A DNA stretch of 64,000 bases from Robiginitalea biformata HTCC2501 (GTDB taxonomy: Bacteria; Bacteroidota; Bacteroidia; Flavobacteriales; Flavobacteriaceae). Location of the stretch: positions 868,001 to 932,000 of the forward strand of contig NC_013222.1 of assembly GCF_000024125.1 (NCBI RefSeq). The letters are read 5' to 3'. Positions 1 through 64,000 of the stretch are shown piece after piece. The notes under the pieces were generated by a model. That model was not told where the DNA came from and made no database searches. It worked only from the letters and a program-made list of their open reading frames with translations. Position 1 is the stretch's first letter. Each line of letters begins with the position of its first letter. The translations under genes and the position numbers were made by a program.

Positions 1-520
1 TATACCCGGCATCCTCCAGGACATCCCGGAGGCGTACCCCGCCCCACTCCGCACAGGAAACAGCCCCTACCTCCCACTGGTTCCCAGAGGCCGGCGGGTT
101 GAATTCGCTCCGGCCGTTCCCGCCGCATTCCAGGGTGAGCCGGTAGGTGTATTTGCGGAAGTTGTTTTTGAGGTCGGCCAGCGTATAGGACTTCTTCCCG
201 CGTACCGCTTCCCCGTCAAGGGTCAGCGTCCAGGCTGCCGGATCGGGCCTTTCGGGGATCAGGCCGTTGTTGCGGATGAACATGTACTTGTTCGGGGTTA
301 CCGCATCGTCCAGCAGGTGGGCCCGGGCTTCCAGGTTCCAGGGCCGGCTGTTGCGCACCACCATCTCCGGGTCCTTGTCGAAGAGGGAAAAAGGGTCCGG
401 GTCCTGCAGGCCCAGCAGCTCGAGTCCTTCCGGAAGGCGGTCGCCGTAAACGATATCGGCGCCCAGCAGGGCACCCATGGAAGCGAGGGCCGATCGGCCC
501 ACGAATTTTCGTCTGTCCAT
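1..520 (-). CDS. Sulfite oxidase-type molybdopterin oxidoreductase, N-terminal part
   Basis: The reading frame starts at the ATG complementary to 518-520 and runs off the left edge, so only about 173 residues are visible. The N-terminus MDRRKFVGRSALASMGALLG is a twin-arginine signal, placing the enzyme in the periplasm. Around residue 130 the motif LECGGNGR matches the conserved cysteine region of sulfite oxidases, where the Cys binds molybdenum. It is followed by a segment ending GVRLRDVLEDAGY, typical of the family's Mo-cofactor domain. The expected reaction is sulfite to sulfate. It is divergent from a sulfide:quinone oxidoreductase, which fits a sulfide-to-sulfate route. Other SUOX-fold enzymes of different specificity cannot be excluded without the C-terminal half. 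Confidence 0.8.
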   Translation of the reverse strand, partial: MDRRKFVGRSALASMGALLGADIVYGDRLPEGLELLGLQDPDPFSLFDKDPEMVVRNSRPWNLEARAHLLDDAVTPNKYMFIRNNGLIPERPDPAAWTLTLDGEAVRGKKSYTLADLKNNFRKYTYRLTLECGGNGRSEFNPPASGNQWEVGAVSCAEWGGVRLRDVLEDAGY

Positions 521-585
521 ATGCGCGGATTTGATCAGGCCCCGAACGTACGTATTTTGAACATCCGTGACCGCAACTCAAGTTA

Positions 586-616
586 CAAAAGTAACGCGAT
601 ACCCCGGGTGTTCCAA
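586..616 (-). promoter_or_regulatory. Candidate promoter for the sulfite oxidase gene
   Basis: On the minus strand TACTTTTG (593-586) matches the Bacteroidota -7 consensus TAnnTTTG. A TTG lies at 616-614 with a 20-base spacer, one more than the usual 19. The -7 box overlaps a small palindrome, GTTAC-AAAA-GTAAC (582-595). The predicted leader would be about 60 nt. Confidence 0.5.
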
Positions 617-618
617 TG

Positions 619-636
619 CGGAATGACCACATTCCG
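619..636. promoter_or_regulatory. Palindrome CGGAATG-N4-CATTCCG, possible operator
   Basis: A perfect 7-4-7 inverted repeat lies just upstream of the candidate -33 box of the leftward sulfite oxidase promoter. Its sequence differs from the GTAAC-type palindromes facing the rightward genes, so it may bind a different regulator. No function is known. Confidence 0.35.
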
Positions 637-708
637 ACCCGGTACCCGGACCTTGGGAACCCCCGGCCCATGAACGGCATGGATACCGCGAATAAAAACT
701 CCGCTTGT

Positions 709-752
709 GTAACCCGTGTTACCAAACTACACGGGGGTTTCCACTAACTTGT
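709..752 (+). promoter_or_regulatory. GTAAC-N4-GTTAC operator and -7 box ahead of the SQR gene
   Basis: A perfect 5-4-5 palindrome GTAACCCGTGTTAC occupies 709-722. A weak -7 element TAACTTGT begins at 745, 29.5 bases from the palindrome centre. The same palindrome and exactly the same distance recur upstream of the YeeE/YedE gene at 2033. The 14-bp geometry resembles Crp/Fnr-family sites. A second overlapping inverted repeat, CCCGTGT (713-719) and ACACGGG (729-735), is also present. Confidence 0.55.
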
Positions 753-771
753 ACACAATAAACCACCAGCT

Positions 772-2019
772 ATGGACACGCATTTTGAAATACTGATTGT
801 CGGGGGGGGAACCGCCGGCATCATGATGGCTGCTTCGCTCCTCAAAGAGGACAACAAGCTGAAGATCGGCATCCTGGAACCCGCCGAAACCCATTATTAC
901 CAGCCGGCCTGGACACTGGTGGGCGCCGGCACCTATTCCTATGAGAAAACCGCCCGGCCCATGGCTTCGGTTATCCCGAAAGGCGCCACCTGGCTGCGGG
1001 AGGCTGCCGCTGGTTTCGAGCCTGGAAAGCACGCCGTTACCACGGATGCGGGACATTCATACAGCTACGACTACCTGGTGGTTGCCCCCGGCCTGGTCTA
1101 CGACCTGGAACAGGTCCCCGGCCTGGCCGAAGCGCTCGACAAAGGGGTTGTCTGCAGCAATTATACGGACCCGGAGCACACCTGGAAGGTGCTCCGGGAA
1201 TTTAAGGGGGGCACCGCCCTGTTCACCCAGCCCACCACCCCCATTAAATGTGGCGGCGCGCCCCAGAAGATCATGTACCTGGCAGACAGTTATTTCCGCA
1301 AGTCCGGGGTCCGGGATCGTACAGAGGTGGTTTTTGCCACCCCGGGGACGGTTATTTTCGGTATCCCGGAAATAAAGAAAACGCTGATGGACGTGGTGGA
1401 CAGGAAGGACATCAACTTGCGTTTTGGCTATAAGCTGGTACGGGTAGACGGCCCGAACCAAATTGCCTGGTACGAATTCGCCGACCACGAGAAGGAATAC
1501 AACCACAAGGATATCAAAACAGAACAGGACGGGGAACTTACGGGCATCCATTTCGATATGCTGCACACGGCACCCCCGTCGGCTCCCCCGGCATGTGTCC
1601 GGGATTCGGAGATTGCCAATGAATCGGGATGGGTGGATGTGGACCCGCATACGCTCCGGCACAACCGGTTCCCGAACATTTTCAGCCTGGGAGACGTAGC
1701 CGGGCTTCCGACCGCCAAAACCGGTGCAGCCATCCGCAAACAGGTACCTGTAGTCACGGAAAACATCATGCGGCTGCGGGAGGCGAACATACTGGGATCC
1801 CCTACCTATAATGGCTATTCCTCCTGCCCGCTGGTTACCGACTACGGCAAGATGGTCCTGGCCGAATTTGACTACGATAACAAGTTTACCCCGGACCCGA
1901 AACTCAGGCAGTTGCTGATTTCGGACTCCTCCAAAGAGTCCTGGCGATTGTGGATACTCAAGAAATACGGGTTGCCCTACCTGTACTGGAACAAGATGCT
2001 GAAGGGGAAAGCGGTCTGA
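772..2019 (+). CDS. sqr: Sulfide:quinone oxidoreductase, SQOR-like
   Basis: Membrane-associated flavoprotein of 415 residues that oxidises sulfide and passes electrons to the quinone pool, storing sulfane sulfur as persulfide or polysulfide. The Rossmann glycine motif GGGTAG lies at residues 11-16. The two redox cysteines are visible as TTPIKCGGAPQKIMYL (Cys160) and YSSCPLVTDYG (Cys352). These contexts closely resemble the mitochondrial SQOR type rather than the classical phototroph enzyme. The motif NIFSLGDVAGLPTAKTGAA near 302-320 is the second FAD-binding segment. It is followed, probably as a separate promoter unit, by two YeeE/YedE permeases, and is divergent from sulfite oxidase. An upstream GTAAC palindrome suggests regulated expression. 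Confidence 0.92.
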   Translation: MDTHFEILIVGGGTAGIMMAASLLKEDNKLKIGILEPAETHYYQPAWTLVGAGTYSYEKTARPMASVIPKGATWLREAAAGFEPGKHAVTTDAGHSYSYDYLVVAPGLVYDLEQVPGLAEALDKGVVCSNYTDPEHTWKVLREFKGGTALFTQPTTPIKCGGAPQKIMYLADSYFRKSGVRDRTEVVFATPGTVIFGIPEIKKTLMDVVDRKDINLRFGYKLVRVDGPNQIAWYEFADHEKEYNHKDIKTEQDGELTGIHFDMLHTAPPSAPPACVRDSEIANESGWVDVDPHTLRHNRFPNIFSLGDVAGLPTAKTGAAIRKQVPVVTENIMRLREANILGSPTYNGYSSCPLVTDYGKMVLAEFDYDNKFTPDPKLRQLLISDSSKESWRLWILKKYGLPYLYWNKMLKGKAV

Positions 2020-2032
2020 TTGCCTTCCGGAT

Positions 2033-2076
2033 GTAACCTGGGTTACCCGGGGTCTGCCCCGGACTTCGTAGATTTG
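2033..2076 (+). promoter_or_regulatory. GTAAC-N4-GTTAC operator and -7 box ahead of the YeeE/YedE pair
   Basis: The palindrome GTAACCTGGGTTAC spans 2033-2046 and TAGATTTG, a perfect TAnnTTTG match, spans 2069-2076. The distance from palindrome centre to the start of the box is 29.5 bases, identical to the SQR site. No TTG -33 box is present. With a start site a few bases after the box, the palindrome would be centred near -40, the usual place for a class II Crp/Fnr activator. Confidence 0.6.
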
Positions 2077-2098
2077 CCCTAAACCAAATTCAAATTGA

Positions 2099-2656
2099 AT
2101 GGACTGGATATATGAACCCTGGCCCTGGTACGTCTCCGGGGCGGCCATCGCACTGGTTATGCTGCTATTGCTCCTTACCGGCAAGAATTTCGGAATGTCC
2201 TCGAACCTGCGCACCCTCTGTACGATGTGCGGCGCAGACAGGAGTACGGAGTTTTTTCGCTTTGACTGGGCCACCCAGAAGTGGAACCTGCTGGTGGTGA
2301 TCGGCGCCGTAATCGGCGGTTTTATCGCCGCCAATTTTATGACCCCGGATGATGCGGTTCAAATTAACCCGGATACGGTAGCCCGGCTGCAGACGCTCGG
2401 GTTTGACAGTGCCGGGGCGGCGTACCTCCCCGACGAACTCTTCTCCATGGAACAATTCACCAACCCGAAATCCATGTTGTTGCTTGCCCTGGGCGGGCTA
2501 CTGGTCGGGTTTGGTGCCCGGTATGCCGGGGGGTGTACTTCCGGGCACGCCATTTCCGGCCTGAGCAACCTGCAATGGCCTTCCCTGTTGGCGGTCGTCG
2601 GGTTTTTTGCCGGCGGGATGATCATGATTTATTTCCTGTTCCCCTTAATTTTTTGA
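2099..2656 (+). CDS. YeeE/YedE family permease, first half-subunit
   Basis: Inner-membrane protein of 185 residues with hydrophobic segments near 12-28, 64-82, 126-142 and 164-184. It carries the family motif [16 protein letters not shown] with Cys146, and a further CTMC pair at residues 41-44. YeeE/YedE proteins move sulfur compounds; the best-studied member imports thiosulfate using conserved cysteines. Here the usual long protein is split into two genes, this one and the next, separated by two bases. Together they probably form one transporter. Position directly after sulfide:quinone oxidoreductase suggests transport of thiosulfate or another sulfane-sulfur compound, though the exact substrate and direction are inferred only from context. 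Confidence 0.85.
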
Positions 2657-2658
2657 CC

Positions 2659-3072
2659 ATGCGCAGTATCCTCTATATTTTGATCGGTATTTTCTTTGGC
2701 ATTACGATGTTTAAATCCGAAGCGGCTTCCTGGTTCCGGATTTACGAGATGTTCCGGTTCGACGCCTTCCACATGTACGGCATTATCGGCACGGCTGTCG
2801 GCCTCGGGGTCCTGATTGTCTGGGCTATTAAGCGGTTTGATATCCGCTCGTTTTACGGGGAAGCCATCGTTTTCCCTCCCAAGGACAAAAGCTTTGCACG
2901 CTACGCGATCGGCGGCCTTATTTTCGGCTTGGGCTGGGCGCTGGCCGGGGCCTGCCCGGGCCCGATTTTTACCCTTGCCGGGGCCGGATTCCTGCCCATC
3001 CTGGTGGTATTCCTCGGGGCCATGCTAGGCACCTGGTTTTACGGCCTGCTCCGGGATAAATTGCCCCACTGA
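2659..3072 (+). CDS. YeeE/YedE family permease, second half-subunit
   Basis: The gene encodes 137 residues starting MRSILYILIGIFFG. An in-frame start further upstream exists but would overlap the previous gene by more than 120 bases, so the ATG two bases after the preceding stop is preferred. Hydrophobic segments lie near 4-18, 40-57, 83-105 and 108-128. The motif GACPGPIFTLAGAG holds the conserved Cys99 of the C-terminal half of YeeE/YedE proteins. It is almost certainly translated with, and assembled with, the upstream half. The next gene begins a different functional block 62 bases later. Confidence 0.85.
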   Translation: MRSILYILIGIFFGITMFKSEAASWFRIYEMFRFDAFHMYGIIGTAVGLGVLIVWAIKRFDIRSFYGEAIVFPPKDKSFARYAIGGLIFGLGWALAGACPGPIFTLAGAGFLPILVVFLGAMLGTWFYGLLRDKLPH

Positions 3073-3134
3073 ATGTAAAGGGCCCGCCACTGAAGTGCTT
3101 TTCTTAATTTAGTCCGGACAAAACAGTGTAGCGG

Positions 3135-5888
3135 ATGAGAAGGGGATTGCAACTTTTGAGCATGCTGATACTTTTGGGTTGTATGGCCAGGGGTCAGCAA
3201 TTGCGTCCTTCCATCCGGAACTACGGGGTGAATGACTACCAGACCGCAAGCAAGAACTGGGGGCTGGACACGGATAGTAATGGCGAACTCTATGCGGCCA
3301 ACAACAAGGGGCTGCTCCATTTCAACGGGGAGCATTGGGAGCTGTATCGCCTCCCGAACAATACAGTCATCCGGTCAGTGGCCTGTGTTGGAAACAGGGT
3401 CTATACCGGGTCGTACGAGGAATTTGGCTATTGGGAGAAGAATCGGATGGGAATTCTGGAATATACCTCCCTAACCAATCTGATCCGGGACCACACCTTT
3501 ACCAGCGAGGAATTCTGGCAGATCCTGCCCGTAGATGGGGATGTGTGGTTCCGTTCTTTTTCATCGATTTACCGATATGATGGCCGTGCGATCCAGGTGC
3601 TGAACCCACCTTTTGTGGTGACGGCCCTTACCCATTGGAACGGAGACTTATGGATGGCCGGGGGCCATCGGGCGATCTACCAGATACATGAGAATACCTG
3701 GGAACTGGTCCTGGATGACCCCGCCCTGCAAGACCGGGTGATCGCAGACCTCGCCCCCTTTGGGGAGAGTATGCTTATAGGTACCAAGTTGCACGGATGC
3801 TATCGGTTTGACGGGACCCGGTTGACCCCCTTGCCCGAGACGATCAACGGCCCGCTCAGGGAATTCCAGTTAAATCAGATCTACCCGTTGTCCGACGGGA
3901 AGATTGCCTTTGGGACCATCAAGAACGGGGTGTATCTGTACGACAGGAAGTCGGATCAACTTGAAGTGTTCAGCCGGCAGGAGGGCATGCAGAACAACAC
4001 GGTACACGCTTTTGCACAATTCGCCGACCAGTTGTGGGTGGGCCTCGATAATGGGATAGACCGGTTTCACCTGAATAATTATCTCACATTCTATACGGAT
4101 TATTCAGGGGTAGCCGGAACGTCATACGATATGGCATTTCGCGACAGCACGCTGTATCTGGGAACCAACACGGGGGTCTATTATTTTGAAGGCTCCGCCC
4201 TCAGCTTTGTGCCGGGCTCCCAGGGGCACGTCTGGGACCTTCAGGATGTTGGAGATGTCTTACTATGCGGGCATAATACGGGGACTTTTCTCGTTGGCAA
4301 GAACTCCTTCCAGCCCGTGTCGGATTATGCCGGAGGATATGTTATGGCGCGGATTCCCGAATCGGAAGACGAATATATGCAGGGCACATACGTAGGCCTG
4401 GCTAAATTCCGGCAGGGTCCGGACGCCGCCTGGAAGGTAGACTACCTGGAGGGGCTGCAGGAGCCGATTAAATATCTGGCTTTTGAAGATGAGCACACCC
4501 TGTGGGCGGCGCATTCCTATAGAGGGGTGTATCGGATTGTATTAAACGAAAACCGCGACAGCCTGCAGACCGTCCGCAGATTTACCGGGGAGGAATTGCC
4601 AAACATTTACAACGTGCGGTTGTACCGTATCAAGAACCAGATCATCCTGCAGAGTAACGGCAATTGGTTTCGCTATGACCCCATCCTGGACCGGCTAACG
4701 AATTTTGAGGATTTCGAGGCTTTCAGCAACTCGGAATTGCTCTACTTTGATGATGAGCGATACTGGTTTGTGGGAAATACCGGTTCGCGTGTAATCACCA
4801 TTACCGACCTCAAGGAATTTCAGGTTATCCTCGACGACCAGGAACTTCGACGGCGGCTGACCGCAGAATCCGACCGCATTATTAAAAGAAATGATAGTCT
4901 TTACTACATTACCCTGAGGGATGGTTTTGCCCGGCTGAACTTCAATGCCTTTGTCGGGAAATCGAGAGACATGGACCTGCCGGTTCCCGATTTTTATCGC
5001 ATTGCGGATGCACAGGCCCTGCATCCGCTCGATTCGAACCTCACTTTTACCAATCGGATGGGCCGGGAAATCGAAGTAGCGGTAGCTGCGCCCTCCATGC
5101 CCCAGGCGCGATATCAGTACGAACTCAAGGGGCCTGTTCGCCAAAGTGGTATTACCGATAATGGAACCCTCGTGTTTCAGAACCTCCCATATGGACGCTA
5201 TGAACTGGGGGTTCGCACCATTCGGATCGGGAATCAGCGGTCCGAAGCGGCAATCCTGGAATTTTATGTGGAACCTCCCTGGTATTTATCCACCTGGAGT
5301 CTGATACTATACGCAATGATGGGGGTCGGACTTATTTTTGCCGTACGGGTCTATAACCAGAGAAAGTACAATCGGAAGCGAAGAAAACTCGAACAGGAGC
5401 TGCAACGGGAACAGGCGGTCCATCTCGCGCGGTTGGAAAAGGAGAAAATGTCCCGGGAGATCAAGCTGAAGCAAAAAGAACTGGCCAGAAGCACCATGGA
5501 CCTGGCCCGGAATAATGAAATGATCCTCGAGCTCAAGAATATGCTTATGGCCAATAAGGAGTCCTTTGGCAATCGCCCCGGGTACCGGAAGGTTATCAAG
5601 AAGCTGAATAATTCAATTAACAACAAGGAGGATTGGAAGCGCTTTGAGGTAAGTTTCAAGGAATTACACGAGGATTTTTTCGAAAACCTTCTGGAGCAGT
5701 TTCCGGATCTGACGCCAAAAGACTTGCGCCTGTGTGCCTATCTTAAGATGAATCTGGCGTCAAAGGAAATAGCGCCGCTGATGGGGATTTCCGTGCGGGG
5801 GGTGGAGATTCACCGGTACAGACTACGTAAAAAGCTTCGTTTGGACAGCTCTCAAAACATGTCCAATTACCTCATCAAATTCAAATGA
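3135..5888 (+). CDS. Membrane-spanning sensor/regulator: beta-propeller, Y_Y_Y domain, LuxR-type HTH
   Basis: A 917-residue one-protein sensor. An N-terminal signal (LILLGCMARGQ) is followed by a long periplasmic part with repeated propeller-blade-like sequences of the Reg_prop type (about 30-600), then a Y_Y_Y-like beta domain ending in EPPWYLSTW near 713-721. One membrane helix (about 720-738) leads to a basic, glutamate-rich coiled coil (740-800). The C-terminal 60 residues contain LTPKDLRLCAYLKMNLASKE and a helix-turn-helix of LuxR/NarL kind. There is no histidine kinase, so binding outside the membrane must be relayed directly to DNA binding. It sits immediately upstream of susC and probably controls this locus in response to oligosaccharides. 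Confidence 0.88.
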   Translation: MRRGLQLLSMLILLGCMARGQQLRPSIRNYGVNDYQTASKNWGLDTDSNGELYAANNKGLLHFNGEHWELYRLPNNTVIRSVACVGNRVYTGSYEEFGYWEKNRMGILEYTSLTNLIRDHTFTSEEFWQILPVDGDVWFRSFSSIYRYDGRAIQVLNPPFVVTALTHWNGDLWMAGGHRAIYQIHENTWELVLDDPALQDRVIADLAPFGESMLIGTKLHGCYRFDGTRLTPLPETINGPLREFQLNQIYPLSDGKIAFGTIKNGVYLYDRKSDQLEVFSRQEGMQNNTVHAFAQFADQLWVGLDNGIDRFHLNNYLTFYTDYSGVAGTSYDMAFRDSTLYLGTNTGVYYFEGSALSFVPGSQGHVWDLQDVGDVLLCGHNTGTFLVGKNSFQPVSDYAGGYVMARIPESEDEYMQGTYVGLAKFRQGPDAAWKVDYLEGLQEPIKYLAFEDEHTLWAAHSYRGVYRIVLNENRDSLQTVRRFTGEELPNIYNVRLYRIKNQIILQSNGNWFRYDPILDRLTNFEDFEAFSNSELLYFDDERYWFVGNTGSRVITITDLKEFQVILDDQELRRRLTAESDRIIKRNDSLYYITLRDGFARLNFNAFVGKSRDMDLPVPDFYRIADAQALHPLDSNLTFTNRMGREIEVAVAAPSMPQARYQYELKGPVRQSGITDNGTLVFQNLPYGRYELGVRTIRIGNQRSEAAILEFYVEPPWYLSTWSLILYAMMGVGLIFAVRVYNQRKYNRKRRKLEQELQREQAVHLARLEKEKMSREIKLKQKELARSTMDLARNNEMILELKNMLMANKESFGNRPGYRKVIKKLNNSINNKEDWKRFEVSFKELHEDFFENLLEQFPDLTPKDLRLCAYLKMNLASKEIAPLMGISVRGVEIHRYRLRKKLRLDSSQNMSNYLIKFK

Positions 5889-5932
5889 TGAATTTGTTTC
5901 TTCTTGATAAAGAAGCATTTGAAACTCATCAT
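5885..5932 (+). terminator. Hairpin after the regulator gene
   Basis: Outer arms ATGATGA (5885-5891) and TCATCAT (5926-5932) enclose an inner stem CTTCTT-GATA-AAGAAG (5900-5915). The structure begins inside the stop codon of the regulator. No strong T-run follows, so termination is uncertain. It could equally be a processing or regulatory hairpin in the 224-bp gap before susC. Nothing else in that gap is convincing; a weak TAATTTAG lies near 6075. Confidence 0.35.
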
Positions 5933-6112
5933 TACTACATCATACTGTTAAAATATGCTTTCTTTTTCTGTTGAGGTGACTCCGGGAGACGCCGCATAGC
6001 GGGCATTATCGCCAGTTGAAATCCTGTTGTATTCATGAAGAGTTTATTTCTTACCTGTCCCGGAATCAAATTTGATAATTTAGTAGAAATCTAACTCAAT
6101 TATTGAATAATT

Positions 6113-9100
6113 ATGAAAATAGGCAAGCAATTATTGCTGATTTGTCTTTTGCTGACGTTCTTCGGGGCCCGTGCGCAACAGGGGATAAATGTAACGGGAA
6201 CCGTCTCCGACGCCATGGGACCCCTGCCAGGGGCAAGTGTGGTAGTCAAAGGGACTACCAAGGGAACCCAGACGGATTTTGACGGAAACTACGAATTGAG
6301 CGGAGTTCAACCGGATGCTATTCTGATTTTCAGCTATATCGGGTTTTCCACCCAGGAAATTTCGGTAGACGGCCGGACGGACATTTCGTTAACGCTTCAG
6401 GAAGATACCCAGGCCCTGGACGAGGTGGTAGTCATCGGATACGGCACGCAGAAGAAATCCGATCTTACCGGGTCAATTGCAACCGTTAAAGCGGAAGAAA
6501 TTGAGAAAACGCCGGCGGCTAACGTCATGCAATCCTTGCAGGGCAAGGTTTCCGGGGTTCAAATAGTCAGTGCCGGGTCCCCGGGTGATTCCCCCACGGT
6601 CCGCATCCGGGGTGTGGGCACCTACGGGGATGCCACGAATGTACTCTATGTGGTGGACGGGATGTTCTACAGCAACATCGACTTCCTCAACCCCAAGGAT
6701 ATTAAAACGGTAAACGTGCTGAAGGATGCATCTTCCTCCGCAATCTATGGCGTGCGTGCGGCTAACGGGGTCATAATCATCGAGACCAAAGACGGCGCCC
6801 TGAATCAGAAACCGGTAATTGAATACGACGGGTATACCGGGGTGCAGGTAGCACAGAATGTGGTAAAAATGGCCAATGCCGAACAGTTTGTGACCATGGC
6901 CAACGAATCGGGATCGGCCGCCGATGTCCAGTTTGTACTCAACGCCATGCAGCGGTACGGCAGGAGCCGGGTGAACCCGAACATCCCGGATGTCAATACA
7001 GACTGGTACGACGAGATCATGCGCCAGGGGATTATTCAGAACCACAGCCTGAGTGCGACGGGAGGCGGGGAGAACGTCTCCTATTCCCTGGGGACCAACT
7101 ACTTTTCCCAGGAGGGCCTGCTGGATATGAAGAATGAATACGAGCGTTTCAATATCCGCGCCAAGGTAGATGCCAATTTGAGCGACAATATTAAGGTAGG
7201 GGTAAATAATATTTTCAGTAATGCCACCCAATACCGCCCGGAGAATTCTGCCTGGTTCAAGGCGTATTTTGCAGTGCCGATCATACCGGTTATCGACCCG
7301 TTGAATACTGCAGCCGACCCAACGCCATACTCCAATGCCCAGCTCCTGGGATACCGGGGCACGCAAAACCCGTTCCCGGATATGGAATTCAACAACAACC
7401 GGTTGAAGATCCGGAAGATCCTTACGAGCGTTTACCTGCAGATGTTCTTCTTTGACGGCAAAGTCAATTACAAGTCCACATACAACCACGATTTTTCCTC
7501 CCTGGAGGAGCGGTATGTCAACCTGCCTTACCTGTTGGGCAACAATGTGGAACGCATCTCCCAGATTACCCGGGTGCAGAACAACTTCTCCAATCAAATC
7601 TGGGACAATACGATCACCTATACGGATTCCTACGGGGACCACGACCTCACGGTTCTGCTCGGGTCGTCCTACCGGGATGAATCGCGCAATACCTTCCGGG
7701 CCACGGGGCAGGACATCACGGGGATTGACCTGGAAACTTCATGGTTCCTGGATTTTGCCAACGGGGAATCCTTTATCAACAATGTAGGCGAAAGCGGAAA
7801 CCGGTTCTACGGGCTCTCCTTTTTCGGTCGGGTTTCCTACGACTTTAAGGACCGGTACCTCCTGTACGCAACCATGCGGGCCGACGGTTCTTCCAAGTTT
7901 ACCCTGGATCCCTGGGGGTATTTCCCTTCGGTGGGGGCCGGATGGGTTATTTCGCAGGAACCCTTTATGGAGAACAATAGCGTTTTCGATTTCCTGAAAT
8001 TGCGCGCCAGCTGGGGGAAGCTCGGTAATGACAATGTCAGCGCCAGTGCCGGCTCCAATACCATCCAGGTTATCCAGGCTGCCCTGGACGACCAGCCTGC
8101 AGAAGGGGTGGTATCCACAAACGTATTTTCCAACAATACCTGGGAGGTTATCGAAGAGATGAATTTTGGGCTGAATGCGGTATTCTTCGACAACCAGTTG
8201 TCGCTGGATGCCGATTACTACATTCGGGATACGGAGAATGCCATCCTGCCCGTCTTTGTTCCGATCGTCAACCTATTTGTCGACACAAATGCAGGGGTAA
8301 TCCGAAACCAGGGGCTGGAACTCAACCTCAACTGGACGAAACAGGTAAGTGATGATTTTAATTATACGATTGGCGCCAATTTCACTACCTTAAAAAACAA
8401 GGCCACCCAGTTGCCCGACCCGGGGTATATCGACGGGGGGACGGCGGAATTCCGCCAGCGCACGCAGCTGGGTGGTCCGCTCTTCGCCTTCTACGGGTAT
8501 GAGACCACCGGGGTTTACCAGAACCAGGCGCAAATTGAAGCCGACCCGGCAGTAACATCGGCGGATGTCGTCCCCGGGGACCTGATCTACAAGGACCAGA
8601 ACGGGGACAATATCATCGATGATGACGACCGCGTGATCATCGGCTCCATCCTTCCGGATTTTACCTTTGGCGGCAATGTGGGGGTGGATTATCGCAACTG
8701 GGGGTTTTCGATGAACTTCTACGGACAGATTGGTAACCAGATCCTCAACCGGAAAAGGGGGGAGGTCATTTTTACCAACGACACGAATATGGATGCCGAC
8801 CTGGCCATCAACCGCTGGCACGGAGAAGGCACCAGCAACACCTATCCCTCGTCCGCCGGCCTGCGTAAAGGCTGGAACCAGCGGCTCAGCAACTTCTGGG
8901 TGGAAGACGGGGATTTTTTCCGAATCCAGAACATCCAATTGTCGTACACCATCCTGGGTGATAAACTGGGCGGGAATATGCCGGACACCAAGCTCACCCT
9001 GACGGCCGAACGGCCATTTACCTTCTTCGACTATAATGGGTTTAACCCCGAAGTGCCCGATGGCGTGGACCGGCAGACGTATCCGGTGCCAGCCGTCTAC

Positions 9101-9127
9101 ACCCTGGGAGTGAACGTTAAATTTTAA
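6113..9127 (+). CDS. SusC/RagA-family TonB-dependent outer-membrane transporter
   Basis: The 1004-residue protein begins with a signal peptide (cleavage near ARAQ, residue 22). It continues with a carboxypeptidase-regulatory-like beta domain (about 26-97, including GTVSDAMGPLPGASV) and a TonB-box region ALDEVVVIGYG at 101-111. The plug domain contains the family signature NVLKDASSSAIYGVRAANGV, and the rest is a long 22-strand beta barrel ending in the aromatic-type terminus LGVNVKF. SusC proteins import oligosaccharides across the outer membrane together with a SusD lid. The susD gene follows 11 bases later. In this locus the cargo is predicted to be beta-1,2-linked gluco-oligosaccharides, by association with the GH144 enzymes. 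Confidence 0.95.
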   Translation: MKIGKQLLLICLLLTFFGARAQQGINVTGTVSDAMGPLPGASVVVKGTTKGTQTDFDGNYELSGVQPDAILIFSYIGFSTQEISVDGRTDISLTLQEDTQALDEVVVIGYGTQKKSDLTGSIATVKAEEIEKTPAANVMQSLQGKVSGVQIVSAGSPGDSPTVRIRGVGTYGDATNVLYVVDGMFYSNIDFLNPKDIKTVNVLKDASSSAIYGVRAANGVIIIETKDGALNQKPVIEYDGYTGVQVAQNVVKMANAEQFVTMANESGSAADVQFVLNAMQRYGRSRVNPNIPDVNTDWYDEIMRQGIIQNHSLSATGGGENVSYSLGTNYFSQEGLLDMKNEYERFNIRAKVDANLSDNIKVGVNNIFSNATQYRPENSAWFKAYFAVPIIPVIDPLNTAADPTPYSNAQLLGYRGTQNPFPDMEFNNNRLKIRKILTSVYLQMFFFDGKVNYKSTYNHDFSSLEERYVNLPYLLGNNVERISQITRVQNNFSNQIWDNTITYTDSYGDHDLTVLLGSSYRDESRNTFRATGQDITGIDLETSWFLDFANGESFINNVGESGNRFYGLSFFGRVSYDFKDRYLLYATMRADGSSKFTLDPWGYFPSVGAGWVISQEPFMENNSVFDFLKLRASWGKLGNDNVSASAGSNTIQVIQAALDDQPAEGVVSTNVFSNNTWEVIEEMNFGLNAVFFDNQLSLDADYYIRDTENAILPVFVPIVNLFVDTNAGVIRNQGLELNLNWTKQVSDDFNYTIGANFTTLKNKATQLPDPGYIDGGTAEFRQRTQLGGPLFAFYGYETTGVYQNQAQIEADPAVTSADVVPGDLIYKDQNGDNIIDDDDRVIIGSILPDFTFGGNVGVDYRNWGFSMNFYGQIGNQILNRKRGEVIFTNDTNMDADLAINRWHGEGTSNTYPSSAGLRKGWNQRLSNFWVEDGDFFRIQNIQLSYTILGDKLGGNMPDTKLTLTAERPFTFFDYNGFNPEVPDGVDRQTYPVPAVYTLGVNVKF

Positions 9128-9138
9128 AAAATTGCAAG

Positions 9139-10674
9139 ATGAATACCAGAGAGAAACTATTTAGAATTTGTGCGCCGGCGCTGGTAGTGCTCCTGGCGGC
9201 GTACTCCTGTACGGACCGCCTGTACGAACAGGAAGGCCAGCTCAACACGGCCGATGTGGATTACACGGCCACTGAAAATATGATCGACCCGCTGGTGGGG
9301 GCGTACTACGAATTTGCCACCCGGGGCTGGGAGGAACCCCTATTGCTGAGCGTGCGCGGGGACGATGTGAACGCGGGCGGCCTTGGCGACCAGCAGGACT
9401 TCGCGGAAACCGACCTGTACAATTACAACAAGGATTATTGGATGTACAATTCCCTGTGGCAAATCCATTACCGGGATATCGTCAACATGAACAATGCCAT
9501 GGATCAGATCCTCCAGTACCGCGAATTCGCGGACCCGTCCGACTACGACCTGGCGGACCAGTACGTAGCCGAAACCAAGGTGTTACGCGGCTGGCTCCAC
9601 TTTAACCTGGCCCGGGTTTGGGGGGACGTATTCATCATTGAAACCGCCCAGCCCACAAAGGAGATTGAGAAGGGCGTCGCTTCCAAGGATGAAGTGATGC
9701 AGTATATTTCAGACCTGATGGATGAAGCCATCCCGGACCTGCCTGCCGTCCATCCGGCAGATCGGCCGGATATTCCCGGGGGGGTTACCCGGTATACGGC
9801 TTACGCCCTCAAGGCGATGGCCAACCTGGAGCTCGGCAACTACCAGGCCGTTGCCGACGCATCGGCCGCAATTATTAATTCGGGCACCTTTGAACTTTAC
9901 CCGGACTACTACCAGTTGTTTAAAAAACCCGGGGAACTCAGTTCCGAAAATATCCTGGAAATGCAATTCTCCGATTTTGGCCAGGAAACCGGGGATACCT
10001 TTTACCACCTGTATGCACCTTTTGGCCCGCAGAACTGGACGCCTGCCCGGGAGAACGCATCCGGGGGCTGGGGCTTTTACGAACCCAGCATGAAGTTTAT
10101 CAAGCTGATGCTGGACCGGGGCGAAACCGTCCGGCTGGAAACCAGCGTACTCTTTACCGACCGGGGCATCGCCGAAATCCAGGCCGACCCGGATTACGCC
10201 ACCCTGCCTGCGTTTGTCTCGAATACCACCCGGGACGGAGATGTAATTGAGGACTATCCCAGGGCATTGTTTGCCAGCGGGAAACACTACCTCCCGTCCG
10301 TGCAGCTCACCCCGGGCCGTAACGATTACGGCGGGGGCAAAAACCTCATCTGTATCCGGTACGCCGAGATACTTTTAATGTATGCCGAAGCTGTAACGCG
10401 GGGGGCGAACCCCTCCGGCTTATCCGCGGATGAGGCGGTGAACCTGGTGCGCGCCCGGGCGGAAATGCCCCCTCTTACGGGGGTGACGGCCGATCAGGTA
10501 ATGGAGGAGAAACTCGCTGAGCTCGGCATGGAATGGGGGATTCGCTACTACGATATGATCCGTCTGGACAATTACGCGGAGCTCAGCTACGACGGCCGCA
10601 CCTTTTCGCCTGAGGACGAATTGCTCCCCTATCCGCAGGCGCAGGTGGATGCCCTCCCGCTGGGCGGAGAATAA
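9139..10674 (+). CDS. SusD/RagB-family surface glycan-binding lipoprotein
   Basis: A 511-residue lipoprotein with lipobox LAAYSC (lipidated Cys24). It carries the helical SusD fold: an N-terminal region with RGWEEPLLLSVRGDD, a TPR-rich core, and the C-terminal segment with LICIRYAEILLMYAEAV and ELGMEWGIRYYDMIRLDNY, both typical of the family. SusD caps the SusC barrel and supplies its ligand. Only 11 bases separate it from susC, and the next gene follows after 18, so the three are probably one transcript. Length and motif order are normal for the family. Confidence 0.95.
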   Translation: MNTREKLFRICAPALVVLLAAYSCTDRLYEQEGQLNTADVDYTATENMIDPLVGAYYEFATRGWEEPLLLSVRGDDVNAGGLGDQQDFAETDLYNYNKDYWMYNSLWQIHYRDIVNMNNAMDQILQYREFADPSDYDLADQYVAETKVLRGWLHFNLARVWGDVFIIETAQPTKEIEKGVASKDEVMQYISDLMDEAIPDLPAVHPADRPDIPGGVTRYTAYALKAMANLELGNYQAVADASAAIINSGTFELYPDYYQLFKKPGELSSENILEMQFSDFGQETGDTFYHLYAPFGPQNWTPARENASGGWGFYEPSMKFIKLMLDRGETVRLETSVLFTDRGIAEIQADPDYATLPAFVSNTTRDGDVIEDYPRALFASGKHYLPSVQLTPGRNDYGGGKNLICIRYAEILLMYAEAVTRGANPSGLSADEAVNLVRARAEMPPLTGVTADQVMEEKLAELGMEWGIRYYDMIRLDNYAELSYDGRTFSPEDELLPYPQAQVDALPLGGE

Positions 10675-10692
10675 CTAACTAAACGACTCAAG

Positions 10693-13080
10693 ATGAAAAA
10701 CGCATTTTATTTTATAGCCCTACTGACCGGCCTTTTCGCGGTGTCCTGCGAGGAAGGGATCGACCCGATTACCAGAGTGGATCCCGGAGCGGATGCCTCT
10801 GCGCCGCAAATTACAATTCACGCTCCGGCGGAAGGCGTGGAGATCCAGGTTTTCGAGGAGGTCACCTCGCTCACCATCGACCTGGAGGTCACCGACGACA
10901 TCGAAATCGCTGAGGTGCGCGTCTTCCTCGACGGGGAGCAGATCGCCTTTTTCAACTCGTTTAAGGACTACCGGATCTTCCTTGAGGAATTTACATACGA
11001 CCAACTGGAAGACGGGGACCACACGCTCCGGGTGGTAGCTACCGACATCGACGGAAAGACATCAACCGAGGAAATAAACTTCAGCAAATCTCCTCCCTAC
11101 CAGGCCCAGTTTGCCAATGAAAGATTTTACATGCCCTTCGACGGCAACTATATGGACCTGATTAGCTTTCAGGAGGCCGAAGTGGTGGGGGACCCCGGAT
11201 TTTCCGAGGAGGCCTATGTAGGGCCGTCCGCCTACTCAGGGGCTGAGGATTCCTACCTAACCTTCCCGATGGACGGCCTCAAAAACCAGGAGTTCAGCGC
11301 CGCATTCTGGTACAAGGTAGACAGCAGCCCGGACCGGGCCGGCATCCTCATCGTCAGCGACGATACGGACCGGAATCAGGGCTTCCGCCTGTTCCGGGAG
11401 GGATCTGCGGATGAGCAGCGCATCAAACTCAACGTGGGGACGGGAACAGGTGAAAGCTGGAATGACGGAGGCGTGATCGACGTGACTGCCGGTCAATGGG
11501 TGCATGTCGCCTTCTCCATCTCGGCTACCGAAACCACCATCTATTTCAACGGGGTGGAAATGCTTTCGGCCACCCTGTCCGCGCCTATCGACTGGACAGG
11601 TGCGGAAACCCTCTACATCGGGGCTGGCGGGCCCACCTTTGATTACTGGGACCATAAATCGGACTACTCGGCCATCGATGAATTGCGGATATTCGACAAG
11701 GCCCTGACGGCAACGGATATCCAGATCATGATCAATGCGATCAATCCCTATATCCCGACGTTCCCGGGGGAATCCCTTTATATGCCCTTTGACGGGGATT
11801 ACATTGACCTGGTTGGCAGCCAGGCCGCTTCCCAGACCGGGTCGCCCGGGTTTTCGGACGACAGTCAGGAAGGCAGCCAGGCGTTTTCCGGAGCGGCGGA
11901 TTCCTACCTGACCTATCCGTCGGACGGGCTTACCAGCAGTTCTTTCAGCGCATCTTTTTGGTACAAGGTCAACGCCGACCCGGACCGCGCAGGGATCCTG
12001 GTAATCGGGGATGATGAAACAGACCGCAACCAGGGCTTCCGCCTGTTCCGCGAGGGTTCCGCCACGGAGCAGCGCATCAAGCTAAATGTAGGTACCGGCG
12101 GGGGCGAAAGCTGGAACGACGGGGATGTGATCGACGTCACGGCCGGGGAATGGGTGCATGTCGCCTTTACCATCGGGCCGGATGAAAGCGTCATTTACTT
12201 CAACGGCCAGCCTGTCAATTCGGCGGCCCTGTCTGCCCCCATAGACTGGACCGGGGTGGGCGACTTTGTGATCGGGGCCGGCGGGCCCACCTTCAGCTAT
12301 TGGAATCACTTGTCCGACGCCAGTAGTATGGATGAACTCCGCTTTTACAGCAAGGAACTCACGCCGGAAGAGGTGATGGAGGTTTACGGTGGTGGGTACG
12401 CACCGGCAGAAGGGGAAGTTTTCTATCTCCCGTTCAATGGGTCGTATAACGACCTGGTGGGAGGCGTCTCCCCAACGGTTGAAGGCATGCCCGGATTCGC
12501 AGGGGAAGCAGCCGGCGGCACGGATGCCTACGCAGGAGCTGCAGACTCTTACCTGACCGTCCCTGCATCCGGATTGACCGCGTCCACCTTCAGTGCTACC
12601 TTCTGGTATAAAATGAATGCCGATCCCACCCGGGCAGGGATTCTGGTCATCAGCCCGGAAGACACAGAAAACGCCGGGTATCCGGACACCCAAAACCTTC
12701 GGACCAATGGGTTCCGGTTCTTCCGCGAAGGGGATGCCACCCGCCAGGTATTCAAACTCAATGTAGGCACCGGGGACGGTGAGGTTTGGGTAGACGGTGG
12801 AGACAATGCTGCCCTTGATCCCGCCACGGACACGCAGTGGGTACATTTTGCCTTCACGATTTCAGAGTCCGAGGCGGTGGTCTATATCAACGGGGAAGTG
12901 GCTGCCAGCAACGGCATTTCGGGGATTGACTGGAGCGGGTGCGACTTCTTCAGTATTGGATCCGGCGACCCGCGATTCAATGAATGGGGCCATCTGGCCG
13001 ATCTGAGCTACCTGGATGAGCTGCGCTTTTACAACAAGGCGCTCACCCAGGAGGAAGTGCAGGCCAATATGAATATGTAA
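10693..13080 (+). CDS. Surface lipoprotein with Ig-like domain and three LamG domains
   Basis: A 795-residue lipoprotein (lipobox LFAVSC, Cys19) in the SusE/SusF position. After a bacterial Ig-like domain (about 38-130) come three closely related concanavalin A/LamG modules at about 145-350, 358-565 and 577-795. Each contains variants of YMPFDGNY, AFWYKV, GFRLFREG, IKLNVGTG and DELRFY. The first two modules are most alike (QRIKLNVGTG and ESWNDG recur exactly), which suggests recent internal duplication. Such modules bind carbohydrate, so the protein is probably a multivalent surface glycan-binding protein that helps SusD recruit polysaccharide. No catalytic residues are recognised. Confidence 0.85.
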   Translation: MKNAFYFIALLTGLFAVSCEEGIDPITRVDPGADASAPQITIHAPAEGVEIQVFEEVTSLTIDLEVTDDIEIAEVRVFLDGEQIAFFNSFKDYRIFLEEFTYDQLEDGDHTLRVVATDIDGKTSTEEINFSKSPPYQAQFANERFYMPFDGNYMDLISFQEAEVVGDPGFSEEAYVGPSAYSGAEDSYLTFPMDGLKNQEFSAAFWYKVDSSPDRAGILIVSDDTDRNQGFRLFREGSADEQRIKLNVGTGTGESWNDGGVIDVTAGQWVHVAFSISATETTIYFNGVEMLSATLSAPIDWTGAETLYIGAGGPTFDYWDHKSDYSAIDELRIFDKALTATDIQIMINAINPYIPTFPGESLYMPFDGDYIDLVGSQAASQTGSPGFSDDSQEGSQAFSGAADSYLTYPSDGLTSSSFSASFWYKVNADPDRAGILVIGDDETDRNQGFRLFREGSATEQRIKLNVGTGGGESWNDGDVIDVTAGEWVHVAFTIGPDESVIYFNGQPVNSAALSAPIDWTGVGDFVIGAGGPTFSYWNHLSDASSMDELRFYSKELTPEEVMEVYGGGYAPAEGEVFYLPFNGSYNDLVGGVSPTVEGMPGFAGEAAGGTDAYAGAADSYLTVPASGLTASTFSATFWYKMNADPTRAGILVISPEDTENAGYPDTQNLRTNGFRFFREGDATRQVFKLNVGTGDGEVWVDGGDNAALDPATDTQWVHFAFTISESEAVVYINGEVAASNGISGIDWSGCDFFSIGSGDPRFNEWGHLADLSYLDELRFYNKALTQEEVQANMNM
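11122..13077 (+). repeat. Three in-gene tandem copies of a LamG-coding unit of about 645 bp
   Basis: Units begin near 11122, 11767 and 12412. The encoded modules align along their whole length, and units 1 and 2 also share long near-identical DNA stretches, for example around 11385-11470 and 12035-12120. The third unit carries a short insertion after its ILVIS motif. Confidence 0.75.
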
Positions 13081-13090
13081 TCTTTTGGAA

Positions 13091-13151
13091 CGCATACCTG
13101 CCTTCCGCAGGGCCCGGATAGGGCTTCCGGGCCGGAGGGCAAACGTATGCG
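13091..13151 (+). other. Long imperfect hairpin between the binding-protein and glucanase genes
   Basis: CGCATAC (13091-13097) pairs perfectly with GTATGCG (13145-13151), enclosing further complementary GC-rich segments. There is no downstream T-run. It lies in the 94-bp gap and could stabilise the susCD-side transcript or reduce readthrough into the enzyme genes. Confidence 0.4.
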
Positions 13152-13174
13152 GAATAGTTTGATTTAGTTAGTTT

Positions 13175-14545
13175 ATGAAGTTAGTTAGAGAGTTGGTTTT
13201 CGGGGCTGTTGTGTTTTTAGTAACGGGATGCAACGGCCCCAAGGCCGACAATTCGCTGCAGACGCAGCCGGATAATAAAACCGGAATTACAACGGCCGAC
13301 AGCAAGTTGCTCGATTCGGTCCAACGGCAGACTTTCAATTATTTCTGGGAGGGCGCCGAACCGATTTCCGGCCTTGCCCGGGAGCGCATCCACATGGATA
13401 GCATTTATCCTACACACCATAAAGATATTATAACCATCGGCGGATCCGGTTTTGGTCTGATGGCCATCCTGGTGGGGGTTGAACGCGGCTTCATTACCCG
13501 CGATCAAGCCCTGGAGCGCTTTGAACAGGCAATTGGTTTCCTCGAAATGGCCGACAGATTCCACGGGGCGTGGCCCCACTGGCTCAATCCCGATGGGTCT
13601 GTGGCCCCCTTCAGCCAAAAAGACAACGGGGGCGACCTGGTGGAAACAGCATTCCTCGTACAGGGCCTGCTTACCGTCCAGGAGTATTTTCGCGGGGGTA
13701 CAGAGCGTGAGCGCCAGCTGGTGGAACGGATCCAGGCCCTGTGGGAGGGCGTTGAATGGGATTGGTATACGAAAGGCGAATCCGTCCTCTACTGGCATTG
13801 GTCGCCGGAATACGAATGGGAAATGAACTTCCCCGTGGGCGGATATAACGAAGCGCTGATCATGTACGTACTGGCTGCGGCGTCGCCCACCCACCCCGTA
13901 GGAAAAGAAGTGTATACAAACGGATGGGCCCGGGGAGGGGCTATCGCTAACGATACCGTCTATTACGGCCTGCCAACCGTCCAGGACCACTACGAGCACA
14001 GCGATGCCCCAGTGGGCCCGCTATTTTGGGCCCATTATTCCTACCTCGGGTTGGATCCCCGCGGCCTGGAGGACGGCTTTGGTTCGTATTGGGACCTGAC
14101 CAGCAACCACGCCCGCATCCACTACCTGTATTGTGTAGACAATCCGGAAGGCCACCAGGGGTATGGTACGGATTGCTGGGGCCTGACCTCGAGCTATTCG
14201 ATGAAAGGGTACGCCGGGCACCGACCCGGGATGGATCCGGGGGTCATATCGCCCACGGCCGCTTTATCCTCCATGCCCTACACCCCGGATGAAAGCATGG
14301 CGTTTCTCCGGCACCTGTACAAAGACCACGACAGCCTGATTGGCCGGTTTGGCCCCTACGACGCCTTCAGTGAAGCCGAAAACTGGTACGTTCCACGATA
14401 TCTGGCCATCGACCAGGGACCTATCCCGGTCATGATTGAGAACTATCGGAGCGGTTTGCTGTGGAATTTGTTTATGGAGCATGCCGAGGTGCGCAAGGGC
14501 CTGTTGAATCTGGGATTCTCCTCTCCGAAAATCCAGTCGGAATAA
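13175..14545 (+). CDS. GH144-type endo-beta-1,2-glucanase lipoprotein, first paralogue
   Basis: A 456-residue lipoprotein (lipobox LVTGC) carrying the glycoamylase-like (PF10091) fold used by GH144 enzymes, an (alpha/alpha)6 barrel. Recognisable segments are FNYFWEGAEP, GGSGFGLMAILVGVERGF, DRFHGAWPHWL, DNGGDLVETAFLVQGLL, LYWHWSPEYEWEMN, and AIDQGPIPVMIENYRSGLLW near the end. Characterised GH144 members cleave beta-1,2-glucans such as cyclic or linear osmoregulated glucans. The lipid anchor suggests action at the cell surface or facing the periplasm. The stop codon overlaps the ATG of a second paralogue (TAATG), so the two are translationally coupled. Activity on another glucan is possible. 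Confidence 0.82.
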   Translation: MKLVRELVFGAVVFLVTGCNGPKADNSLQTQPDNKTGITTADSKLLDSVQRQTFNYFWEGAEPISGLARERIHMDSIYPTHHKDIITIGGSGFGLMAILVGVERGFITRDQALERFEQAIGFLEMADRFHGAWPHWLNPDGSVAPFSQKDNGGDLVETAFLVQGLLTVQEYFRGGTERERQLVERIQALWEGVEWDWYTKGESVLYWHWSPEYEWEMNFPVGGYNEALIMYVLAAASPTHPVGKEVYTNGWARGGAIANDTVYYGLPTVQDHYEHSDAPVGPLFWAHYSYLGLDPRGLEDGFGSYWDLTSNHARIHYLYCVDNPEGHQGYGTDCWGLTSSYSMKGYAGHRPGMDPGVISPTAALSSMPYTPDESMAFLRHLYKDHDSLIGRFGPYDAFSEAENWYVPRYLAIDQGPIPVMIENYRSGLLWNLFMEHAEVRKGLLNLGFSSPKIQSE

Positions 14546-15927
14546 TGCGGCGGCTGCTCACGATCTGGTTCGCACTCCTGCTTGCGGCCTGTAGTAAAGA
14601 TACCTCAGGAGGGCCTACAGGGGAGTCGCAACTACCCCCCGAACCTGAGGAACCGGGGTCGGAAGTTCCGGCTATATCGGACGAGGAATTGCTGACCCTG
14701 ACCCAGGAGACCACCTTTGCCTATTTCTGGGACTATGCAGAAGCCAACTCGGGTGCTGCAAGGGAGCGCTATCACCCGGAAGACCCATCCAATGACCCGA
14801 ATACTGTCACCACCGGCGGTTCGGGATTTGGGCTGATGGCAATCCTGGTGGGGATTGAACGCGGTTTTGTTAGTCGGGAAGCCGCGGTTGGCCGGTTGGA
14901 GCAAATTCTCGATTTTTTTGAATCGGCGGATCGGTTTCACGGGGCGTGGCCCCATTGGCTTGACGGCATGGACGGAACGGTCCGGCCATTCAGTACCATG
15001 GATAATGGGGCGGACCTGGTGGAGACGGCCTTTTTGGCCCAGGGGCTGATATGTGTCTCGGAATATTTTAAAAGCGGCAGCGATCGGGAAAAAGCCCTCG
15101 CAGCCCAGGCAGATGCCCTCTGGAAAAGCGTGGAATGGAACTGGTTTACAAATGGGGAACAGGTACTCTACTGGCATTGGAGCCCGCAGTACGATTTTGC
15201 CATTAATCTGCCCCTTACCGGTTATAACGAAACCCTTATCGCGTATGTGCTCGCCGCAGCATCCCCGGATTTTTCCATTGACCGGGAGGTATATTCACAG
15301 GGCTGGGCCCGAGACGGCGCCATTGCCCCGGGCCCGACGGCCTACAACTACCCCCTCGTATTCCGGCATAGCGGCAACCCGTCCCGGGGCGGACCGCTTT
15401 TCTGGGCGCATTATTCCTACCTGGGCCTCGACCCCAGGGGACTGCGAGACGCCTATGGGGATTACGGCACGGCCGCGGAAAACCATGTCCGGGTAAATTA
15501 CCAGTACTGTCTGGAAAATCCGAAAAACTTCGTAGATTATGGTCCGGATTGCTGGGGCCTGACGGCCAGTTATACCCGGAATGAAGACGGAGGGATCGGA
15601 TACAGTGCCCACAGCCCGTCTAACGACACGGGGGTCATTTCCCCAACGGCCGCTATTTCCTCCATCCCGTATACGCCGGAGGAATCGTTACGGGCCTTGC
15701 ATTACTTTTACAGTCATAAGGACCGGCTACTGGGCCCCGCAGGGTTTTATGACGCTTTCAGCCCCCACTACGGATTCTGGGTTGCAGATGCCTACCTGGC
15801 TATCGACCAGGGGCCGATTATTGTTATGATAGAAAACTATCGCACCGGGCTGTTGTGGGATTTGTTCATGCGGAACCAGGACGTGCGCAACGGACTCGAT
15901 AAATTGGGTTTCAACTATGGAAATTAA
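14545..15927 (+). CDS. GH144-type endo-beta-1,2-glucanase lipoprotein, second paralogue
   Basis: The ATG at 14545 overlaps the previous stop by one base and gives a clean lipoprotein start (MRRLLTIWFALLLAAC) of 460 residues. The frame is also open upstream, but that would lose the lipobox. The domain matches its neighbour block for block: FAYFWDYAEANSG, GGSGFGLMAILVGIERGF, DRFHGAWPHWL, DNGADLVETAFLAQGL and AIDQGPIIVMIENYRTGLLW. A proline/glutamate-rich linker follows the lipid anchor. Two paralogues with different linkers may divide surface and periplasmic work or endo and exo action. The 3' end overlaps the following esterase gene by 11 bases. Confidence 0.82.
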   Translation: MRRLLTIWFALLLAACSKDTSGGPTGESQLPPEPEEPGSEVPAISDEELLTLTQETTFAYFWDYAEANSGAARERYHPEDPSNDPNTVTTGGSGFGLMAILVGIERGFVSREAAVGRLEQILDFFESADRFHGAWPHWLDGMDGTVRPFSTMDNGADLVETAFLAQGLICVSEYFKSGSDREKALAAQADALWKSVEWNWFTNGEQVLYWHWSPQYDFAINLPLTGYNETLIAYVLAAASPDFSIDREVYSQGWARDGAIAPGPTAYNYPLVFRHSGNPSRGGPLFWAHYSYLGLDPRGLRDAYGDYGTAAENHVRVNYQYCLENPKNFVDYGPDCWGLTASYTRNEDGGIGYSAHSPSNDTGVISPTAAISSIPYTPEESLRALHYFYSHKDRLLGPAGFYDAFSPHYGFWVADAYLAIDQGPIIVMIENYRTGLLWDLFMRNQDVRNGLDKLGFNYGN

Positions 15928-16699
15928 CAAATGGATTGCGGGCTTACTCCTGCTAGCCGGGTTTACAGCCGGGGCACAAATGGAATCCCCCTATGAGAAG
16001 AAAAGATTTATTCAGGGCGCGGACACGCTGAATTACCGCCTGTTGATGCCGGAGCACTTCGAACCGACGGAAGAATACCCGGTAGTACTCTTCCTCCACG
16101 GGGCGGGGGAACGCGGATCGGACAACGAGAAACAGCTCACCCACGGCAGCAGCTTGTTTACAAGCCCGATCAACCGGTCGGCCTTTCCTGCCATCGTCCT
16201 GGCGCCACAGTGCGCATCCGGCGATTATTGGGCACAGGTGGAAGTGGATCGGTCATCCTATCCCATCGGTCTCGACTTCCAATACGAAAAGGGGCCTACC
16301 CGGTCCCTGGGCCTGGTGATGGAGCTGCTGGATTCATACCGCGGATTGCAGTATGTGGACAACACGAGAATCTACATCATGGGCCTCTCCATGGGGGGAA
16401 TGGGGACCTTTGAATTGCTGCACCGCCTCCCGGATGTCTTTGCGGCGGCCGTGCCCATTTGCGGGGCCGGCGACCCGGAAACCGTGGCGGGTTATGCGGA
16501 TAAGGTACCCCTCTGGATTTTTCACGGGGCCGTCGACCAGGTGGTGGCCCCGGATCACTCCCTGCACATGGTCAATAAGCTATTCGATGCGGGAGCCCGG
16601 CCGGGGTTCACGCTTTACGATCGGGTGAACCACAATAGTTGGGATTACGCCTTTGCCGAACCGGAATTGCTGCCCTGGCTTTTTTCGCATAAAAAATGA
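15917..16699 (+). CDS. Secreted alpha/beta-hydrolase esterase
   Basis: The 260-residue protein has a signal peptide (MEINKWIAGLLLLAGFTAGA) and a dienelactone-hydrolase/phospholipase-carboxylesterase fold. The oxyanion motif FLHGAGERG (59-67) and nucleophile elbow MGLSMGG (Ser158) are clear. Later WIFHGAVDQVV supplies the acidic residue, and NHNSWDYAF the histidine. Such proteins remove acyl esters from glycans or other secreted substrates. It overlaps the upstream glucanase by 11 bases and the downstream EEP gene by 4, so it is part of one tightly coupled unit. A role in removing acyl decorations, such as succinyl or acetyl groups on beta-1,2-glucans, is plausible but inferred. Confidence 0.8.
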   Translation: MEINKWIAGLLLLAGFTAGAQMESPYEKKRFIQGADTLNYRLLMPEHFEPTEEYPVVLFLHGAGERGSDNEKQLTHGSSLFTSPINRSAFPAIVLAPQCASGDYWAQVEVDRSSYPIGLDFQYEKGPTRSLGLVMELLDSYRGLQYVDNTRIYIMGLSMGGMGTFELLHRLPDVFAAAVPICGAGDPETVAGYADKVPLWIFHGAVDQVVAPDHSLHMVNKLFDAGARPGFTLYDRVNHNSWDYAFAEPELLPWLFSHKK

Positions 16700-17556
16700 A
16701 GAGATCACTTCGCCTCCCATCCGTACTGCTGCTCTCCATGGCTTTCCTGTTAAGTAGTCCAACGGCTAAGGCTCAGGAGCTAACCGCCATGTCCTATAAC
16801 ATCCGCTACGACAACCCGGGGGACGGCCGCGACAGCTGGGATCAGCGGAAGGAATTTCTCATCGCCCAAATCGCCTACCACGCCCCGGACGTGGTGGGTA
16901 CCCAGGAAGGACTCCTCCACCAGTTGCGGGATATGGAAGTAGCGCTGGAGGGATATGCCTTTTTTGGCAAAGGCCGCGACCAGGGGGACGACCAGGGGGA
17001 GCACACGGCAGTGTTCTACAACACCGGGCAATTGGAGCTGCTGGAGGAGGAAACGTTCTGGCTCTCCGAAACCCCGGAGGTTCCCTCCAAAGGCTGGGAT
17101 GCTGCCCTGAACCGCGTTTGCACCTACGGCCGTTTCCGGCACCGGCCCAGCGGTAGGGAATTTTACCTGTTCAATACGCATTTCGACCACGTGGGGGAGG
17201 CAGCCCGCAGGGAAAGCGTCAGTTTGATCCTCCGGCAGATGGCCCGGGTAAACGCCGCGGGGCTCCCGGTGGTGCTGATGGGCGACCTGAACCTGGAACC
17301 GGATTCCGCCCCCATACGCCAACTCGCCAATTCCATGGACGATGCCTTTGACCAAGCCGGGCAGGCCGCCTATGGTCCGCCTGGCACCTTCAACGGGTTC
17401 GATTGCACCCAGCCGGTTACCCGCCGTATCGATTATATCTTTACCGGCCCCGGGGATTTCACGGTCCGCAGCCATGCCATCCTCTCGGAGTTTACCGGCC
17501 TCGGGTTCCCGTCGGACCACTTCCCCGTCCTGGCACGCCTGGAATTTTCGGAGTAA
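16696..17556 (+). CDS. Secreted endonuclease/exonuclease/phosphatase-family hydrolase
   Basis: The 286-residue protein has a signal peptide (cleavage near TAKAQ). All EEP-superfamily metal and catalytic motifs are present: MSYNIRYDNPGDG, VGTQEG, FNTHFDHVG, LMGDLNLEPDS, RIDYIFTGPG and the terminal PSDHFPVLARL. The superfamily cleaves phosphoester bonds with Mg2+. Export and position at the end of the glucanase operon (ATGA overlap with the esterase) argue against a DNA-repair role. It could remove phosphate-containing substituents, such as phosphoglycerol, from the polysaccharide. Specificity cannot be read from sequence. Confidence 0.85.
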   Translation: MKRSLRLPSVLLLSMAFLLSSPTAKAQELTAMSYNIRYDNPGDGRDSWDQRKEFLIAQIAYHAPDVVGTQEGLLHQLRDMEVALEGYAFFGKGRDQGDDQGEHTAVFYNTGQLELLEEETFWLSETPEVPSKGWDAALNRVCTYGRFRHRPSGREFYLFNTHFDHVGEAARRESVSLILRQMARVNAAGLPVVLMGDLNLEPDSAPIRQLANSMDDAFDQAGQAAYGPPGTFNGFDCTQPVTRRIDYIFTGPGDFTVRSHAILSEFTGLGFPSDHFPVLARLEFSE

Positions 17557-17639
17557 TCCCCGCCGGCAAAGGAGTGACCCTCCCCTGCAGAGGACTATAC
17601 CCCGTTTGAAAAATAGAATTGCAATAATAAAACCAGCTT

Positions 17640-18398
17640 TTATCGCAAGAGAATGAGTACGGCGCCCGCGGCGGTAAGGATCAGGATCAGCCGGCGGAAA
17701 AATCCTTCCCGGATTCGTCGGACCAGCCAGATGCCGGCGAGCAGGCCAAGCGCTAGTCCGGGCAGGAGCCCCAGGCTGATTTTCAGGGCCTCCGCATCGA
17801 TCGTTTTCCAGACGAAGATGTGGAAGGGGAGTTTAAAGACATTGATGATCAGGAAGAGCCAGGCGGCGGTGCCGATAAATTCGTTTTTCGGGAGGCGCAT
17901 GGCCAGGAAGTAGATATTGGAGAACGCACCTGCCAGGTTGCCGATCATGGTGGTAAACCCTGCGAGAATCCCCACGAAGCCCCCAAAGGCCCAATGGGTG
18001 GGGACGCGCTGGGACTTCCTGAGGTCCCACCAGGCCATGACCCCCACACTCCCGATGATGATGGCGGCCATGGCCCATTTAAACAGGGTTTCTGGCAGGT
18101 CCTTCCCCACCCAGACGCCGATAAGGATCCCCCCGATCATCCAGGGGAGGAATTTGATGATATAGGACCAACGGGTATGGCGGTGGTAGTAGATGACGGC
18201 AAAGATGTCTCCAACCACCAAAATAGGGACCAGCAGGCCGGTGGATTGGCGCGCTCCCAGGGCCAGGGCCAGGACGGTAACCGACAGGACGGCGGTGCCT
18301 TTGATGCCCGCTTTGGAAAGCCCCTGGATAAAAATCGCCAGCAGGGCGAGCAACCAGGCGGTGAGGGTCAGATCGGAAAAGAGGAGGTCCTGGGGCAT
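17640..18398 (-). CDS. TauE/SafE (TSUP) family permease
   Basis: A 252-residue inner-membrane protein with seven to eight hydrophobic segments. The motif SKAGIKGTAVLSVTVLALAL near the N-terminus is characteristic of TSUP permeases, which move sulfite, sulfoacetate or other small organic anions. The ATG at 18398 (MPQDLLF) is chosen over one 21 bases upstream because a perfect -7 box, TACCTTTG, lies on the minus strand at 18424-18417. Transcription would then begin below the upstream ATG. It is divergent from the sodium:solute symporter with a very short shared promoter region. The substrate is unknown. Confidence 0.85.
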   Translation of the reverse strand: MPQDLLFSDLTLTAWLLALLAIFIQGLSKAGIKGTAVLSVTVLALALGARQSTGLLVPILVVGDIFAVIYYHRHTRWSYIIKFLPWMIGGILIGVWVGKDLPETLFKWAMAAIIIGSVGVMAWWDLRKSQRVPTHWAFGGFVGILAGFTTMIGNLAGAFSNIYFLAMRLPKNEFIGTAAWLFLIINVFKLPFHIFVWKTIDAEALKISLGLLPGLALGLLAGIWLVRRIREGFFRRLILILTAAGAVLILLR

Positions 18399-18465
18399 TG
18401 GTTGGTGCAAGTACCTCAAAGGTATCCCAAAAAATAATATATTTAGCCCTAACCATAACCAAACT

Positions 18466-20298
18466 ATGCAGCTCAGCTCCCTGGATTACGCCCTGATCAT
18501 CGGGTTCTTCGCAATCGTACTGACCATCGGGATCGTCGTTTCCAAACGGTCCGGCAAAAACACCGCAGAGTATTTCCTTTCCGGCCGCAGTATGCCCTGG
18601 TGGCTCCTGGGATTTTCGATGGTGGCCACCACTTTTTCCACGGATACCCCGAATCTGGTAACGGACATCGTCCGGAACAACGGGGTTTCCGGCAACTGGG
18701 TCTGGTGGGCCTTCCTCCTCACCGGCCTCCTCACTGTTTTCGTCTATGCGAAGCTTTGGCGGAAATCCGAAGTGCTCACAGACATGGAGTTTTACGAACT
18801 CCGCTACGGGGGAAAACCGGCCAAGTTCCTGCGGGGTTTCCGGTCTATCTACCTCGGGCTGTTTTTCAACATCATCACCCTGGCGGCCGTCCACCTGGCG
18901 GCTATCAAAATCGGCGGGATCATGCTCGGGTTGTCTTCCGTGCAGACCCTGCTCATCGGCGGGGTCATTACGGTGACTTTCAGTGCCATCGGGGGCTTTC
19001 GCGGAGTCGTCTACACGGATTTCGTGTTGTTTTTCGCCGCGATGATCGGCGCCATCTGGGCTTCGTATTACCTGGTGAACCTGCCCGAGGTGGGCGGGAT
19101 TACCCAGCTGATCAACCACGAGAACGTGGCCGGCAAACTTTCCATCCTCCCGGATTTCTCGGACACCGAAGCCCTGATCGCCATATTGATCATTCCCCTG
19201 GCGGTACAGTGGTGGAGTTCCTGGTACCCCGGGGCCGAACCCGGGGGCGGGGGGTACATCGCCCAGCGGATGCTCGCCGCCAAGAACGAGAACCACGCCG
19301 TGGCCTCCACCTTCTTTTTCAATATCATGCACTATGCGCTCCGGCCCTGGCCCTGGATTTTGGTGGCCCTGGCCTCCCTGGTGGTCTATCCGGACATCGC
19401 CTCCATCCACGAGGCCTTCCCCCATATCGAGGAGAGCAAACTGGGCCACGACCTGGCGTACTCCGCCATGCTCACCAAGTTGCCCAGCGGGCTGCTGGGC
19501 CTCGTCCTGGCCTCGCTGGGCGCAGCGTATATGAGTACGATTTCCACCCAGCTCAACTGGGGGTCGTCCTACCTGGTCAACGACTTCTATAAGCAAACCG
19601 TGCGAAAGGACGCCTCCGAGAAGGAGCTCGTGAACATCGGCCGGTTGTCCACCGTCGTGCTGATGGTGGCCAGTGCCATTTTGGCGCTGCTGCTGAACAA
19701 CGCCATCCAGCTATTCGAGATCCTGCTCATGTTCGGGGCAGGGACCGGACTGGTTTATATCCTCCGGTGGTTCTGGTGGCGGATCAATGCCTGGAGCGAA
19801 ATATCCGTGATGTTTGCGGCGGCTTTTGTGAGCCTGTTCCTGACGTTTTCGGATGCCTCCGAGACGCTGTTCGGCTATACGGATGCTGCCGGGGTTTTTG
19901 TACCCGGGGCGTTGCCTGGCTGGTCGCGATTCATCGTGATCGTCCTGGTGGTCACCGCGGTCTGGTTGGTAGCCACCCTGCTGACCCCGCCGGAAAAAAA
20001 GGAAGTCCTTTACAGCTTTTATAAAAAAACGCAACCCGGGGGCCCCGGCTGGCGGAAAATCGTCAACCAGGCGCGGGCAGAGGATACGGCCATTGTGGAC
20101 GGAGGCAAAAAATGGACGGTGCCCTCCGGCATCCTCGCCATGCTGCTGGGCTGCGTATTGGTCTATGGCTGTATGTTCGCCACGGGGAACTGGATCTACG
20201 GAAATTACGGTCTGGCCTCCGGGCTGACAGCAGCGGTAGTGGTGGCAGCATTATTACTGGCCCGGGTCTGGAAGTCGCTTAAGGGGGATATTTTATAA
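18466..20298 (+). CDS. Sodium:solute symporter family transporter
   Basis: A 610-residue inner-membrane protein of the SSS family. It begins MQLSSLDYALIIGFFAIVLT and shows the core signatures SGRSMPWWLLGFSMVATTFS (helix 2) and a run of about 13 to 14 hydrophobic helices. The long in-frame extension upstream of 18466 runs across the divergent promoter region and is not used. SSS proteins take up sugars, sialic acid or other solutes with Na+. The following gene encodes a sugar-related acyltransferase-like membrane protein, so a sugar or amino sugar is a reasonable guess. A weak -7 box, TATATTTA, lies at 18438-18445. Confidence 0.9.
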   Translation: MQLSSLDYALIIGFFAIVLTIGIVVSKRSGKNTAEYFLSGRSMPWWLLGFSMVATTFSTDTPNLVTDIVRNNGVSGNWVWWAFLLTGLLTVFVYAKLWRKSEVLTDMEFYELRYGGKPAKFLRGFRSIYLGLFFNIITLAAVHLAAIKIGGIMLGLSSVQTLLIGGVITVTFSAIGGFRGVVYTDFVLFFAAMIGAIWASYYLVNLPEVGGITQLINHENVAGKLSILPDFSDTEALIAILIIPLAVQWWSSWYPGAEPGGGGYIAQRMLAAKNENHAVASTFFFNIMHYALRPWPWILVALASLVVYPDIASIHEAFPHIEESKLGHDLAYSAMLTKLPSGLLGLVLASLGAAYMSTISTQLNWGSSYLVNDFYKQTVRKDASEKELVNIGRLSTVVLMVASAILALLLNNAIQLFEILLMFGAGTGLVYILRWFWWRINAWSEISVMFAAAFVSLFLTFSDASETLFGYTDAAGVFVPGALPGWSRFIVIVLVVTAVWLVATLLTPPEKKEVLYSFYKKTQPGGPGWRKIVNQARAEDTAIVDGGKKWTVPSGILAMLLGCVLVYGCMFATGNWIYGNYGLASGLTAAVVVAALLLARVWKSLKGDIL

Positions 20299-20385
20299 CC
20301 ATTCAGCCAGTTTTCCCGCCAATTTGTGACGGTCCGGAACAACGATCAAAGAGAGAGAACCAACCCAGAAAAACAAACCAAAGCC

Positions 20386-21474
20386 ATGAAAGAACGCATT
20401 GTCTCGGTCGACATATTCCGGGGGCTCACCATTGCCCTGATGATCCTGGTAAACACCCCGGGGACCTGGGAGGCCGTCTACGCCCCTTTTCGCCATGCGG
20501 AGTGGCACGGATATACGCCCACGGACCTGGTCTTCCCGTTTTTCCTGTTTATCGTCGGGACGTCTATTGTCTTCGCCTACCGCAACAAGCAACCCGATGC
20601 GGCTACGCACCGCAAGATCATAGTCCGGACGCTCAAACTGATTTTACTGGGGATCTTCCTGGGGGCTTTTACCGTAGAACCGCCGTTTTTTGAGCCCTTC
20701 AGCGAGATTCGTTTCCCGGGTGTGTTGCAGCGGATCGGGGTGGTCTTCTTTGCTGCAGCCCTGTTGTTTTTACATACCAACTACAAAACGCTTTTGGCGA
20801 TCACCGTGGTAATCCTGCTGGGTTACTGGGTCTGGATGGCCTTTATTCCCCTCGGAGGTGAGCCGCCGTCCCTGGAGCGGGTGCCCAACAACTGGGCCAA
20901 CTATATCGATGTCCACGTCTTCGGGAGCCATACCTATAAGCCGGATTACGACCCGGAGGGCCTGTTGAGCACGTTGCCGGCCATCGCCTCGGCCCTTCTG
21001 GGCATCTTTACGGGGCGGGTGCTCGTATCGGACCGGGCGAACAAGACGCAGTGGATGCTGCTGGCCGGGGCGGCCCTGTTGGCGGCCGGCTCCATCTGGG
21101 GCCTGGTTTTCCCTGTCAACAAGGCTTTATGGACCAGCAGTTTTGTCCTGGTTACGGCCGGCTGGGCCAACCTGTTGCTGGCGCTGATCTACTATCTCAC
21201 AGATGTGAAGAAGATGCAGTTTGGGAGTATTTTCCGCTACGCCGGGGCGAATGCCATTACGGTGTATTTCCTGTCGAGTTTTGTGACAAGCCTTTTCTAT
21301 CAGATACAGGTGGACGAAGGGCTCAGTGTCCACGGCTGGCTCTTCCGGAATATCTATGTACACGAATTCCTGCCTTTGGCGCTATCCTCCCTGCTATACG
21401 GGTTGACGGTAATGGGCTTTTACCTGTTGCTCGGCTGGTGGCTTTACAGGAGAAAGATTTTTATCAAGGTCTGA
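20386..21474 (+). CDS. NagX-like membrane acyltransferase (DUF5009/HGSNAT-related)
   Basis: The gene encodes 362 residues starting MKERIVSVDIFRGLTIALMI. The SVDIFRGLTI motif and the following PTDLVFPFFLFIVGTSI are characteristic of the membrane acyltransferase group that includes bacterial NagX and heparan-alpha-glucosaminide N-acetyltransferase. About ten membrane helices are present. An upstream in-frame ATG at 20326 adds a polar, non-conserved stretch and is rejected. It follows the symporter after 87 bases and may be co-transcribed. A role in amino-sugar uptake or modification is likely by family; the acyl acceptor is unknown. Confidence 0.85.
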   Translation: MKERIVSVDIFRGLTIALMILVNTPGTWEAVYAPFRHAEWHGYTPTDLVFPFFLFIVGTSIVFAYRNKQPDAATHRKIIVRTLKLILLGIFLGAFTVEPPFFEPFSEIRFPGVLQRIGVVFFAAALLFLHTNYKTLLAITVVILLGYWVWMAFIPLGGEPPSLERVPNNWANYIDVHVFGSHTYKPDYDPEGLLSTLPAIASALLGIFTGRVLVSDRANKTQWMLLAGAALLAAGSIWGLVFPVNKALWTSSFVLVTAGWANLLLALIYYLTDVKKMQFGSIFRYAGANAITVYFLSSFVTSLFYQIQVDEGLSVHGWLFRNIYVHEFLPLALSSLLYGLTVMGFYLLLGWWLYRRKIFIKV

Positions 21475-21542
21475 CCGCGGCCGTATCGGCTTGCAACGAC
21501 ATCTTTTCCGGTTCCGGGCACGATGCAGGGAGCAGCTGATTA

Positions 21543-22142
21543 TCAGGCCTGCGGCCTGTGCGGCTCCATCAGGCGCGCCACGTACTTGCCAATCATATCG
21601 AATTCCAGGTTCACCCGGGTGCCCGGGGCGTATTCGCAGAATCTTGTGTGCTCGTAGGTATAGGGGATGATCGCAACACTGAAGCTGCCGGGGGCGGAGT
21701 CCACTACGGTCAGGCTCACCCCGTCCACGGTTATGGACCCTTTCTCAATGGTGACGCGGCCCGGCCCGGGCTCGTAGTCAAACCGGAAAATCCAGCTCCC
21801 GTCCTGTTGGCTAACCCCGGTGCACCGGCCCACCTGGTCCACGTGTCCCTGGACAATATGCCCGTCCAGGCGGGCGCCCAGCACCATGGCCCGTTCCAGG
21901 TTCACCCGGTCGCCTTCCCGGAGGTCCCCCAGGTTGCTGCGGCTGAGCGTTTCGGCCACGGCGGTGACGGTATAGGTAGTCCCTTCTATGGCCACCACCG
22001 TCAGGCAGACCCCGTTGTGGGCCAGGCTTTGGTCGATTTTGAGTTCCGGGGTCAGGGACGACTCCAGGGTGATGTCGAGGTTTGACCGGTCCTTTTGGAT
22101 CCGGGTAACGGTGGCGAGGGTTTCGATGATTCCGGTAAACAT
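21543..22142 (-). CDS. ribE: Riboflavin synthase, alpha subunit
   Basis: This 199-residue enzyme joins two 6,7-dimethyl-8-ribityllumazine molecules to make riboflavin. It starts with the invariant MFTGIIE. Two homologous lumazine-binding halves are visible, with GVCLTVV in the first and GVSLTVV in the second, plus GHIVQGHVDQVG at the junction. The frame is open for another 79 codons upstream, but this would run through the divergent pdxA gene and precede the MFTGIIE start. On the minus strand TACCTTTG (22192-22185) is a good -7 box about 43 bases upstream of the ATG. Confidence 0.97.
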   Translation of the reverse strand: MFTGIIETLATVTRIQKDRSNLDITLESSLTPELKIDQSLAHNGVCLTVVAIEGTTYTVTAVAETLSRSNLGDLREGDRVNLERAMVLGARLDGHIVQGHVDQVGRCTGVSQQDGSWIFRFDYEPGPGRVTIEKGSITVDGVSLTVVDSAPGSFSVAIIPYTYEHTRFCEYAPGTRVNLEFDMIGKYVARLMEPHRPQA

Positions 22143-22200
22143 GGTACAGCTAAATTGAGTAATTTTGGGCAGCTTCAAACAGCACAAAGGTACACTATTC

Positions 22201-23277
22201 ATGGAGGACGACGGGCAGCAAATCAAGGTGGGGATATCAGTTGGGGATCTGGGAGGCATTGGATGTGAAGTGGCTCTCAAGACGTTTTCGGACCCGCGGA
22301 TGCTCGATTTCTGCACGCCCGTATTCTTCGCCTCCGGCAAGACCATTTCCCACCAGAAGGCGCATTTTTGCCTGGACATCGGCTTTCAGGGAGTTGGGGA
22401 CGCTTCCGGGGCCATCCCGGGGAAGGTCAACGTGGTCAACGTTTGGAAAGAACATCCGGAAGTACCCTTCGGCCGGGCCAGCCAGACAGGGGGCGAATAC
22501 GCCATCCAGTCGCTGCAGGCGGCGGTGGACGCCCTGAAAAATGGCGCCATCGACCTGTTAGTCACCGCCCCCATCGATAAGAAAACCGTCCAGAGCGACC
22601 AGTTCAGGTTTCCGGGACACACGGATTACCTGGCCCGGGAACTGGGAGGGGAAAGCCTGATGTTCATGGTGACCGAAGGGCTGAAGGTGGGGTTGCTCAC
22701 CGACCACGTGCCCGTGAAGGACGCCCCCGCCCTGATCACCCAGAAATTGATTTATTCCAAGGTGCAGGCCATGGAGGAATCCCTGAAACGGGATTTTGCG
22801 ATTCGCAGGCCCCGGATCGCCGTGCTGGGCATCAACCCGCACAGCGGGGACGAGGGAGTGATTGGCCGGGAGGACGAAGAAGTGCTCAAGCCCGCACTGA
22901 GGAAACTCACCGACGGGAAGCACCTCGTCTTCGGCCCCTATGCCGCCGACACGTTTTTCGCCTCGGACAATTACCGGGAATTTGACGGTATCCTGGCCTG
23001 TTACCACGACCAGGGCCTCATCCCGTTTAAAACGCTCGCTTTCGGGAAAGGGGTGAACTTTACCGCGGGCCTGTCCCGGGTGCGCACCTCCCCGGACCAC
23101 GGCACCGCCTATGACATTGCCGGCAAAGGCAAGGCCGACCCCTCGTCTTTTGCGGAAGCCGTTTTCACCGGGATTCGTATTTTCCGCAACCGGAGGGAGT
23201 ACGACCGGCTTACCAGCAACCCGCTTCAGAAGCAGAAACTAAAGCGCTCTGGCAAGGGCCGTGAGGGCCAGAAATAG
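22201..23277 (+). CDS. pdxA: 4-hydroxythreonine-4-phosphate dehydrogenase
   Basis: A 358-residue enzyme of the DXP-dependent pyridoxal phosphate pathway. It oxidises 4-phosphohydroxy-threonine with NAD. Family landmarks are VGISVGDLGGIGCEVAL at the start, VTAPIDKKTV, FPGHTDYLA, INPHSGDEGVIG, YHDQGLIPFK (metal-binding histidine) and RTSPDHGTAYDIAGKG. The ATG at 22201 is preferred to one 36 bases upstream, which would precede the likely transcription start. A -7 box TAATTTTG lies at 22160-22167. The gene is divergent from ribE and leads into the yceD-rpmF-fabH-accBC series. Confidence 0.96.
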   Translation: MEDDGQQIKVGISVGDLGGIGCEVALKTFSDPRMLDFCTPVFFASGKTISHQKAHFCLDIGFQGVGDASGAIPGKVNVVNVWKEHPEVPFGRASQTGGEYAIQSLQAAVDALKNGAIDLLVTAPIDKKTVQSDQFRFPGHTDYLARELGGESLMFMVTEGLKVGLLTDHVPVKDAPALITQKLIYSKVQAMEESLKRDFAIRRPRIAVLGINPHSGDEGVIGREDEEVLKPALRKLTDGKHLVFGPYAADTFFASDNYREFDGILACYHDQGLIPFKTLAFGKGVNFTAGLSRVRTSPDHGTAYDIAGKGKADPSSFAEAVFTGIRIFRNRREYDRLTSNPLQKQKLKRSGKGREGQK

Positions 23278-23289
23278 TTTATCGAATAA

Positions 23290-23319
23290 TTGGGTTTTCG
23301 CAAAAAAAGGATATCTTTG
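23290..23319 (+). promoter_or_regulatory. Consensus promoter for yceD-rpmF
   Basis: TTG (23290-23292), a 19-base spacer and TATCTTTG (23312-23319) match the Bacteroidota consensus perfectly. Transcription would start near 23324, about 10 bases before the first possible start codon of yceD. Confidence 0.8.
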
Positions 23320-23333
23320 CACGCCCTAATTGA

Positions 23334-23879
23334 ATGGAGAGAACGATGAAGAACAAGGAATTCGACATTCCTTTTTCGGGTCTGAAGCAGGGGAAGCATC
23401 ATTTTGAGTATCAAATTGACAATACGTTCTTTGATTCTTTTGACTACGACGAATTCAACGCTTCCGATATAGCGGTCGTCGCTGTCCTCGAAAAGATGAG
23501 CACCATGATGGAGCTCACCATGCAGGCAACCGGTTCGGTGCACGTCAATTGCGACATCACCAATGAACCGTTCGACCAGCCGGTGGCGGGCAACCTGAAA
23601 CTGGTTGTGAAATTCGGGGAGGCTTTCAACGACGAGGACGATGAGATCCTGGTACTGCCCCACGGGGAGCACCAGTTCAATATCGCCCAGTACGTTTTTG
23701 AAATGCTGGCGCTCGCCGTGCCGTCCAAACGGATTCACCCCGGGGTGGCAGACGGCACCCTGGACTCGGAAGTACTGCGCAAGCTCGAGGAATTGCAGCC
23801 AAAAGAAAACAACGAACAAAAGGACGATACGGATCCCAGGTGGGATGCATTACGAAATTTATTAACGGACAAAAAATAA
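23334..23879 (+). CDS. YceD/DUF177 family protein
   Basis: A 181-residue cytoplasmic protein of the YceD family, which is nearly always encoded directly upstream of ribosomal protein L32. In plants and bacteria relatives are linked to 23S rRNA accumulation. The central part contains the family-like run [20 protein letters not shown] followed by an acidic stretch ([11 protein letters not shown]). The start is ambiguous between 23334 and an ATG at 23346 ([10 protein letters not shown]). The later one would leave a longer leader after the consensus promoter at 23290-23319. rpmF begins four bases after the stop. Confidence 0.9.
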
Positions 23880-23883
23880 CAGC

Positions 23884-24081
23884 ATGGCACATCCTAAGAG
23901 AAAGATCTCCAAGACCAGAAGGGATAAGCGGCGTACGCACTACAAAGCCACCAACCCGACGCTGGCCAAGGATCCGACAACCGGAGAGGTTCACCTGTAC
24001 CACCGGGCCCACTGGCACGAAGGCAAGCTTTATTACCGCGGCCAGGTCCTGGTAGACAAGACCGAAGAAGGAGCCGTATAA
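23884..24081 (+). CDS. rpmF: 50S ribosomal protein L32
   Basis: A 65-residue basic protein starting [20 protein letters not shown], the unmistakable N-terminus of bacterial L32. It lacks the four zinc-binding cysteines found in some L32 proteins, so it is the C-minus form. It sits four bases after yceD and is followed by a strong intrinsic terminator, which ends this two-gene transcript before fabH. Confidence 0.98.
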
Positions 24082-24103
24082 CCAAAGCGCAAACCGTACA
24101 GAC

Positions 24104-24133
24104 ACTCTCACTTTTCCAGGTGGGAGTTTTTTT
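24104..24133 (+). terminator. Intrinsic terminator after rpmF
   Basis: An eight-base-pair stem (ACTCTCAC 24104-24111 with GTGGGAGT 24120-24127, one G-T pair) is followed by seven T residues. Confidence 0.9.
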
Positions 24134-24245
24134 ATGCCCGGCAGAAGCCCGAAAAAGGCGGATTATTGGAAGAAAGTTCCAAATAATCCTTAATTTTCAA
24201 CGATTTTGAACCGTTTTTGGGTTCCTTGCGATAAAACAGCACTAC

Positions 24246-25241
24246 ATGAGCAGTATTACGGCAGCGATTACCGCTGTGGGGGCCTATGTTCCCGAATACC
24301 GATTGACCAATGCCATCCTGGAGACCCTGGTGGATACGAATGACGAATGGATCACCACCCGAACGGGTATCAAGGAACGCCGGATTCTCAAAGATCCGGA
24401 TAAAGGGACTTCCTTTTTGGCCATCAAGGCTGCCCAGGACCTGATTGAGAAACGGGGGCTCGACCCGGCTGAGATCGACATGGTCATTGTGGGAACGGCC
24501 ACCCCGGATATGCCGGTGGCCTCTACGGCCGTGTATGTGGCCTCGGAGATCGGGGCTGTCAACGCCTTTGCATACGACCTGCAGGCGGCCTGTTCGAATT
24601 TTTTGTACGGCATGTCCACGGCAGCCCGCTATATCGAATCAGGGCGCTATAAGAAAGTGCTGCTCATCGGAGCGGACAAGATGTCTTCGATCATCGATTA
24701 CGAAGACCGGACAACATGTATTATCTTCGGGGACGGCGCAGGTGCCGTGTTGTTTGAGCCAAATTCAGACGGGCTCGGTTTGCAGGACGAATACCTTCGC
24801 AGTGACGGTAAGGGACGGCAGTTCCTCAAGATCGAGGCGGGCGGTTCCTTGATGCCCCCCACGGAGGAAACGGTTCGCGAAAAAAAGCACTTTGTCCGCC
24901 AGGACGGGAAGTCGGTCTTTAAGTTTGCCGTCTCCAACATGGCTGAGGTATCGGCACTCGTTATGGAACGCAACGACCTCACCCATGAGGACGTGGACTG
25001 GCTGGTGCCGCACCAGGCCAATAAGCGCATTATCGATGCCACGGCGCACCGGATGGGCCTGGAGGCCGAAAAGGTGATGATGAACATCGAACGCTACGGA
25101 AATACCACGTCTGCCACGCTGCCGCTGCTGCTCAGCGATTACGAAAAGCAGCTCAAAAAGGGCGACAGTCTTATATTTGCAGCGTTTGGGGGAGGGTTTA
25201 CGTGGGGAGCCATCTACCTGACCTGGGCTTACGATTCATAA
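24246..25241 (+). CDS. fabH: Beta-ketoacyl-ACP synthase III
   Basis: A 331-residue enzyme that starts fatty-acid synthesis by condensing acetyl-CoA (or branched acyl-CoA) with malonyl-ACP. The catalytic triad is visible: Cys116 in [11 protein letters not shown], His256 in VPHQANKRI and Asn286 in RYGNTTSA. The family segment [16 protein letters not shown] lies near 32-47. It is followed by accB (28 bases) and accC (39 bases), so initiation and malonyl-CoA supply are probably co-expressed. Flavobacteria commonly use branched primers, but substrate preference cannot be read here. Confidence 0.97.
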
Positions 25242-25269
25242 AACCGAACACTATACTAAACCGAAATCC

Positions 25270-25764
25270 ATGGATATCAAAGAAATTCAAAGTCTGATCA
25301 AGTTCGTGGCCAAATCCGGAGCCAGCGAAGTGAAGCTCGAAACGGATGAGATCAAGATCACGATCCGCACCGGATCCGACAAGGATGGGGAACCCACTTA
25401 TGTGCAACAAATTCCCATGGCGGCTCCTGCCATGCCGCAACAGGCTCCGCCTGCAGCACCCGCCCCGGCCCCGGCCGCCGCGTCCGGAGAGGCAGATGCC
25501 AAGAAAGAAGGGGACGATTCCAAGTACATCACCATCAAGTCGCCGATTATCGGGACATTTTACCGGAAACCTTCCCCGGACAAACCCCCGTTTGTGGAAG
25601 TCGGGGACAGCATTTCCAAGGGCGACGTACTTTGCGTGATCGAGGCCATGAAGCTCTTCAACGATATTGAATCGGAAGTATCCGGAAAGGTCGTCAAAGT
25701 ACTGGTAGACGACTCCTCCCCGGTAGAATTCGACCAGCCCTTGTTCCTGATCGACCCGTCTTAG
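25270..25764 (+). CDS. accB: Acetyl-CoA carboxylase biotin carboxyl carrier protein
   Basis: A 164-residue carrier. The N-terminal helical domain (1-40) is joined by an alanine/proline-rich linker (about 45-75) to the biotinyl domain (about 86-162). The biotinylation motif EAMKLF places the modified lysine at 128. The carrier shuttles carboxybiotin between AccC, encoded 39 bases downstream, and the carboxyltransferase, which is not in this window. Confidence 0.97.
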
Positions 25765-25803
25765 ACCGGGGTTTCGCATTAACTAACAGACAACAAGCGC
25801 ACT

Positions 25804-27162
25804 ATGTTTAAAAAGATTCTGATCGCCAACCGCGGAGAGATTGCCCTGCGCATCATCCGCACCTGCAAGGAGATGGGTATCAAGACGGTCGCGGTGTACT
25901 CCAAGGCCGACGAGGAAAGCCTCCATGTCCGGTTTGCAGATGAAGCCGTTTGTATCGGTCCGGCTCCGAGTAACCAGTCCTACCTGAAAATCCCGAACAT
26001 CATTGCGGCTGCGGAAATCACCAACGCGGACGCAATCCATCCGGGCTACGGCTTTTTGTCCGAGAACTCCAAGTTTTCCAGGATTTGCGCCGAACACGAG
26101 ATCAAATTCATCGGTGCGACGGGCGACCAGATCGACCGTATGGGCGACAAGGCATCTGCCAAGCAGACGATGAAAGAGGCTGGGGTGCCTACCATCCCCG
26201 GCTCCGACGGCCTCCTGAAGGATGCGAACCACGCGCTGAAGGTGGCCAAGAAAATGGGATATCCGGTTATGATCAAGGCTACTGCCGGCGGCGGCGGAAA
26301 GGGTATGCGTGCCATCTGGAAAGAGGAGGAGCTCGTAAAACAATTTGAGAGCGCCGTCAAGGAAGCGGAAGCGGCCTTCGGCAACGGGGGGATGTATATG
26401 GAAAAGCTCATTGAGGAGCCCCGGCATATTGAGATCCAGGTAGTTGGCGACCAGTATGGCAAGGCCTGCCACCTCTCCGAGCGGGACTGCTCCATCCAGC
26501 GACGCCACCAGAAGCTCACCGAGGAGACCCCTTCTCCCTTTATGACGGATAAACTCCGGGATGCCATGGGGAAGGCAGCCGTCCGCGCAGCCGAGTTTAT
26601 CAAATACGAAGGGGCGGGGACCGTGGAATTCCTGGTAGACAAACACCGCAACTTCTATTTTATGGAGATGAATACGCGGATCCAGGTTGAACACCCGATC
26701 ACCGAGCAGGTTATCGATTACGACCTGATTCGCGAACAGATCCTCGTGGCAGGGGGCGTGCCGATATCCGGTAAAAATTACACCCCGAACTTGCACTCCA
26801 TCGAATGCCGGATCAATGCGGAGGACCCCTACAACGGGTTTCGTCCATCTCCGGGCAAGATCACGACGCTGCATACGCCCGGCGGGCACGGTGTCCGGCT
26901 GGACACCCACGTGTACAGCGGGTACACCATTCCGCCCAACTACGATTCGATGATCGCCAAGCTGATCACCACGGCCCAGACGCGGGAAGAGGCCATCAAC
27001 AAGATGAAGCGCGCCCTGGATGAATTCGTAATCGAAGGCATCAAGACGACCATCCCGTTCCACCGCCAGCTTATGGACCATCCGGATTACCTGGCCGGGA
27101 ACTACACCACCAAATTCATGGAGGACTTCGAGATGCAACCCGAGCCCTCCGAGGACGACTGA
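25804..27162 (+). CDS. accC: Biotin carboxylase subunit of acetyl-CoA carboxylase
   Basis: A 452-residue ATP-grasp enzyme that carboxylates the biotin on AccB. It starts [19 protein letters not shown], and shows the glycine-rich ATP loop [12 protein letters not shown] (about 158-169), the metal site [14 protein letters not shown] and the C-terminal domain [18 protein letters not shown]. Length is normal for AccC. It closes the fabH-accB-accC run; the next gene, a flavoenzyme, starts 41 bases later and may be transcribed with it. Confidence 0.97.
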
Positions 27163-27203
27163 CGGAGCCATCCACGGCCCCGTAAACCGGCAAGAACCGC
27201 GCT

Positions 27204-28322
27204 ATGAGCCCGAGCTACTGGGAAATTGAATCCTGGCTTACCGACGTGGATTTTTGCGTGGTGGGCAGCGGCATAACCGGCCTGAGTTGTGCCCTGGAAC
27301 TTCGAAAAAGCCATCCCGGGGCCAAAATCCTCATTCTGGAACGGGGCATCCTGCCCGCCGGAGCCAGCACCCGCAATGCGGGTTTTGCCTGTTTTGGCAG
27401 CCTAACCGAGATCCTGGACGATTTGCAGTCCCATACGGAAGATGAAATTGTCTCTCTGGTTTCCAACCGGTTCACGGGCATCCGGATGCTGCGCCAACGG
27501 CTGGGCGACCAGGCCATAGATTTCCGGCAGTACGGAGGCTACGAGGTTTTCCGGGAAGCGGATAAAGAGGTGCAGGAGCACGCCCTGGAGGCCATGGATC
27601 GAATCAACCGGATGCTGCAACCGGTTTTCGGCCGGCCGGCCTTTGAAATCCGGCCGGGGGAATTCGGGATGGCCGGCATCCAGCCCGACGCCGTCTGCAA
27701 CCCGTTGGAAGGACAACTCCATACGGGCCGGATGATGCAGGCCCTGCTGGGCAAAGCCCGGGAGGCGGACATCTGCCTGCTCAACGGGGTGGAGGTAACC
27801 GGGTTTGAAGACCTGGGGGACCAGGTAGGCATCCGGACTTCCGCATTCGAATTTGAGGCGGCGAACCTGCTGCTGGCGACTAACGGGTTTGCCGGGCTGC
27901 AAACCGGACTGGACCTGCAGCCTGCACGGGGCCAGGTACTTATCACTGAACCCGTACCCGGGCTGGCCCTCCGCGGGAGCTTCCACCTGGACCGGGGCTA
28001 TTTCTACTTCCGAAACGTCGGCGACCGCGTACTCCTGGGTGGCGGCCGCCATTTGGACAAACCCGGGGAAACCACCACGGACCTCGGTCAGACCCCCGGC
28101 ATACAGCAAGCCCTGGAAGACCTGTTGCACAGGGTTATCCTTCCCGGGCAGGCCGTCCGGGTAGCGCACCGGTGGAGCGGGATCATGGGCGTGGGCTCCC
28201 GTAAGAAGCCCATCGTCCAAAAACTGTCCCCCCACGTATTTTGCGGGGTCCGCCTCGGGGGTATGGGGGTTGCCATCGGCAGTCAGGTAGGCGCCGACCT
28301 GGCGGCCCTGGCCACGACCTGA
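27204..28322 (+). CDS. FAD-dependent amine/amino-acid oxidase-like protein (DAO family)
   Basis: A 372-residue cytoplasmic flavoprotein. The FAD-binding loop VVGSGITGLSCALEL lies near residues 13-27, followed by STRNAGFACFG, the DAO-family segment contacting FAD. The later segments ARGQVLITEP and GIMGVGSRKKPI are typical of glycine/D-amino-acid oxidase-like enzymes (the DadA, SoxB and ThiO group). The substrate is unknown. The gene ends five bases before the stop of a converging ABC ATPase gene. Confidence 0.85.
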   Translation: MSPSYWEIESWLTDVDFCVVGSGITGLSCALELRKSHPGAKILILERGILPAGASTRNAGFACFGSLTEILDDLQSHTEDEIVSLVSNRFTGIRMLRQRLGDQAIDFRQYGGYEVFREADKEVQEHALEAMDRINRMLQPVFGRPAFEIRPGEFGMAGIQPDAVCNPLEGQLHTGRMMQALLGKAREADICLLNGVEVTGFEDLGDQVGIRTSAFEFEAANLLLATNGFAGLQTGLDLQPARGQVLITEPVPGLALRGSFHLDRGYFYFRNVGDRVLLGGGRHLDKPGETTTDLGQTPGIQQALEDLLHRVILPGQAVRVAHRWSGIMGVGSRKKPIVQKLSPHVFCGVRLGGMGVAIGSQVGADLAALATT

Positions 28323-28326
28323 CGAA

Positions 28327-29304
28327 TCAGATCGGCAACCGCTTGTTGATGGTCTCCAGGGAAACATTCAGGAAAATGTTCTCCCCTGCCTCCAGGGCTT
28401 TTTCCGAATTGAAATACACCCCTTTTTCGCCTTCCATTCGTCCATATACCCGGTAGTAGCCGCCCATGTAGTAGGAGTGTTCCACAGAGACCTCCAGGCC
28501 GGACTTTTGCGATACGCGCAGCTCGTGGGCATAGACGATGATGTTCCGGGTGGTGGAAGCGTAGGATTTCAGGATATTGATAGGGATCAGGTTGGCTTCG
28601 CCCAGCAGATAGGCCGTATAGAGGCGGGCGGGTTGTTCAAAGATTTCCCGGGTGGGGCGCAGGTCCAGGATCTCCCGGTCCCGCAGCACCATCACCCGGT
28701 CGGCAAAGGGCAACACGTCGTTGTGGTCGTGGGTGGCGCACAGGCAGCTGATCTCCTCCCGCTTCAGGTATTCAAACAGGTTGCGGCGGAGTTTGTTCCG
28801 CCGAAAATGATCGATGTGGCCAAAGGGCTCGTCCAGCAATAACAGTTCCGGCTTTTGGGCCAATACCCGGGCCAGGGCCACGCGTTGCTGCTGGCCCCCG
28901 CTGAGGTATCGCACCTGTTTGCCGCGGTAGGCAGTGAGCTCCATGGTTTCCAGGAGTTCCTCCGTCCGGCGGGCCGTTTCCTCCGGGTAGTGTACCGACA
29001 GGAATTTGGCGATGTTTTCCTCCACGCTGATAAAGGGCATCAGGTCGAAGTCCTGGGCCAGGTACTTCATAAAAGGCGCACCCGGCAACAGCTGGTAGGC
29101 CGGACCCTTGATGGCGTGGTCCTTCCACCGGATGCTTCCCTGCTCAAAGGGGAGTTCCCCGTATATGAGCTTGAGCAGGGTGCTTTTCCCGCAACCGCTT
29201 TCGCCCATGACCGCCATGAGTTCACCCCGGCCCAGCTGGAACCCGATGTCCTCCAGGACGGCCTCCGACTCATAGGCAAAACTTAGAGATTCAACTGTAA
29301 GCAT
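28327..29304 (-). CDS. Orphan ABC transporter ATP-binding protein
   Basis: A 325-residue ATPase starting MLTVESLSFAYESEAVLEDI; a TTG two codons upstream is less likely. Walker A is GESGCGKST, the signature is LSGGQQQRVALARVLAQKP, and Walker B is LLLLDEPFGHID. After the nucleotide-binding domain (about 1-235) there is a C-terminal extension of some 90 residues, probably a TOBE-like domain, as in metal, sulfate or polyamine importers. No permease or binding protein is encoded nearby. The start codon lies four bases after the T-run of the upstream gene's terminator, leaving no room for a normal leader. Confidence 0.85.
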   Translation of the reverse strand: MLTVESLSFAYESEAVLEDIGFQLGRGELMAVMGESGCGKSTLLKLIYGELPFEQGSIRWKDHAIKGPAYQLLPGAPFMKYLAQDFDLMPFISVEENIAKFLSVHYPEETARRTEELLETMELTAYRGKQVRYLSGGQQQRVALARVLAQKPELLLLDEPFGHIDHFRRNKLRRNLFEYLKREEISCLCATHDHNDVLPFADRVMVLRDREILDLRPTREIFEQPARLYTAYLLGEANLIPINILKSYASTTRNIIVYAHELRVSQKSGLEVSVEHSYYMGGYYRVYGRMEGEKGVYFNSEKALEAGENIFLNVSLETINKRLPI

Positions 29305-29308
29305 AAAC

Positions 29309-29340
29309 AAAAAAAATCCGCTTCTTAAGAAACGGATTTT
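29309..29340 (-). terminator. Intrinsic terminator after the prolyl oligopeptidase gene
   Basis: On the minus strand AAAATCCG pairs with CGGATTTT (29340-29333 and 29320-29313, 12-base loop), followed by an eight-T run. It ends immediately before the start codon of the ABC ATPase gene. Confidence 0.88.
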
Positions 29341-29358
29341 CAGGTATTTTATTGATCG

Positions 29359-31512
29359 TTATTCCTTGAAATCTTTCAGTGCGGCCTGGTTGGGCAGCTC
29401 TTCGTACCCCATATTGTAGAAGGTAAACCCGAAAATATCCGCGTACTGTTCAATGGTCTTGCTGATGGGTGTGCCGGCCCCGTGGCCCGCATTCGTCTCA
29501 ATGCGGATCAGCACCGGGCTTTCGCCAGCGTGTTTTTCCTGGAGCGTGGCGGCGAATTTGAAGCTGTGGGCGGGCACTACCCGGTCGTCGTGGTCTGCGG
29601 TGGTCACCAGGGTAGCCGGGTAGGCGACCCCCTCCCGGATGTTGTGCAGGGGCGAGTATCCCTTCAGGTACTCGAACATCTCCTCGCTCTCCTCCGAGGT
29701 CCCGTAGTCATAGGACCATCCGGCCCCGGCGGTAAAGGTGTGGTAGCGCAGCATATCCAAAACCCCGACGGCCGGCAGGGCCACCTGCATGAGGTCCGGA
29801 CGCTGGGTCATGACCGCCCCCACGAGCAGCCCCCCGTTGGAGCCGCCCCGGATGGCCAGTTTGCCTGCGGAGGTGTACCCTTCCGCAATCAGGTATTCGG
29901 CCGCAGCGATAAAATCGTCAAACACGTTTTGCTTGCTTGTCTTGGTCCCCGCGTCGTGCCATTTTTTCCCGTATTCGCCTCCCCCCCGGATATTCGGGAC
30001 CGCATAGATGCCGCCCTGTTCCAGCCAGACCGCATTCGAGGTGCTGAAGCCCGGGGTAAGGCTGACGTTAAACCCGCCATACCCGTAGAGGATGGTGGGG
30101 TTGTCCCCGTTTTTTTCCAGGCCTTTTTTGTGGGTGATGATCATCGGGATCCGCGTGCCGTCGGCCGACTCGTAGAACACCTGGTTGGAGACGTAGTCGT
30201 CCGGGTTAAAATCGATGTCCGGCTTCCAGTAAAGCTCGTATTCCCCGGTTTCCACGTTGTACTTATAGGAGGATCCCGGGGTGTTGTAGTTGGTAAAGTA
30301 GAAGTAAAACTCTTTTTCTTCTTTTTTGCCGCCAAAGCCGCTGGCACTGCCCACCCCCGGCAGGGGCACTTCGCGCACCAGGTTGCCCTGGTAGTCGTAT
30401 TGCAGGACCTTGGAAATCGCGTCCACCATGTATTCGGCAAAGAAGTAACCGCCCCCGGTATTCGGGCTCAGGACATTTTCGGTTTCCGGGATAAAGTCCA
30501 CCCAGTTCTCCGGCCCCGGATCGGACGCATCCACCGTGACGATCCGTTTGTTCGGCGCGTCCCGGTCCGTGACAATGTAGAGTTTCGACCCGGAATTTTC
30601 GATCACATAGCTATCGGATTCCTCGTCCCCTACAATGGTTTTCAACCCGGAACCAGGGTCCTGCAGGTCCTGGATAAACAATTTATTACCGGAAGTCGTA
30701 TTGGCCGCCGAAAGGATCAGGTAGCGCTGGTCTTCCGTCACCGAGGCCCTGATATAGCGGTGCTTCTGTTCGGGGGTGCCCCCAAAGATCAACTGGTCCC
30801 CGGCCTGCGGCTGCCCGAGTTGGTGGAAATAGACCTTGTGCTGGTCCGTCCTGGCCGAAAGCTCGCTGCCTTCCGGCTTGTCGTAGCTCGAGTAGTAGAA
30901 GCCCTCGTTGCCCCTCCAGGAAACCCCGCTGAACTTGATGTCCACCAGGGTGTCTTCGATGATTTCCCGGCTGGCGGCGTCCATGACGATCACCTTGCGC
31001 CAGTCGCTGCCCCCCTCGGAGATGGAGTAGGCTACCCGGGAGCCGTCTTCTGTAAAGCTCAGGCCGGCCAGGGAGGTGGTGCCGTCCTCCGAAAAGGTGT
31101 TCGGGTCCAGGAAAACCTCGGGGTCGCCCGTTTCCCCCTGGCGGTAGAGGACATACTGGTCCTGCAGCCCGTCGTTTTTGTAGAAGTAAGTCTTCCCGCC
31201 CTCTTTGAACGGGGTGCCCAGCTTTTCGTAATTCCAGAGCTTTTCAAGCCGCTGGCGCAGGGCCTCCCGGTAGGGGATGCCGTCCAGGTACCCGAAGGTG
31301 ACTGCGTTCTGCCGCCGGACCCAGTCTTCGGTTTCCGGGCTCCGGTCGTCTTCGAGCCAGCGGTAAGGATCGGCCACTTCCGTGCCGAAATAGGTATCCA
31401 CAGTGTCGACTTTCGCAGTTTCCGGGTAGTTTATGGCCATATTCGTTTCGGTTTGATTTTGGCAGGCCGTGAGCAGGAGGCCCAGGCAAAGGATTGCGGT
31501 GGTGTGTTTCAT
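29359..31512 (-). CDS. Prolyl oligopeptidase (S9A) lipoprotein
   Basis: A 717-residue serine peptidase that cleaves short peptides after proline. The lipobox LLLTAC (Cys17) anchors it in the envelope, probably facing the periplasm. The N-terminal beta-propeller domain (about 100-430) precedes the alpha/beta-hydrolase domain. The catalytic triad can be placed at Ser558 (GGSNGG), Asp642 (TADHDDRV) and His677 (NAGHG). [14 protein letters not shown] is a family landmark. Its terminator lies 19 bases downstream. Length and domain order are normal. Confidence 0.95.
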
Positions 31513-31547
31513 GGAGGGTGGTTCAGAAAATCGGACTAAAATACCAC

Positions 31548-31583
31548 AAAAAACGGCCGTCCCAAACCAGGGGTCGGCCGTTT
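31548..31583 (-). terminator. Intrinsic terminator downstream of asd
   Basis: AAACGGCCG (31551-31559) and CGGCCGTTT (31575-31583) form a nine-base-pair stem with a 15-base loop. On the minus strand a six-T run follows. It lies about 115 bases beyond the asd stop and ahead of the prolyl oligopeptidase gene. Confidence 0.8.
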
Positions 31584-31698
31584 AACAGTATTTTATGGAG
31601 CAGACCTCTTTCGCGTTTGCCAAGTGCTGGAAACCGGCCGCAACCGCGAAGTCAGGGTTTGGCGTCAATGGCCGGGCATGCTGGCCGGCTACCGGGTT
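31584..31698 (+). pseudogene. Possible remnant of an RsuA/RluB-type pseudouridine synthase
   Basis: In one plus-strand frame this gene-free gap reads DLFRVCQVLETGRNREVRVW, which resembles the C-terminal signature of the RsuA/RluB family (VxLxEGRNREVRRLWE). A few residues later GYRVS appears, where family members have similar text. No start, no catalytic domain and no continuation exist, as the frame runs into the antisense of asd. It could be a relic or a chance match. Confidence 0.2.
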
Positions 31699-32688
31699 TC
31701 AGACCAGGCCGCGCTCCAGCAGGTGCTCCGCTATCTGGACGGCGTTTGTGGCTGCGCCCTTGCGGAGGTTGTCGGCTACGATCCAGAGATTCAGGGTCTT
31801 GGCCTGGCTTTCATCTCGGCGGATCCGACCCACAAAAACCTCGTCTCTGCCATGGGCGAGTACCGGCATCGGGTAGGTGTTTGTGGCGGGGTCGTCCTGC
31901 AGCACAACGCCGGGGGTGGCTGAAAGAATCTGCCGTACCTCGTCCAGGTCAAAGTCTTCCCGGAATTCGATGTTTACCGCCTCTGAATGCCCTCCCGCCG
32001 TGGGAATCCGAACGGCGGTGGCAGTTACGGAAAACGTGCGGTCGTCCAGGATTTTCTGCGGTTCCCGGGCCAGTTTCATCTCCTCCTTGGTATAGCCGTT
32101 CTCCTGGAACACGTCGCAATGGGGCAGGGCATTCCGGTTGATCGGGTGCGGGTAGGCCTTCTCACCGGACACCCCGGCGATTTCATCTTCCAACTGGCGG
32201 ACAGCCTTCACCCCCGTACCGGAAACGGATTGGTAGGTGGAGACCACCACCCGCTTCATCGTATACCTTGTATGCAGGGGCGCCAGTACCATCACGAGCT
32301 GGATGGTGGAACAGTTGGGGTTCGCGATGATCTTGTCTTCCGGCCCAAGTGTATCTGCGTTGATTTCAGGAACCACCAGTTTCTTCCCGGGGTCCATCCG
32401 CCAGGCCGAGGAATTGTCGATTACCGTGGTGCCGGCATCCGCAAACCGCGGGGCCCATTCCAGGGAAGTATCCCCTCCGGCCGAGAAAATGGCGATATCC
32501 GGCCGTGCTGCTACGGCGTCCGCCAGACCGATTACGGGGTATTCCCGGTCCCTGAACGGGAGCAACCTGCCCACAGAGCGCTCGGAGGCCACCGGCAGCA
32601 ATTCGGTAACCGGGAAATTGCGCTCGGCCAGTACCCGGAGCATGACTTCGCCCACCATTCCGGTGGCGCCTACAACTGCTACTTTCAT
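31699..32688 (-). CDS. asd: Aspartate-semialdehyde dehydrogenase
   Basis: A 329-residue enzyme making aspartate semialdehyde for lysine/diaminopimelate, threonine and methionine synthesis. The NADP-binding loop MKVAVVGATGMVGEVML is at the N-terminus and catalytic Cys126 lies in IANPNCSTIQLVM. GGHSEAVNIEF carries the active-site histidine. The ATG at 32688 is chosen; the frame extends 17 codons upstream, but family members begin at the MKVAVVGATG motif. Confidence 0.97.
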   Translation of the reverse strand: MKVAVVGATGMVGEVMLRVLAERNFPVTELLPVASERSVGRLLPFRDREYPVIGLADAVAARPDIAIFSAGGDTSLEWAPRFADAGTTVIDNSSAWRMDPGKKLVVPEINADTLGPEDKIIANPNCSTIQLVMVLAPLHTRYTMKRVVVSTYQSVSGTGVKAVRQLEDEIAGVSGEKAYPHPINRNALPHCDVFQENGYTKEEMKLAREPQKILDDRTFSVTATAVRIPTAGGHSEAVNIEFREDFDLDEVRQILSATPGVVLQDDPATNTYPMPVLAHGRDEVFVGRIRRDESQAKTLNLWIVADNLRKGAATNAVQIAEHLLERGLV

Positions 32689-32872
32689 CAGATTCGTATT
32701 TAGTGAGCCAAAAGTACGCCGGACATAGGTCTCCGGCAAATCCGTCCGGAAAGATTTTTAAAAATAAAACAAAATGTTGCAAATATAACCCCTGAGTGCG
32801 TCTATTCCACAGACCCGAAGGAATCGCGTCATCCGGCAGATTAGTTCCCATCCAGACGATAGGGGCCCACCC

Positions 32873-32907
32873 CAAAAGAAAAACCGCCCGGGCGCGCCGG
32901 GCGGTTT
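32873..32907 (-). terminator. Intrinsic terminator after mscL
   Basis: AAACCGCCCGG (32881-32891) and CCGGGCGGTTT (32897-32907) make an eleven-base-pair GC-rich stem with a five-base loop. It is followed on the minus strand by TTTTTCTTTT. Confidence 0.92.
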
Positions 32908-32960
32908 AAGTTGCACTTGCTTGTGGTGTAGCGGTTCCCGCCACAAGTCGGGACGCGTCT

Positions 32961-33371
32961 TTATTTCTTTTTCAGCAGGTCGCGGATTTCGGCCAGCAAG
33001 TCTTCCTGGGTGGGCCCTTTGGGGGCTTCCGGTTTGGGCTCTTCTTTTTTGCGGACCTTGTTGTAGGATTTCACGATCATAAACAACACGAACCCGACGA
33101 TGATCAGGTTGATGATGCTGTTGATCCACGCCCCGTATCGCACGGCGCTTTCCGGTTTTTCCACCGTACCGTCGGCGGCCACCACGGCTTCCGACAGGAC
33201 GATTTTCATATCGGAGAAATCCACTCCTCCGGTGAAATAGCCCACGATCGGCATCATAATGTCATTGACAAACCCGCTGACCACCAGGCCGATGGCGCTG
33301 GCGAGCAAAACTGCAACGGCCAGGTCGATGACATTGCCGGTCATAATAAACTTCTTGAATTCTTTTAGCAT
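32961..33371 (-). CDS. mscL: Large-conductance mechanosensitive channel
   Basis: A 136-residue inner-membrane channel that opens under membrane tension to release solutes during hypo-osmotic shock. The N-terminal amphipathic helix and first membrane helix (MLKEFKKFIMTGNVIDLAVA, continuing to about 45) are highly characteristic. A periplasmic loop (50-75), the second helix (about 78-100) and a charged cytoplasmic helix ending RDLLKKK follow. It is monocistronic, with its own strong terminator. Confidence 0.97.
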   Translation of the reverse strand: MLKEFKKFIMTGNVIDLAVAVLLASAIGLVVSGFVNDIMMPIVGYFTGGVDFSDMKIVLSEAVVAADGTVEKPESAVRYGAWINSIINLIIVGFVLFMIVKSYNKVRKKEEPKPEAPKGPTQEDLLAEIRDLLKKK

Positions 33372-33510
33372 GGTTCCATTTGATTGGTTATGCTGCTCAA
33401 AATACTAAAAATTTGCAGAGTAGCCCCCAAGAGATATCATTTTCAGCGGATTAGGCTATTTAAAGGCCCATCGGTCGCCCCGGACGAATACCGGACGAAT
33501 ATTGAAAAGC

Positions 33511-34623
33511 TCAATGTTCTTCCAGGATTTCCCGCGCCACCCGCCGGGAGATACCCGTTAGGAGTTCATAGGAAATGGTGCCGGCTCCGCGAGCCAGGTC
33601 TTCGGCGGAATGCCCATTCCCGAAAACCACCACCTCGTCCCCCTCCTTGCAGGGGATTCCCGTGACGTCGATCATCGTCATGTCCATGCAAACATTCCCG
33701 ATAATGGGAGCGCGTTTACCCCGGACATGGAATGCTCCATGCTCCTTTCCGTAAATCCGTCCGATACCGTCTGCATGCCCGATGGGAAGCGTAGCCGTGG
33801 TCCGGAAATCCGCAGCCCGGTACCCCTTGTTGTAGCCTACCCATTCCCCGGGCTCGATTTTATGGAGCTGGGAAATGCGGGTGCGCAGCCGGGCCACCGG
33901 GCGGAGGAGTGGGTCTACTTCGGGATCGTTGCCGTACCCGTAGAGCCCGATGCCGCTGCGGACCATGTCCCATTGGGCATCCGGGAAATTCAGGATGCCG
34001 GAGGTGTTCAGCAGGTGGAAAAAAGGCGTGCCGGGCAACTGTTCGCGGATATCCGCCACGATGGCGGCAAACGATTTGATCTGCCTTTGGGTAAAAGTGT
34101 TTGAGCCGGGGTCGTCCGAAGCCGCCAGGTGGGAGAAGGCGGATCGGATGGTAAGGCTGGACTCCCCTTCCAGTTGCCCGGCAATCCATTCCACGTCGTT
34201 TTCCCAGAAACCCAGCCGGTTGAGGCCCGTATTGAACTTCAGGTGGACCGGAAACCCCCGCGCCTCCCGCCGCCGGGCAGTTTCCAGGAACATTTTCAGA
34301 ATCCGCAGGCTGTAGAGCGCCGGCTCCAGCCGATGGGTAATCAGGTCATCCAGGCCGGAAGGCTGGGGGTGCAGCACCAGGATGGGGAGCCGGACGCCGC
34401 CCTCTCGCAAAAAGGTGCCTTCGTCCGTGAAGGCCACCGCCAGGTAATCGGCCCCGAGGGCTTCGAGTTTCAGCGCAATGGCCAGGGAATCACTGCCGTA
34501 GCCGTAGGCCTTGACCACGCCCAGGAACCGGGTTTCGGGACGCAGCCTGTCCCGCAAAAACCGGTAGTTGTGGGCCAGGGCCCCCAGGTCGATCTCCAGG
34601 ACCGTGTCACGGCTTTGAGGCAT
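33511..34623 (-). CDS. alr: Alanine racemase
   Basis: A 370-residue PLP enzyme producing D-alanine for peptidoglycan. The PLP lysine is Lys38 in VVKAYGYGSDS. Other landmarks are HLKFNTGLNRLGF, SGIGLYGYGNDP and GNVCMDMTMIDVTG. Its start overlaps the end of tdk by 17 bases, so the two are translationally coupled. The 139-bp gap between this gene and mscL holds no recognisable feature. Confidence 0.96.
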   Translation of the reverse strand: MPQSRDTVLEIDLGALAHNYRFLRDRLRPETRFLGVVKAYGYGSDSLAIALKLEALGADYLAVAFTDEGTFLREGGVRLPILVLHPQPSGLDDLITHRLEPALYSLRILKMFLETARRREARGFPVHLKFNTGLNRLGFWENDVEWIAGQLEGESSLTIRSAFSHLAASDDPGSNTFTQRQIKSFAAIVADIREQLPGTPFFHLLNTSGILNFPDAQWDMVRSGIGLYGYGNDPEVDPLLRPVARLRTRISQLHKIEPGEWVGYNKGYRAADFRTTATLPIGHADGIGRIYGKEHGAFHVRGKRAPIIGNVCMDMTMIDVTGIPCKEGDEVVVFGNGHSAEDLARGAGTISYELLTGISRRVAREILEEH

Positions 34624-35260
34624 TCTCTGATTTTTTCGAGGGGAGGACCTCGGGTTCGTTCACTTCGAGCTTACTGATTTTTTCGGTGAGCATCGCCTTG
34701 TAGAATGCCCCCCGGCTCAGCGGTTCGTACTCCTCGGTTTCGCCCAGCAATACGAGCCGGTCGTTTCGGGATTTGCGGTAGCTGTAGTTGGCCAGGTTGC
34801 CGGTGCGCGTACAGATGGCGTGAACCTTGGTTACGTATTCCGCCGTGGCCATCAGGGCCGGCATGGGGCCGAAAGGGTTGCCCTTGAAGTCCATATCCAG
34901 GCCCGCAACCACCACCCGGACGCCCTTGTTGGCCAGGTCGTTGCAGACCGTGACGATTTCGTCGTCAAAAAACTGGGCCTCGTCAATGCCCACCACGTCG
35001 CAATTGTCGGCCAGCAACCGGATATTTGCAGCAGCCGGCACCGGGGTGGAACGAATCTCGTTTTCGTCGTGGGAAACCACGTAGTCTTCGTGGTACCGCG
35101 TATCGACGATCGGTTTGAAGATCTCTACCTTCTGACGGGCAAACTGGGCGCGACGCAGGCGTCGGATCAGTTCCTCGGTCTTGCCTGAAAACATCGAACC
35201 GCAGATGACTTCAATCCATCCGAATTGTTCTTTGGGGTTAACAGTGTTTTCGAGAAACAT
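34607..35260 (-). CDS. tdk: Thymidine kinase
   Basis: A 217-residue type II thymidine kinase for nucleoside salvage. Walker A is GSMFSGKT (21-28), the Walker B-like segment is VVGIDEAQFFDD, and the lasso region and substrate loop are seen in GLDMDFKGNPFG. The zinc-ribbon cysteines are partly absent, with only one visible in the CTRTGN region. The last 25 residues are extended relative to short family members. The gene is followed by alr with a 17-base overlap. Confidence 0.95.
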   Translation of the reverse strand: MFLENTVNPKEQFGWIEVICGSMFSGKTEELIRRLRRAQFARQKVEIFKPIVDTRYHEDYVVSHDENEIRSTPVPAAANIRLLADNCDVVGIDEAQFFDDEIVTVCNDLANKGVRVVVAGLDMDFKGNPFGPMPALMATAEYVTKVHAICTRTGNLANYSYRKSRNDRLVLLGETEEYEPLSRGAFYKAMLTEKISKLEVNEPEVLPSKKSENASKP

Positions 35261-35369
35261 TTTGTAATTTTAGACGAAAGTAGCGGCTGTTTCCGTTACA
35301 GGTAGTAGCGGCGCTATAAAAGTATTAAAAAAGAACCACCTTCACGGAAAGGTCCCCGTATAATTAGCT

Positions 35370-36056
35370 ATGAAACGAAAACTGAAAGAGGAGTTGCTGA
35401 AACTCTCCACGGACATCATTACGAGCCGCGGTTTGAAGGAGTTGCCGGAGCTTTACGAAAGGGCCAGGGATCTCTACGAAAAACTGGCGGTACTGAAATT
35501 TATCGAGGAAAAACTCAACGACGTGCAGATCGACGTCAGCAAGAGCGAAGTCGCCTCCAAGTTTGAATCGATCGCCTCGGCGGTACTCAACGAGAATAAG
35601 TCCGTGCCGGAATCCAACCCGCACGAAGAGGATATCATCGTCCCGGGAATCGACACGATTAAGCACATGGTATCGGAAATGCCCGGGGGTGAGGAACTCG
35701 AGGAGGTCCTTGAGCGGCTCATCGCCAAGAACGACTTTGTCAAAAACGACAAACAGGACACGGCCCCGGACCTGCCGAAACCGCCGAAACCCGGCCATTC
35801 CAAATCCCTGAACGACACGCTGACGGCGCGGAAGATCTCCGTGGGGCTCAACGACCGCCTGGCCTTTGTCAAACACCTGTTCAACGACGACATGGACGCC
35901 TTCAACCGCATCCTGTCCAAACTGAACGACCTGGATTCCGTGGAGCATTCCGTGGCCTATATCCGCGATGAAGTAAAACCCGGGTTCAACCAGTGGGAAG
36001 GGAAGGACGAATACGAAGCCCGGTTTATGGAACTCATCGAACGGCGCTTTAACTAA
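35370..36056 (+). CDS. Conserved Bacteroidota protein of unknown function
   Basis: A 228-residue acidic, mostly helical cytoplasmic protein without signal peptide or membrane helix. The N-terminal third (MKRKLKEELLKLSTDIITSR and on) looks like a helical bundle. A proline-rich linker follows near 130-145 (DLPKPPKPGHSKS). The C-terminal part includes RLAFVKHLFNDDMDAFNRIL, a compact helical domain. No catalytic motif is recognised. It lies between tdk (divergent) and rsmI, with its own terminator. I recognise it as a type of conserved flavobacterial protein but know no function. Confidence 0.75.
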   Translation: MKRKLKEELLKLSTDIITSRGLKELPELYERARDLYEKLAVLKFIEEKLNDVQIDVSKSEVASKFESIASAVLNENKSVPESNPHEEDIIVPGIDTIKHMVSEMPGGEELEEVLERLIAKNDFVKNDKQDTAPDLPKPPKPGHSKSLNDTLTARKISVGLNDRLAFVKHLFNDDMDAFNRILSKLNDLDSVEHSVAYIRDEVKPGFNQWEGKDEYEARFMELIERRFN

Positions 36057-36079
36057 TAGTCAGAAAAACAAGTGATAAT

Positions 36080-36115
36080 GGCCGGACGTGCTTACAGCCG
36101 CCCGGCCTCTTTTTA
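36080..36115 (+). terminator. Intrinsic terminator before rsmI
   Basis: GGCCGG (36080-36085) pairs with CCGGCC (36102-36107). A T-rich run TCTTTTT follows. The rsmI start codon is only nine bases further on, so rsmI transcription must begin inside or just after the hairpin, or depend on readthrough. Confidence 0.75.
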
Positions 36116-36123
36116 TACCGCCC

Positions 36124-36804
36124 ATGCAGCCTGGCAAACTGTTCATCGTACCCACTCCCATCGGCAACCTCGGGGATATCACCCTGAGGGCCCTGGAAGT
36201 GCTCCGGGAGGCCGACCTGATCCTGTCCGAGGATACCCGCACCAGCGGAAAACTCCTGAAACATTATGAAGTGGAGACCCCCCAGCGTTCGTACCATATG
36301 CACAACGAACACCGGGTAGTGGACGCATTGGTCGCCGAGGTAGCAGCGGGCAGGACGCTGGCGTTGATATCCGATGCAGGGACACCCGGCATTTCCGACC
36401 CGGGCTTTCTGTTGGTCCGCGCCTGTATCCAGGCGGGGCATGCCGTGGATTGCCTGCCGGGAGCCACCGCCTTTGTCCCCGCCCTGGTGTGCAGCGGCTT
36501 CCCCACGGACCGGTTTGTTTTTGAAGGATTCCTCCCCCATAAGAAGGGCCGGCAGACCCGGCTCGCCGAACTGGCCGGCGAGGCCCGGACGATGGTTTTT
36601 TACGAAAGCCCCCATCGGTTGCTGAAGGCCCTGGAGCAATTTGCCGACCATTTCGGAGCGGAACGCGAGGTGGCAGTCTGCCGGGAACTGACCAAGCACT
36701 TTGAGGAGATTGTGCGGGGGACCGTGTCGGAAGTAGCCGACCACTTCAAACAGAATGCGCCCCGGGGCGAATTTGTCCTCGTGGTTAAGGGGACGGGTGA
36801 TTAA
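36124..36804 (+). CDS. rsmI: 16S rRNA (cytidine(1402)-2'-O)-methyltransferase
   Basis: A 226-residue tetrapyrrole-methylase-fold enzyme that 2'-O-methylates C1402 of 16S rRNA using SAM. It starts MQPGKLFIVPTPIGNLGDIT, the standard N-terminus. LILSEDTRTSGKLLKHY, LISDAGTPGISDPGF and FYESPHRLLKALE are family signatures. A GTG twelve codons upstream is within the preceding terminator and is rejected. The C-terminus GEFVLVVKG is normal. An AT-rich gene of different origin follows after 27 bases. Confidence 0.96.
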   Translation: MQPGKLFIVPTPIGNLGDITLRALEVLREADLILSEDTRTSGKLLKHYEVETPQRSYHMHNEHRVVDALVAEVAAGRTLALISDAGTPGISDPGFLLVRACIQAGHAVDCLPGATAFVPALVCSGFPTDRFVFEGFLPHKKGRQTRLAELAGEARTMVFYESPHRLLKALEQFADHFGAEREVAVCRELTKHFEEIVRGTVSEVADHFKQNAPRGEFVLVVKGTGD

Positions 36805-36831
36805 ATTTTAATCTAATATGTCATAGATTAA

Positions 36832-38763
36832 ATGTATTTGAGAATTTTTTCAAGCGGGCAATCGCTGCCACCAGAATACGGAACCACATTTAAGGACACT
36901 GTTTATTTCACGGGGAATAAAAGTATTACTGAAGGAAACCCTAGTGAACCTGGACCGCCATTAGGTAAATTTTCTACAGTAAATCTATTTGTGGGAGCGA
37001 ATAATTCAGGGAAAAGTAGATTTCTGAGAGGTTTAATTAAACTAAAAGATTCAGAAATGGAAATCTCCAATAACTCTGTAGTGTTCCAAGAAAAGCAGAA
37101 TAAAGCACAAAAATATTACGAGGAAAATCAATCAAATGTTCAAAGGCTTGACAATGAAACCTATGGGATGATATTTCGCCTTTACAAAAATTTTACTGGA
37201 AAAAGAGATTCATTGAACAAGCATCTTGGCAATGAACAAGATTATAAGAATCTGTATAAGGAAATAAATTCAGAATTTAATAAGGGTATTGCTCAATTAC
37301 AAAAAGGGAATCAAACAAATGGTAGAGTCAATGCGGTAAAAATATTTAGACAATTCTATGGTTTAATTAAAGAGGTAGAAACACACTTTATTTTTGCGTT
37401 AGAAAATAAACCGACGAATAAAATATTAATTCCAATATTGAGATCAATTAAGTCTAGTGAACACTTAGTCGAAGATGTGTTTAGTAAGATGATAATGGAG
37501 CTTTACTCAGTTGAGAACGCTGAAATCCATACAGGACTTAATCTCTACAATAGGATATTAGAGGCAAGAAATGGAAAAAAACAGATTAGAAGAGGCTTTG
37601 AGGAATTTGAAAACTTTTTATCTGAAAGATTTTTTGAAGGGAAGGAAATTGAGATTATATCAAACTTAAATGATGAAAAGATCAATTTGTGGATTGATGG
37701 TGAGGAGAGAAAGATACATGATGTAGGGGATGGAATCCAATCCATTATACAGTTACTTTTTCCAATTTACACTGCAAAAAATGGTTCTTGGATTTTTATT
37801 GAGGAACCCGAAACGCATATGCATCCTGGTCTTCAAAGACTATTTCTTGAAACGTTAATTTCCGATGAATATCTTACCAAGAAGGGATTAAAGTATTTCT
37901 TTACAACTCATTCAAATCATCTATTGGACTCCTCAATACCAAAAGATTTGATTTCTGTATTTCAGTTTGATAAGATAAATGAATCCAAATATGAAATTGG
38001 AACTGATTTATTACCAAATAAGAAAACACTAGATCTCCTAGGAGTTAAATCCTCATCTGTTCTTATTGCAAATGCTACTATTTGGGTAGAGGGTCCAACA
38101 GATAGAAAGTACCTTTCAAGATTTTTAAATCTTTATTGTAAATATCATCAAAAGCCCATTTATAAGGAAGATATCGATTTTGCTTTTATCGAATATGGAG
38201 GCAGTTTGCTATCACATTATCTCTTTGAAGAAAAACAAATTTCCGAAGTCAATTCTCTGGAGGTGAATGATGAAATTAAGGCCTTCGCTATATCTACAAA
38301 AGTTTTTTTGCTTGTAGATAATGACAACGTTGATAATAGAAGGCGCAAAGGTAAAAGACGATTAGAATTGAAGAAATTATCTGAAAATCAGCCGAACTTC
38401 ACCTTTTTTGACACAGAATATGTTGAAATTGAAAACCTTTTACCCCCCACTGTACTCAAAGGTTATCTTAAGAAAATAATGAATAGGAAGTATCATAAGA
38501 AATTGGATTCATTGGACATATCTCAGAACAAATATGAAAGAACAAGAGTCGGTGAATATTTAATAAACTGCCTAGAGTCCTTGGGCTTATCAGATAACGA
38601 ACTGCCCAAATTAAAATCCAATTCGGGAACATTATCAAATTATCACAAAATAAACCTCTGTGAGTTCACCATAACCACATTTGAAAGTTATGATGAATTG
38701 ACTAGAGAAAATAAAGTTTTGAATAGATTAATTGAGCAATTATTCGATTTCATAGGCGATTAG
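36832..38763 (+). CDS. OLD-like AAA ATPase with C-terminal TOPRIM domain
   Basis: A 643-residue protein combining an SMC/RecF-like ABC ATPase and a TOPRIM nuclease domain. Walker A is GANNSGKS (55-62), a signature-like DVGDGIQSI sits at 298-306, Walker B is WIFIEEPETH (320-329) and the H-loop is FTTHSN (357-362). The TOPRIM glutamate motif WVEGPTDRKYL is at 418-428 and the Asp motif LLVDNDN at 493-499. This layout matches the OLD family, used in phage defence and in Gabija-type systems. No UvrD-like partner gene is adjacent. The coding DNA is far more AT-rich than all neighbours, with lysines coded AAA/AAG and many AAT/TTT codons, so recent acquisition is likely. Its stop overlaps the converging AhpD-like gene by four bases. 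Confidence 0.85.
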   Translation: MYLRIFSSGQSLPPEYGTTFKDTVYFTGNKSITEGNPSEPGPPLGKFSTVNLFVGANNSGKSRFLRGLIKLKDSEMEISNNSVVFQEKQNKAQKYYEENQSNVQRLDNETYGMIFRLYKNFTGKRDSLNKHLGNEQDYKNLYKEINSEFNKGIAQLQKGNQTNGRVNAVKIFRQFYGLIKEVETHFIFALENKPTNKILIPILRSIKSSEHLVEDVFSKMIMELYSVENAEIHTGLNLYNRILEARNGKKQIRRGFEEFENFLSERFFEGKEIEIISNLNDEKINLWIDGEERKIHDVGDGIQSIIQLLFPIYTAKNGSWIFIEEPETHMHPGLQRLFLETLISDEYLTKKGLKYFFTTHSNHLLDSSIPKDLISVFQFDKINESKYEIGTDLLPNKKTLDLLGVKSSSVLIANATIWVEGPTDRKYLSRFLNLYCKYHQKPIYKEDIDFAFIEYGGSLLSHYLFEEKQISEVNSLEVNDEIKAFAISTKVFLLVDNDNVDNRRRKGKRRLELKKLSENQPNFTFFDTEYVEIENLLPPTVLKGYLKKIMNRKYHKKLDSLDISQNKYERTRVGEYLINCLESLGLSDNELPKLKSNSGTLSNYHKINLCEFTITTFESYDELTRENKVLNRLIEQLFDFIGD

Positions 38764-39353
38764 CAACCGTGTTTCCCCTGCTCCCATCCGTAACGGGAGA
38801 GGTATTTTTCCCCGCTTTCAACTGCCCCCGATTCAATAGGGGTCCCCATGGAGTCATTCCAGCGGTTGAGAAAGCCAAACAGAGAGATCACCCCGAGGAT
38901 TTCGACAATTTCCCCTTCGTCCCAGTGTTCGTGCAGCCGGGCCGCCAGGTCGGCATCCACCGTATTGGGTACCTGTGAAGCCGCCAGGGCAAAGTCCAGG
39001 GCGGCCCGTTCGGCATCCGAAAATGCGCTGTGGGTCCGGTACTCCCAAATATTTTCCAATTGCCTTTGCTCGGCCCCGTACCGCTCGGCGGCCCGGATGG
39101 CATGGGCCTGGCAGTACCGGCAGCCGGTGGCATTGCTGCTCACCCAGGCAATCATCCGTTTCAGGGCTGAGGTCACCTTCCCGTGGTTTTCCATCACGGC
39201 CATATTCAACTGGATAAATGCCTTGGAAATGGCCGGCCGCCGCTGCATGGTCAGGACGGAATTCGGGCAGAAACCCAGGGTTTCATCAAAGAATTTGGCC
39301 AGCTTCCGGGTTTCGGGATCGGCATTCGGGTCTAAGGGTGTTACAAGGGGCAT
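38760..39353 (-). CDS. AhpD-like/carboxymuconolactone decarboxylase-family protein
   Basis: A 197-residue all-helical protein with the AhpD redox motif in ATGCRYCQAHAIRAAERYG, a CxxC followed by a histidine. Family members act in peroxide or disulfide chemistry. The ATG at 39353 (MPLVTPLDPNAD) is taken as the start; a TTG 30 bases upstream is weaker. It is divergent from an OsmC-family gene across 44 bases, and both are thiol-peroxidase-type proteins, which suggests joint control by oxidative stress. Confidence 0.85.
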   Translation of the reverse strand: MPLVTPLDPNADPETRKLAKFFDETLGFCPNSVLTMQRRPAISKAFIQLNMAVMENHGKVTSALKRMIAWVSSNATGCRYCQAHAIRAAERYGAEQRQLENIWEYRTHSAFSDAERAALDFALAASQVPNTVDADLAARLHEHWDEGEIVEILGVISLFGFLNRWNDSMGTPIESGAVESGEKYLSRYGWEQGKHGC

Positions 39354-39397
39354 ATGGCGTGATTTTATTGTACTTTTGGGCAAGAAACAAAAAAATT

Positions 39398-39826
39398 ATG
39401 GCTTCCACCAATCACGTCACGACGCGCTGGCTGGGGGATATGGCATTTGAATCCAACAATCCCTCCGGCCTGAATTTCCGAATCGATGCAAGCCCCGAAG
39501 ATGGCGGGGCAGGGTCCGGGATGCGCCCGAAGGCCCTCATGTTGAGTTCGCTGGCAGGGTGTTCGGGACTCGACATTGCCATGCTGATCCGCAAGATGAA
39601 ACTCGAGGTGTCCGATTTCCATATCGAAACCGTCGGGTCGCTCAGCGAAGACCACCCGCAAACCTACGAGGCGGTCCGGGTGGAGTTCCACTTCCACGGC
39701 AAAAATCTCGCACAGGCAAAATTGCAACGGGCCGTGGACCTGTCCGTGGAGAAATACTGCGGGGTGATCGCCATGTTCCGGAAATTTGCGGAACTCGATT
39801 TCCAGACTGTTTTCCACGAAGACTGA
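39398..39826 (+). CDS. OsmC/Ohr-family peroxidase-like protein
   Basis: A 142-residue protein of the OsmC fold, most like the YhfA/redox-regulatory branch. Cys residues of the family lie in SSLAGCSGLDIAMLIRKM and VEKYCGVIAMF. RPKALMLSSLAGC is the characteristic helix start. The upstream in-frame ATG at 39218 lies inside the antisense of the AhpD-like gene and is not used. A -7 box TACTTTTG at 39371-39378 would give a leader of about 17 bases. The enzyme probably reduces organic hydroperoxides or maintains thiols. Confidence 0.9.
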   Translation: MASTNHVTTRWLGDMAFESNNPSGLNFRIDASPEDGGAGSGMRPKALMLSSLAGCSGLDIAMLIRKMKLEVSDFHIETVGSLSEDHPQTYEAVRVEFHFHGKNLAQAKLQRAVDLSVEKYCGVIAMFRKFAELDFQTVFHED

Positions 39827-39983
39827 TCCGTATTCCGCGGTGCCCGGGTCCAAGTGCAGCGGGCGCATTCAGCAGCCAGAATAGTTTTGGTGCCAGCCAA
39901 TTTCGGGGCAGTGCGCCCCCGTACCGGGGTGGGGCAAAAAACGGGTGTAACCTGCCTGCAGCCCACAGGCCTAAATTCAATCC

Positions 39984-41699
39984 ATGTCCATGAGTACGCG
40001 TTGGGTTTTTAAACCGGAGCCCGGGAGGGAAGCAGCCTCCCGCCTGGCCGGGGAACTCGGCATCGACCCGTTGCTCGCCGGCCTGCTGGTTCAACGGGGC
40101 ATCCGGGATTTTGAATCGGCCCGGAGGTTTTTCCGGCCGGAGCTCTCCCACCTCCACGACCCGATGCAGATGCAGGACATGGAACAGGCCGTGGATCGCC
40201 TGGAAGTTGCCTTAACCAGGGGTGAACGGATCCTGGTTTACGGGGATTACGACGTGGACGGGACCACGTCCGTTGCCCTGATGGCAGCTTACCTGCGGGA
40301 ATACAGCGATGCGGTGGCCACCTACATCCCGGACCGCTACCGGGAGGGATATGGCCTCTCCCGCCAGGGGATAGAGTTTGCGGATGACAACGGCATGGGC
40401 CTGATCGTCGCCCTGGATTGCGGGGTCAAGGCCATTGAGCAGGCCCGGTACGCCCGGTCCAAAGGCATCGACCTGATTATCTGCGACCACCACCGGCCCG
40501 GGGAAACGCTGCCGGAAGCGGTGGCGGTCCTGGACCCGAAACGCGATGACTGCCCCTACCCCTACAAGGAACTTTGCGGTTGCGGGGTGGGTTTTAAGCT
40601 CATCCAGGCGCTGCATGAGCGGCGCGGCCTGGACCCGGCAGAGCTCCTTCCCTACCTGGACCTGGTGGCTACCGCTATCGGGGCGGATATCGTCCCGATC
40701 ACCGGGGAGAACCGGGTGATGGTCCACTACGGGCTGCAGGTGATCAACGGCGGGGCCCGTCCGGGGATCCGCGCGTTGCTCCGCGGGCTGGACAGGAAAA
40801 ACTACCAGGTATCCGACCTGGTATTCCGGGTTGCCCCCCGGATCAATGCCGCCGGGCGGATGCAGCACGGGGAGGACGCCGTCCGGTTGCTCACCGAGAC
40901 AGACCCGGCCCGGGCCGGGGCACTGGCCGACGAAATCGAATCGCTGAACAGCCAGCGCAGGGAGACCGAACAGGCCATTACCGACGAGGCCCTGGAGATG
41001 GTCCGTTCGGAAGGAGGGGAGGCCCGGATGAGTACGGTGGTTTTCAAGGAAGACTGGCATAAAGGGGTTATCGGCATTGTGGCGTCCCGCCTTATCGAGA
41101 CGTATTACCGCCCCACCCTGGTGTTTACCCGCAGCGGCGATAAATTGGCGGCATCCGCGCGCTCGGTGCGCGGCTTTGACCTCTACGAGGCCCTGGAAGC
41201 ATGTTCGGACTGTATCGAACAATTCGGCGGACACACGTACGCCGCCGGCCTGACCCTGGAGGCTTCCCGATTCCAGGACTTTAAGGACCGGTTTGAAAAG
41301 GTGGTGTCCGAGCGGATCACCGAGGATTCCCTGACTCCGGAAATCCAGATAGACCTCAAAATCCACCTGAGCCAGATCCACCCGAAACTCGTCCGGATCC
41401 TCAGTCAGTTTGGCCCGTTTGGCCCGGGGAATCCCGCCCCGGTATTCGTTGCCGGCCCCCTGGTGGATACCGGGTATGCGCGTACCGTCGGGGAAGGCGG
41501 GGCGCATTTAAAACTAGCTGTTACCCAGGATGGCTCCGGCCCCATTGGCGGGATAGGATTCGGGTTGGGAGACCGCCTGGACCTGATCCAGGGGGGCAGG
41601 GAGTTTTACGCCGTTTTTTCCATCGAGGAGAACCACTGGCAGGGCAGGACGAGCACGCAGTTAAAAATCCGGGACATCCGGGACGCGGCACCGGATTGA
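39984..41699 (+). CDS. recJ: Single-stranded-DNA-specific exonuclease
   Basis: A 571-residue DHH-family 5'-3' exonuclease for recombination and mismatch repair. Phosphoesterase motifs include VYGDYDVDGTTSVALM, ALDCGVKA, ICDHHRPGE (the DHH motif) and NPAPVFV with an OB-like region near the C-terminus. ARSVRGFDLYEAL, followed by CIEQFGGHTYAAGL, forms the DHHA1 domain. Length is typical. The 157-bp gap upstream contains TAGTTTTG (39882-39889), a possible -7 box without a clear -33 element. The gene converges with an LpxH-like gene. Confidence 0.97.
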   Translation: MSMSTRWVFKPEPGREAASRLAGELGIDPLLAGLLVQRGIRDFESARRFFRPELSHLHDPMQMQDMEQAVDRLEVALTRGERILVYGDYDVDGTTSVALMAAYLREYSDAVATYIPDRYREGYGLSRQGIEFADDNGMGLIVALDCGVKAIEQARYARSKGIDLIICDHHRPGETLPEAVAVLDPKRDDCPYPYKELCGCGVGFKLIQALHERRGLDPAELLPYLDLVATAIGADIVPITGENRVMVHYGLQVINGGARPGIRALLRGLDRKNYQVSDLVFRVAPRINAAGRMQHGEDAVRLLTETDPARAGALADEIESLNSQRRETEQAITDEALEMVRSEGGEARMSTVVFKEDWHKGVIGIVASRLIETYYRPTLVFTRSGDKLAASARSVRGFDLYEALEACSDCIEQFGGHTYAAGLTLEASRFQDFKDRFEKVVSERITEDSLTPEIQIDLKIHLSQIHPKLVRILSQFGPFGPGNPAPVFVAGPLVDTGYARTVGEGGAHLKLAVTQDGSGPIGGIGFGLGDRLDLIQGGREFYAVFSIEENHWQGRTSTQLKIRDIRDAAPD

Positions 41700-41702
41700 T
41701 TC

Positions 41703-41736
41703 CCCAGGCGCGAAATGCCCGGGACCCGGGCCTGGG
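41703..41736. terminator. GC-rich hairpin between converging recJ and lpxH-like genes
   Basis: CCCAGGC (41703-41709) pairs with GCCTGGG (41730-41736), and inside lies a second self-complementary GCCCGGGACCCGGGC. There is no T-run, so intrinsic termination is uncertain, but the site could act for both strands. Confidence 0.4.
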
Positions 41737-41748
41737 TAGCCGTTGGGT

Positions 41749-42537
41749 TTACTGGCGGTAGTATTCCAGTTTCAGGGTTTCCCCGTCAAAAACCCCATAG
41801 CTGTAATGGGAAATCCAGTCGCCCAGGTTGACGTAGCGGCTGGAATCGGTCAGTTTGATGTCCAGCGGCAGGTGGCGGTGGCCGAAGACAAAGTAGTCGA
41901 AATGGGCTTCGGTGAGTTTGCGCCTGGCGTATTGTACGAGCCATTCCCGGTCTTCGCCCAAAAAGCGGACGTCCTCTTCGCCGGAAATCATCTTGTTTTT
42001 CACGGAGAAATACTGCGCCATGCGGACGCCCAGGTCCGGGTGCAGCCACCGGAAGGCCCACTGGGCCACGGGGTTGGTAAAGACCTTCTTCATTCGCTTA
42101 AACCCTTTGTCCCCGGGTCCCAGCCCGTCGCCGTGGCCGATGAAAAAGCGCTTCCCGCCGATTTCAAAAACGCGCGGTTTATGGTACACCGGAATGTTCA
42201 GCTCTTCTTCGAAATACCCGTCCATCCAGAGGTCGTGGTTGCCCACAAAGTAAATGACTGGGATCCCCTGGTCGGTCAGGGAGGCCAGGGCGCCCAGCGT
42301 GCGGGTAAACCCCTTGGGCACCACCCGCTTGTATTCAAACCAGAAATCAAATAGGTCGCCCAACAGGAAGATGGCTGCGGCGTCTTCCCGGATGGAATCG
42401 AGCCACGCCACAAACCGACGCTCGCGGACCAGGCTTTCCCGTGAATTCGGGGCGCCCAGGTGGTTGTCGCTGGCAAAATAAACCTTCTTGCCGCCGGGGA
42501 TGGCTATTGGGTCAGGAATGGTAGGGTGCTGCTGCAT
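41749..42537 (-). CDS. UDP-2,3-diacylglucosamine diphosphatase-like metallophosphoesterase
   Basis: A 262-residue calcineurin-like phosphoesterase. Metal-binding blocks are FASDNHLGAP, LLGDLFDFWFEY, VGNHDLWMDG, IGHGDGLG and FGHRHLP. The FDFWFEY run after GDLFD is the LpxH hallmark, so the likely role is cleavage of UDP-diacylglucosamine to lipid X in lipid A synthesis. Bacteroidota often carry more than one LpxH/LpxH2-like enzyme, so the exact paralogue type is open. It is separated by 39 bases from queD upstream on the same strand. Confidence 0.88.
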   Translation of the reverse strand: MQQHPTIPDPIAIPGGKKVYFASDNHLGAPNSRESLVRERRFVAWLDSIREDAAAIFLLGDLFDFWFEYKRVVPKGFTRTLGALASLTDQGIPVIYFVGNHDLWMDGYFEEELNIPVYHKPRVFEIGGKRFFIGHGDGLGPGDKGFKRMKKVFTNPVAQWAFRWLHPDLGVRMAQYFSVKNKMISGEEDVRFLGEDREWLVQYARRKLTEAHFDYFVFGHRHLPLDIKLTDSSRYVNLGDWISHYSYGVFDGETLKLEYYRQ

Positions 42538-42576
42538 GCGTAGTAAAGATACGAACTGCCGGTGGTTCCCGGACTG

Positions 42577-43032
42577 TCAATCCGGGTTGTCCGAGGCAAA
42601 CCATTCGGCATAGGCCGTCCCGGTCTCCCGAAGCCGCAGCGAATGCAGCCGGATATGTTCGGGGAGTCGTTTGCTGATCCGATGGGCAAAATCCACCACC
42701 ATATTTTCACTGGTGGGTTGGTAATCCGCCAGGATGACCCGGTGACCCTCCCGTTCCAGGGTGCGGGCCAGTTCCACATGGGGCGTGTTCCGGTTAAAAA
42801 TGGTGGCGTGGTCAAAACGGTCTACCACCTCTTCCCTGACCACTTTCTTCAGGTCGCCAAAATCCATGACCATCCCGAGCTTCACCGCCCCGTCCTCTGC
42901 GATGGGCGTCCCAATCACGGTAACGGAAAGGTGGTAGCTGTGACCGTGGACATTCCGGCATTTCCCGTCGTACCCGTACAGGGCGTGGCCGGTCTCAAAT
43001 GTAAATTCCTTGGTGATGCGTACGCGTGCCAT
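42577..43032 (-). CDS. queD: 6-carboxytetrahydropterin synthase
   Basis: A 151-residue enzyme of the queuosine/7-deazaguanine pathway, converting dihydroneopterin triphosphate to carboxytetrahydropterin. Zinc ligands are His16 (FETGHAL), His29 and His31 (NVHGHSYH), and the catalytic cysteine is Cys25 (GKCRNVHG). The ATG at 43032 gives the standard length; longer in-frame openings run into the divergent ABC gene. A -7 box TACTTTTG lies at 43057-43050. Confidence 0.95.
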   Translation of the reverse strand: MARVRITKEFTFETGHALYGYDGKCRNVHGHSYHLSVTVIGTPIAEDGAVKLGMVMDFGDLKKVVREEVVDRFDHATIFNRNTPHVELARTLEREGHRVILADYQPTSENMVVDFAHRISKRLPEHIRLHSLRLRETGTAYAEWFASDNPD

Positions 43033-43104
43033 GATCGGATCTCTAGTTGCAAAAGTAGAAAAACATCGGAAGGAATCCCGTGCCGTCCGGGAAAATGGCC
43101 CGGG

Positions 43105-44964
43105 ATGCGTAAATTGCCAAAAAAAGCTTTGGCAGCCAAACGACTCAAATCCATTGCCGACCAGGAACGCATTTCCCTGCGGGATTCCTTTCGGGGCTGG
43201 CAATCCATCCCGCGTTTTTTCAGGGAGATCTACGCCGCCGGGCCCCGGTTGTTTATCCTGAACCTGTTGGGCCGCCTGCTCAAAGGTTTCAGCCCGGTTG
43301 TACTCCTGTGGATCGGCAAGGTCATCATCGACGAAATCGTCTTCCTGCTGAACAACCCGGACGGGGATTTTACCCGCCTGTGGACGTATGTCGCCATTGA
43401 ATTGGGCGTGGCCCTGCTCACAGACCTGATCGGCCGGGGGGTCACCCTGACGGACGGCCTTTTGGGGGACCTCTATTCCAACGCTTCGTCCGAACGCATC
43501 ATCCACAAGGCCGCCGACCTGTCCATGTCCCAGCTGGAGAACCCCGTTTTCTACGACAAGCTGGAACGCGCCCGTATGCAGACCAACAGCCGCGTATCCC
43601 TGATGAGCAATGTCCTGGCGCAGGGCGAGGGCCTGCTTTCAATAATTTCCCTGATCGCGGGCCTTATCTATTTCGAACCCTGGTTGATCCTGCTGCTGAT
43701 TTTGAGTATCGTGCCCGCTTTTATCAACGAACTCAAGTTCTCCTCGGACCGGTACTCCCTGGCGCGCAGCTGGACGAGCGAAAGGCGCGAACTCGATTAC
43801 CTGAGGTATATCGGCGCCAATAACCGAACGGCCCAGGAGGTGAAGCTATTCGGGCTAACAGGGTTTATCGCCGGCCGGTTCCGGGACATGGCGGCGCAGT
43901 ACTACCGGCTCACCCGGAGGCTGGCCGTCCGCCAGAGCCTCTTTGGGGGCCTGTTTAACCTGCTGGGGGTCATCGCCTATTACGGGGCGTATATCCTGAT
44001 CATCTACCGCACTCTGGGCGGGCTGCTCACCCTGGGGGAACTCACCTTCCTCTCCGGTTCCTTCAACCGGTTGCAGACCAATATGCAGGGCTTCTTTTCC
44101 CGGTTTACGCGGATTTCGGAGAGTGCCCTCTATCTGAAGGATTATTTCGATTTTATCGACCTGGAACCGGAAAGTCCCGGGGGAGACGTGGTCCCCATGC
44201 CGGATCGCATCCGCGAGGGATTCGAATTCCGGGAGGTGTATTTTACCTACCCGGAAAGCGACACGCCGGTACTCAAAGGGGTCAGTTTCCGCATCCGGGC
44301 GGGCGAGAAGATTGCCTTTGTCGGGCAAAACGGGGCCGGGAAAACCACGCTCATCAAACTGATCCTGCAATTTTACCAACCGACTTCCGGGCAGATCCTG
44401 CTGGACGGGACGGATATTTCCCGCTTTGACAAGGAGGCTTACAGGAAGCGGTTTGGGGTCATCTTCCAGGATTATTTCCGGTACGAATTCACGTTGCGGG
44501 AGAATATTGCCGTGGGGGATATCGGGGCCGTCCGGGACGATACCCGGATTGGCGAGGCCGCGCGGAAAAGCCTGGCGGACCAGGTGGTACAGGAAATGGC
44601 CGACGGCCTGGAGCAGCAGCTCGGGCGCCGGTTTGCCCGCGGGCAGGAACTCAGCGGGGGGCAGTGGCAGAAGGTGGCCCTGGCACGGGCCTACATGAAA
44701 GACGCGGACGTTATGGTCCTGGACGAACCCACGGCCTCCCTGGACGCCCGGGCGGAATACGAGGTGTTTGAGCGGTTTATCGGGCTGACCAGGGGACGAA
44801 CCAGCATCATTATCTCCCACCGGTTCAGCACCGTCCGGATGGCCGACCGGATATTGGTGCTCGAAGACGGGGTGGTAACCGCCCTGGGCACCCACGAGGA
44901 CCTGATGGAACAAGGCGGCCTGTACGCGGAACTATTTACCCTGCAGGCTGCGGGGTACCAGTAG
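43105..44964 (+). CDS. ABC exporter, fused membrane and ATPase domains
   Basis: A 619-residue half-transporter with about six membrane helices (45-330) followed by a nucleotide-binding domain (380-610). Walker A is VGQNGAGKTTL, the signature is ELSGGQWQKVALARAYMKDA and Walker B is VMVLDEPTASLD, with an H-loop IIISHRF. The arrangement is that of homodimeric lipid/drug/peptide exporters. The ATG at 43105 is used because the upstream frame extends through the divergent queD gene. Substrate is unknown and no accessory protein is adjacent. Confidence 0.92.
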   Translation: MRKLPKKALAAKRLKSIADQERISLRDSFRGWQSIPRFFREIYAAGPRLFILNLLGRLLKGFSPVVLLWIGKVIIDEIVFLLNNPDGDFTRLWTYVAIELGVALLTDLIGRGVTLTDGLLGDLYSNASSERIIHKAADLSMSQLENPVFYDKLERARMQTNSRVSLMSNVLAQGEGLLSIISLIAGLIYFEPWLILLLILSIVPAFINELKFSSDRYSLARSWTSERRELDYLRYIGANNRTAQEVKLFGLTGFIAGRFRDMAAQYYRLTRRLAVRQSLFGGLFNLLGVIAYYGAYILIIYRTLGGLLTLGELTFLSGSFNRLQTNMQGFFSRFTRISESALYLKDYFDFIDLEPESPGGDVVPMPDRIREGFEFREVYFTYPESDTPVLKGVSFRIRAGEKIAFVGQNGAGKTTLIKLILQFYQPTSGQILLDGTDISRFDKEAYRKRFGVIFQDYFRYEFTLRENIAVGDIGAVRDDTRIGEAARKSLADQVVQEMADGLEQQLGRRFARGQELSGGQWQKVALARAYMKDADVMVLDEPTASLDARAEYEVFERFIGLTRGRTSIIISHRFSTVRMADRILVLEDGVVTALGTHEDLMEQGGLYAELFTLQAAGYQ

Positions 44965-45048
44965 GCAGATCTCTTTTCAGGCCGGACTTCCGTTATTCCA
45001 GCGCCTCTTCGGCGTAAACCCCCGGGGTGTGAGTGCCCGGCACGTGTA

Positions 45049-45822
45049 TTATTTTTTCTCCTTGAATTTCCGCAGGGTTTCCTGGGTGGTTTCGGACAGG
45101 GCCAGCCGCCCGGTTTCTGCGGCGCGTTCCGGCAGGAGGTCCCCCCAGTGGTCCGTCCCCTCCCAGAGGGCCTTTTTCAGGGCTGTAAGCGCGGCAGGCG
45201 GATAGGAGGCGAGTTGGGAAGCAAAGAATTCGGCTTCCTCGTCCAGGGCCTGGCGCGAATCGAATACGCGCGCATACAAGCCTTTTTCCTGAGCCCAATA
45301 AGCGCTCTTCCACTCTGTGGGGGAGAGGGACAGCTCTGCGAGCCCGGCTGCCCCGGTTTTCCGGGCGACGGCCGGTGCAATCACCAGGGGGGCAATGCCG
45401 ATACTGATTTCCGAGAGGCGTACCGAAGCGCCTTCAAGGGCCAGGGCGTAATCGCAGGCGGCTATCAGCCCCACGCCGCCACCAACCGCCTTGCCGTGGA
45501 CACGGGCCACGATGGGCTTTGGACACCTGCGCATGGCATTGATGACGCGGGCAAAGCCGCTGAAGAATTCGGCCCCGGTTTCCGGGTTGTCTATTTCCAG
45601 GAGTTCGTCAAAGGAAGCGCCGGCACAAAAGGCCCGGTCGCCTTCGGATTGCAGCAGGATTACCGAGATGTCGCCATCCCCGCCCAGGGCATCGATTTCC
45701 CGTTCCAGGCGACTCAACAGGTTGGAGGTGAAGGAGTTGCTGGCAGGATGGCCGAATTCCACGCGGGCCAGTGGGCCTGAGCGCTGGGTGTAAAGACTGC
45801 CTTCTTTGCGGGCTGCGGTCAT
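45049..45822 (-). CDS. Enoyl-CoA hydratase/isomerase family protein
   Basis: A 257-residue crotonase-fold enzyme. The oxyanion-hole segments are GDRAFCAGASFDELL and GKAVGGGVGLIAACDYALA. The second glutamate position typical of hydratases is replaced in the RLSEISIGIAPLVIAP region by a single Glu, so isomerase or another crotonase activity is possible. It is the last gene of a minus-strand unit with the MATE exporter and the GNAT protein, 15 bases after the MATE stop. In Flavobacteria this gene is often annotated as methylglutaconyl- or enoyl-CoA hydratase. The pathway is not evident here. Confidence 0.88.
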   Translation of the reverse strand: MTAARKEGSLYTQRSGPLARVEFGHPASNSFTSNLLSRLEREIDALGGDGDISVILLQSEGDRAFCAGASFDELLEIDNPETGAEFFSGFARVINAMRRCPKPIVARVHGKAVGGGVGLIAACDYALALEGASVRLSEISIGIAPLVIAPAVARKTGAAGLAELSLSPTEWKSAYWAQEKGLYARVFDSRQALDEEAEFFASQLASYPPAALTALKKALWEGTDHWGDLLPERAAETGRLALSETTQETLRKFKEKK

Positions 45823-45837
45823 GGTTTTTACCCAAAT

Positions 45838-47172
45838 TTATGCCTTTTGCAAGAGCGGGCGAAATTTTTGCCGGAACTTCCAGACCAGGGGCGCTCCGCG
45901 GAACAGCATCCACACCGTAAACGCCCCCCAGATACCGTAAAGGCCCCAATCCAGCACTTTTCCGAGATAGAGGGCGGGGACAAAGCCCAGGAAGGTGGCA
46001 AAAAGAAGGACGTTCCTCAAAAACCGCATCTTCCCCATCCCCTTGAATATCCCGTCGAATACAAAGGCGATCCCGTTGATGGGCATTCCGAGGATCAGGA
46101 TGAAGAAGAAGCTGTAGAACGCCTGCAGAACCAGGACGTCCTCCGAGAAGAGCCTGCCGGTGGGGCGGTAGAAGACGGTTGCAGCGACCATCAGGAAAAG
46201 GCAGACCCCCAGGCCGTAGCGGCTGAGTTTTTTGGCCAGGTTCCAGAGGCTGTCGTAGTCCTTTGCACCCAGGAACCGCCCGCCCAGGATTTTCCCCGCA
46301 GAGGAGTACCCGTCTACGAAGAAGGCGGCAAAGAGCCAGAGGTTGATTGCGATGGTATGCGCGCCGATAAACCGATCGCCCAGGGCCGTGGCTTCCCGGA
46401 CGGCCAGTAGGAGCGCCAGGTTCAGGGATAGCGTGCGGATAAACAAATTGAGTACCATCCCGATCAGCCGGCGCATTTCCGGGTGTACGGGAAACTGCAG
46501 TTTCAGGCGGATCGGCGTCCGCCACATGAGCAGCCCCAGTGCCAGGAGGGCCATCACCCCCTGGGCGATCAGGCTGGCCCAGGCAGCCCCCTCCAGGTTC
46601 ATAGCGGGAATCCATCTATCCACGCCGTAGACCAGGGCAAAGTCCAGCAGGATGTTCAGCCCGGCACCGGTAATGGCGATGAGCATGGGCCACCCGGTAT
46701 TTTGCAGGCCCTGGAAAATCCCCATGATCGCGAAGGTGAGTAGTGTCAGCGGAAATCCCCAGACACGGATTTGGAAGTAGGAGATACAGTATTCCAGGAT
46801 CAGGCCCTCGGCGTTCAGCAGCCCGAAAATCTGCGGGCTCAGGGGGAGGGAGACCCCCAGGATCAAAAGACTCAGCGCGAGATTCAGGAAAATAGCCTGG
46901 GCGGGGAGCGTTTTGATGTCGTCCAGCCGGTCGCCGCCCACATACTGGGCCACAATGGCCGATACGGCAGACCGCGTCTGGCCCAAAATCCAGATAAGCA
47001 TCGAAAGGAAGGACCCGACAATCCCCACGGCTGCCAGGGATTCCAGGCCGTTCTCCGGGATGTTGCCCACGATGGCCGTATCCGTGATGCTGAGAACGGG
47101 CTCGGCGATACCGGCGAAGATAGCAGGTATGGCCAGGCGGTTGATGTTTTTCCGGGAGAGGGCTGGATTCAC
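45838..47172 (-). CDS. MATE-family efflux transporter
   Basis: A 444-residue, 12-helix inner-membrane antiporter of the DinF/NorM type. The N-terminal helix motif FAGIAEPVLSITDTAIVGNI and GQTRSAVSAIVAQYVGG are characteristic. A GTG at 47172 is chosen as start: it overlaps the GNAT stop codon (GTGA), giving translational coupling. A TTG ten codons upstream is possible. MATE proteins expel cationic drugs or metabolites with Na+ or H+ gradients. The natural substrate is unknown. Confidence 0.92.
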   Translation of the reverse strand: MNPALSRKNINRLAIPAIFAGIAEPVLSITDTAIVGNIPENGLESLAAVGIVGSFLSMLIWILGQTRSAVSAIVAQYVGGDRLDDIKTLPAQAIFLNLALSLLILGVSLPLSPQIFGLLNAEGLILEYCISYFQIRVWGFPLTLLTFAIMGIFQGLQNTGWPMLIAITGAGLNILLDFALVYGVDRWIPAMNLEGAAWASLIAQGVMALLALGLLMWRTPIRLKLQFPVHPEMRRLIGMVLNLFIRTLSLNLALLLAVREATALGDRFIGAHTIAINLWLFAAFFVDGYSSAGKILGGRFLGAKDYDSLWNLAKKLSRYGLGVCLFLMVAATVFYRPTGRLFSEDVLVLQAFYSFFFILILGMPINGIAFVFDGIFKGMGKMRFLRNVLLFATFLGFVPALYLGKVLDWGLYGIWGAFTVWMLFRGAPLVWKFRQKFRPLLQKA

Positions 47173-47681
47173 ACCTGCGAATTTACGACCCGCTCGTAAC
47201 AATAAAAAGGGTAAGCGCTCTGCCTGGGGAAGTAGACAGCCCCCAGGCGCTGGTAACCCCGCTGCTCGTAGAATCGCTGGTTTCGGTGGTTTCGGCTGAA
47301 GGTGTCCAGGCGGATGGAGCGGGCGCCTTGCCGGAGCGCCAATCCCTCGGCATGGTCCATCAGCTGTTGTGCCAGGCCCTGGCGTTGGTAATCCGGGTGA
47401 ACGCCCAGGCGGTGGATGTAGAGGTTGTCGCGATTCGGGGTAAGCCAGCGTACCGATTTGTATTCTTCATCCATCCGGGAAGATACCACGATGGTCCCCA
47501 CCGGCCCGTGGCCCGCGTCGATCACCCACAGTTCCCCCCGGTCCAGGTCCCGGACAAAGGCTTCCCGCTTCGGGTAGACGTCCGTCCACTGAAAGATGCC
47601 GTTGGCCTGCATGGCGCGGCCGCAGGCCCTGGCCATTTCCATAATTTCGGGGATTTCCTCTACTTTTGCAGGGCGGATCAT
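47169..47681 (-). CDS. GNAT-family N-acetyltransferase
   Basis: A 170-residue acetyl-CoA-dependent acyltransferase. It starts MIRPAKVEEIPEIMEMARAC. The acetyl-CoA-binding motif is HRLGVHPDYQRQGLAQQLMD, followed by the family's later strand RSIRLDTFSRNHRNQRFYEQ. The long upstream frame is the antisense of the Usp-like gene and is not used. It overlaps the MATE gene by four bases. The acceptor molecule is unknown; the pair could be a detoxification unit. Confidence 0.92.
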   Translation of the reverse strand: MIRPAKVEEIPEIMEMARACGRAMQANGIFQWTDVYPKREAFVRDLDRGELWVIDAGHGPVGTIVVSSRMDEEYKSVRWLTPNRDNLYIHRLGVHPDYQRQGLAQQLMDHAEGLALRQGARSIRLDTFSRNHRNQRFYEQRGYQRLGAVYFPRQSAYPFYCYERVVNSQV

Positions 47682-47735
47682 TTCGCAGCCGACATTTTGT
47701 GTAAATTTAGAGGAATTAACTAGATCCAACCACCC

Positions 47736-48533
47736 ATGAAAAAAATCCTGGTCCCTGTAGGAAACCCCGAAAGCGCCCTCGAAACACTGAAATACGCCGT
47801 GAGCTTCGGCGCGGAATTCAAGGCTGAAATCTACGCGATGGAAGTGCTGACAAAGACCAGCCGGGCCGGGGAGTTGTCGAACGTGAAGGAGAAATTCGTC
47901 GAGAGCAGCAAGGAACGCCTTCGCGAACTGATCGGCCAGATCGATACGGGGGGTGTGGACGTTAAAGTGGCCACCTATCAGGGCGACCTGGTAGACGGCT
48001 TGAATAACCTCACAGCAGAACTGGATATCGACCTGATCCTGGTAGCCCCCCGGAGTGTGGAAATTGACGAGGAGCTCTACCTGGGGAATACCACCGGGCG
48101 AATCATCAAGCGCACCAACATCCCCACGCTGATTGTGCCGAAAGGCTGCTCCTTCAAGCCCTACAAAACCATCCTGACCGCATTCCGGTCCGGGATCCTC
48201 AAAAGGAAGCGGGTCCTCAAACCCCTGGTCGCCATTCAGGAGAAGTTTGGGGCCACGGTGAACCTGCTGATGGTCAAGACCCCGAATTATACGGACGACG
48301 ACCTGAAGATCAATACCGCCCTGATGGACATCGCCTCCCAGGTGACCATGACCGAACATGCAAACACGTATCTGGGCGTACTGGAGCACCTGCAGAGCCA
48401 GCAACCGGACCTGCTGACGGTATTCAGAAGGAAGCGGGGCTTTTTCAATGCGCTCTGGGAGAAGAACACGATCCAAAAATCCGAGTTTTCGGCACGGATT
48501 CCCGTGTTGGTGCTTAGTGTGAAGAAGGATTGA
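47736..48533 (+). CDS. Universal-stress-protein-like protein
   Basis: A 265-residue cytoplasmic protein. The first half (MKKILVPVGNPESALETLKY, and DLILVAPRS near 88-96) has the alpha/beta UspA fold. The second half (from about 145, KPYKTILTAFRSG) looks like a degenerate second Usp domain lacking the ATP-binding glycine motif. Tandem Usp proteins act in stress survival, but no specific role can be assigned. It is divergent from the GNAT gene across 54 bases. Confidence 0.8.
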   Translation: MKKILVPVGNPESALETLKYAVSFGAEFKAEIYAMEVLTKTSRAGELSNVKEKFVESSKERLRELIGQIDTGGVDVKVATYQGDLVDGLNNLTAELDIDLILVAPRSVEIDEELYLGNTTGRIIKRTNIPTLIVPKGCSFKPYKTILTAFRSGILKRKRVLKPLVAIQEKFGATVNLLMVKTPNYTDDDLKINTALMDIASQVTMTEHANTYLGVLEHLQSQQPDLLTVFRRKRGFFNALWEKNTIQKSEFSARIPVLVLSVKKD

Positions 48534-48562
48534 GGGGGCAACATAAGCCAAATGACTTCTCC

Positions 48563-48991
48563 ATGCGAAAAATCCTGGTATGCACCCTGTTATTTTTCTA
48601 TTACCCGAGCTTTTCCCAAACCCTGACCGATGAATCCGACAAGGAGGAGCTGACCTATGTGCTTTCGAATATTCAGCGTACTGTAGAGGGTCATAAATCG
48701 ATTTTTGACGGAGCTTTTTATTTTCGGGTCTATCAAATCTGGGATTCCCGTGGGACGCCAGAAGGGACTTTCCCAGGATCCGAGGAAGCCTATTCTGCCT
48801 ATTATATTGCAGTGAGCCCGGATGGAGACTATTACGTTGGGGCTGAGCTTTTCAAGGTAGGGGGGCTCATTGCTCCGGAATGGTTGGGGATTGAACCCCA
48901 GCAGTATCCGGAAGTAAAGATCCGATTCCGGCATGGACCCCATAATCAGCGTAAGGTGGTGGAGTATGTTCTCCGGCCAGAGATCCGTTGA
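48563..48991 (+). CDS. Small secreted protein of unknown function
   Basis: A 142-residue protein with a clear signal peptide (MRKILVCTLLFFYYPSFSQ). The mature part is rich in aromatic residues (AYYIAVSPDGDYYVGAELF) and probably beta-structured. It is not recognised as any named family. A TTG eleven codons upstream overlaps the previous stop but lacks the signal sequence at its start, so the ATG at 48563 is preferred. It follows the Usp-like gene after 29 bases and is followed by a hairpin-rich gap. Confidence 0.65.
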   Translation: MRKILVCTLLFFYYPSFSQTLTDESDKEELTYVLSNIQRTVEGHKSIFDGAFYFRVYQIWDSRGTPEGTFPGSEEAYSAYYIAVSPDGDYYVGAELFKVGGLIAPEWLGIEPQQYPEVKIRFRHGPHNQRKVVEYVLRPEIR

Positions 48992-49246
<255 letters not shown>

Positions 49247-49259
49247 GTGAACTAGACGG

Positions 49260-49288
49260 CAAAAATACGCATTTTATACAATTCTCAA
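49260..49288 (-). promoter_or_regulatory. Promoter of the tRNA-Ala gene
   Basis: On the minus strand TTG (49288-49286), an 18-base spacer and TATTTTTG (49267-49260) match the Bacteroidota consensus. The tRNA begins 14 bases later. Confidence 0.75.
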
Positions 49289-49375
49289 AAATGTTCCTGA
49301 TTTTTCTGATAGGAATTCCGGGGGCGGATTCTGCTTGTTATCTTGTGGTTTTCACGAATAAAACCAAAGAGACCC

Positions 49376-50086
49376 ATGGATCAATTAAAGGATAAGGTAG
49401 CCTACATTACAGGAGGCTCAAAAGGAATCGGATACGGGATTGCCCAATCGCTGCTCGCGGCGGGCATGCGCGTGGCAATCAGCGGTCGGGATAAAAAGCG
49501 GATTGAGGAGGCGGCTGCGTCCCTGGACCGGGAGCGGGTCATCCCGATTGTGTCGGATGTTACCCGTCTGGAAGATGAAGAGGAGGCCGTCAAGACAATT
49601 TTGTACCGTTGGGGCCAGGTAGACGCCGTGATTGCAAACGCTGGCCTTGGTCACTTTGCGCCCGTGGACGAACTTTCCCCGGACCATTGGAAACAGATGA
49701 TCGACACGAATCTGACCGGCGTTTTCCACACGCTGAAAGCTGCTTTGCCGGCCCTGAAGGAATCCCGGGGGTACTACATTACTGTGGCAAGCCTGGCCGG
49801 GACAAATTTTTTCGCCTCCGGGGCGGGTTATAACGCCACCAAATTCGGGGTGGTGGGTTTTACGCAGGCGGCCATGCTGGACCTGCGCCCCTTTGACATC
49901 AAGGTGTCGACAATCATGCCCGGCTCCGTGGCCACGCATTTCAACAACAATGAGCCCTCGGAAAAGGACGCCTGGAAGATCCAGCCGGAAGACCTGGGCG
50001 AACTGGTACTGGACCTGCTGAAAATGCACCCGCGGACGCTGCCGAGCAAGATCGAGGTCCGGCCTTCGCGCCCGGATAATAAGTGA
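49376..50086 (+). CDS. Short-chain dehydrogenase/reductase
   Basis: A 236-residue classical SDR. The cofactor loop TGGSKGIG is at 12-19, NAG at 88-90, the catalytic serine at 139 and the YxxxK motif YNATK at 152-156. Substrate is unknown. The ATG at 49376 is chosen over an in-frame start 33 bases upstream because it fits the compact SDR N-terminus. It converges with addB, whose stop lies three bases beyond its own. Confidence 0.9.
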   Translation: MDQLKDKVAYITGGSKGIGYGIAQSLLAAGMRVAISGRDKKRIEEAAASLDRERVIPIVSDVTRLEDEEEAVKTILYRWGQVDAVIANAGLGHFAPVDELSPDHWKQMIDTNLTGVFHTLKAALPALKESRGYYITVASLAGTNFFASGAGYNATKFGVVGFTQAAMLDLRPFDIKVSTIMPGSVATHFNNNEPSEKDAWKIQPEDLGELVLDLLKMHPRTLPSKIEVRPSRPDNK

Positions 50087-50089
50087 TCC

Positions 50090-52825
50090 CTACGCGGGGC
50101 GGGCTTCAAACGGGACTGCGGGGTTGAACACTTCCAGCAGGAGCTCGTGGAGGACCTCCCGGAATGCAGTAAGCGTATCCGCATGGATTTGCTCTTCCGT
50201 CTGCCGGGGGGCGGTGCGTACCCCGAACCACTGGTAGCCGGCCCCGAGGTTTTTAAAGGATACCACCCCTGCTTTTTCAGGCAGGGTCCCGGAATCGCCG
50301 GCATAGAGCAGGGCGTAACACAGTACCTGGAAGGCCTTGGCCCGGTCCGGTTCCGTCCGGAGCGATTCCCATTCGGAAACCCGCAGCTCGGCCGGGGTTA
50401 CCTTCCCGGTCTTGTAATCGACAATCCGTACCTGCCCGTCCACCTCCTCAATCCGGTCGACGGTGCCTTTGAGGGTTACCGGATGCTGCAGGCCCGGGAC
50501 TGCGAGTTCCTGCCGGAATTTCTTTTCCACCCCGAGGATCCGGATACGGTGCTTTTCCGCCCGGGTCACCTCACTGCCGAGGAAGTGATCCAGGTGCTGC
50601 CGGAGGACCTGCAGGGCAATTAGGTTTTTGCCCCGGGCTTTTCCATCGCGCAAATAGTTTTTTCGAAATGCCCGCTCGATGGCGCTGTCGGATCGGTTCC
50701 GGAGTTCCGCCAGGTTATCCCTGTTCAGGAAGGCGCCTTCCAGGGGCCTGTAGAGTTCTTCCAGAGCATCGTGCAGTACGGTGCCGAAGGTGTTTGCAGC
50801 TACGGTTTCCTCCAGTTCCTCCGTTTCGTCCAGGCCCAACACATTGCGCTGGTAAAACAGCAGGGGATCGGCGATGAAACGGCTCAGGGAAGTAGGGGAA
50901 AACCCGCTGGAGGCCATTTCCTGCAAGCGTTCAAGAAGTTCCGGCCCCTTATGGATCCGCAATTCGCCCGGCCGTTCGGCCCCGGTTTCCGGTACGGCGA
51001 AGGCCAATTCCGTCTGGGGCCCCAGGACGGGGTCGGTGCGCAGCTGGTTGATAAACCGGCTGGGCTCGCCCCCTTCGATGACTTCCGGTTCCGTATTGTA
51101 GCAGATCACCACGCGGCGTGCCCGCTGGAGCAGCCGGTAAAAGTGGTAGGTGTAGACGGCGTCCTTTTCCTTATACGTGGGCATCCCGAATTCCCGCTTG
51201 ACGTCGAAGGGGATGAAGGAGGCATTCGATTTGCCTGAAGGCAGGATGCCTTCGTTTACGGATGTGATAATCACCGTGTCAAAGTCCAGGTTCCGGCTTT
51301 CGAGCATTCCCATTACCTGGAGGCCGCTGAGGGGCTGCCCCTCAAAATCCACCTTTTCATCGGCCAGTAGTTGCCGGTAGAGCAATTGGAGGGATTTCAG
51401 GTCGCTGACAAACGGGTAGGCCCCTGTAAGTTGGATCAGCTGGTTGAAAAGCTGGTTAAAATGGAACAGGTATTCGAGTTGTAACGGGTCCCCGGCTTTC
51501 TGGTACACGGGTTTCAGGGCCCGGGTGATGTCTTCCAGGTTTTTTGCATGGTCGCTTGGGGGTGCACCCGGCGGAGGGAGCAGCAATTCCCGGACGGTTA
51601 CAGGCAGCCCCATGGCTTCCAGGGCGTCGGAATCTGCGTAATACAGGTTTTCGCGAATCAGATACATCCGGCCCCGGGTCGGTTCGAAATCCAGGGACCT
51701 GAACCAGGACTGCAGGTAGGGGTGTGCGATCAGCACGAGCAACTGCGGCACCCGCCAACCCTCTGCGGTCTTGCGGATGCGCATCTCCAGGAGCAAGTCG
51801 AATAGCTGTGCCATCGGGCTGTGCCGGATGGGATAGCTCATCGTAATGTTTACCGCGGGGATTTCTGCGGGGAGGGCGTGCAGCACCGGCGTCAGCAGGG
51901 CCTCATCCCCCAGCACCAGGGCCGTATTTTCAATACCCTCCGGGTCTTCGGCATATAATTCCCCCAGCAGCGAGCCGCAGTATTTGGCCTGGGCAACGGA
52001 TTTGGGGATGCCCACCATCCGGATATTGCGCGGGCTGGCGAAATGATTTTGGATGCCCGCGAGACCCGTCCTGAGGGAAGGCCAATCCCGCAGGTGTTTG
52101 CGCATAAAATGCCCGGCATCGTGGACGGGGTTGTCGATGTAGTGGGGATCCGCGTCCCAGTAGATTCGGGATCCCGGTTTTTCCAGCAACTGCTGAATGA
52201 TTCGGTCTTCCGCCGTATTCAGCGCATTGAAACCGATAAAGATATAACGTACGTCCCCCCGGGCTGCCGCATAGGAGGCTAATTGGGAAGCGGCGGCGCG
52301 ATAGGCCATCCCCTGGTAGGCAAGGCCTTCCCCGGCGAGGTTTGTCCGGAACCGCGAATAGATCGGCGCCAGGTTCTTCCAAAAGGCGATTTGACGGTCC
52401 ATCATGGGGGTGCTGCTGCCATCCGGGGTCCAGTTGCGGATTTCGTTCAGGGCGGCCAGGGTTTCGAATAACCGGTCCGTGTCTACCAGGTAGCGGTCGG
52501 CCTCGTTAAAATCCTGCAGGAGGGTGGGCCCCCACTTGGTAAAATCGGCAAAGGATTCCTGTTGAATGCCTTCCTGGTCCAGGCAGGCTTCGTAAAGCCG
52601 GAACAGCAGGTGGAGCGTGCCGGCATACCGCAAACCGGAAATCTCCGCGACAAAGTCCTCAATACTCCAGATGTGAGGCGACAGGAAGGTACTGGTTGCC
52701 CGCTGGGCCATGCGGTTCTTTAGAAAAAAGCCGGCCCGCTTGCTCGGCAGGACAAAAACAAACGAGGACGGGTCCGATTGCCATTCGGGCAGGTCGTCCA
52801 GTACGGAATCCAGGAAAGACTGCAT
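50090..52825 (-). CDS. addB: AddB-like subunit with C-terminal PD-(D/E)XK nuclease
   Basis: A 911-residue protein with a degenerate helicase-like N-terminal region (FVFVLPSKRAGFFLKNRMAQ at the start) and a C-terminal RecB-like nuclease with VRIVDYKTGKV. It should pair with the UvrD-type helicase-nuclease at 55562-58681 to process double-strand breaks. The four cysteines that hold the Fe-S cluster in Firmicute AddB are not apparent: the place where CPF-type text is expected reads SRFIADPLLFYQRNVLGL, with no clustered cysteines after the nuclease motif. The partner gene is not adjacent, as ompA and kbl lie between. Confidence 0.85.
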   Translation of the reverse strand: MQSFLDSVLDDLPEWQSDPSSFVFVLPSKRAGFFLKNRMAQRATSTFLSPHIWSIEDFVAEISGLRYAGTLHLLFRLYEACLDQEGIQQESFADFTKWGPTLLQDFNEADRYLVDTDRLFETLAALNEIRNWTPDGSSTPMMDRQIAFWKNLAPIYSRFRTNLAGEGLAYQGMAYRAAASQLASYAAARGDVRYIFIGFNALNTAEDRIIQQLLEKPGSRIYWDADPHYIDNPVHDAGHFMRKHLRDWPSLRTGLAGIQNHFASPRNIRMVGIPKSVAQAKYCGSLLGELYAEDPEGIENTALVLGDEALLTPVLHALPAEIPAVNITMSYPIRHSPMAQLFDLLLEMRIRKTAEGWRVPQLLVLIAHPYLQSWFRSLDFEPTRGRMYLIRENLYYADSDALEAMGLPVTVRELLLPPPGAPPSDHAKNLEDITRALKPVYQKAGDPLQLEYLFHFNQLFNQLIQLTGAYPFVSDLKSLQLLYRQLLADEKVDFEGQPLSGLQVMGMLESRNLDFDTVIITSVNEGILPSGKSNASFIPFDVKREFGMPTYKEKDAVYTYHFYRLLQRARRVVICYNTEPEVIEGGEPSRFINQLRTDPVLGPQTELAFAVPETGAERPGELRIHKGPELLERLQEMASSGFSPTSLSRFIADPLLFYQRNVLGLDETEELEETVAANTFGTVLHDALEELYRPLEGAFLNRDNLAELRNRSDSAIERAFRKNYLRDGKARGKNLIALQVLRQHLDHFLGSEVTRAEKHRIRILGVEKKFRQELAVPGLQHPVTLKGTVDRIEEVDGQVRIVDYKTGKVTPAELRVSEWESLRTEPDRAKAFQVLCYALLYAGDSGTLPEKAGVVSFKNLGAGYQWFGVRTAPRQTEEQIHADTLTAFREVLHELLLEVFNPAVPFEARPA

Positions 52826-52830
52826 GTACT

Positions 52831-52867
52831 AAAAATAGAAAAGCCCCGGCATTTCTGCCAGGGCTTT
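52831..52867 (-). terminator. Intrinsic terminator after ompA
   Basis: AAAGCCC (52840-52846) with GGGCTTT (52861-52867) and an inner GGCA/TGCC stem form a hairpin. On the minus strand it is followed by TTCTATTTTTAG. It separates ompA from addB. Confidence 0.8.
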
Positions 52868-52891
52868 CCCAAGATTATCGGTTATATAAAC

Positions 52892-54259
52892 TTACTCCTT
52901 GATGAGGTTGATCTCAACCCGACGGTTCTGCGTACGACCGGCACGGGTGTTGTTGGTGGCGATCGGGCGCTCTTCACCGTAACCTACAGCTTCCAGGCGA
53001 GAGGCATCGATGCCTTCGTTGATCAGGAAGTCGCGTACAGAGTTGGCGCGCTCTTCGGAGAGTTTCTGGTTCAGTGAGTTGCTGCCCACGCTGTCGGTGT
53101 GACCTTCAACGGTGAAGCGGCTGTTCGGGTACTGATCCAGGATCCGGATAATGTCTACGAATACGCGGGTGGACTCGGGCTTCAGAGAAGCTTTTCCGGT
53201 GTCGAAGAGGATCGTACGGGCGTACTCGTTAAGCTGGGCCTGTACTTCTTCAGTTACTTCCGGGCAGCCGTTGTTGGCTACAGTTCCGGCAGTATCCGGG
53301 CACTCGTCGTCTTTGTCGAGGACACCGTCGCCGTCAGTATCCGGCCAGGGGCATCCGTTGTTTTCAGCAGGACCTGCTTCAGAAGGACACTCATCGTCCT
53401 TGTCGGCAACGCCGTCTCCGTCAGCATCGGGGCATCCGGAAAGAGCCGGCAGACCAGCTTCGTTCGGGCAGGCATCGTCCTTGTCGGCAACACCGTCTCC
53501 GTCAGCATCGGGGCATCCGTTCATCTCCATGGATCCGGCCTCGTTCGGGCAGGCATCCTTGGCATCTTCGATTCCGTCTCCGTCAGAATCCGGGCAACCG
53601 TTAAAGGCTTCCAGTCCGGCAACTTCGGGGCAGGCATCGTCTTTGTCGTAGATACCGTCACCGTCCGTGTCGGTTCCGCCAAAGCGAATAGAGACACCGG
53701 CCAGGTGCTGGAAGTGCTTCACGCCGTAATCTTCGAAGGCGTGCTTGTATTGTGTTTGGAGGGTCAGACCGATAAAGTCGGTAAACCAGTAGTTCACACC
53801 GATACCTCCATTAACCGTACCGGCTCCGATTTCGTCAACCCAGGTGTAACCACCACCTACTTCAACGAAAGGATCGATCTTGGTATTTTTCAGAATATTG
53901 TACTTGATGGTACCATCTACAGCATAGTGCGAAAGATCGTCGGCAGAAACATCCCCGAGCTTGGAGATGCGGTTCAGCGATCCACGGACACCTACTGCAA
54001 ATCCATCACCGATATATTTCGATACATGAACATAAGAGATGGAAGGCAGGATGTTCCAGTGGTCGTTCGCGTTGAAGTACTCACTGAAAAGGGATCCCGT
54101 CGGGTAAGCGGCATCTGAATCGTTGGTGGGGTAAACGTCAATGGCGTTCACACCGAAGCTTATTTGCCAGGGATTATTCTCATCCTGTGCTTGTATGTTG
54201 TTAAACCCTAAAACGAGTAGGCCAACAACCAATAATCTGCTAAGCTGTTTCATGTTCAA
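52892..54259 (-). CDS. OmpA-family outer-membrane protein with thrombospondin type 3 repeats
   Basis: A 455-residue protein with a signal peptide (cleavage near NIQAQ), an eight-strand OmpA-like beta barrel (about 25-205) and five calcium-binding repeats of the form xDGDGxxDxxDxCP (about 210-335). The C-terminal OmpA domain (about 345-455) has [20 protein letters not shown] and ends in [13 protein letters not shown], which binds peptidoglycan. It anchors the outer membrane to the cell wall. A perfect consensus promoter and a terminator show it is transcribed alone, probably strongly. Confidence 0.95.
53280..53660 (-). repeat. Tandem 81-bp repeats coding thrombospondin type 3 units
   Basis: Near-identical DNA units recur with an 81-bp period in the two central copies, whose corresponding bases start at 53392 and 53473. 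Diverged copies lie on both sides. They encode the acidic calcium-binding repeats of the OmpA-family protein and could change in number by recombination. Confidence 0.75.
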
Positions 54260-54287
54260 ATTTTTAAGTTTAAGTGTTTATTAGAGG

Positions 54288-54317
54288 CAAATGTAAGTTG
54301 TTAAAGTTTATTAACAA
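54288..54317 (-). promoter_or_regulatory. Consensus promoter of the ompA gene
   Basis: On the minus strand TTG (54317-54315), a 19-base spacer and TACATTTG (54295-54288) match the Bacteroidota consensus exactly. The start codon lies about 28 bases beyond the box. Confidence 0.85.
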
Positions 54318-54365
54318 AATCATATTCCCATTTTTTTCGTCCCAAATCGCCTGTCTTTACAGGGT

Positions 54366-55559
54366 TCAGATGACCCCGAGATCTCTGCCCACTTCCTTGA
54401 ATGCCATGATGGCCCTGTCGAGGTGTTCGAGCTCGTGTGCAGCGGATAACTGGACCCGAATCCGGGCCTTCCCCTTGGGCACCACGGGATAGAAAAACCC
54501 GATCACATAGATGCCTTTTTCCAGCAGTCTTTCGGCCATTTCCTGGGACAGTTTCGCGTCGTAAAGCATCACCGGGACGATGGCGGACTCCCCGTCGACG
54601 ATATCAAACCCGAGCGCCTTCATCCCTTTTTTGAAATACGCGGTATTCCGGTCCAGGGTTTTTTTCAGGGAATCGTCCCGGGACAACAGTTCGAACACCT
54701 TGATGGAGGCGCCGACGATGGCCGGTGCGAGGCTGTTGGAAAACAGATACGGCCGGGACCGCTGCCGGAGCATTTCGATTATTTCCTTTTTCCCGGTGGT
54801 GTACCCGCCCATGGCGCCCCCCAGCGCCTTGCCCAGGGTGCCGGTGATGATGTCGATGCGGCCGAGCACCCCTTTTTCCTCCAGGGTGCCGATGCCGGTC
54901 TCCCCGATAAAGCCGGTGGCATGGCATTCGTCGATCATGACCAGGGCATCGTATTTTTCGGCCAGGTCGCAGATCTCGTCCAGGGGGGCCAGCAGGCCGT
55001 CCATGGAGAAGACCCCGTCGGTGACGATGACCTTGAACCGGGCCCCGTCCTCCTGGGCCTTTTGGAGCTGTTCCTCCAGGGAGGCCATATCCGCATTGGC
55101 ATACCGGTACCGCATGGCCTTGCAGAGGCGTACCCCGTCGATGATCGAGGCGTGGTTCAGCGAATCGGAAATGATGGCATCCTCAGGCCCGAGCAGCGGT
55201 TCGAATACCCCGCCGTTGGCGTCGAAGGCCGCCGCATATAATATGGTATCCTCGGTTCCGTAAAAATCCGCAATGGTCTGTTCCAGTTTTTTGTGGATGT
55301 CCTGGGTGCCGCAGATAAAGCGGACGGAAGACATCCCGAACCCGTGGCTGTCGAGCGTATCCTTGGCGGCGCGGACCACTTCCGGGTGGGCGGAGAGGCC
55401 CAGGTAGTTGTTGGCGCAGAAATTCAGCACTTCCTGCCCCGTGGAAATCCGGATCACAGGCCCCTGGGCACTTGTGATGACGCGCTCTTCCTTAAATAGC
55501 CCTGCCTGGCGGATGTCCTCCAGTTCGTTTTTCAGGTGTTCTTGTATTTTCCCGTACAT
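54366..55559 (-). CDS. kbl: Glycine C-acetyltransferase (2-amino-3-ketobutyrate CoA ligase)
   Basis: A 397-residue PLP enzyme of the alpha-oxoamine synthase family that splits 2-amino-3-ketobutyrate into glycine and acetyl-CoA in threonine breakdown. The PLP lysine is in [20 protein letters not shown]. Other landmarks are [15 protein letters not shown] near the start and [17 protein letters not shown]. It begins two bases after the addA stop, so both are probably on one transcript. No threonine dehydrogenase gene is in the window. Confidence 0.93.
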
Positions 55560-55561
55560 AA

Positions 55562-58500
55562 TTAAAGGGTTTCTGTTTGGATTCCGTTGTCTGTGATGTA
55601 GACCAGCAGTGCCCGGTCGATTTTCAGCCCCATTTCTTCGATGGCGGAGGCGTAGCCCCGCAGCTGGTCCCGGTGTCCGGGGGCAGGCCGGGCGGTTTTG
55701 TAATCGATGATTACTGCCCTTCCCTCTTGAATTACCAACCGGTCCGGGCGCAAAATTACCTTATTTCGGAGAATGATGTCCCTTTCGTTGTAAATCTCTG
55801 CCCCTTCCTCAAAATACGGGGCGAGCTCCGGGTGGTGGACCACTTGTTCCAGCAGCCTGGCCAGGGACTCCTTTTCCTCTGCCGGCAGCAACCCCTCCCC
55901 GACAAGCCGCGGGATCACCCCGGGCAGGTCCGCTGCCGTACGGATCAGGCTCAGGGCCAGGTGGAGCGTATTCCCGTAGGCTGCAGCAGCTTCCTGGGCG
56001 CTGTCCCAAAGCCGGCCGGACCGCGTGACGACCCGGAGGCGCCCGGCATCCCTTGAAGAATATCCCAGGGGTAAGGGACTGCGTACCGGAAATTCGCGGT
56101 GTCCCGGGGCCGGGGCCGGGGATCCGAAGGTGTAGGTACAGGTGGCGTCCTCCCATTTTCCGGTAGCGCGGAGATAGCTGGCATACAGGTCGGTGTAACG
56201 GGCGGGTTCGCGGGTTTCCCCATCGGGCGCTTTCCCGGTCAGGACAAATAGGGCGTGGATGGCCCGCGTATGGGCCACGTAGAGGACATTGAAGGCGTCG
56301 AGCTCCAGTTTTTCCCGCTCCTCCCGGTAGCATGCTGCCGCCGCCGCCCCATAGTGCTCCACCTCCTTGCGGGAACTGATTTGCAGGTAGGAGAACCCGC
56401 AGAAACTCTCCGGGTCCACCGGGAGCCAGAGCTTCGGGTTCTTTCCCCCGTAAATCTGCGAATCCGCGAACGGGAAGATGACCACCGGGAACTCGAGACC
56501 CTTGGCACTGTGGATGGTCATCAGGCGGAGGGCATCCGGGTTTTCGGGGGCTGCGATACTCAGTTTGTCTTTTTTGCTGTCCCAGTATTCCAGGAAGGTC
56601 CCCGGGGAGACATCCCCGTTTCGGGAGGCATCCAGGGCGTGTTCCAGGAGTGCAAACAGGTAGGCGTCGGCAGCTCCCCCCAGGCGGAAGTTGCGGATGG
56701 CCTCCTCCAAAATATCATAGGCTGGCTTCAGCCGCATGACCCCCGGGTCAAAAGACCATTCCTGCACCAGCAATTCCCCGGTATCCCCGAGGTGGTTGCG
56801 GATCCACGCATGCGTGCCTGCCCCGGCGGGGGCCAGGAAGGAAAGTACGCCATAGGCGTGGTTCGGGTCGGACGGGTCCTGCAGGAGGCGGAGCAAATCT
56901 ACCAGGAACCGGACCGTCGGATGGTTGGCTAGCAACAGGGTTTCCGAGGAGATAACCGGAATGCCTTCGGCCAGCAACCGGTCGGATAGCGCTACCCCGT
57001 CCTTCCGCCTCCGGGTCAGGACGCAGATGTCACCCAGCCGGTACCCCTCCCCCCTGAGGCGCTCCAGGATTTCAACCGTTCGGTCCAGGTAAGCCGTTTC
57101 GCTGTCTGCTGCGTCGGGGTCCTGGAATTGAATCTCCACCCACCCGGGTTGACGGGAATGCGCCAGTTGGCGATTGCCATCGAGGAACAACCGGCTGTAG
57201 GCCTCATTGCTGAGCCGGGAACTGAGGACCGAGAAAAAGTCGTTGTTGAAGTCTACGATGGTTTGGGAGCTTCTGAAGTTTTTTTCAAGCGGTGCCCGGG
57301 TAGGGTCGATGGAGAATGGGTTGCCGGGGCCCTGTATCAGGCCCAGGAACTGTTCGGCTTTACCGCCGCGCCACCGGTAGATGGCTTGTTTGACGTCCCC
57401 GACGAGAACCAGCGAGCCGTGCCGGCCCTGCTGGTCTTCCCCTTCCAGGGCATTCCCGATCAGCGGAACCAGGTTTTTCCACTGCAGTTCCGAGGTGTCC
57501 TGAAATTCATCGATAAAGTAGTGTCGGTATTTTTCGCCCAACCGTTCGTATATGTAGGGAGCGGGCTGGCCGGCCAGTTCCTCGGCGATGATGCTGTTAA
57601 ACCGCGCCACGGGAAGCAGGCTGTCCGCCTCCTGTATCCGCTGCAGTTCCAGTTGCAGCAACCCCAGGACCGTAAACGGCGCGCTATTCTGATAAGCATT
57701 GCTCAGGAACGCGCGCTGGTAGATTCGCAAACGGATGGTTTCGAACTGCCGGGCAAATTCCGGGTGCAGCCCGTCCAGCAATGCTTTTGTGTCCTCCGGC
57801 GTCTTTTTGCTGTAAAGGGGCTTTTCGGCAAATTCCCGCTTCCACGCTGCGTCGAAATTCTGGTCAAAATCCCCGGCGTTGACCTTGCGGATAAAATCCG
57901 GGAAATAACCCCGGGAGAAGTCCAGGCGTTCCAGCTCGTTGTTTTCAATAACGCGGAGGATTTCGGAGGTAGTCCGGAGGAGGTCGGCTTCGCATTCGTC
58001 CCGCATGGCGGCCAGGCTTTCCCGGAGCCGGACAAAATCCGCCATTCCCTTTCCGCGGAAGGTATCCAGGTATTCCCGATGGTTTTCGTTGAAGAGCAAC
58101 TTGCCCGTATCGGCCAGGTCCCTGGCGATATCCCAACTGCGGTCGTCGGCGGATTTTTCAAGGGCGTAGTCGATCAGTACGCGGGTGAGTGCCGGCACTT
58201 CCCCAGCCTGCAGGATCAGGTTTTCCACGGCCTGTTCCAGCAGCGCATCCGTATCCAGGACGACTTCAAAATTGGCCGGCAGTTGCAGGTCGCGGGCAAA
58301 AGTCCGGAGGATGCGGTGGTTGAACCGGTCGATGGTGGACACGTCGAAGAAGGCGTAATTGTGCAGGATTTCCTGCAGCACCCGCCCGGATCGTCGGGCG
58401 AGCGTTTCCCGGTCGGTCCCCAATTCGTCCTGGAGGTCCCGGAACAAGACGGGCCGGCCGGCTTCGTCCCGGACGCCCGCAAAGGCTTCCAGGCTGTCGA

Positions 58501-58681
58501 GGATGCGGTTTTTTAATTCCCCTACCGCTTTATTGGTGAAAGTGATGGCGAGGATCTCCCGGAAGGGTTGCCCGCCCTGGCCGGAAAGCAACAGCTTCAG
58601 GTATTCCCGGGTAAGCGTATAGGTCTTGCCGGACCCGGCCGAGGCACTGTATATCCGGAATGCTTCCCCTGGTGGCGTCAT
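55562..58681 (-). CDS. addA: AddA-like UvrD-type helicase/nuclease
   Basis: A 1039-residue superfamily 1 helicase with C-terminal nuclease. Walker A is SASAGSGKT (12-20), and motif Ia/Ib is seen in [18 protein letters not shown]. Walker B is [15 protein letters not shown], followed by [16 protein letters not shown], and [18 protein letters not shown] is motif V. The nuclease motif [11 protein letters not shown] lies near the C-terminus. It forms the motor of an AddAB/RecBCD-type complex for end resection. A TTG six codons upstream is weaker than the ATG used. It is divergent from sod. Confidence 0.92.
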
Positions 58682-58750
58682 ACCCTGCAAAATAAGCAAT
58701 ACCGTGAGGTTCTTAACAAATAATTAGCGGAAAGTGTTTGTTAAAATCCT

Positions 58751-58758
58751 TAGTTTTG
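58751..58758 (+). promoter_or_regulatory. Candidate -7 box of the superoxide dismutase gene
   Basis: TAGTTTTG matches TAnnTTTG and lies 36 bases before the start codon. No TTG is found at the usual spacing, so the promoter may need an activator. Confidence 0.45.
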
Positions 58759-58794
58759 GTAGACAACTAGTTTTAACATTAAACCTGAACACAT

Positions 58795-59403
58795 ATGGCA
58801 TTTCAACTTCCGAATTTACCCTATGCGTACGATGCGCTCGAACCGCATATCGACGCGCGTACCATGGAAATCCACCATACGAAACACCACAACGGTTATA
58901 CGACCAAATTAAACAACGCCATCGAAGGAACCGACCTGGACGGGAAGTCCATCGAGGACATTCTCAAAAACCTGGACATGGGCAACGGAGCCGTCCGCAA
59001 TAACGGCGGCGGCTACTTCAACCACTCCCTGTTTTGGGAAATCCTCTCCCCGGATGGTGGCGGAAAGCCTTCGGGCGACCTCGCCTCGGCCATCGACGAC
59101 GCTTTTGGGTCATTCGATAAGTTCAAAGAGGCGTTCAGCAATGCGGCAGCTACCCGGTTCGGGTCGGGATGGGCCTGGCTGTGCGTCCACCCGGGAGGTA
59201 AAGTGGAGGTTTGCTCCAGCCCCAATCAGGATAATCCCCTCATGCCCGGTGTGGGATGCGGCGGTTACCCCATTTTGGGCATCGACGTCTGGGAGCACGC
59301 CTACTACCTGAATTACCAGAACCGGCGCCCCGACTACATCGAGGCATTTTTCAACCTGATCAACTGGAGCAAGGTGTCTGAAAATTTTGCCGCACATAAA
59401 TAA
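58795..59403 (+). CDS. Superoxide dismutase, Fe/Mn type
   Basis: A 202-residue cytoplasmic enzyme that converts superoxide to hydrogen peroxide and oxygen. Metal ligands are in [21 protein letters not shown] and [20 protein letters not shown]. The start [20 protein letters not shown] is typical. Residues distinguishing iron from manganese use cannot be judged with confidence. It is transcribed alone, ending in a strong intrinsic terminator. Confidence 0.97.
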
Positions 59404-59437
59404 GGTCCCCGAATAAGGTCCCCGTCAAGTGACTGAG

Positions 59438-59463
59438 CCCCGGTATTATGCCGGGGTTTTTTT
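59438..59463 (+). terminator. Intrinsic terminator after sod
   Basis: CCCCGG (59438-59443) and CCGGGG (59451-59456) make a GC-only stem with a seven-base loop, followed by seven T residues. Confidence 0.93.
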
Positions 59464-59529
59464 ATGGCTTATCGCGAAATACGGTGAAAATATGCGAGGG
59501 AAATATAGAGAGGAAAACGGGTGCGGACG

Positions 59530-59606
59530 GGAAACAGAAAAGGGCAGAGAAACTCCACCCTTTTCATCCCAAATCTTACCATAAACTTAACCTACTTATG
59601 CTATGG
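59530..59606 (-). ncRNA. Candidate small RNA, tandem copy 1
   Basis: On the minus strand a 39-base conserved element (59606-59568) starts CCATAGCATAAGTAGGTTAA. It runs directly into a hairpin GAAAAGGG/CCCTTTTC (arms 59565-59558 and 59544-59537) with a T-rich tail. Predicted length is about 75 nt. Upstream lies TTG-N19-TAATTTAG (59642-59613), one mismatch from consensus. Copy 1 has a T where copies 2 and 3 have C in the second half, turning CCATA/TATGG into a perfect five-base-pair 5' stem. The element shows no conserved start codon, so it is not a peptide gene. Confidence 0.65.
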
Positions 59607-59612
59607 CAAGTA

Positions 59613-59642
59613 CTAAATTACTGGGATAAAGAGAAATAACAA
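59613..59642 (-). promoter_or_regulatory. Promoter of small RNA copy 1
   Basis: TTG at 59642-59640, a 19-base spacer and TAATTTAG at 59620-59613, against the consensus TTG-N19-TAnnTTTG. The conserved element begins six bases downstream. Confidence 0.6.
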
Positions 59643-59734
59643 AGAAAATTGGTAAATATTTAAGGCTTATCCAGCCGGCGGCCGTGCTCTTTTGCCTCGA
59701 AATTCGGGGTGTGGAAGGGTAAATGGCTGTACAT

Positions 59735-59811
59735 CAATATAAAAAAGGCAAGGTGTTACCCTTGCCTTTTTCCCCAAATCTTACCATGAACTTAACCTAC
59801 TTATGCTATGG
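59735..59811 (-). ncRNA. Candidate small RNA, tandem copy 2
   Basis: The 39-base element lies at 59811-59773 and differs from copy 1 by one base. It is followed at once by a perfect 12-base-pair hairpin (59771-59760 with 59753-59742, loop of six) and TTTTTTATATT. The stem sequence (CCTTGCC-type) is unrelated to those of copies 1 and 3, although the position and strength are kept. The upstream promoter is TTG-N18-TACATTCG (59845-59817). Confidence 0.65.
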
Positions 59812-59816
59812 TCCTA

Positions 59817-59845
59817 CGAATGTAAGCCATGGGTTTTCCATGCAA
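59817..59845 (-). promoter_or_regulatory. Promoter of small RNA copy 2
   Basis: TTG at 59845-59843, an 18-base spacer and TACATTCG at 59824-59817, one base off TAnnTTTG. The conserved element begins five bases downstream. Confidence 0.5.
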
Positions 59846-59976
59846 AAATCATTCGGATGAACGCCGCTTAAAACCGTTGAAATGCACGCCGGGTTGTAGC
59901 TTCTTACGAGGGAGGCATGCACGCCTTGGACATCGTGCGAACTTTCTCCCAGGAGGTACCCCCGGGAGGCGGTTGG

Positions 59977-60054
59977 GGAAAATAAAAAAGGTGGATAAGA
60001 ATCCACCTTTTTTGCCCCAAATCTTACCATGAACTTAACCTACTTATGCTATGG
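59977..60054 (-). ncRNA. Candidate small RNA, tandem copy 3
   Basis: The element at 60054-60016 is identical to copy 2. A perfect 13-base-pair hairpin follows (60013-60001 with 59996-59984, loop AAGA on the plus strand), then TTTTTTATTTT on the minus strand. The -7 box TACTTTAG lies at 60067-60060, five bases upstream of the element. No TTG is present at the expected distance. Confidence 0.65.
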
Positions 60055-60059
60055 CAATC

Positions 60060-60067
60060 CTAAAGTA
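60060..60067 (-). promoter_or_regulatory. Candidate -7 box of small RNA copy 3
   Basis: TACTTTAG on the minus strand, five bases before the conserved element, at the same relative position as the boxes of copies 1 and 2. A -33 TTG is missing. Confidence 0.4.
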
Positions 60068-60115
60068 CAGGGGTTCCCTGCCGGAATCGGAAAAACCCGA
60101 TATTCTGCAGATATT

Positions 60116-60156
60116 ATCGATGAAATGCACAATTTTGTGCATTTCATCGATTTTTT
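60116..60156 (+). terminator. Perfect 17-bp inverted repeat with T-run
   Basis: Arms at 60116-60132 and 60135-60151 (ATCGATGAAATGCACAA and complement) are separated by two bases. Six T residues follow on the plus strand only. It lies just beyond the 3' end of the amidophosphoribosyltransferase gene, upstream of small RNA copy 3. The T-run orientation would stop plus-strand transcription before it enters that gene, while the stem could also protect or end the opposite transcript. Confidence 0.6.
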
Positions 60157-60179
60157 CCTTTTACCGCCGGGGGCGTTTT

Positions 60180-62078
60180 TTAGTAAGCGCGCTGGTTTTT
60201 TCCCTCGTGGAAATTGACGAATGCCTGGTTTACCACCCGGTTGCCGCCGGGGGTCGGGTAGTCTCCGGTAAAATACCAATCGCCCAGGTTGTCCGGGCAG
60301 GCTTTGTGCAGGTTGCTGATGGTCTGGTAGATGATCTGAACTTCCGCCCGGATCTCGGGAGGGCTGAGCAATTCGGCAATCTTGTCGGATAATTCCTGAG
60401 TCCTGAACGGGGCGTAGAATTCCTTGACATGGTTAACGGCTTCCCGTTCCGGATTGGCCAGCTGCTCCTTGCATTTTTCGTAGATGCTGTCCACGACGTC
60501 CATGCTTCCCCTTTCCCGGTGCAGCTCCAGGGCAGCCCTGAAGGCGATGAAGTCCTCGAGTTTGGCCATGTCGATACCGTAGCAATCCGGGTAGCGGATC
60601 TGCGGGGCGGAGGATATCACGATAATTTTTCGGGGCCCCAGCCTATCGAGGATCCGCAGGATGCTCTTTTTCAGGGTGGTCCCCCGCACGATGCTGTCGT
60701 CGATTATTGCCAGGTAGTCGCCCTTGTTCACGGAGCCATAGGAAATATCGTATACGTGGGCCACCAGATCGTCCCGGCTGCTGTCCTGGGTAATAAAGGT
60801 CCGGAGTTTGGCATCTTTGATGGCCACTTTCTCAATGCGCGGGCGCACCTCCAGGATGTTGTGCAGCTCCTCGCTGGTGATATCGGGGCCCAGGGCGAGG
60901 ATTTGTTCCTCTTTTTTCTTGTTCAGGTAATTCTGGGCCTCCCGGAGCATCCCCAGGAAGGAGGTTTCCGCTGTATTCGGGATATATGAGAAAACCGTGT
61001 GTTTGATGTCGTGGTCAATGGCTTCGAGGATCTGCGGAAAGAGGAGTTTCCCGAGTTCCTTCCGCTCCTGGTAGATTTCTTTGTCGTTGCCCCTTGAAAA
61101 ATAGATGCGTTCAAAGGAACAGGCTTTTCGCTCCCGGGGTTCCTGGATCTGCCGGATGCGTACATCCCCGTCTTTTTTGACGATGATGGCGTGGCCCGGC
61201 GGCAGTTCCTGAACCTCCTCATAGGCCGTGTTGAAAACCGTCTGGATGGCCGGCCGTTCGGATGCAACCACCACCACTTCGTCGTCGGCATAATGGTAGA
61301 CGGGACGGATCCCGGAGGGGTCCCTCAGGACAAAGGCGTCGCCGTGGCCTAGCAGCCCGGCCATCGCATAACCGCCGTCCCAGTTCTTGGAGGACTTCCG
61401 CAATATCTTGGACACCTTCAGGCGTTCGGCAATCATGGGCGAAGCTTCCATCTTGGTGTATCCCTCCTTCTTGATCTGCTTGTAGATCTTGGCCACCGCA
61501 TCGTCCAGAAAATGCCCGATCTTCTCCATAACGGTAACCGTGTCGGCCAGTTCCTTGGGGTGCTGCCCGAGTTGCACCAGGTTGTCGAACAGTTCGTTGA
61601 CGTTGGTCATGTTGAAATTGCCGGCGACGATCAGGTTTCGGTGCATCCAGTTGTTCTGCCGGAGGAACGGGTGGACGCTTTCGATGCTGTTCTTCCCAAA
61701 AGTTCCGTATCGCACATGGCCCAGGAGCAGTTCGCCCACGTAGGGGATGTTCCGTTTTTGCCACGCGACGTCATTGACGGCTTCCGGGTGCTCCTTTAGG
61801 GAGGTATTGATCCGGGCGTTGATCTGGTCGAAGATATCCTGGATGGGCTGGGACGCATTGGAACGTACGCGGCTCATATAGCGCTCCCCGGGGCGCATGT
61901 CGAGTTTGATGCTGGCGAAGCCCGCCCCGTCCTGCCCGCGGTTGTGCTGCTTCTCCATCATGAGGTACATTTTATTTACCCCATAAAAGGCCGAGCCGTA
62001 TTTTTCCTGGTAGTATTCCAGGGGTTTGAGGAGGCGAATGAGGGAAATCCCGCATTCGTGCTTGATGGCGTCACTCAT
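60180..62078 (-). CDS. purF: Amidophosphoribosyltransferase
   Basis: A 632-residue enzyme making phosphoribosylamine, the first step of purine synthesis. The N-terminal glutaminase domain has the candidate nucleophile Cys9 in HECGISLIRL and the family text KQHNRGQDGAGFAS. The PRPP-binding motif is LAIIDDSIVRGTTLKKS in the C-terminal domain. The protein is longer than the classical enzyme (about 500 residues), as is usual for the flavobacterial form. A -7 box TAATTTTG at 62093-62086 gives an extremely short leader. Confidence 0.9.
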   Translation of the reverse strand: MSDAIKHECGISLIRLLKPLEYYQEKYGSAFYGVNKMYLMMEKQHNRGQDGAGFASIKLDMRPGERYMSRVRSNASQPIQDIFDQINARINTSLKEHPEAVNDVAWQKRNIPYVGELLLGHVRYGTFGKNSIESVHPFLRQNNWMHRNLIVAGNFNMTNVNELFDNLVQLGQHPKELADTVTVMEKIGHFLDDAVAKIYKQIKKEGYTKMEASPMIAERLKVSKILRKSSKNWDGGYAMAGLLGHGDAFVLRDPSGIRPVYHYADDEVVVVASERPAIQTVFNTAYEEVQELPPGHAIIVKKDGDVRIRQIQEPRERKACSFERIYFSRGNDKEIYQERKELGKLLFPQILEAIDHDIKHTVFSYIPNTAETSFLGMLREAQNYLNKKKEEQILALGPDITSEELHNILEVRPRIEKVAIKDAKLRTFITQDSSRDDLVAHVYDISYGSVNKGDYLAIIDDSIVRGTTLKKSILRILDRLGPRKIIVISSAPQIRYPDCYGIDMAKLEDFIAFRAALELHRERGSMDVVDSIYEKCKEQLANPEREAVNHVKEFYAPFRTQELSDKIAELLSPPEIRAEVQIIYQTISNLHKACPDNLGDWYFTGDYPTPGGNRVVNQAFVNFHEGKNQRAY

Positions 62079-62095
62079 ATGCTCGCAAAATTAAT

Positions 62096-62114
62096 AAAAG
62101 CCCGCATACCGGGC
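62096..62114 (-). terminator. Small terminator after the PfkB kinase gene
   Basis: GCCCG (62100-62104) pairs with CGGGC (62110-62114), followed on the minus strand by TTTTATTAATTTTG. The tail overlaps the -7 box used by purF. The stem is short, so efficiency may be partial. Confidence 0.5.
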
Positions 62115-62116
62115 CA

Positions 62117-63043
62117 TTATTTAACTTCTATATCAAACTGGGTCAGTTCCCTGAACCGCTCCAGCCTTTGGTCGATGTCCTGTGGCCGGAGTTGGATCAG
62201 CCGTTCCGTGCCAAAACGCTCCACGCAGAACGACGCCAGGTTGGATCCGTGGATCACCGCGTTGCGCAGGTTGTTGAAGGAGATGTTTTGTGTCTGTGCC
62301 AGGTATCCGGTAAAGCCTCCGGCAAAGGTGTCGCCTGCACCCGTCGGGTCAAAGATCTCCTCCAGGGGCAGGGCCGGGGCAAAAAAGATCCGGCTGTCGT
62401 TAAAGAGCAACGCGCCGTTTTCCCCTTTTTTGATCACCACGTAGCGCGGTCCCATTTCGTGGATGGCCTCGGCTGCCTTTACCAGGGAATACTCCCCGCT
62501 GAGCTGGCGGGCCTCCTCGTCGTTGATGGTGATGACATCTACCTTCCCGATGACTTGCAGCAGGGTATCCAAGGTGTTGTCCATCCAGTAATTCATCGTG
62601 TCGAGCACGGTGAGCTTCGGCCGGGAATCCATCTGGCCGATGACGCTCAGCTGAATGTCCGGGTGCAGGTTGCCCAGCATAACGATATCCGCATCCCGGT
62701 AGGCTTCCGGGACCACGGGTTGGAAATCCGCCATCACGTTCAGTTCGGTAACCAGGGTATCCCGCATGTTCAGGTCGTTGTGGTACCGGCCGCTCCAGAA
62801 AAAGGTTTTGCCGCCGGGCACCACTTCAATGCCGCTGACGTCGATGCCCCGCTCGCGCAGCAGGTCCAGGTAGCTGGCCGGGAAATCCTCCCCGACCACG
62901 GAGACGATGGCGCTGTCCGCACGGTAGTGGGAGGCAGCCAGGCCGATAAAGGGGGCGGCCCCCCCGAGTATTTTATCCGTTTTTCCGAAGGGGGTTTCGA
63001 TGGCGTCGAATGCCACTGAACCCACGATCAATAATTTCCCCAT
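62117..63043 (-). CDS. PfkB-family sugar/nucleoside kinase
   Basis: A 308-residue ribokinase-fold kinase. It begins MGKLLIVGSVAFDAIETPFG. The catalytic loop is DPTGAGDTFAGGF, preceded by VVIKKGENGALLF (ATP site), and the substrate-side GGAAPFIGLAAS is present. The substrate could be a sugar or nucleoside; the neighbourhood of purine genes hints at a nucleoside. The ATG at 63043 is supported by a -7 box TATATTTG at 63074-63067; a TTG five codons upstream is possible. Confidence 0.9.
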   Translation of the reverse strand: MGKLLIVGSVAFDAIETPFGKTDKILGGAAPFIGLAASHYRADSAIVSVVGEDFPASYLDLLRERGIDVSGIEVVPGGKTFFWSGRYHNDLNMRDTLVTELNVMADFQPVVPEAYRDADIVMLGNLHPDIQLSVIGQMDSRPKLTVLDTMNYWMDNTLDTLLQVIGKVDVITINDEEARQLSGEYSLVKAAEAIHEMGPRYVVIKKGENGALLFNDSRIFFAPALPLEEIFDPTGAGDTFAGGFTGYLAQTQNISFNNLRNAVIHGSNLASFCVERFGTERLIQLRPQDIDQRLERFRELTQFDIEVK

Positions 63044-63148
63044 AGGGTGTCTGTGCAATTTTGCTGCAAATATACGCTTTTGGGGCGCGACAGCTCCCCG
63101 GGGTGCGGGGGAATCTCGGGAAGCCGGGGCGAATCCGGGAAAAAGGTG

Positions 63149-63784
63149 CTATTTCCGCCCGAAGTCGGCGGGGATTTCCCCCCAGGCACGGGTTTCCCAT
63201 TTAACCACAGGGGTCTCGTAGGAGTTGGTCTCCAGCCAGTGCACCGCACGACGGACCATGTCGAAGAGGTCCCGGTTGGTTTCGGTTTCCTCCAGTTTCG
63301 TATTGCATTTTTTCTTTCGCACCCAGCTCATTGCCGTCCGCGAATCCGAATAGATGATGCGGTTGCTGCCCTGTTTCTTGAGGTAGGCCAGGGCGTGGAC
63401 GATGGCCAGGAATTCCCCGATGTTATTGGTGCCCTGCCGGAAGGGGCCCTGGTGGAACAGGCGCTTCCCCGTCCGGGTATCCACCCCCTGGTACTCCATG
63501 ACCCCGGGATTGCCGCTGGAGGCGGCGTCCACGGAAATCGAATTCGGGTTGGGCCGGCCAACCCGGGCCAGTTGTTCCGGAGAAACGCCTTTGGCCCGTT
63601 TCTTCCTGGCAACGGCTTCCCGGTATCCGGCGCGGTAAGCCATTTCGGCCTGCCCGCGGGAAGGGAACCCCATATACTGGGCTCCCTTTTCCCCCTGGAT
63701 TTGTTTTTTACAGGCCTCCCAGCTCGTATAGACCCCGGGTTTTTTGCCTTTCCATACCACGTAGAACTTATTTTTCTCAGCCAT
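63149..63784 (-). CDS. rnhA: Ribonuclease HI with N-terminal hybrid-binding domain
   Basis: A 211-residue enzyme cutting RNA in RNA-DNA hybrids. The N-terminal viroplasmin/RNase H1 hybrid-binding domain is KFYVVWKGKKPGVYTSWEAC and on (5-50). The catalytic domain (about 80-211) shows the acidic residues in SISVDAASSGNPG, NNIGEFLAIVHAL and IIYSDSRTAMSWV. The ATG at 63784 is chosen because the upstream frame overlaps purN. It overlaps the purN stop by eight bases, suggesting coupling. Confidence 0.93.
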   Translation of the reverse strand: MAEKNKFYVVWKGKKPGVYTSWEACKKQIQGEKGAQYMGFPSRGQAEMAYRAGYREAVARKKRAKGVSPEQLARVGRPNPNSISVDAASSGNPGVMEYQGVDTRTGKRLFHQGPFRQGTNNIGEFLAIVHALAYLKKQGSNRIIYSDSRTAMSWVRKKKCNTKLEETETNRDLFDMVRRAVHWLETNSYETPVVKWETRAWGEIPADFGRK

Positions 63785-64000
63785 GGCCTGGAAATAACAC
63801 AGATTCGACGGCCTTTGGGAAGTACTCGTATTCGAGCGCATGCACTTTTTCGGCTACCGATTCCGGAGTATCCCCGGAGGTAACCGGGATCTCCTGCTGC
63901 ATGATGACAGCCCCCTCGTCATAGGCCTCGTTGACGTAATGCACGGTAATGCCGGTGCGCTTCGCCCCGTCCTGCACCACGGCCCGATGCACATGCATCC
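63777..64000 (-). CDS. purN: Phosphoribosylglycinamide formyltransferase, C-terminal part
   Basis: The last 73 or so residues of PurN, which transfers a formyl group to GAR in purine synthesis; the gene continues past the right edge. The visible part has MHVHRAVVQDGAKRTGITVH and YVNEAYDEGAVIMQQ, matching the PurN C-terminal region (HxAVLxxGxxxTGxTVHxVxxxxDxGxII). It overlaps the rnhA start by eight bases. Nearby purF shows a purine-linked neighbourhood. Confidence 0.92.
   Translation of the reverse strand, partial: MHVHRAVVQDGAKRTGITVHYVNEAYDEGAVIMQQEIPVTSGDTPESVAEKVHALEYEYFPKAVESVLFPGHG

Follow-up and report, generated by a model that had tools for sequence, protein, structure and literature searches.

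Members of the Flavobacteriaceae are prominent in soil, the sea and fresh water, some of them are fish pathogens, and to our knowledge small RNA (sRNA) regulation in this family is little mapped. Among the sibling sRNAs of other bacteria, the Qrr sRNAs share a core and depend on sigma-54/LuxO and on Hfq. The csRNA promoters of Streptococcus each carry a direct repeat for a response regulator, CiaR, which is of the OmpR type.

The nearest published work is that of Guerin et al. (2021), who reported 85 new RNAs in F. psychrophilum (PMC9723704), one of which may be the RNA considered here. LytTR-type regulators are described as recognizing two 9-11 nt repeats that lie 11-13 nt apart, and E. coli YpdB as binding a direct repeat of GGCATTTCAT (PMC4847170). 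Our literature searches found nothing on a flavobacterial sRNA family located between purF and sodA, nor on LytTR direct-repeat binding sites in Bacteroidetes, and within the library searched four strings from the core of the element appeared only in two unrelated papers, on watermelon and Candida.

Three tandem units and their relatives in the Flavobacteriaceae

The window analyzed here is a stretch of 64,000 nt from Robiginitalea biformata HTCC2501. A preliminary description of this DNA had noted a 39-nt element in three minus-strand copies, and we recovered all three at the coordinates it gave; they differ solely at position 24, which is T in copy 1 and C in copies 2 and 3. The features of the locus, given in window positions, are as follows.

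58795..59403, plus strand: sodA (Fe/Mn superoxide dismutase; Pfam PF00081, PF02777), conserved flank, convergent with the array
59529..59606, minus strand: predicted sRNA copy 1, class III, sodA-proximal; core 59568-59606, terminator 59529-59565, predicted start ~59606
59613..59643, minus strand: putative copy 1 promoter, TAATTTAG (59613-59620) plus TTTG (59640-59643) with a 19-nt spacer, by eye
59734..59811, minus strand: predicted sRNA copy 2, class II, middle; core 59773-59811, terminator hairpin 59742-59771
59817..59824, minus strand: copy 2 -7 box TACATTCG, by eye
59850..59887, minus strand: copy 2 upstream direct repeats TTTCAACGG / GTTCATCCG, 20 bp apart, LytTR-type architecture
59977..60054, minus strand: predicted sRNA copy 3, class I, purF-proximal; core 60016-60054, terminator hairpin 59984-60013
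60060..60067, minus strand: copy 3 -7 box TACTTTAG, by eye
60100..60151, minus strand: copy 3 upstream sites, TGCATTTCATCGAT half-sites with a perfect 17-bp inverted repeat (60116-60151) and a degenerate direct-repeat partner
60180..62078, minus strand: glutamine amidotransferase gene that we take to be purF (Pfam GATase_7 only), conserved flank on the array strand

Copy 1 owes its class assignment to the T at core position 24 together with GGGA after the linker. A 38-nt core pattern matched three times in the window against a mean of 0.00 in 100 shuffles, and the first 23 nt of the core, with up to three mismatches allowed, occur three times across the 3.53-Mb genome, with no match for the reversed control. 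The TAnnTTTG-type boxes reported earlier were seen by eye as TAATTTAG, TACATTCG and TACTTTAG, located 6, 5 and 5 nt upstream of copies 1, 2 and 3, and the TTG at N19 (copy 1) and N18 (copy 2) is likewise present. Every core leads directly into a hairpin and T-run, with a stem of about 13 bp in the window copies. That these stems are unlike in sequence had been noted for the window and proved general: 339 of the 340 full units have a hairpin plus T-run (median 13 bp) with 107 distinct 5' arms, as counted per unit because the A1 alignment misplaces terminator arms.

Our collection, the window included, comprised 151 loci with 353 units, although the loci are not fully independent because some repeat the same contig; 332 of the 340 full units are distinct over 140 nt. 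The purF-like gene and sodA were both found at 111 loci and one of them at 35, with at least one flank at 146 of the 150 non-window loci, a missing flank often being due to the end of the stored stretch. The window's purF-like protein is 94% identical to that of L053, a contig of Robiginitalea sp. SC105. At all 111 two-flank loci the units are, without exception, enclosed by the two genes and share the strand of purF, with sodA on the other strand; none of the 151 loci mixes unit strands. The five loci without a flank in this count are the window itself (absent from the database used), L123 (edge-cut), and L084, L088 and L147, where the copies lie elsewhere. The last three carry single units (at 5243, 4297 and 1501, respectively) that adjoin unrelated genes. 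Because of these three, and because both orientations are matched in 13 of 299 genomes, some copies appear to move.

Fifty of the 151 loci hold a single unit (some are edge-cut) and 101 hold two to six, at a median spacing of 206 nt (n = 202 pairs); the 23-mer search described below gave up to seven matches in one genome among 299. Where classes co-occur they are ordered I, II, III from purF to sodA, most commonly as I-II-III (32 loci) or I-II-II-III (18). The sequence between units diverges, and the promoter and terminator are kept.

The core 23-mer, at up to two mismatches, matched 227 of 299 sampled Flavobacteriaceae genomes, leaving 72 without a match (reversed control, 0); this is a lower bound because the 23-mer misses variants such as those of G431. 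Among good-quality genomes of the family the figure was 204 of 249, and an exact 32-nt pattern was found in at least 120 stretches of GTDB contigs. A covariance model, R1, matched 26 of 196 genomes in a scan of the order, all of them Flavobacteriaceae (at least four Flavobacteriaceae genomes had no match), and 5 of 198 in a scan of the class, namely four Flavobacteriaceae and one chance hit; both scans used stricter filters under which weak matches may be lost. This last hit, the one outside the family (G521, E 0.0027), had neither core nor terminator. On these searches, the element seems restricted to the Flavobacteriaceae and of long standing there. Rfam returned 14 matches at E up to 5, none reaching the gathering score; the preliminary description had not recognized the element either. 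Searches of phage and plasmid records gave just short alignments (E 0.2-0.7) in six phage records and one plasmid record, and no viral contig contained an exact 21-mer pattern.

Positions 0-38 are nearly invariant across the 340 full units, a conservation that is inflated because hits to the 32-nt pattern are bound to agree at 31 of its 32 positions. With divergent members included, AGUAGGUUAAG and AUGGUA(A)GAUUUGGG change least. A 5' hairpin is predicted in the window copies, and some divergent members lack this prediction; among 25 distinct rows, none of its 10 pairs shows a compensatory change, and shuffles score equally well. It is therefore the linear sequence that is conserved. We also considered a peptide starting at a near-invariant minus-strand ATG. 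A 1-nt deletion (GTAAGA to GTAGA) in ~14% of units shifts any frame from this ATG, which makes a peptide unlikely. The preliminary description had come to the same view from the absence of a plus-strand ATG in copy 1; the view stands, and the frame-breaking deletion is the better reason for it. By sequence, each unit thus resembles an sRNA gene, with its own promoter-like box, a Rho-independent terminator and, given the broken frame, no ORF.

Promoters and upstream repeats

The 71 class III units share the upstream consensus CTTTGTTATTTctCaCAATACCAGTAaTTTAG. TTTG is present near -33 in 62% of them; the share is 5% in class I (n = 113), 7% in class II (n = 107) and 10% in the remaining units (n = 49). 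The other classes have a different signature. Repeats of TT[TCA][AG][AT]C at a period of 20/21 bp occur in 157 of the 269 non-class-III units (class I, 56/113; class II, 76/107; other, 25/49) and in none of the 71 class III units. No more than three turned up per class in composition shuffles, and no more than three with six other spacings. In the window, copy 2 has the 20/21-bp repeat and copy 3 shows a degenerate form only.

A 20/21-bp period with a 9-10 nt repeat leaves 10-12 nt between repeats, in agreement with the spacing of LytTR sites. We infer from this architecture that the non-class-III copies are probably under LytTR-type control. The genome encodes seven LytTR proteins, none of them tied to the repeats, and no strict tandem of TGCATTTCATCGAT was found in the genome. 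What is new is that the sodA-proximal copy has its own conserved promoter and that most other copies have LytTR-type repeats instead.

The class I half-site GTGCATTTCATCGAT, at up to two mismatches, occurs 32 times in the G000 genome (reversed control, 0). These occurrences (loci L184-L213; window 60116-60151) sometimes form inverted or tandem intergenic pairs, and may represent a regulon or a repeat motif.

Complements of the linker and RNA-binding partners

Two other small predicted transcripts of Robiginitalea carry the complement of the linker GTAAGATTTGGG, exactly or with one mismatch. They are listed below by locus.

Type A, L289 (~1415-1490, minus strand), L291 (~1464-1540, plus strand), L292 (~1524-1600, plus strand) and L367 (~2395-2464, minus strand): predicted promoter- and terminator-flanked transcript carrying the linker complement
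Type B, L371 (~2150-2230, minus strand), L368 (~2890-2965, plus strand), L369 (~2365-2446, minus strand) and L370 (~2725-2806, minus strand): predicted transcript or leader carrying the linker complement

Each type is found in four of the five Robiginitalea genomes with full site lists. In G000, G681, G191 and G678, type A has yidC on one side and a fasciclin-domain gene on the other; Pfam identified the fasciclin protein of G000 and the YidC protein of G678, and the other flanks were identified by eye. Type B is preceded by CACAACAA-like repeats ~21 bp apart; in G000, G191, G677 and G678 its neighbors are the genes for a LytTR response regulator and for a TPR/HisKA_2 histidine kinase (Pfam for both proteins of G191, G677 and G678; the G000 kinase by eye). 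Instead of being a free RNA, type B could belong to the kinase mRNA as its leader. Within either type the flanking sequence differs and CCCAAATCTTAC stays, with one mismatch in one genome per type. The sites of both types also directly follow promoter-like boxes, in the orientation opposite to that of the sRNA core.

Complementary sites showed no general excess: AACTTAACCTACTTA had 20 sites outside sRNA genes vs 118 for the reversed control, and the linker complement CCCCAAATCTTACC, searched across ten Robiginitalea genomes, had 255 matches, sRNA genes included, against 201 for the control. Family-wide, CCCAAATCTTACD matched 64 of 249 genomes with no excess over the control visible by eye, and the 30 loci inspected from this search yielded no further type A or B, for which reasons we treat the candidate anti-sRNAs as a Robiginitalea-only lead. 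Among the matches listed, 131 distinct linker-complement sites, nearly all from five Robiginitalea genomes, were examined in their surroundings. A strong terminator lies near 8 of these in the sense and 4 in the antisense orientation, and 6 of the 8 sense sites belong to the two recurring loci; L291 and L310 are further members of these, with hairpins seen by eye though unflagged by the script. Of 24 duplex energies between an sRNA copy and a type A or B RNA, 21 were inside the range spanned by 200 shuffles, and some duplexes look strong, such as that of G191 type A with sRNA positions 11-43.

Four linker-complementary sites start 16-17 nt before start codons: L308 356 (G000:C1:2383905, plus strand), L302 359, L317 464 and L318 413. 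Their genes encode a response regulator (L308, Pfam), a TetR-family protein (L302, Pfam) and two others. These candidate targets are attractive singly; start-codon-proximal sites among the 131 numbered 9 sense vs 11 antisense, so we do not claim them. A further set of dispersed, core-antisense-like sites, type C (L290 1453, L293 1497, L294 1488, L296 ~1490, L300 ~350, L334 ~420), has no evident promoter or terminator, and is perhaps attachment-site-like because L293 and L296 adjoin phage-integrase-family genes (Pfam).

We saw no Hfq or RRM_1 chaperone: Hfq was sought in 31 genomes and detected in none (5 of 14 control genomes were positive) and RRM_1 proteins, the family of RbpB, in 0 of the 13 family-f1 genomes searched.

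Function and relation to known systems

The preliminary description had proposed a family of ~75-nt RNAs with an invariant 5' half and separate promoters and terminators. This proposal is supported by the comparison of genomes, through the purF-sodA synteny, the single strand at each locus and the kept signals. On the same sequence evidence, we give a probability of roughly 60% to the reading that the three units are sibling trans-acting sRNA genes with basal and LytTR-raised expression, whose products pair through the linker without Hfq. Each gene would produce a ~75-nt RNA made of the invariant 39-nt 5' region and a Rho-independent terminator. The sodA-proximal copy would supply basal RNA from a sigma-ABfr-type promoter, and binding of a LytTR-type response regulator at the 20/21-bp direct repeats would raise the output of the other copies. 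Base pairing of the RNA would then involve the linker GUA(A)GAUUUGGG(G), perhaps also AGUAGGUUAAG, and in Robiginitalea the two linker-complement transcripts would either titrate the sRNA or be regulated by it.

More tentatively, the array may be part of a core post-transcriptional circuit of the Flavobacteriaceae, in which an ancestral purF-sodA array of a single constitutive copy and further LytTR-induced copies acts without Hfq or RRM proteins and is opposed in Robiginitalea by dedicated anti-sRNAs, one of them inside a LytTR two-component locus. If so, sensor, sRNA and sponge would form a feedback loop.

The strongest competing explanation, to which we give a distinctly smaller share of belief, is that the RNA binds and titrates a protein in the manner of a CsrB- or 6S-like decoy, with the array raising RNA dosage and the invariant sequence serving as the protein-binding motif. 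Near-invariance that extends over almost all of the 5' half, further than a seed usually does, would suit such a motif, as would the frequent presence of several nearly identical copies and the lack of enrichment of complementary sites. Against this reading, the 5' hairpin shows no compensatory change and is missing from the predictions for some divergent members; no candidate protein emerged (RRM_1 being absent from the 13 genomes above), and the anti-linker transcripts fit pairing better. We favor base pairing over titration mainly because the linear sequence stays constant and two transcripts carry its complement.

It is rather unlikely that the family is identical with a reported F. psychrophilum transcript, either Rfp18 or another of Rfp1-89, in which case its expression, and perhaps a role in metalloprotease control, would be known in one species. 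Genus g128, taken as Flavobacterium, has the array at purF-sodA, and Rfp18 is described as widely conserved in Flavobacterium and expressed in F. columnare (PMC9723704). Rfp18 is also described as having at least three stem-loops and pairing via the third, unlike the 75-nt RNA with one terminator hairpin considered here, a comparison made by description only (PMC9723704).

We consider it improbable that the element is a DNA operator, in which a regulator would bind GGTAAGATTTGGG downstream of transcription starts in either orientation. This would also explain the type A and B sites, which directly follow promoter-like boxes in reversed orientation, yet an operator has no need of 39 nt of asymmetric sequence, or of the terminator that directly follows the core in 339 of 340 units. 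That the element is a mobile or selfish repeat, as its frequent multi-copy state and the integrase genes beside L293 and L296 might suggest, is largely refuted, given the fixed place and strand at 111 of 111 two-flank loci, the linked promoters and terminators, and phage, plasmid and viral searches with short chance-like alignments or no match; random placement, named in the preliminary description as the case against an RNA family, thus fails for the great majority of loci.

The sibling sRNA reading makes the element a candidate new Rfam family. A near-invariant RNA at a fixed location, with natural copy-number variation and a clear regulatory split, would offer a tractable entry to sRNA action without the known chaperones.

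Like the RNA proposed here, Rfp18 is a flavobacterial sRNA conserved beyond its own species (PMC9723704). FopS of Bacteroides likewise comprises multicopy Bacteroidota sRNAs, with 14 paralogs at multiple loci (PMC11697453), in contrast to at most seven copies per genome, usually together at purF-sodA, in the present family. FopS is bound by the RRM-1 protein RbpB (PMC11697453), a kind of partner that was not found in the 13 family-f1 genomes searched. The Qrr sRNAs of Vibrio are also siblings that integrate a regulatory signal (PMC11697453); unlike Qrr, the present units have sigma-ABfr-type boxes and LytTR-like repeats, and Hfq was found in 0 of 31 genomes. The csRNAs of Streptococcus, five Cia-dependent sibling sRNAs (PMC11697453), are likened here on grounds other than sequence comparison. 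The YpdB/LytTR target promoters have the same direct-repeat architecture (PMC4847170), and GGCATTTCAT is close to the TGCATTTCAT seen here; the YpdB target is E. coli yhjX, whereas the cognate LytTR regulator here is only putative. The array logic is the distinctive feature of the flavobacterial family.
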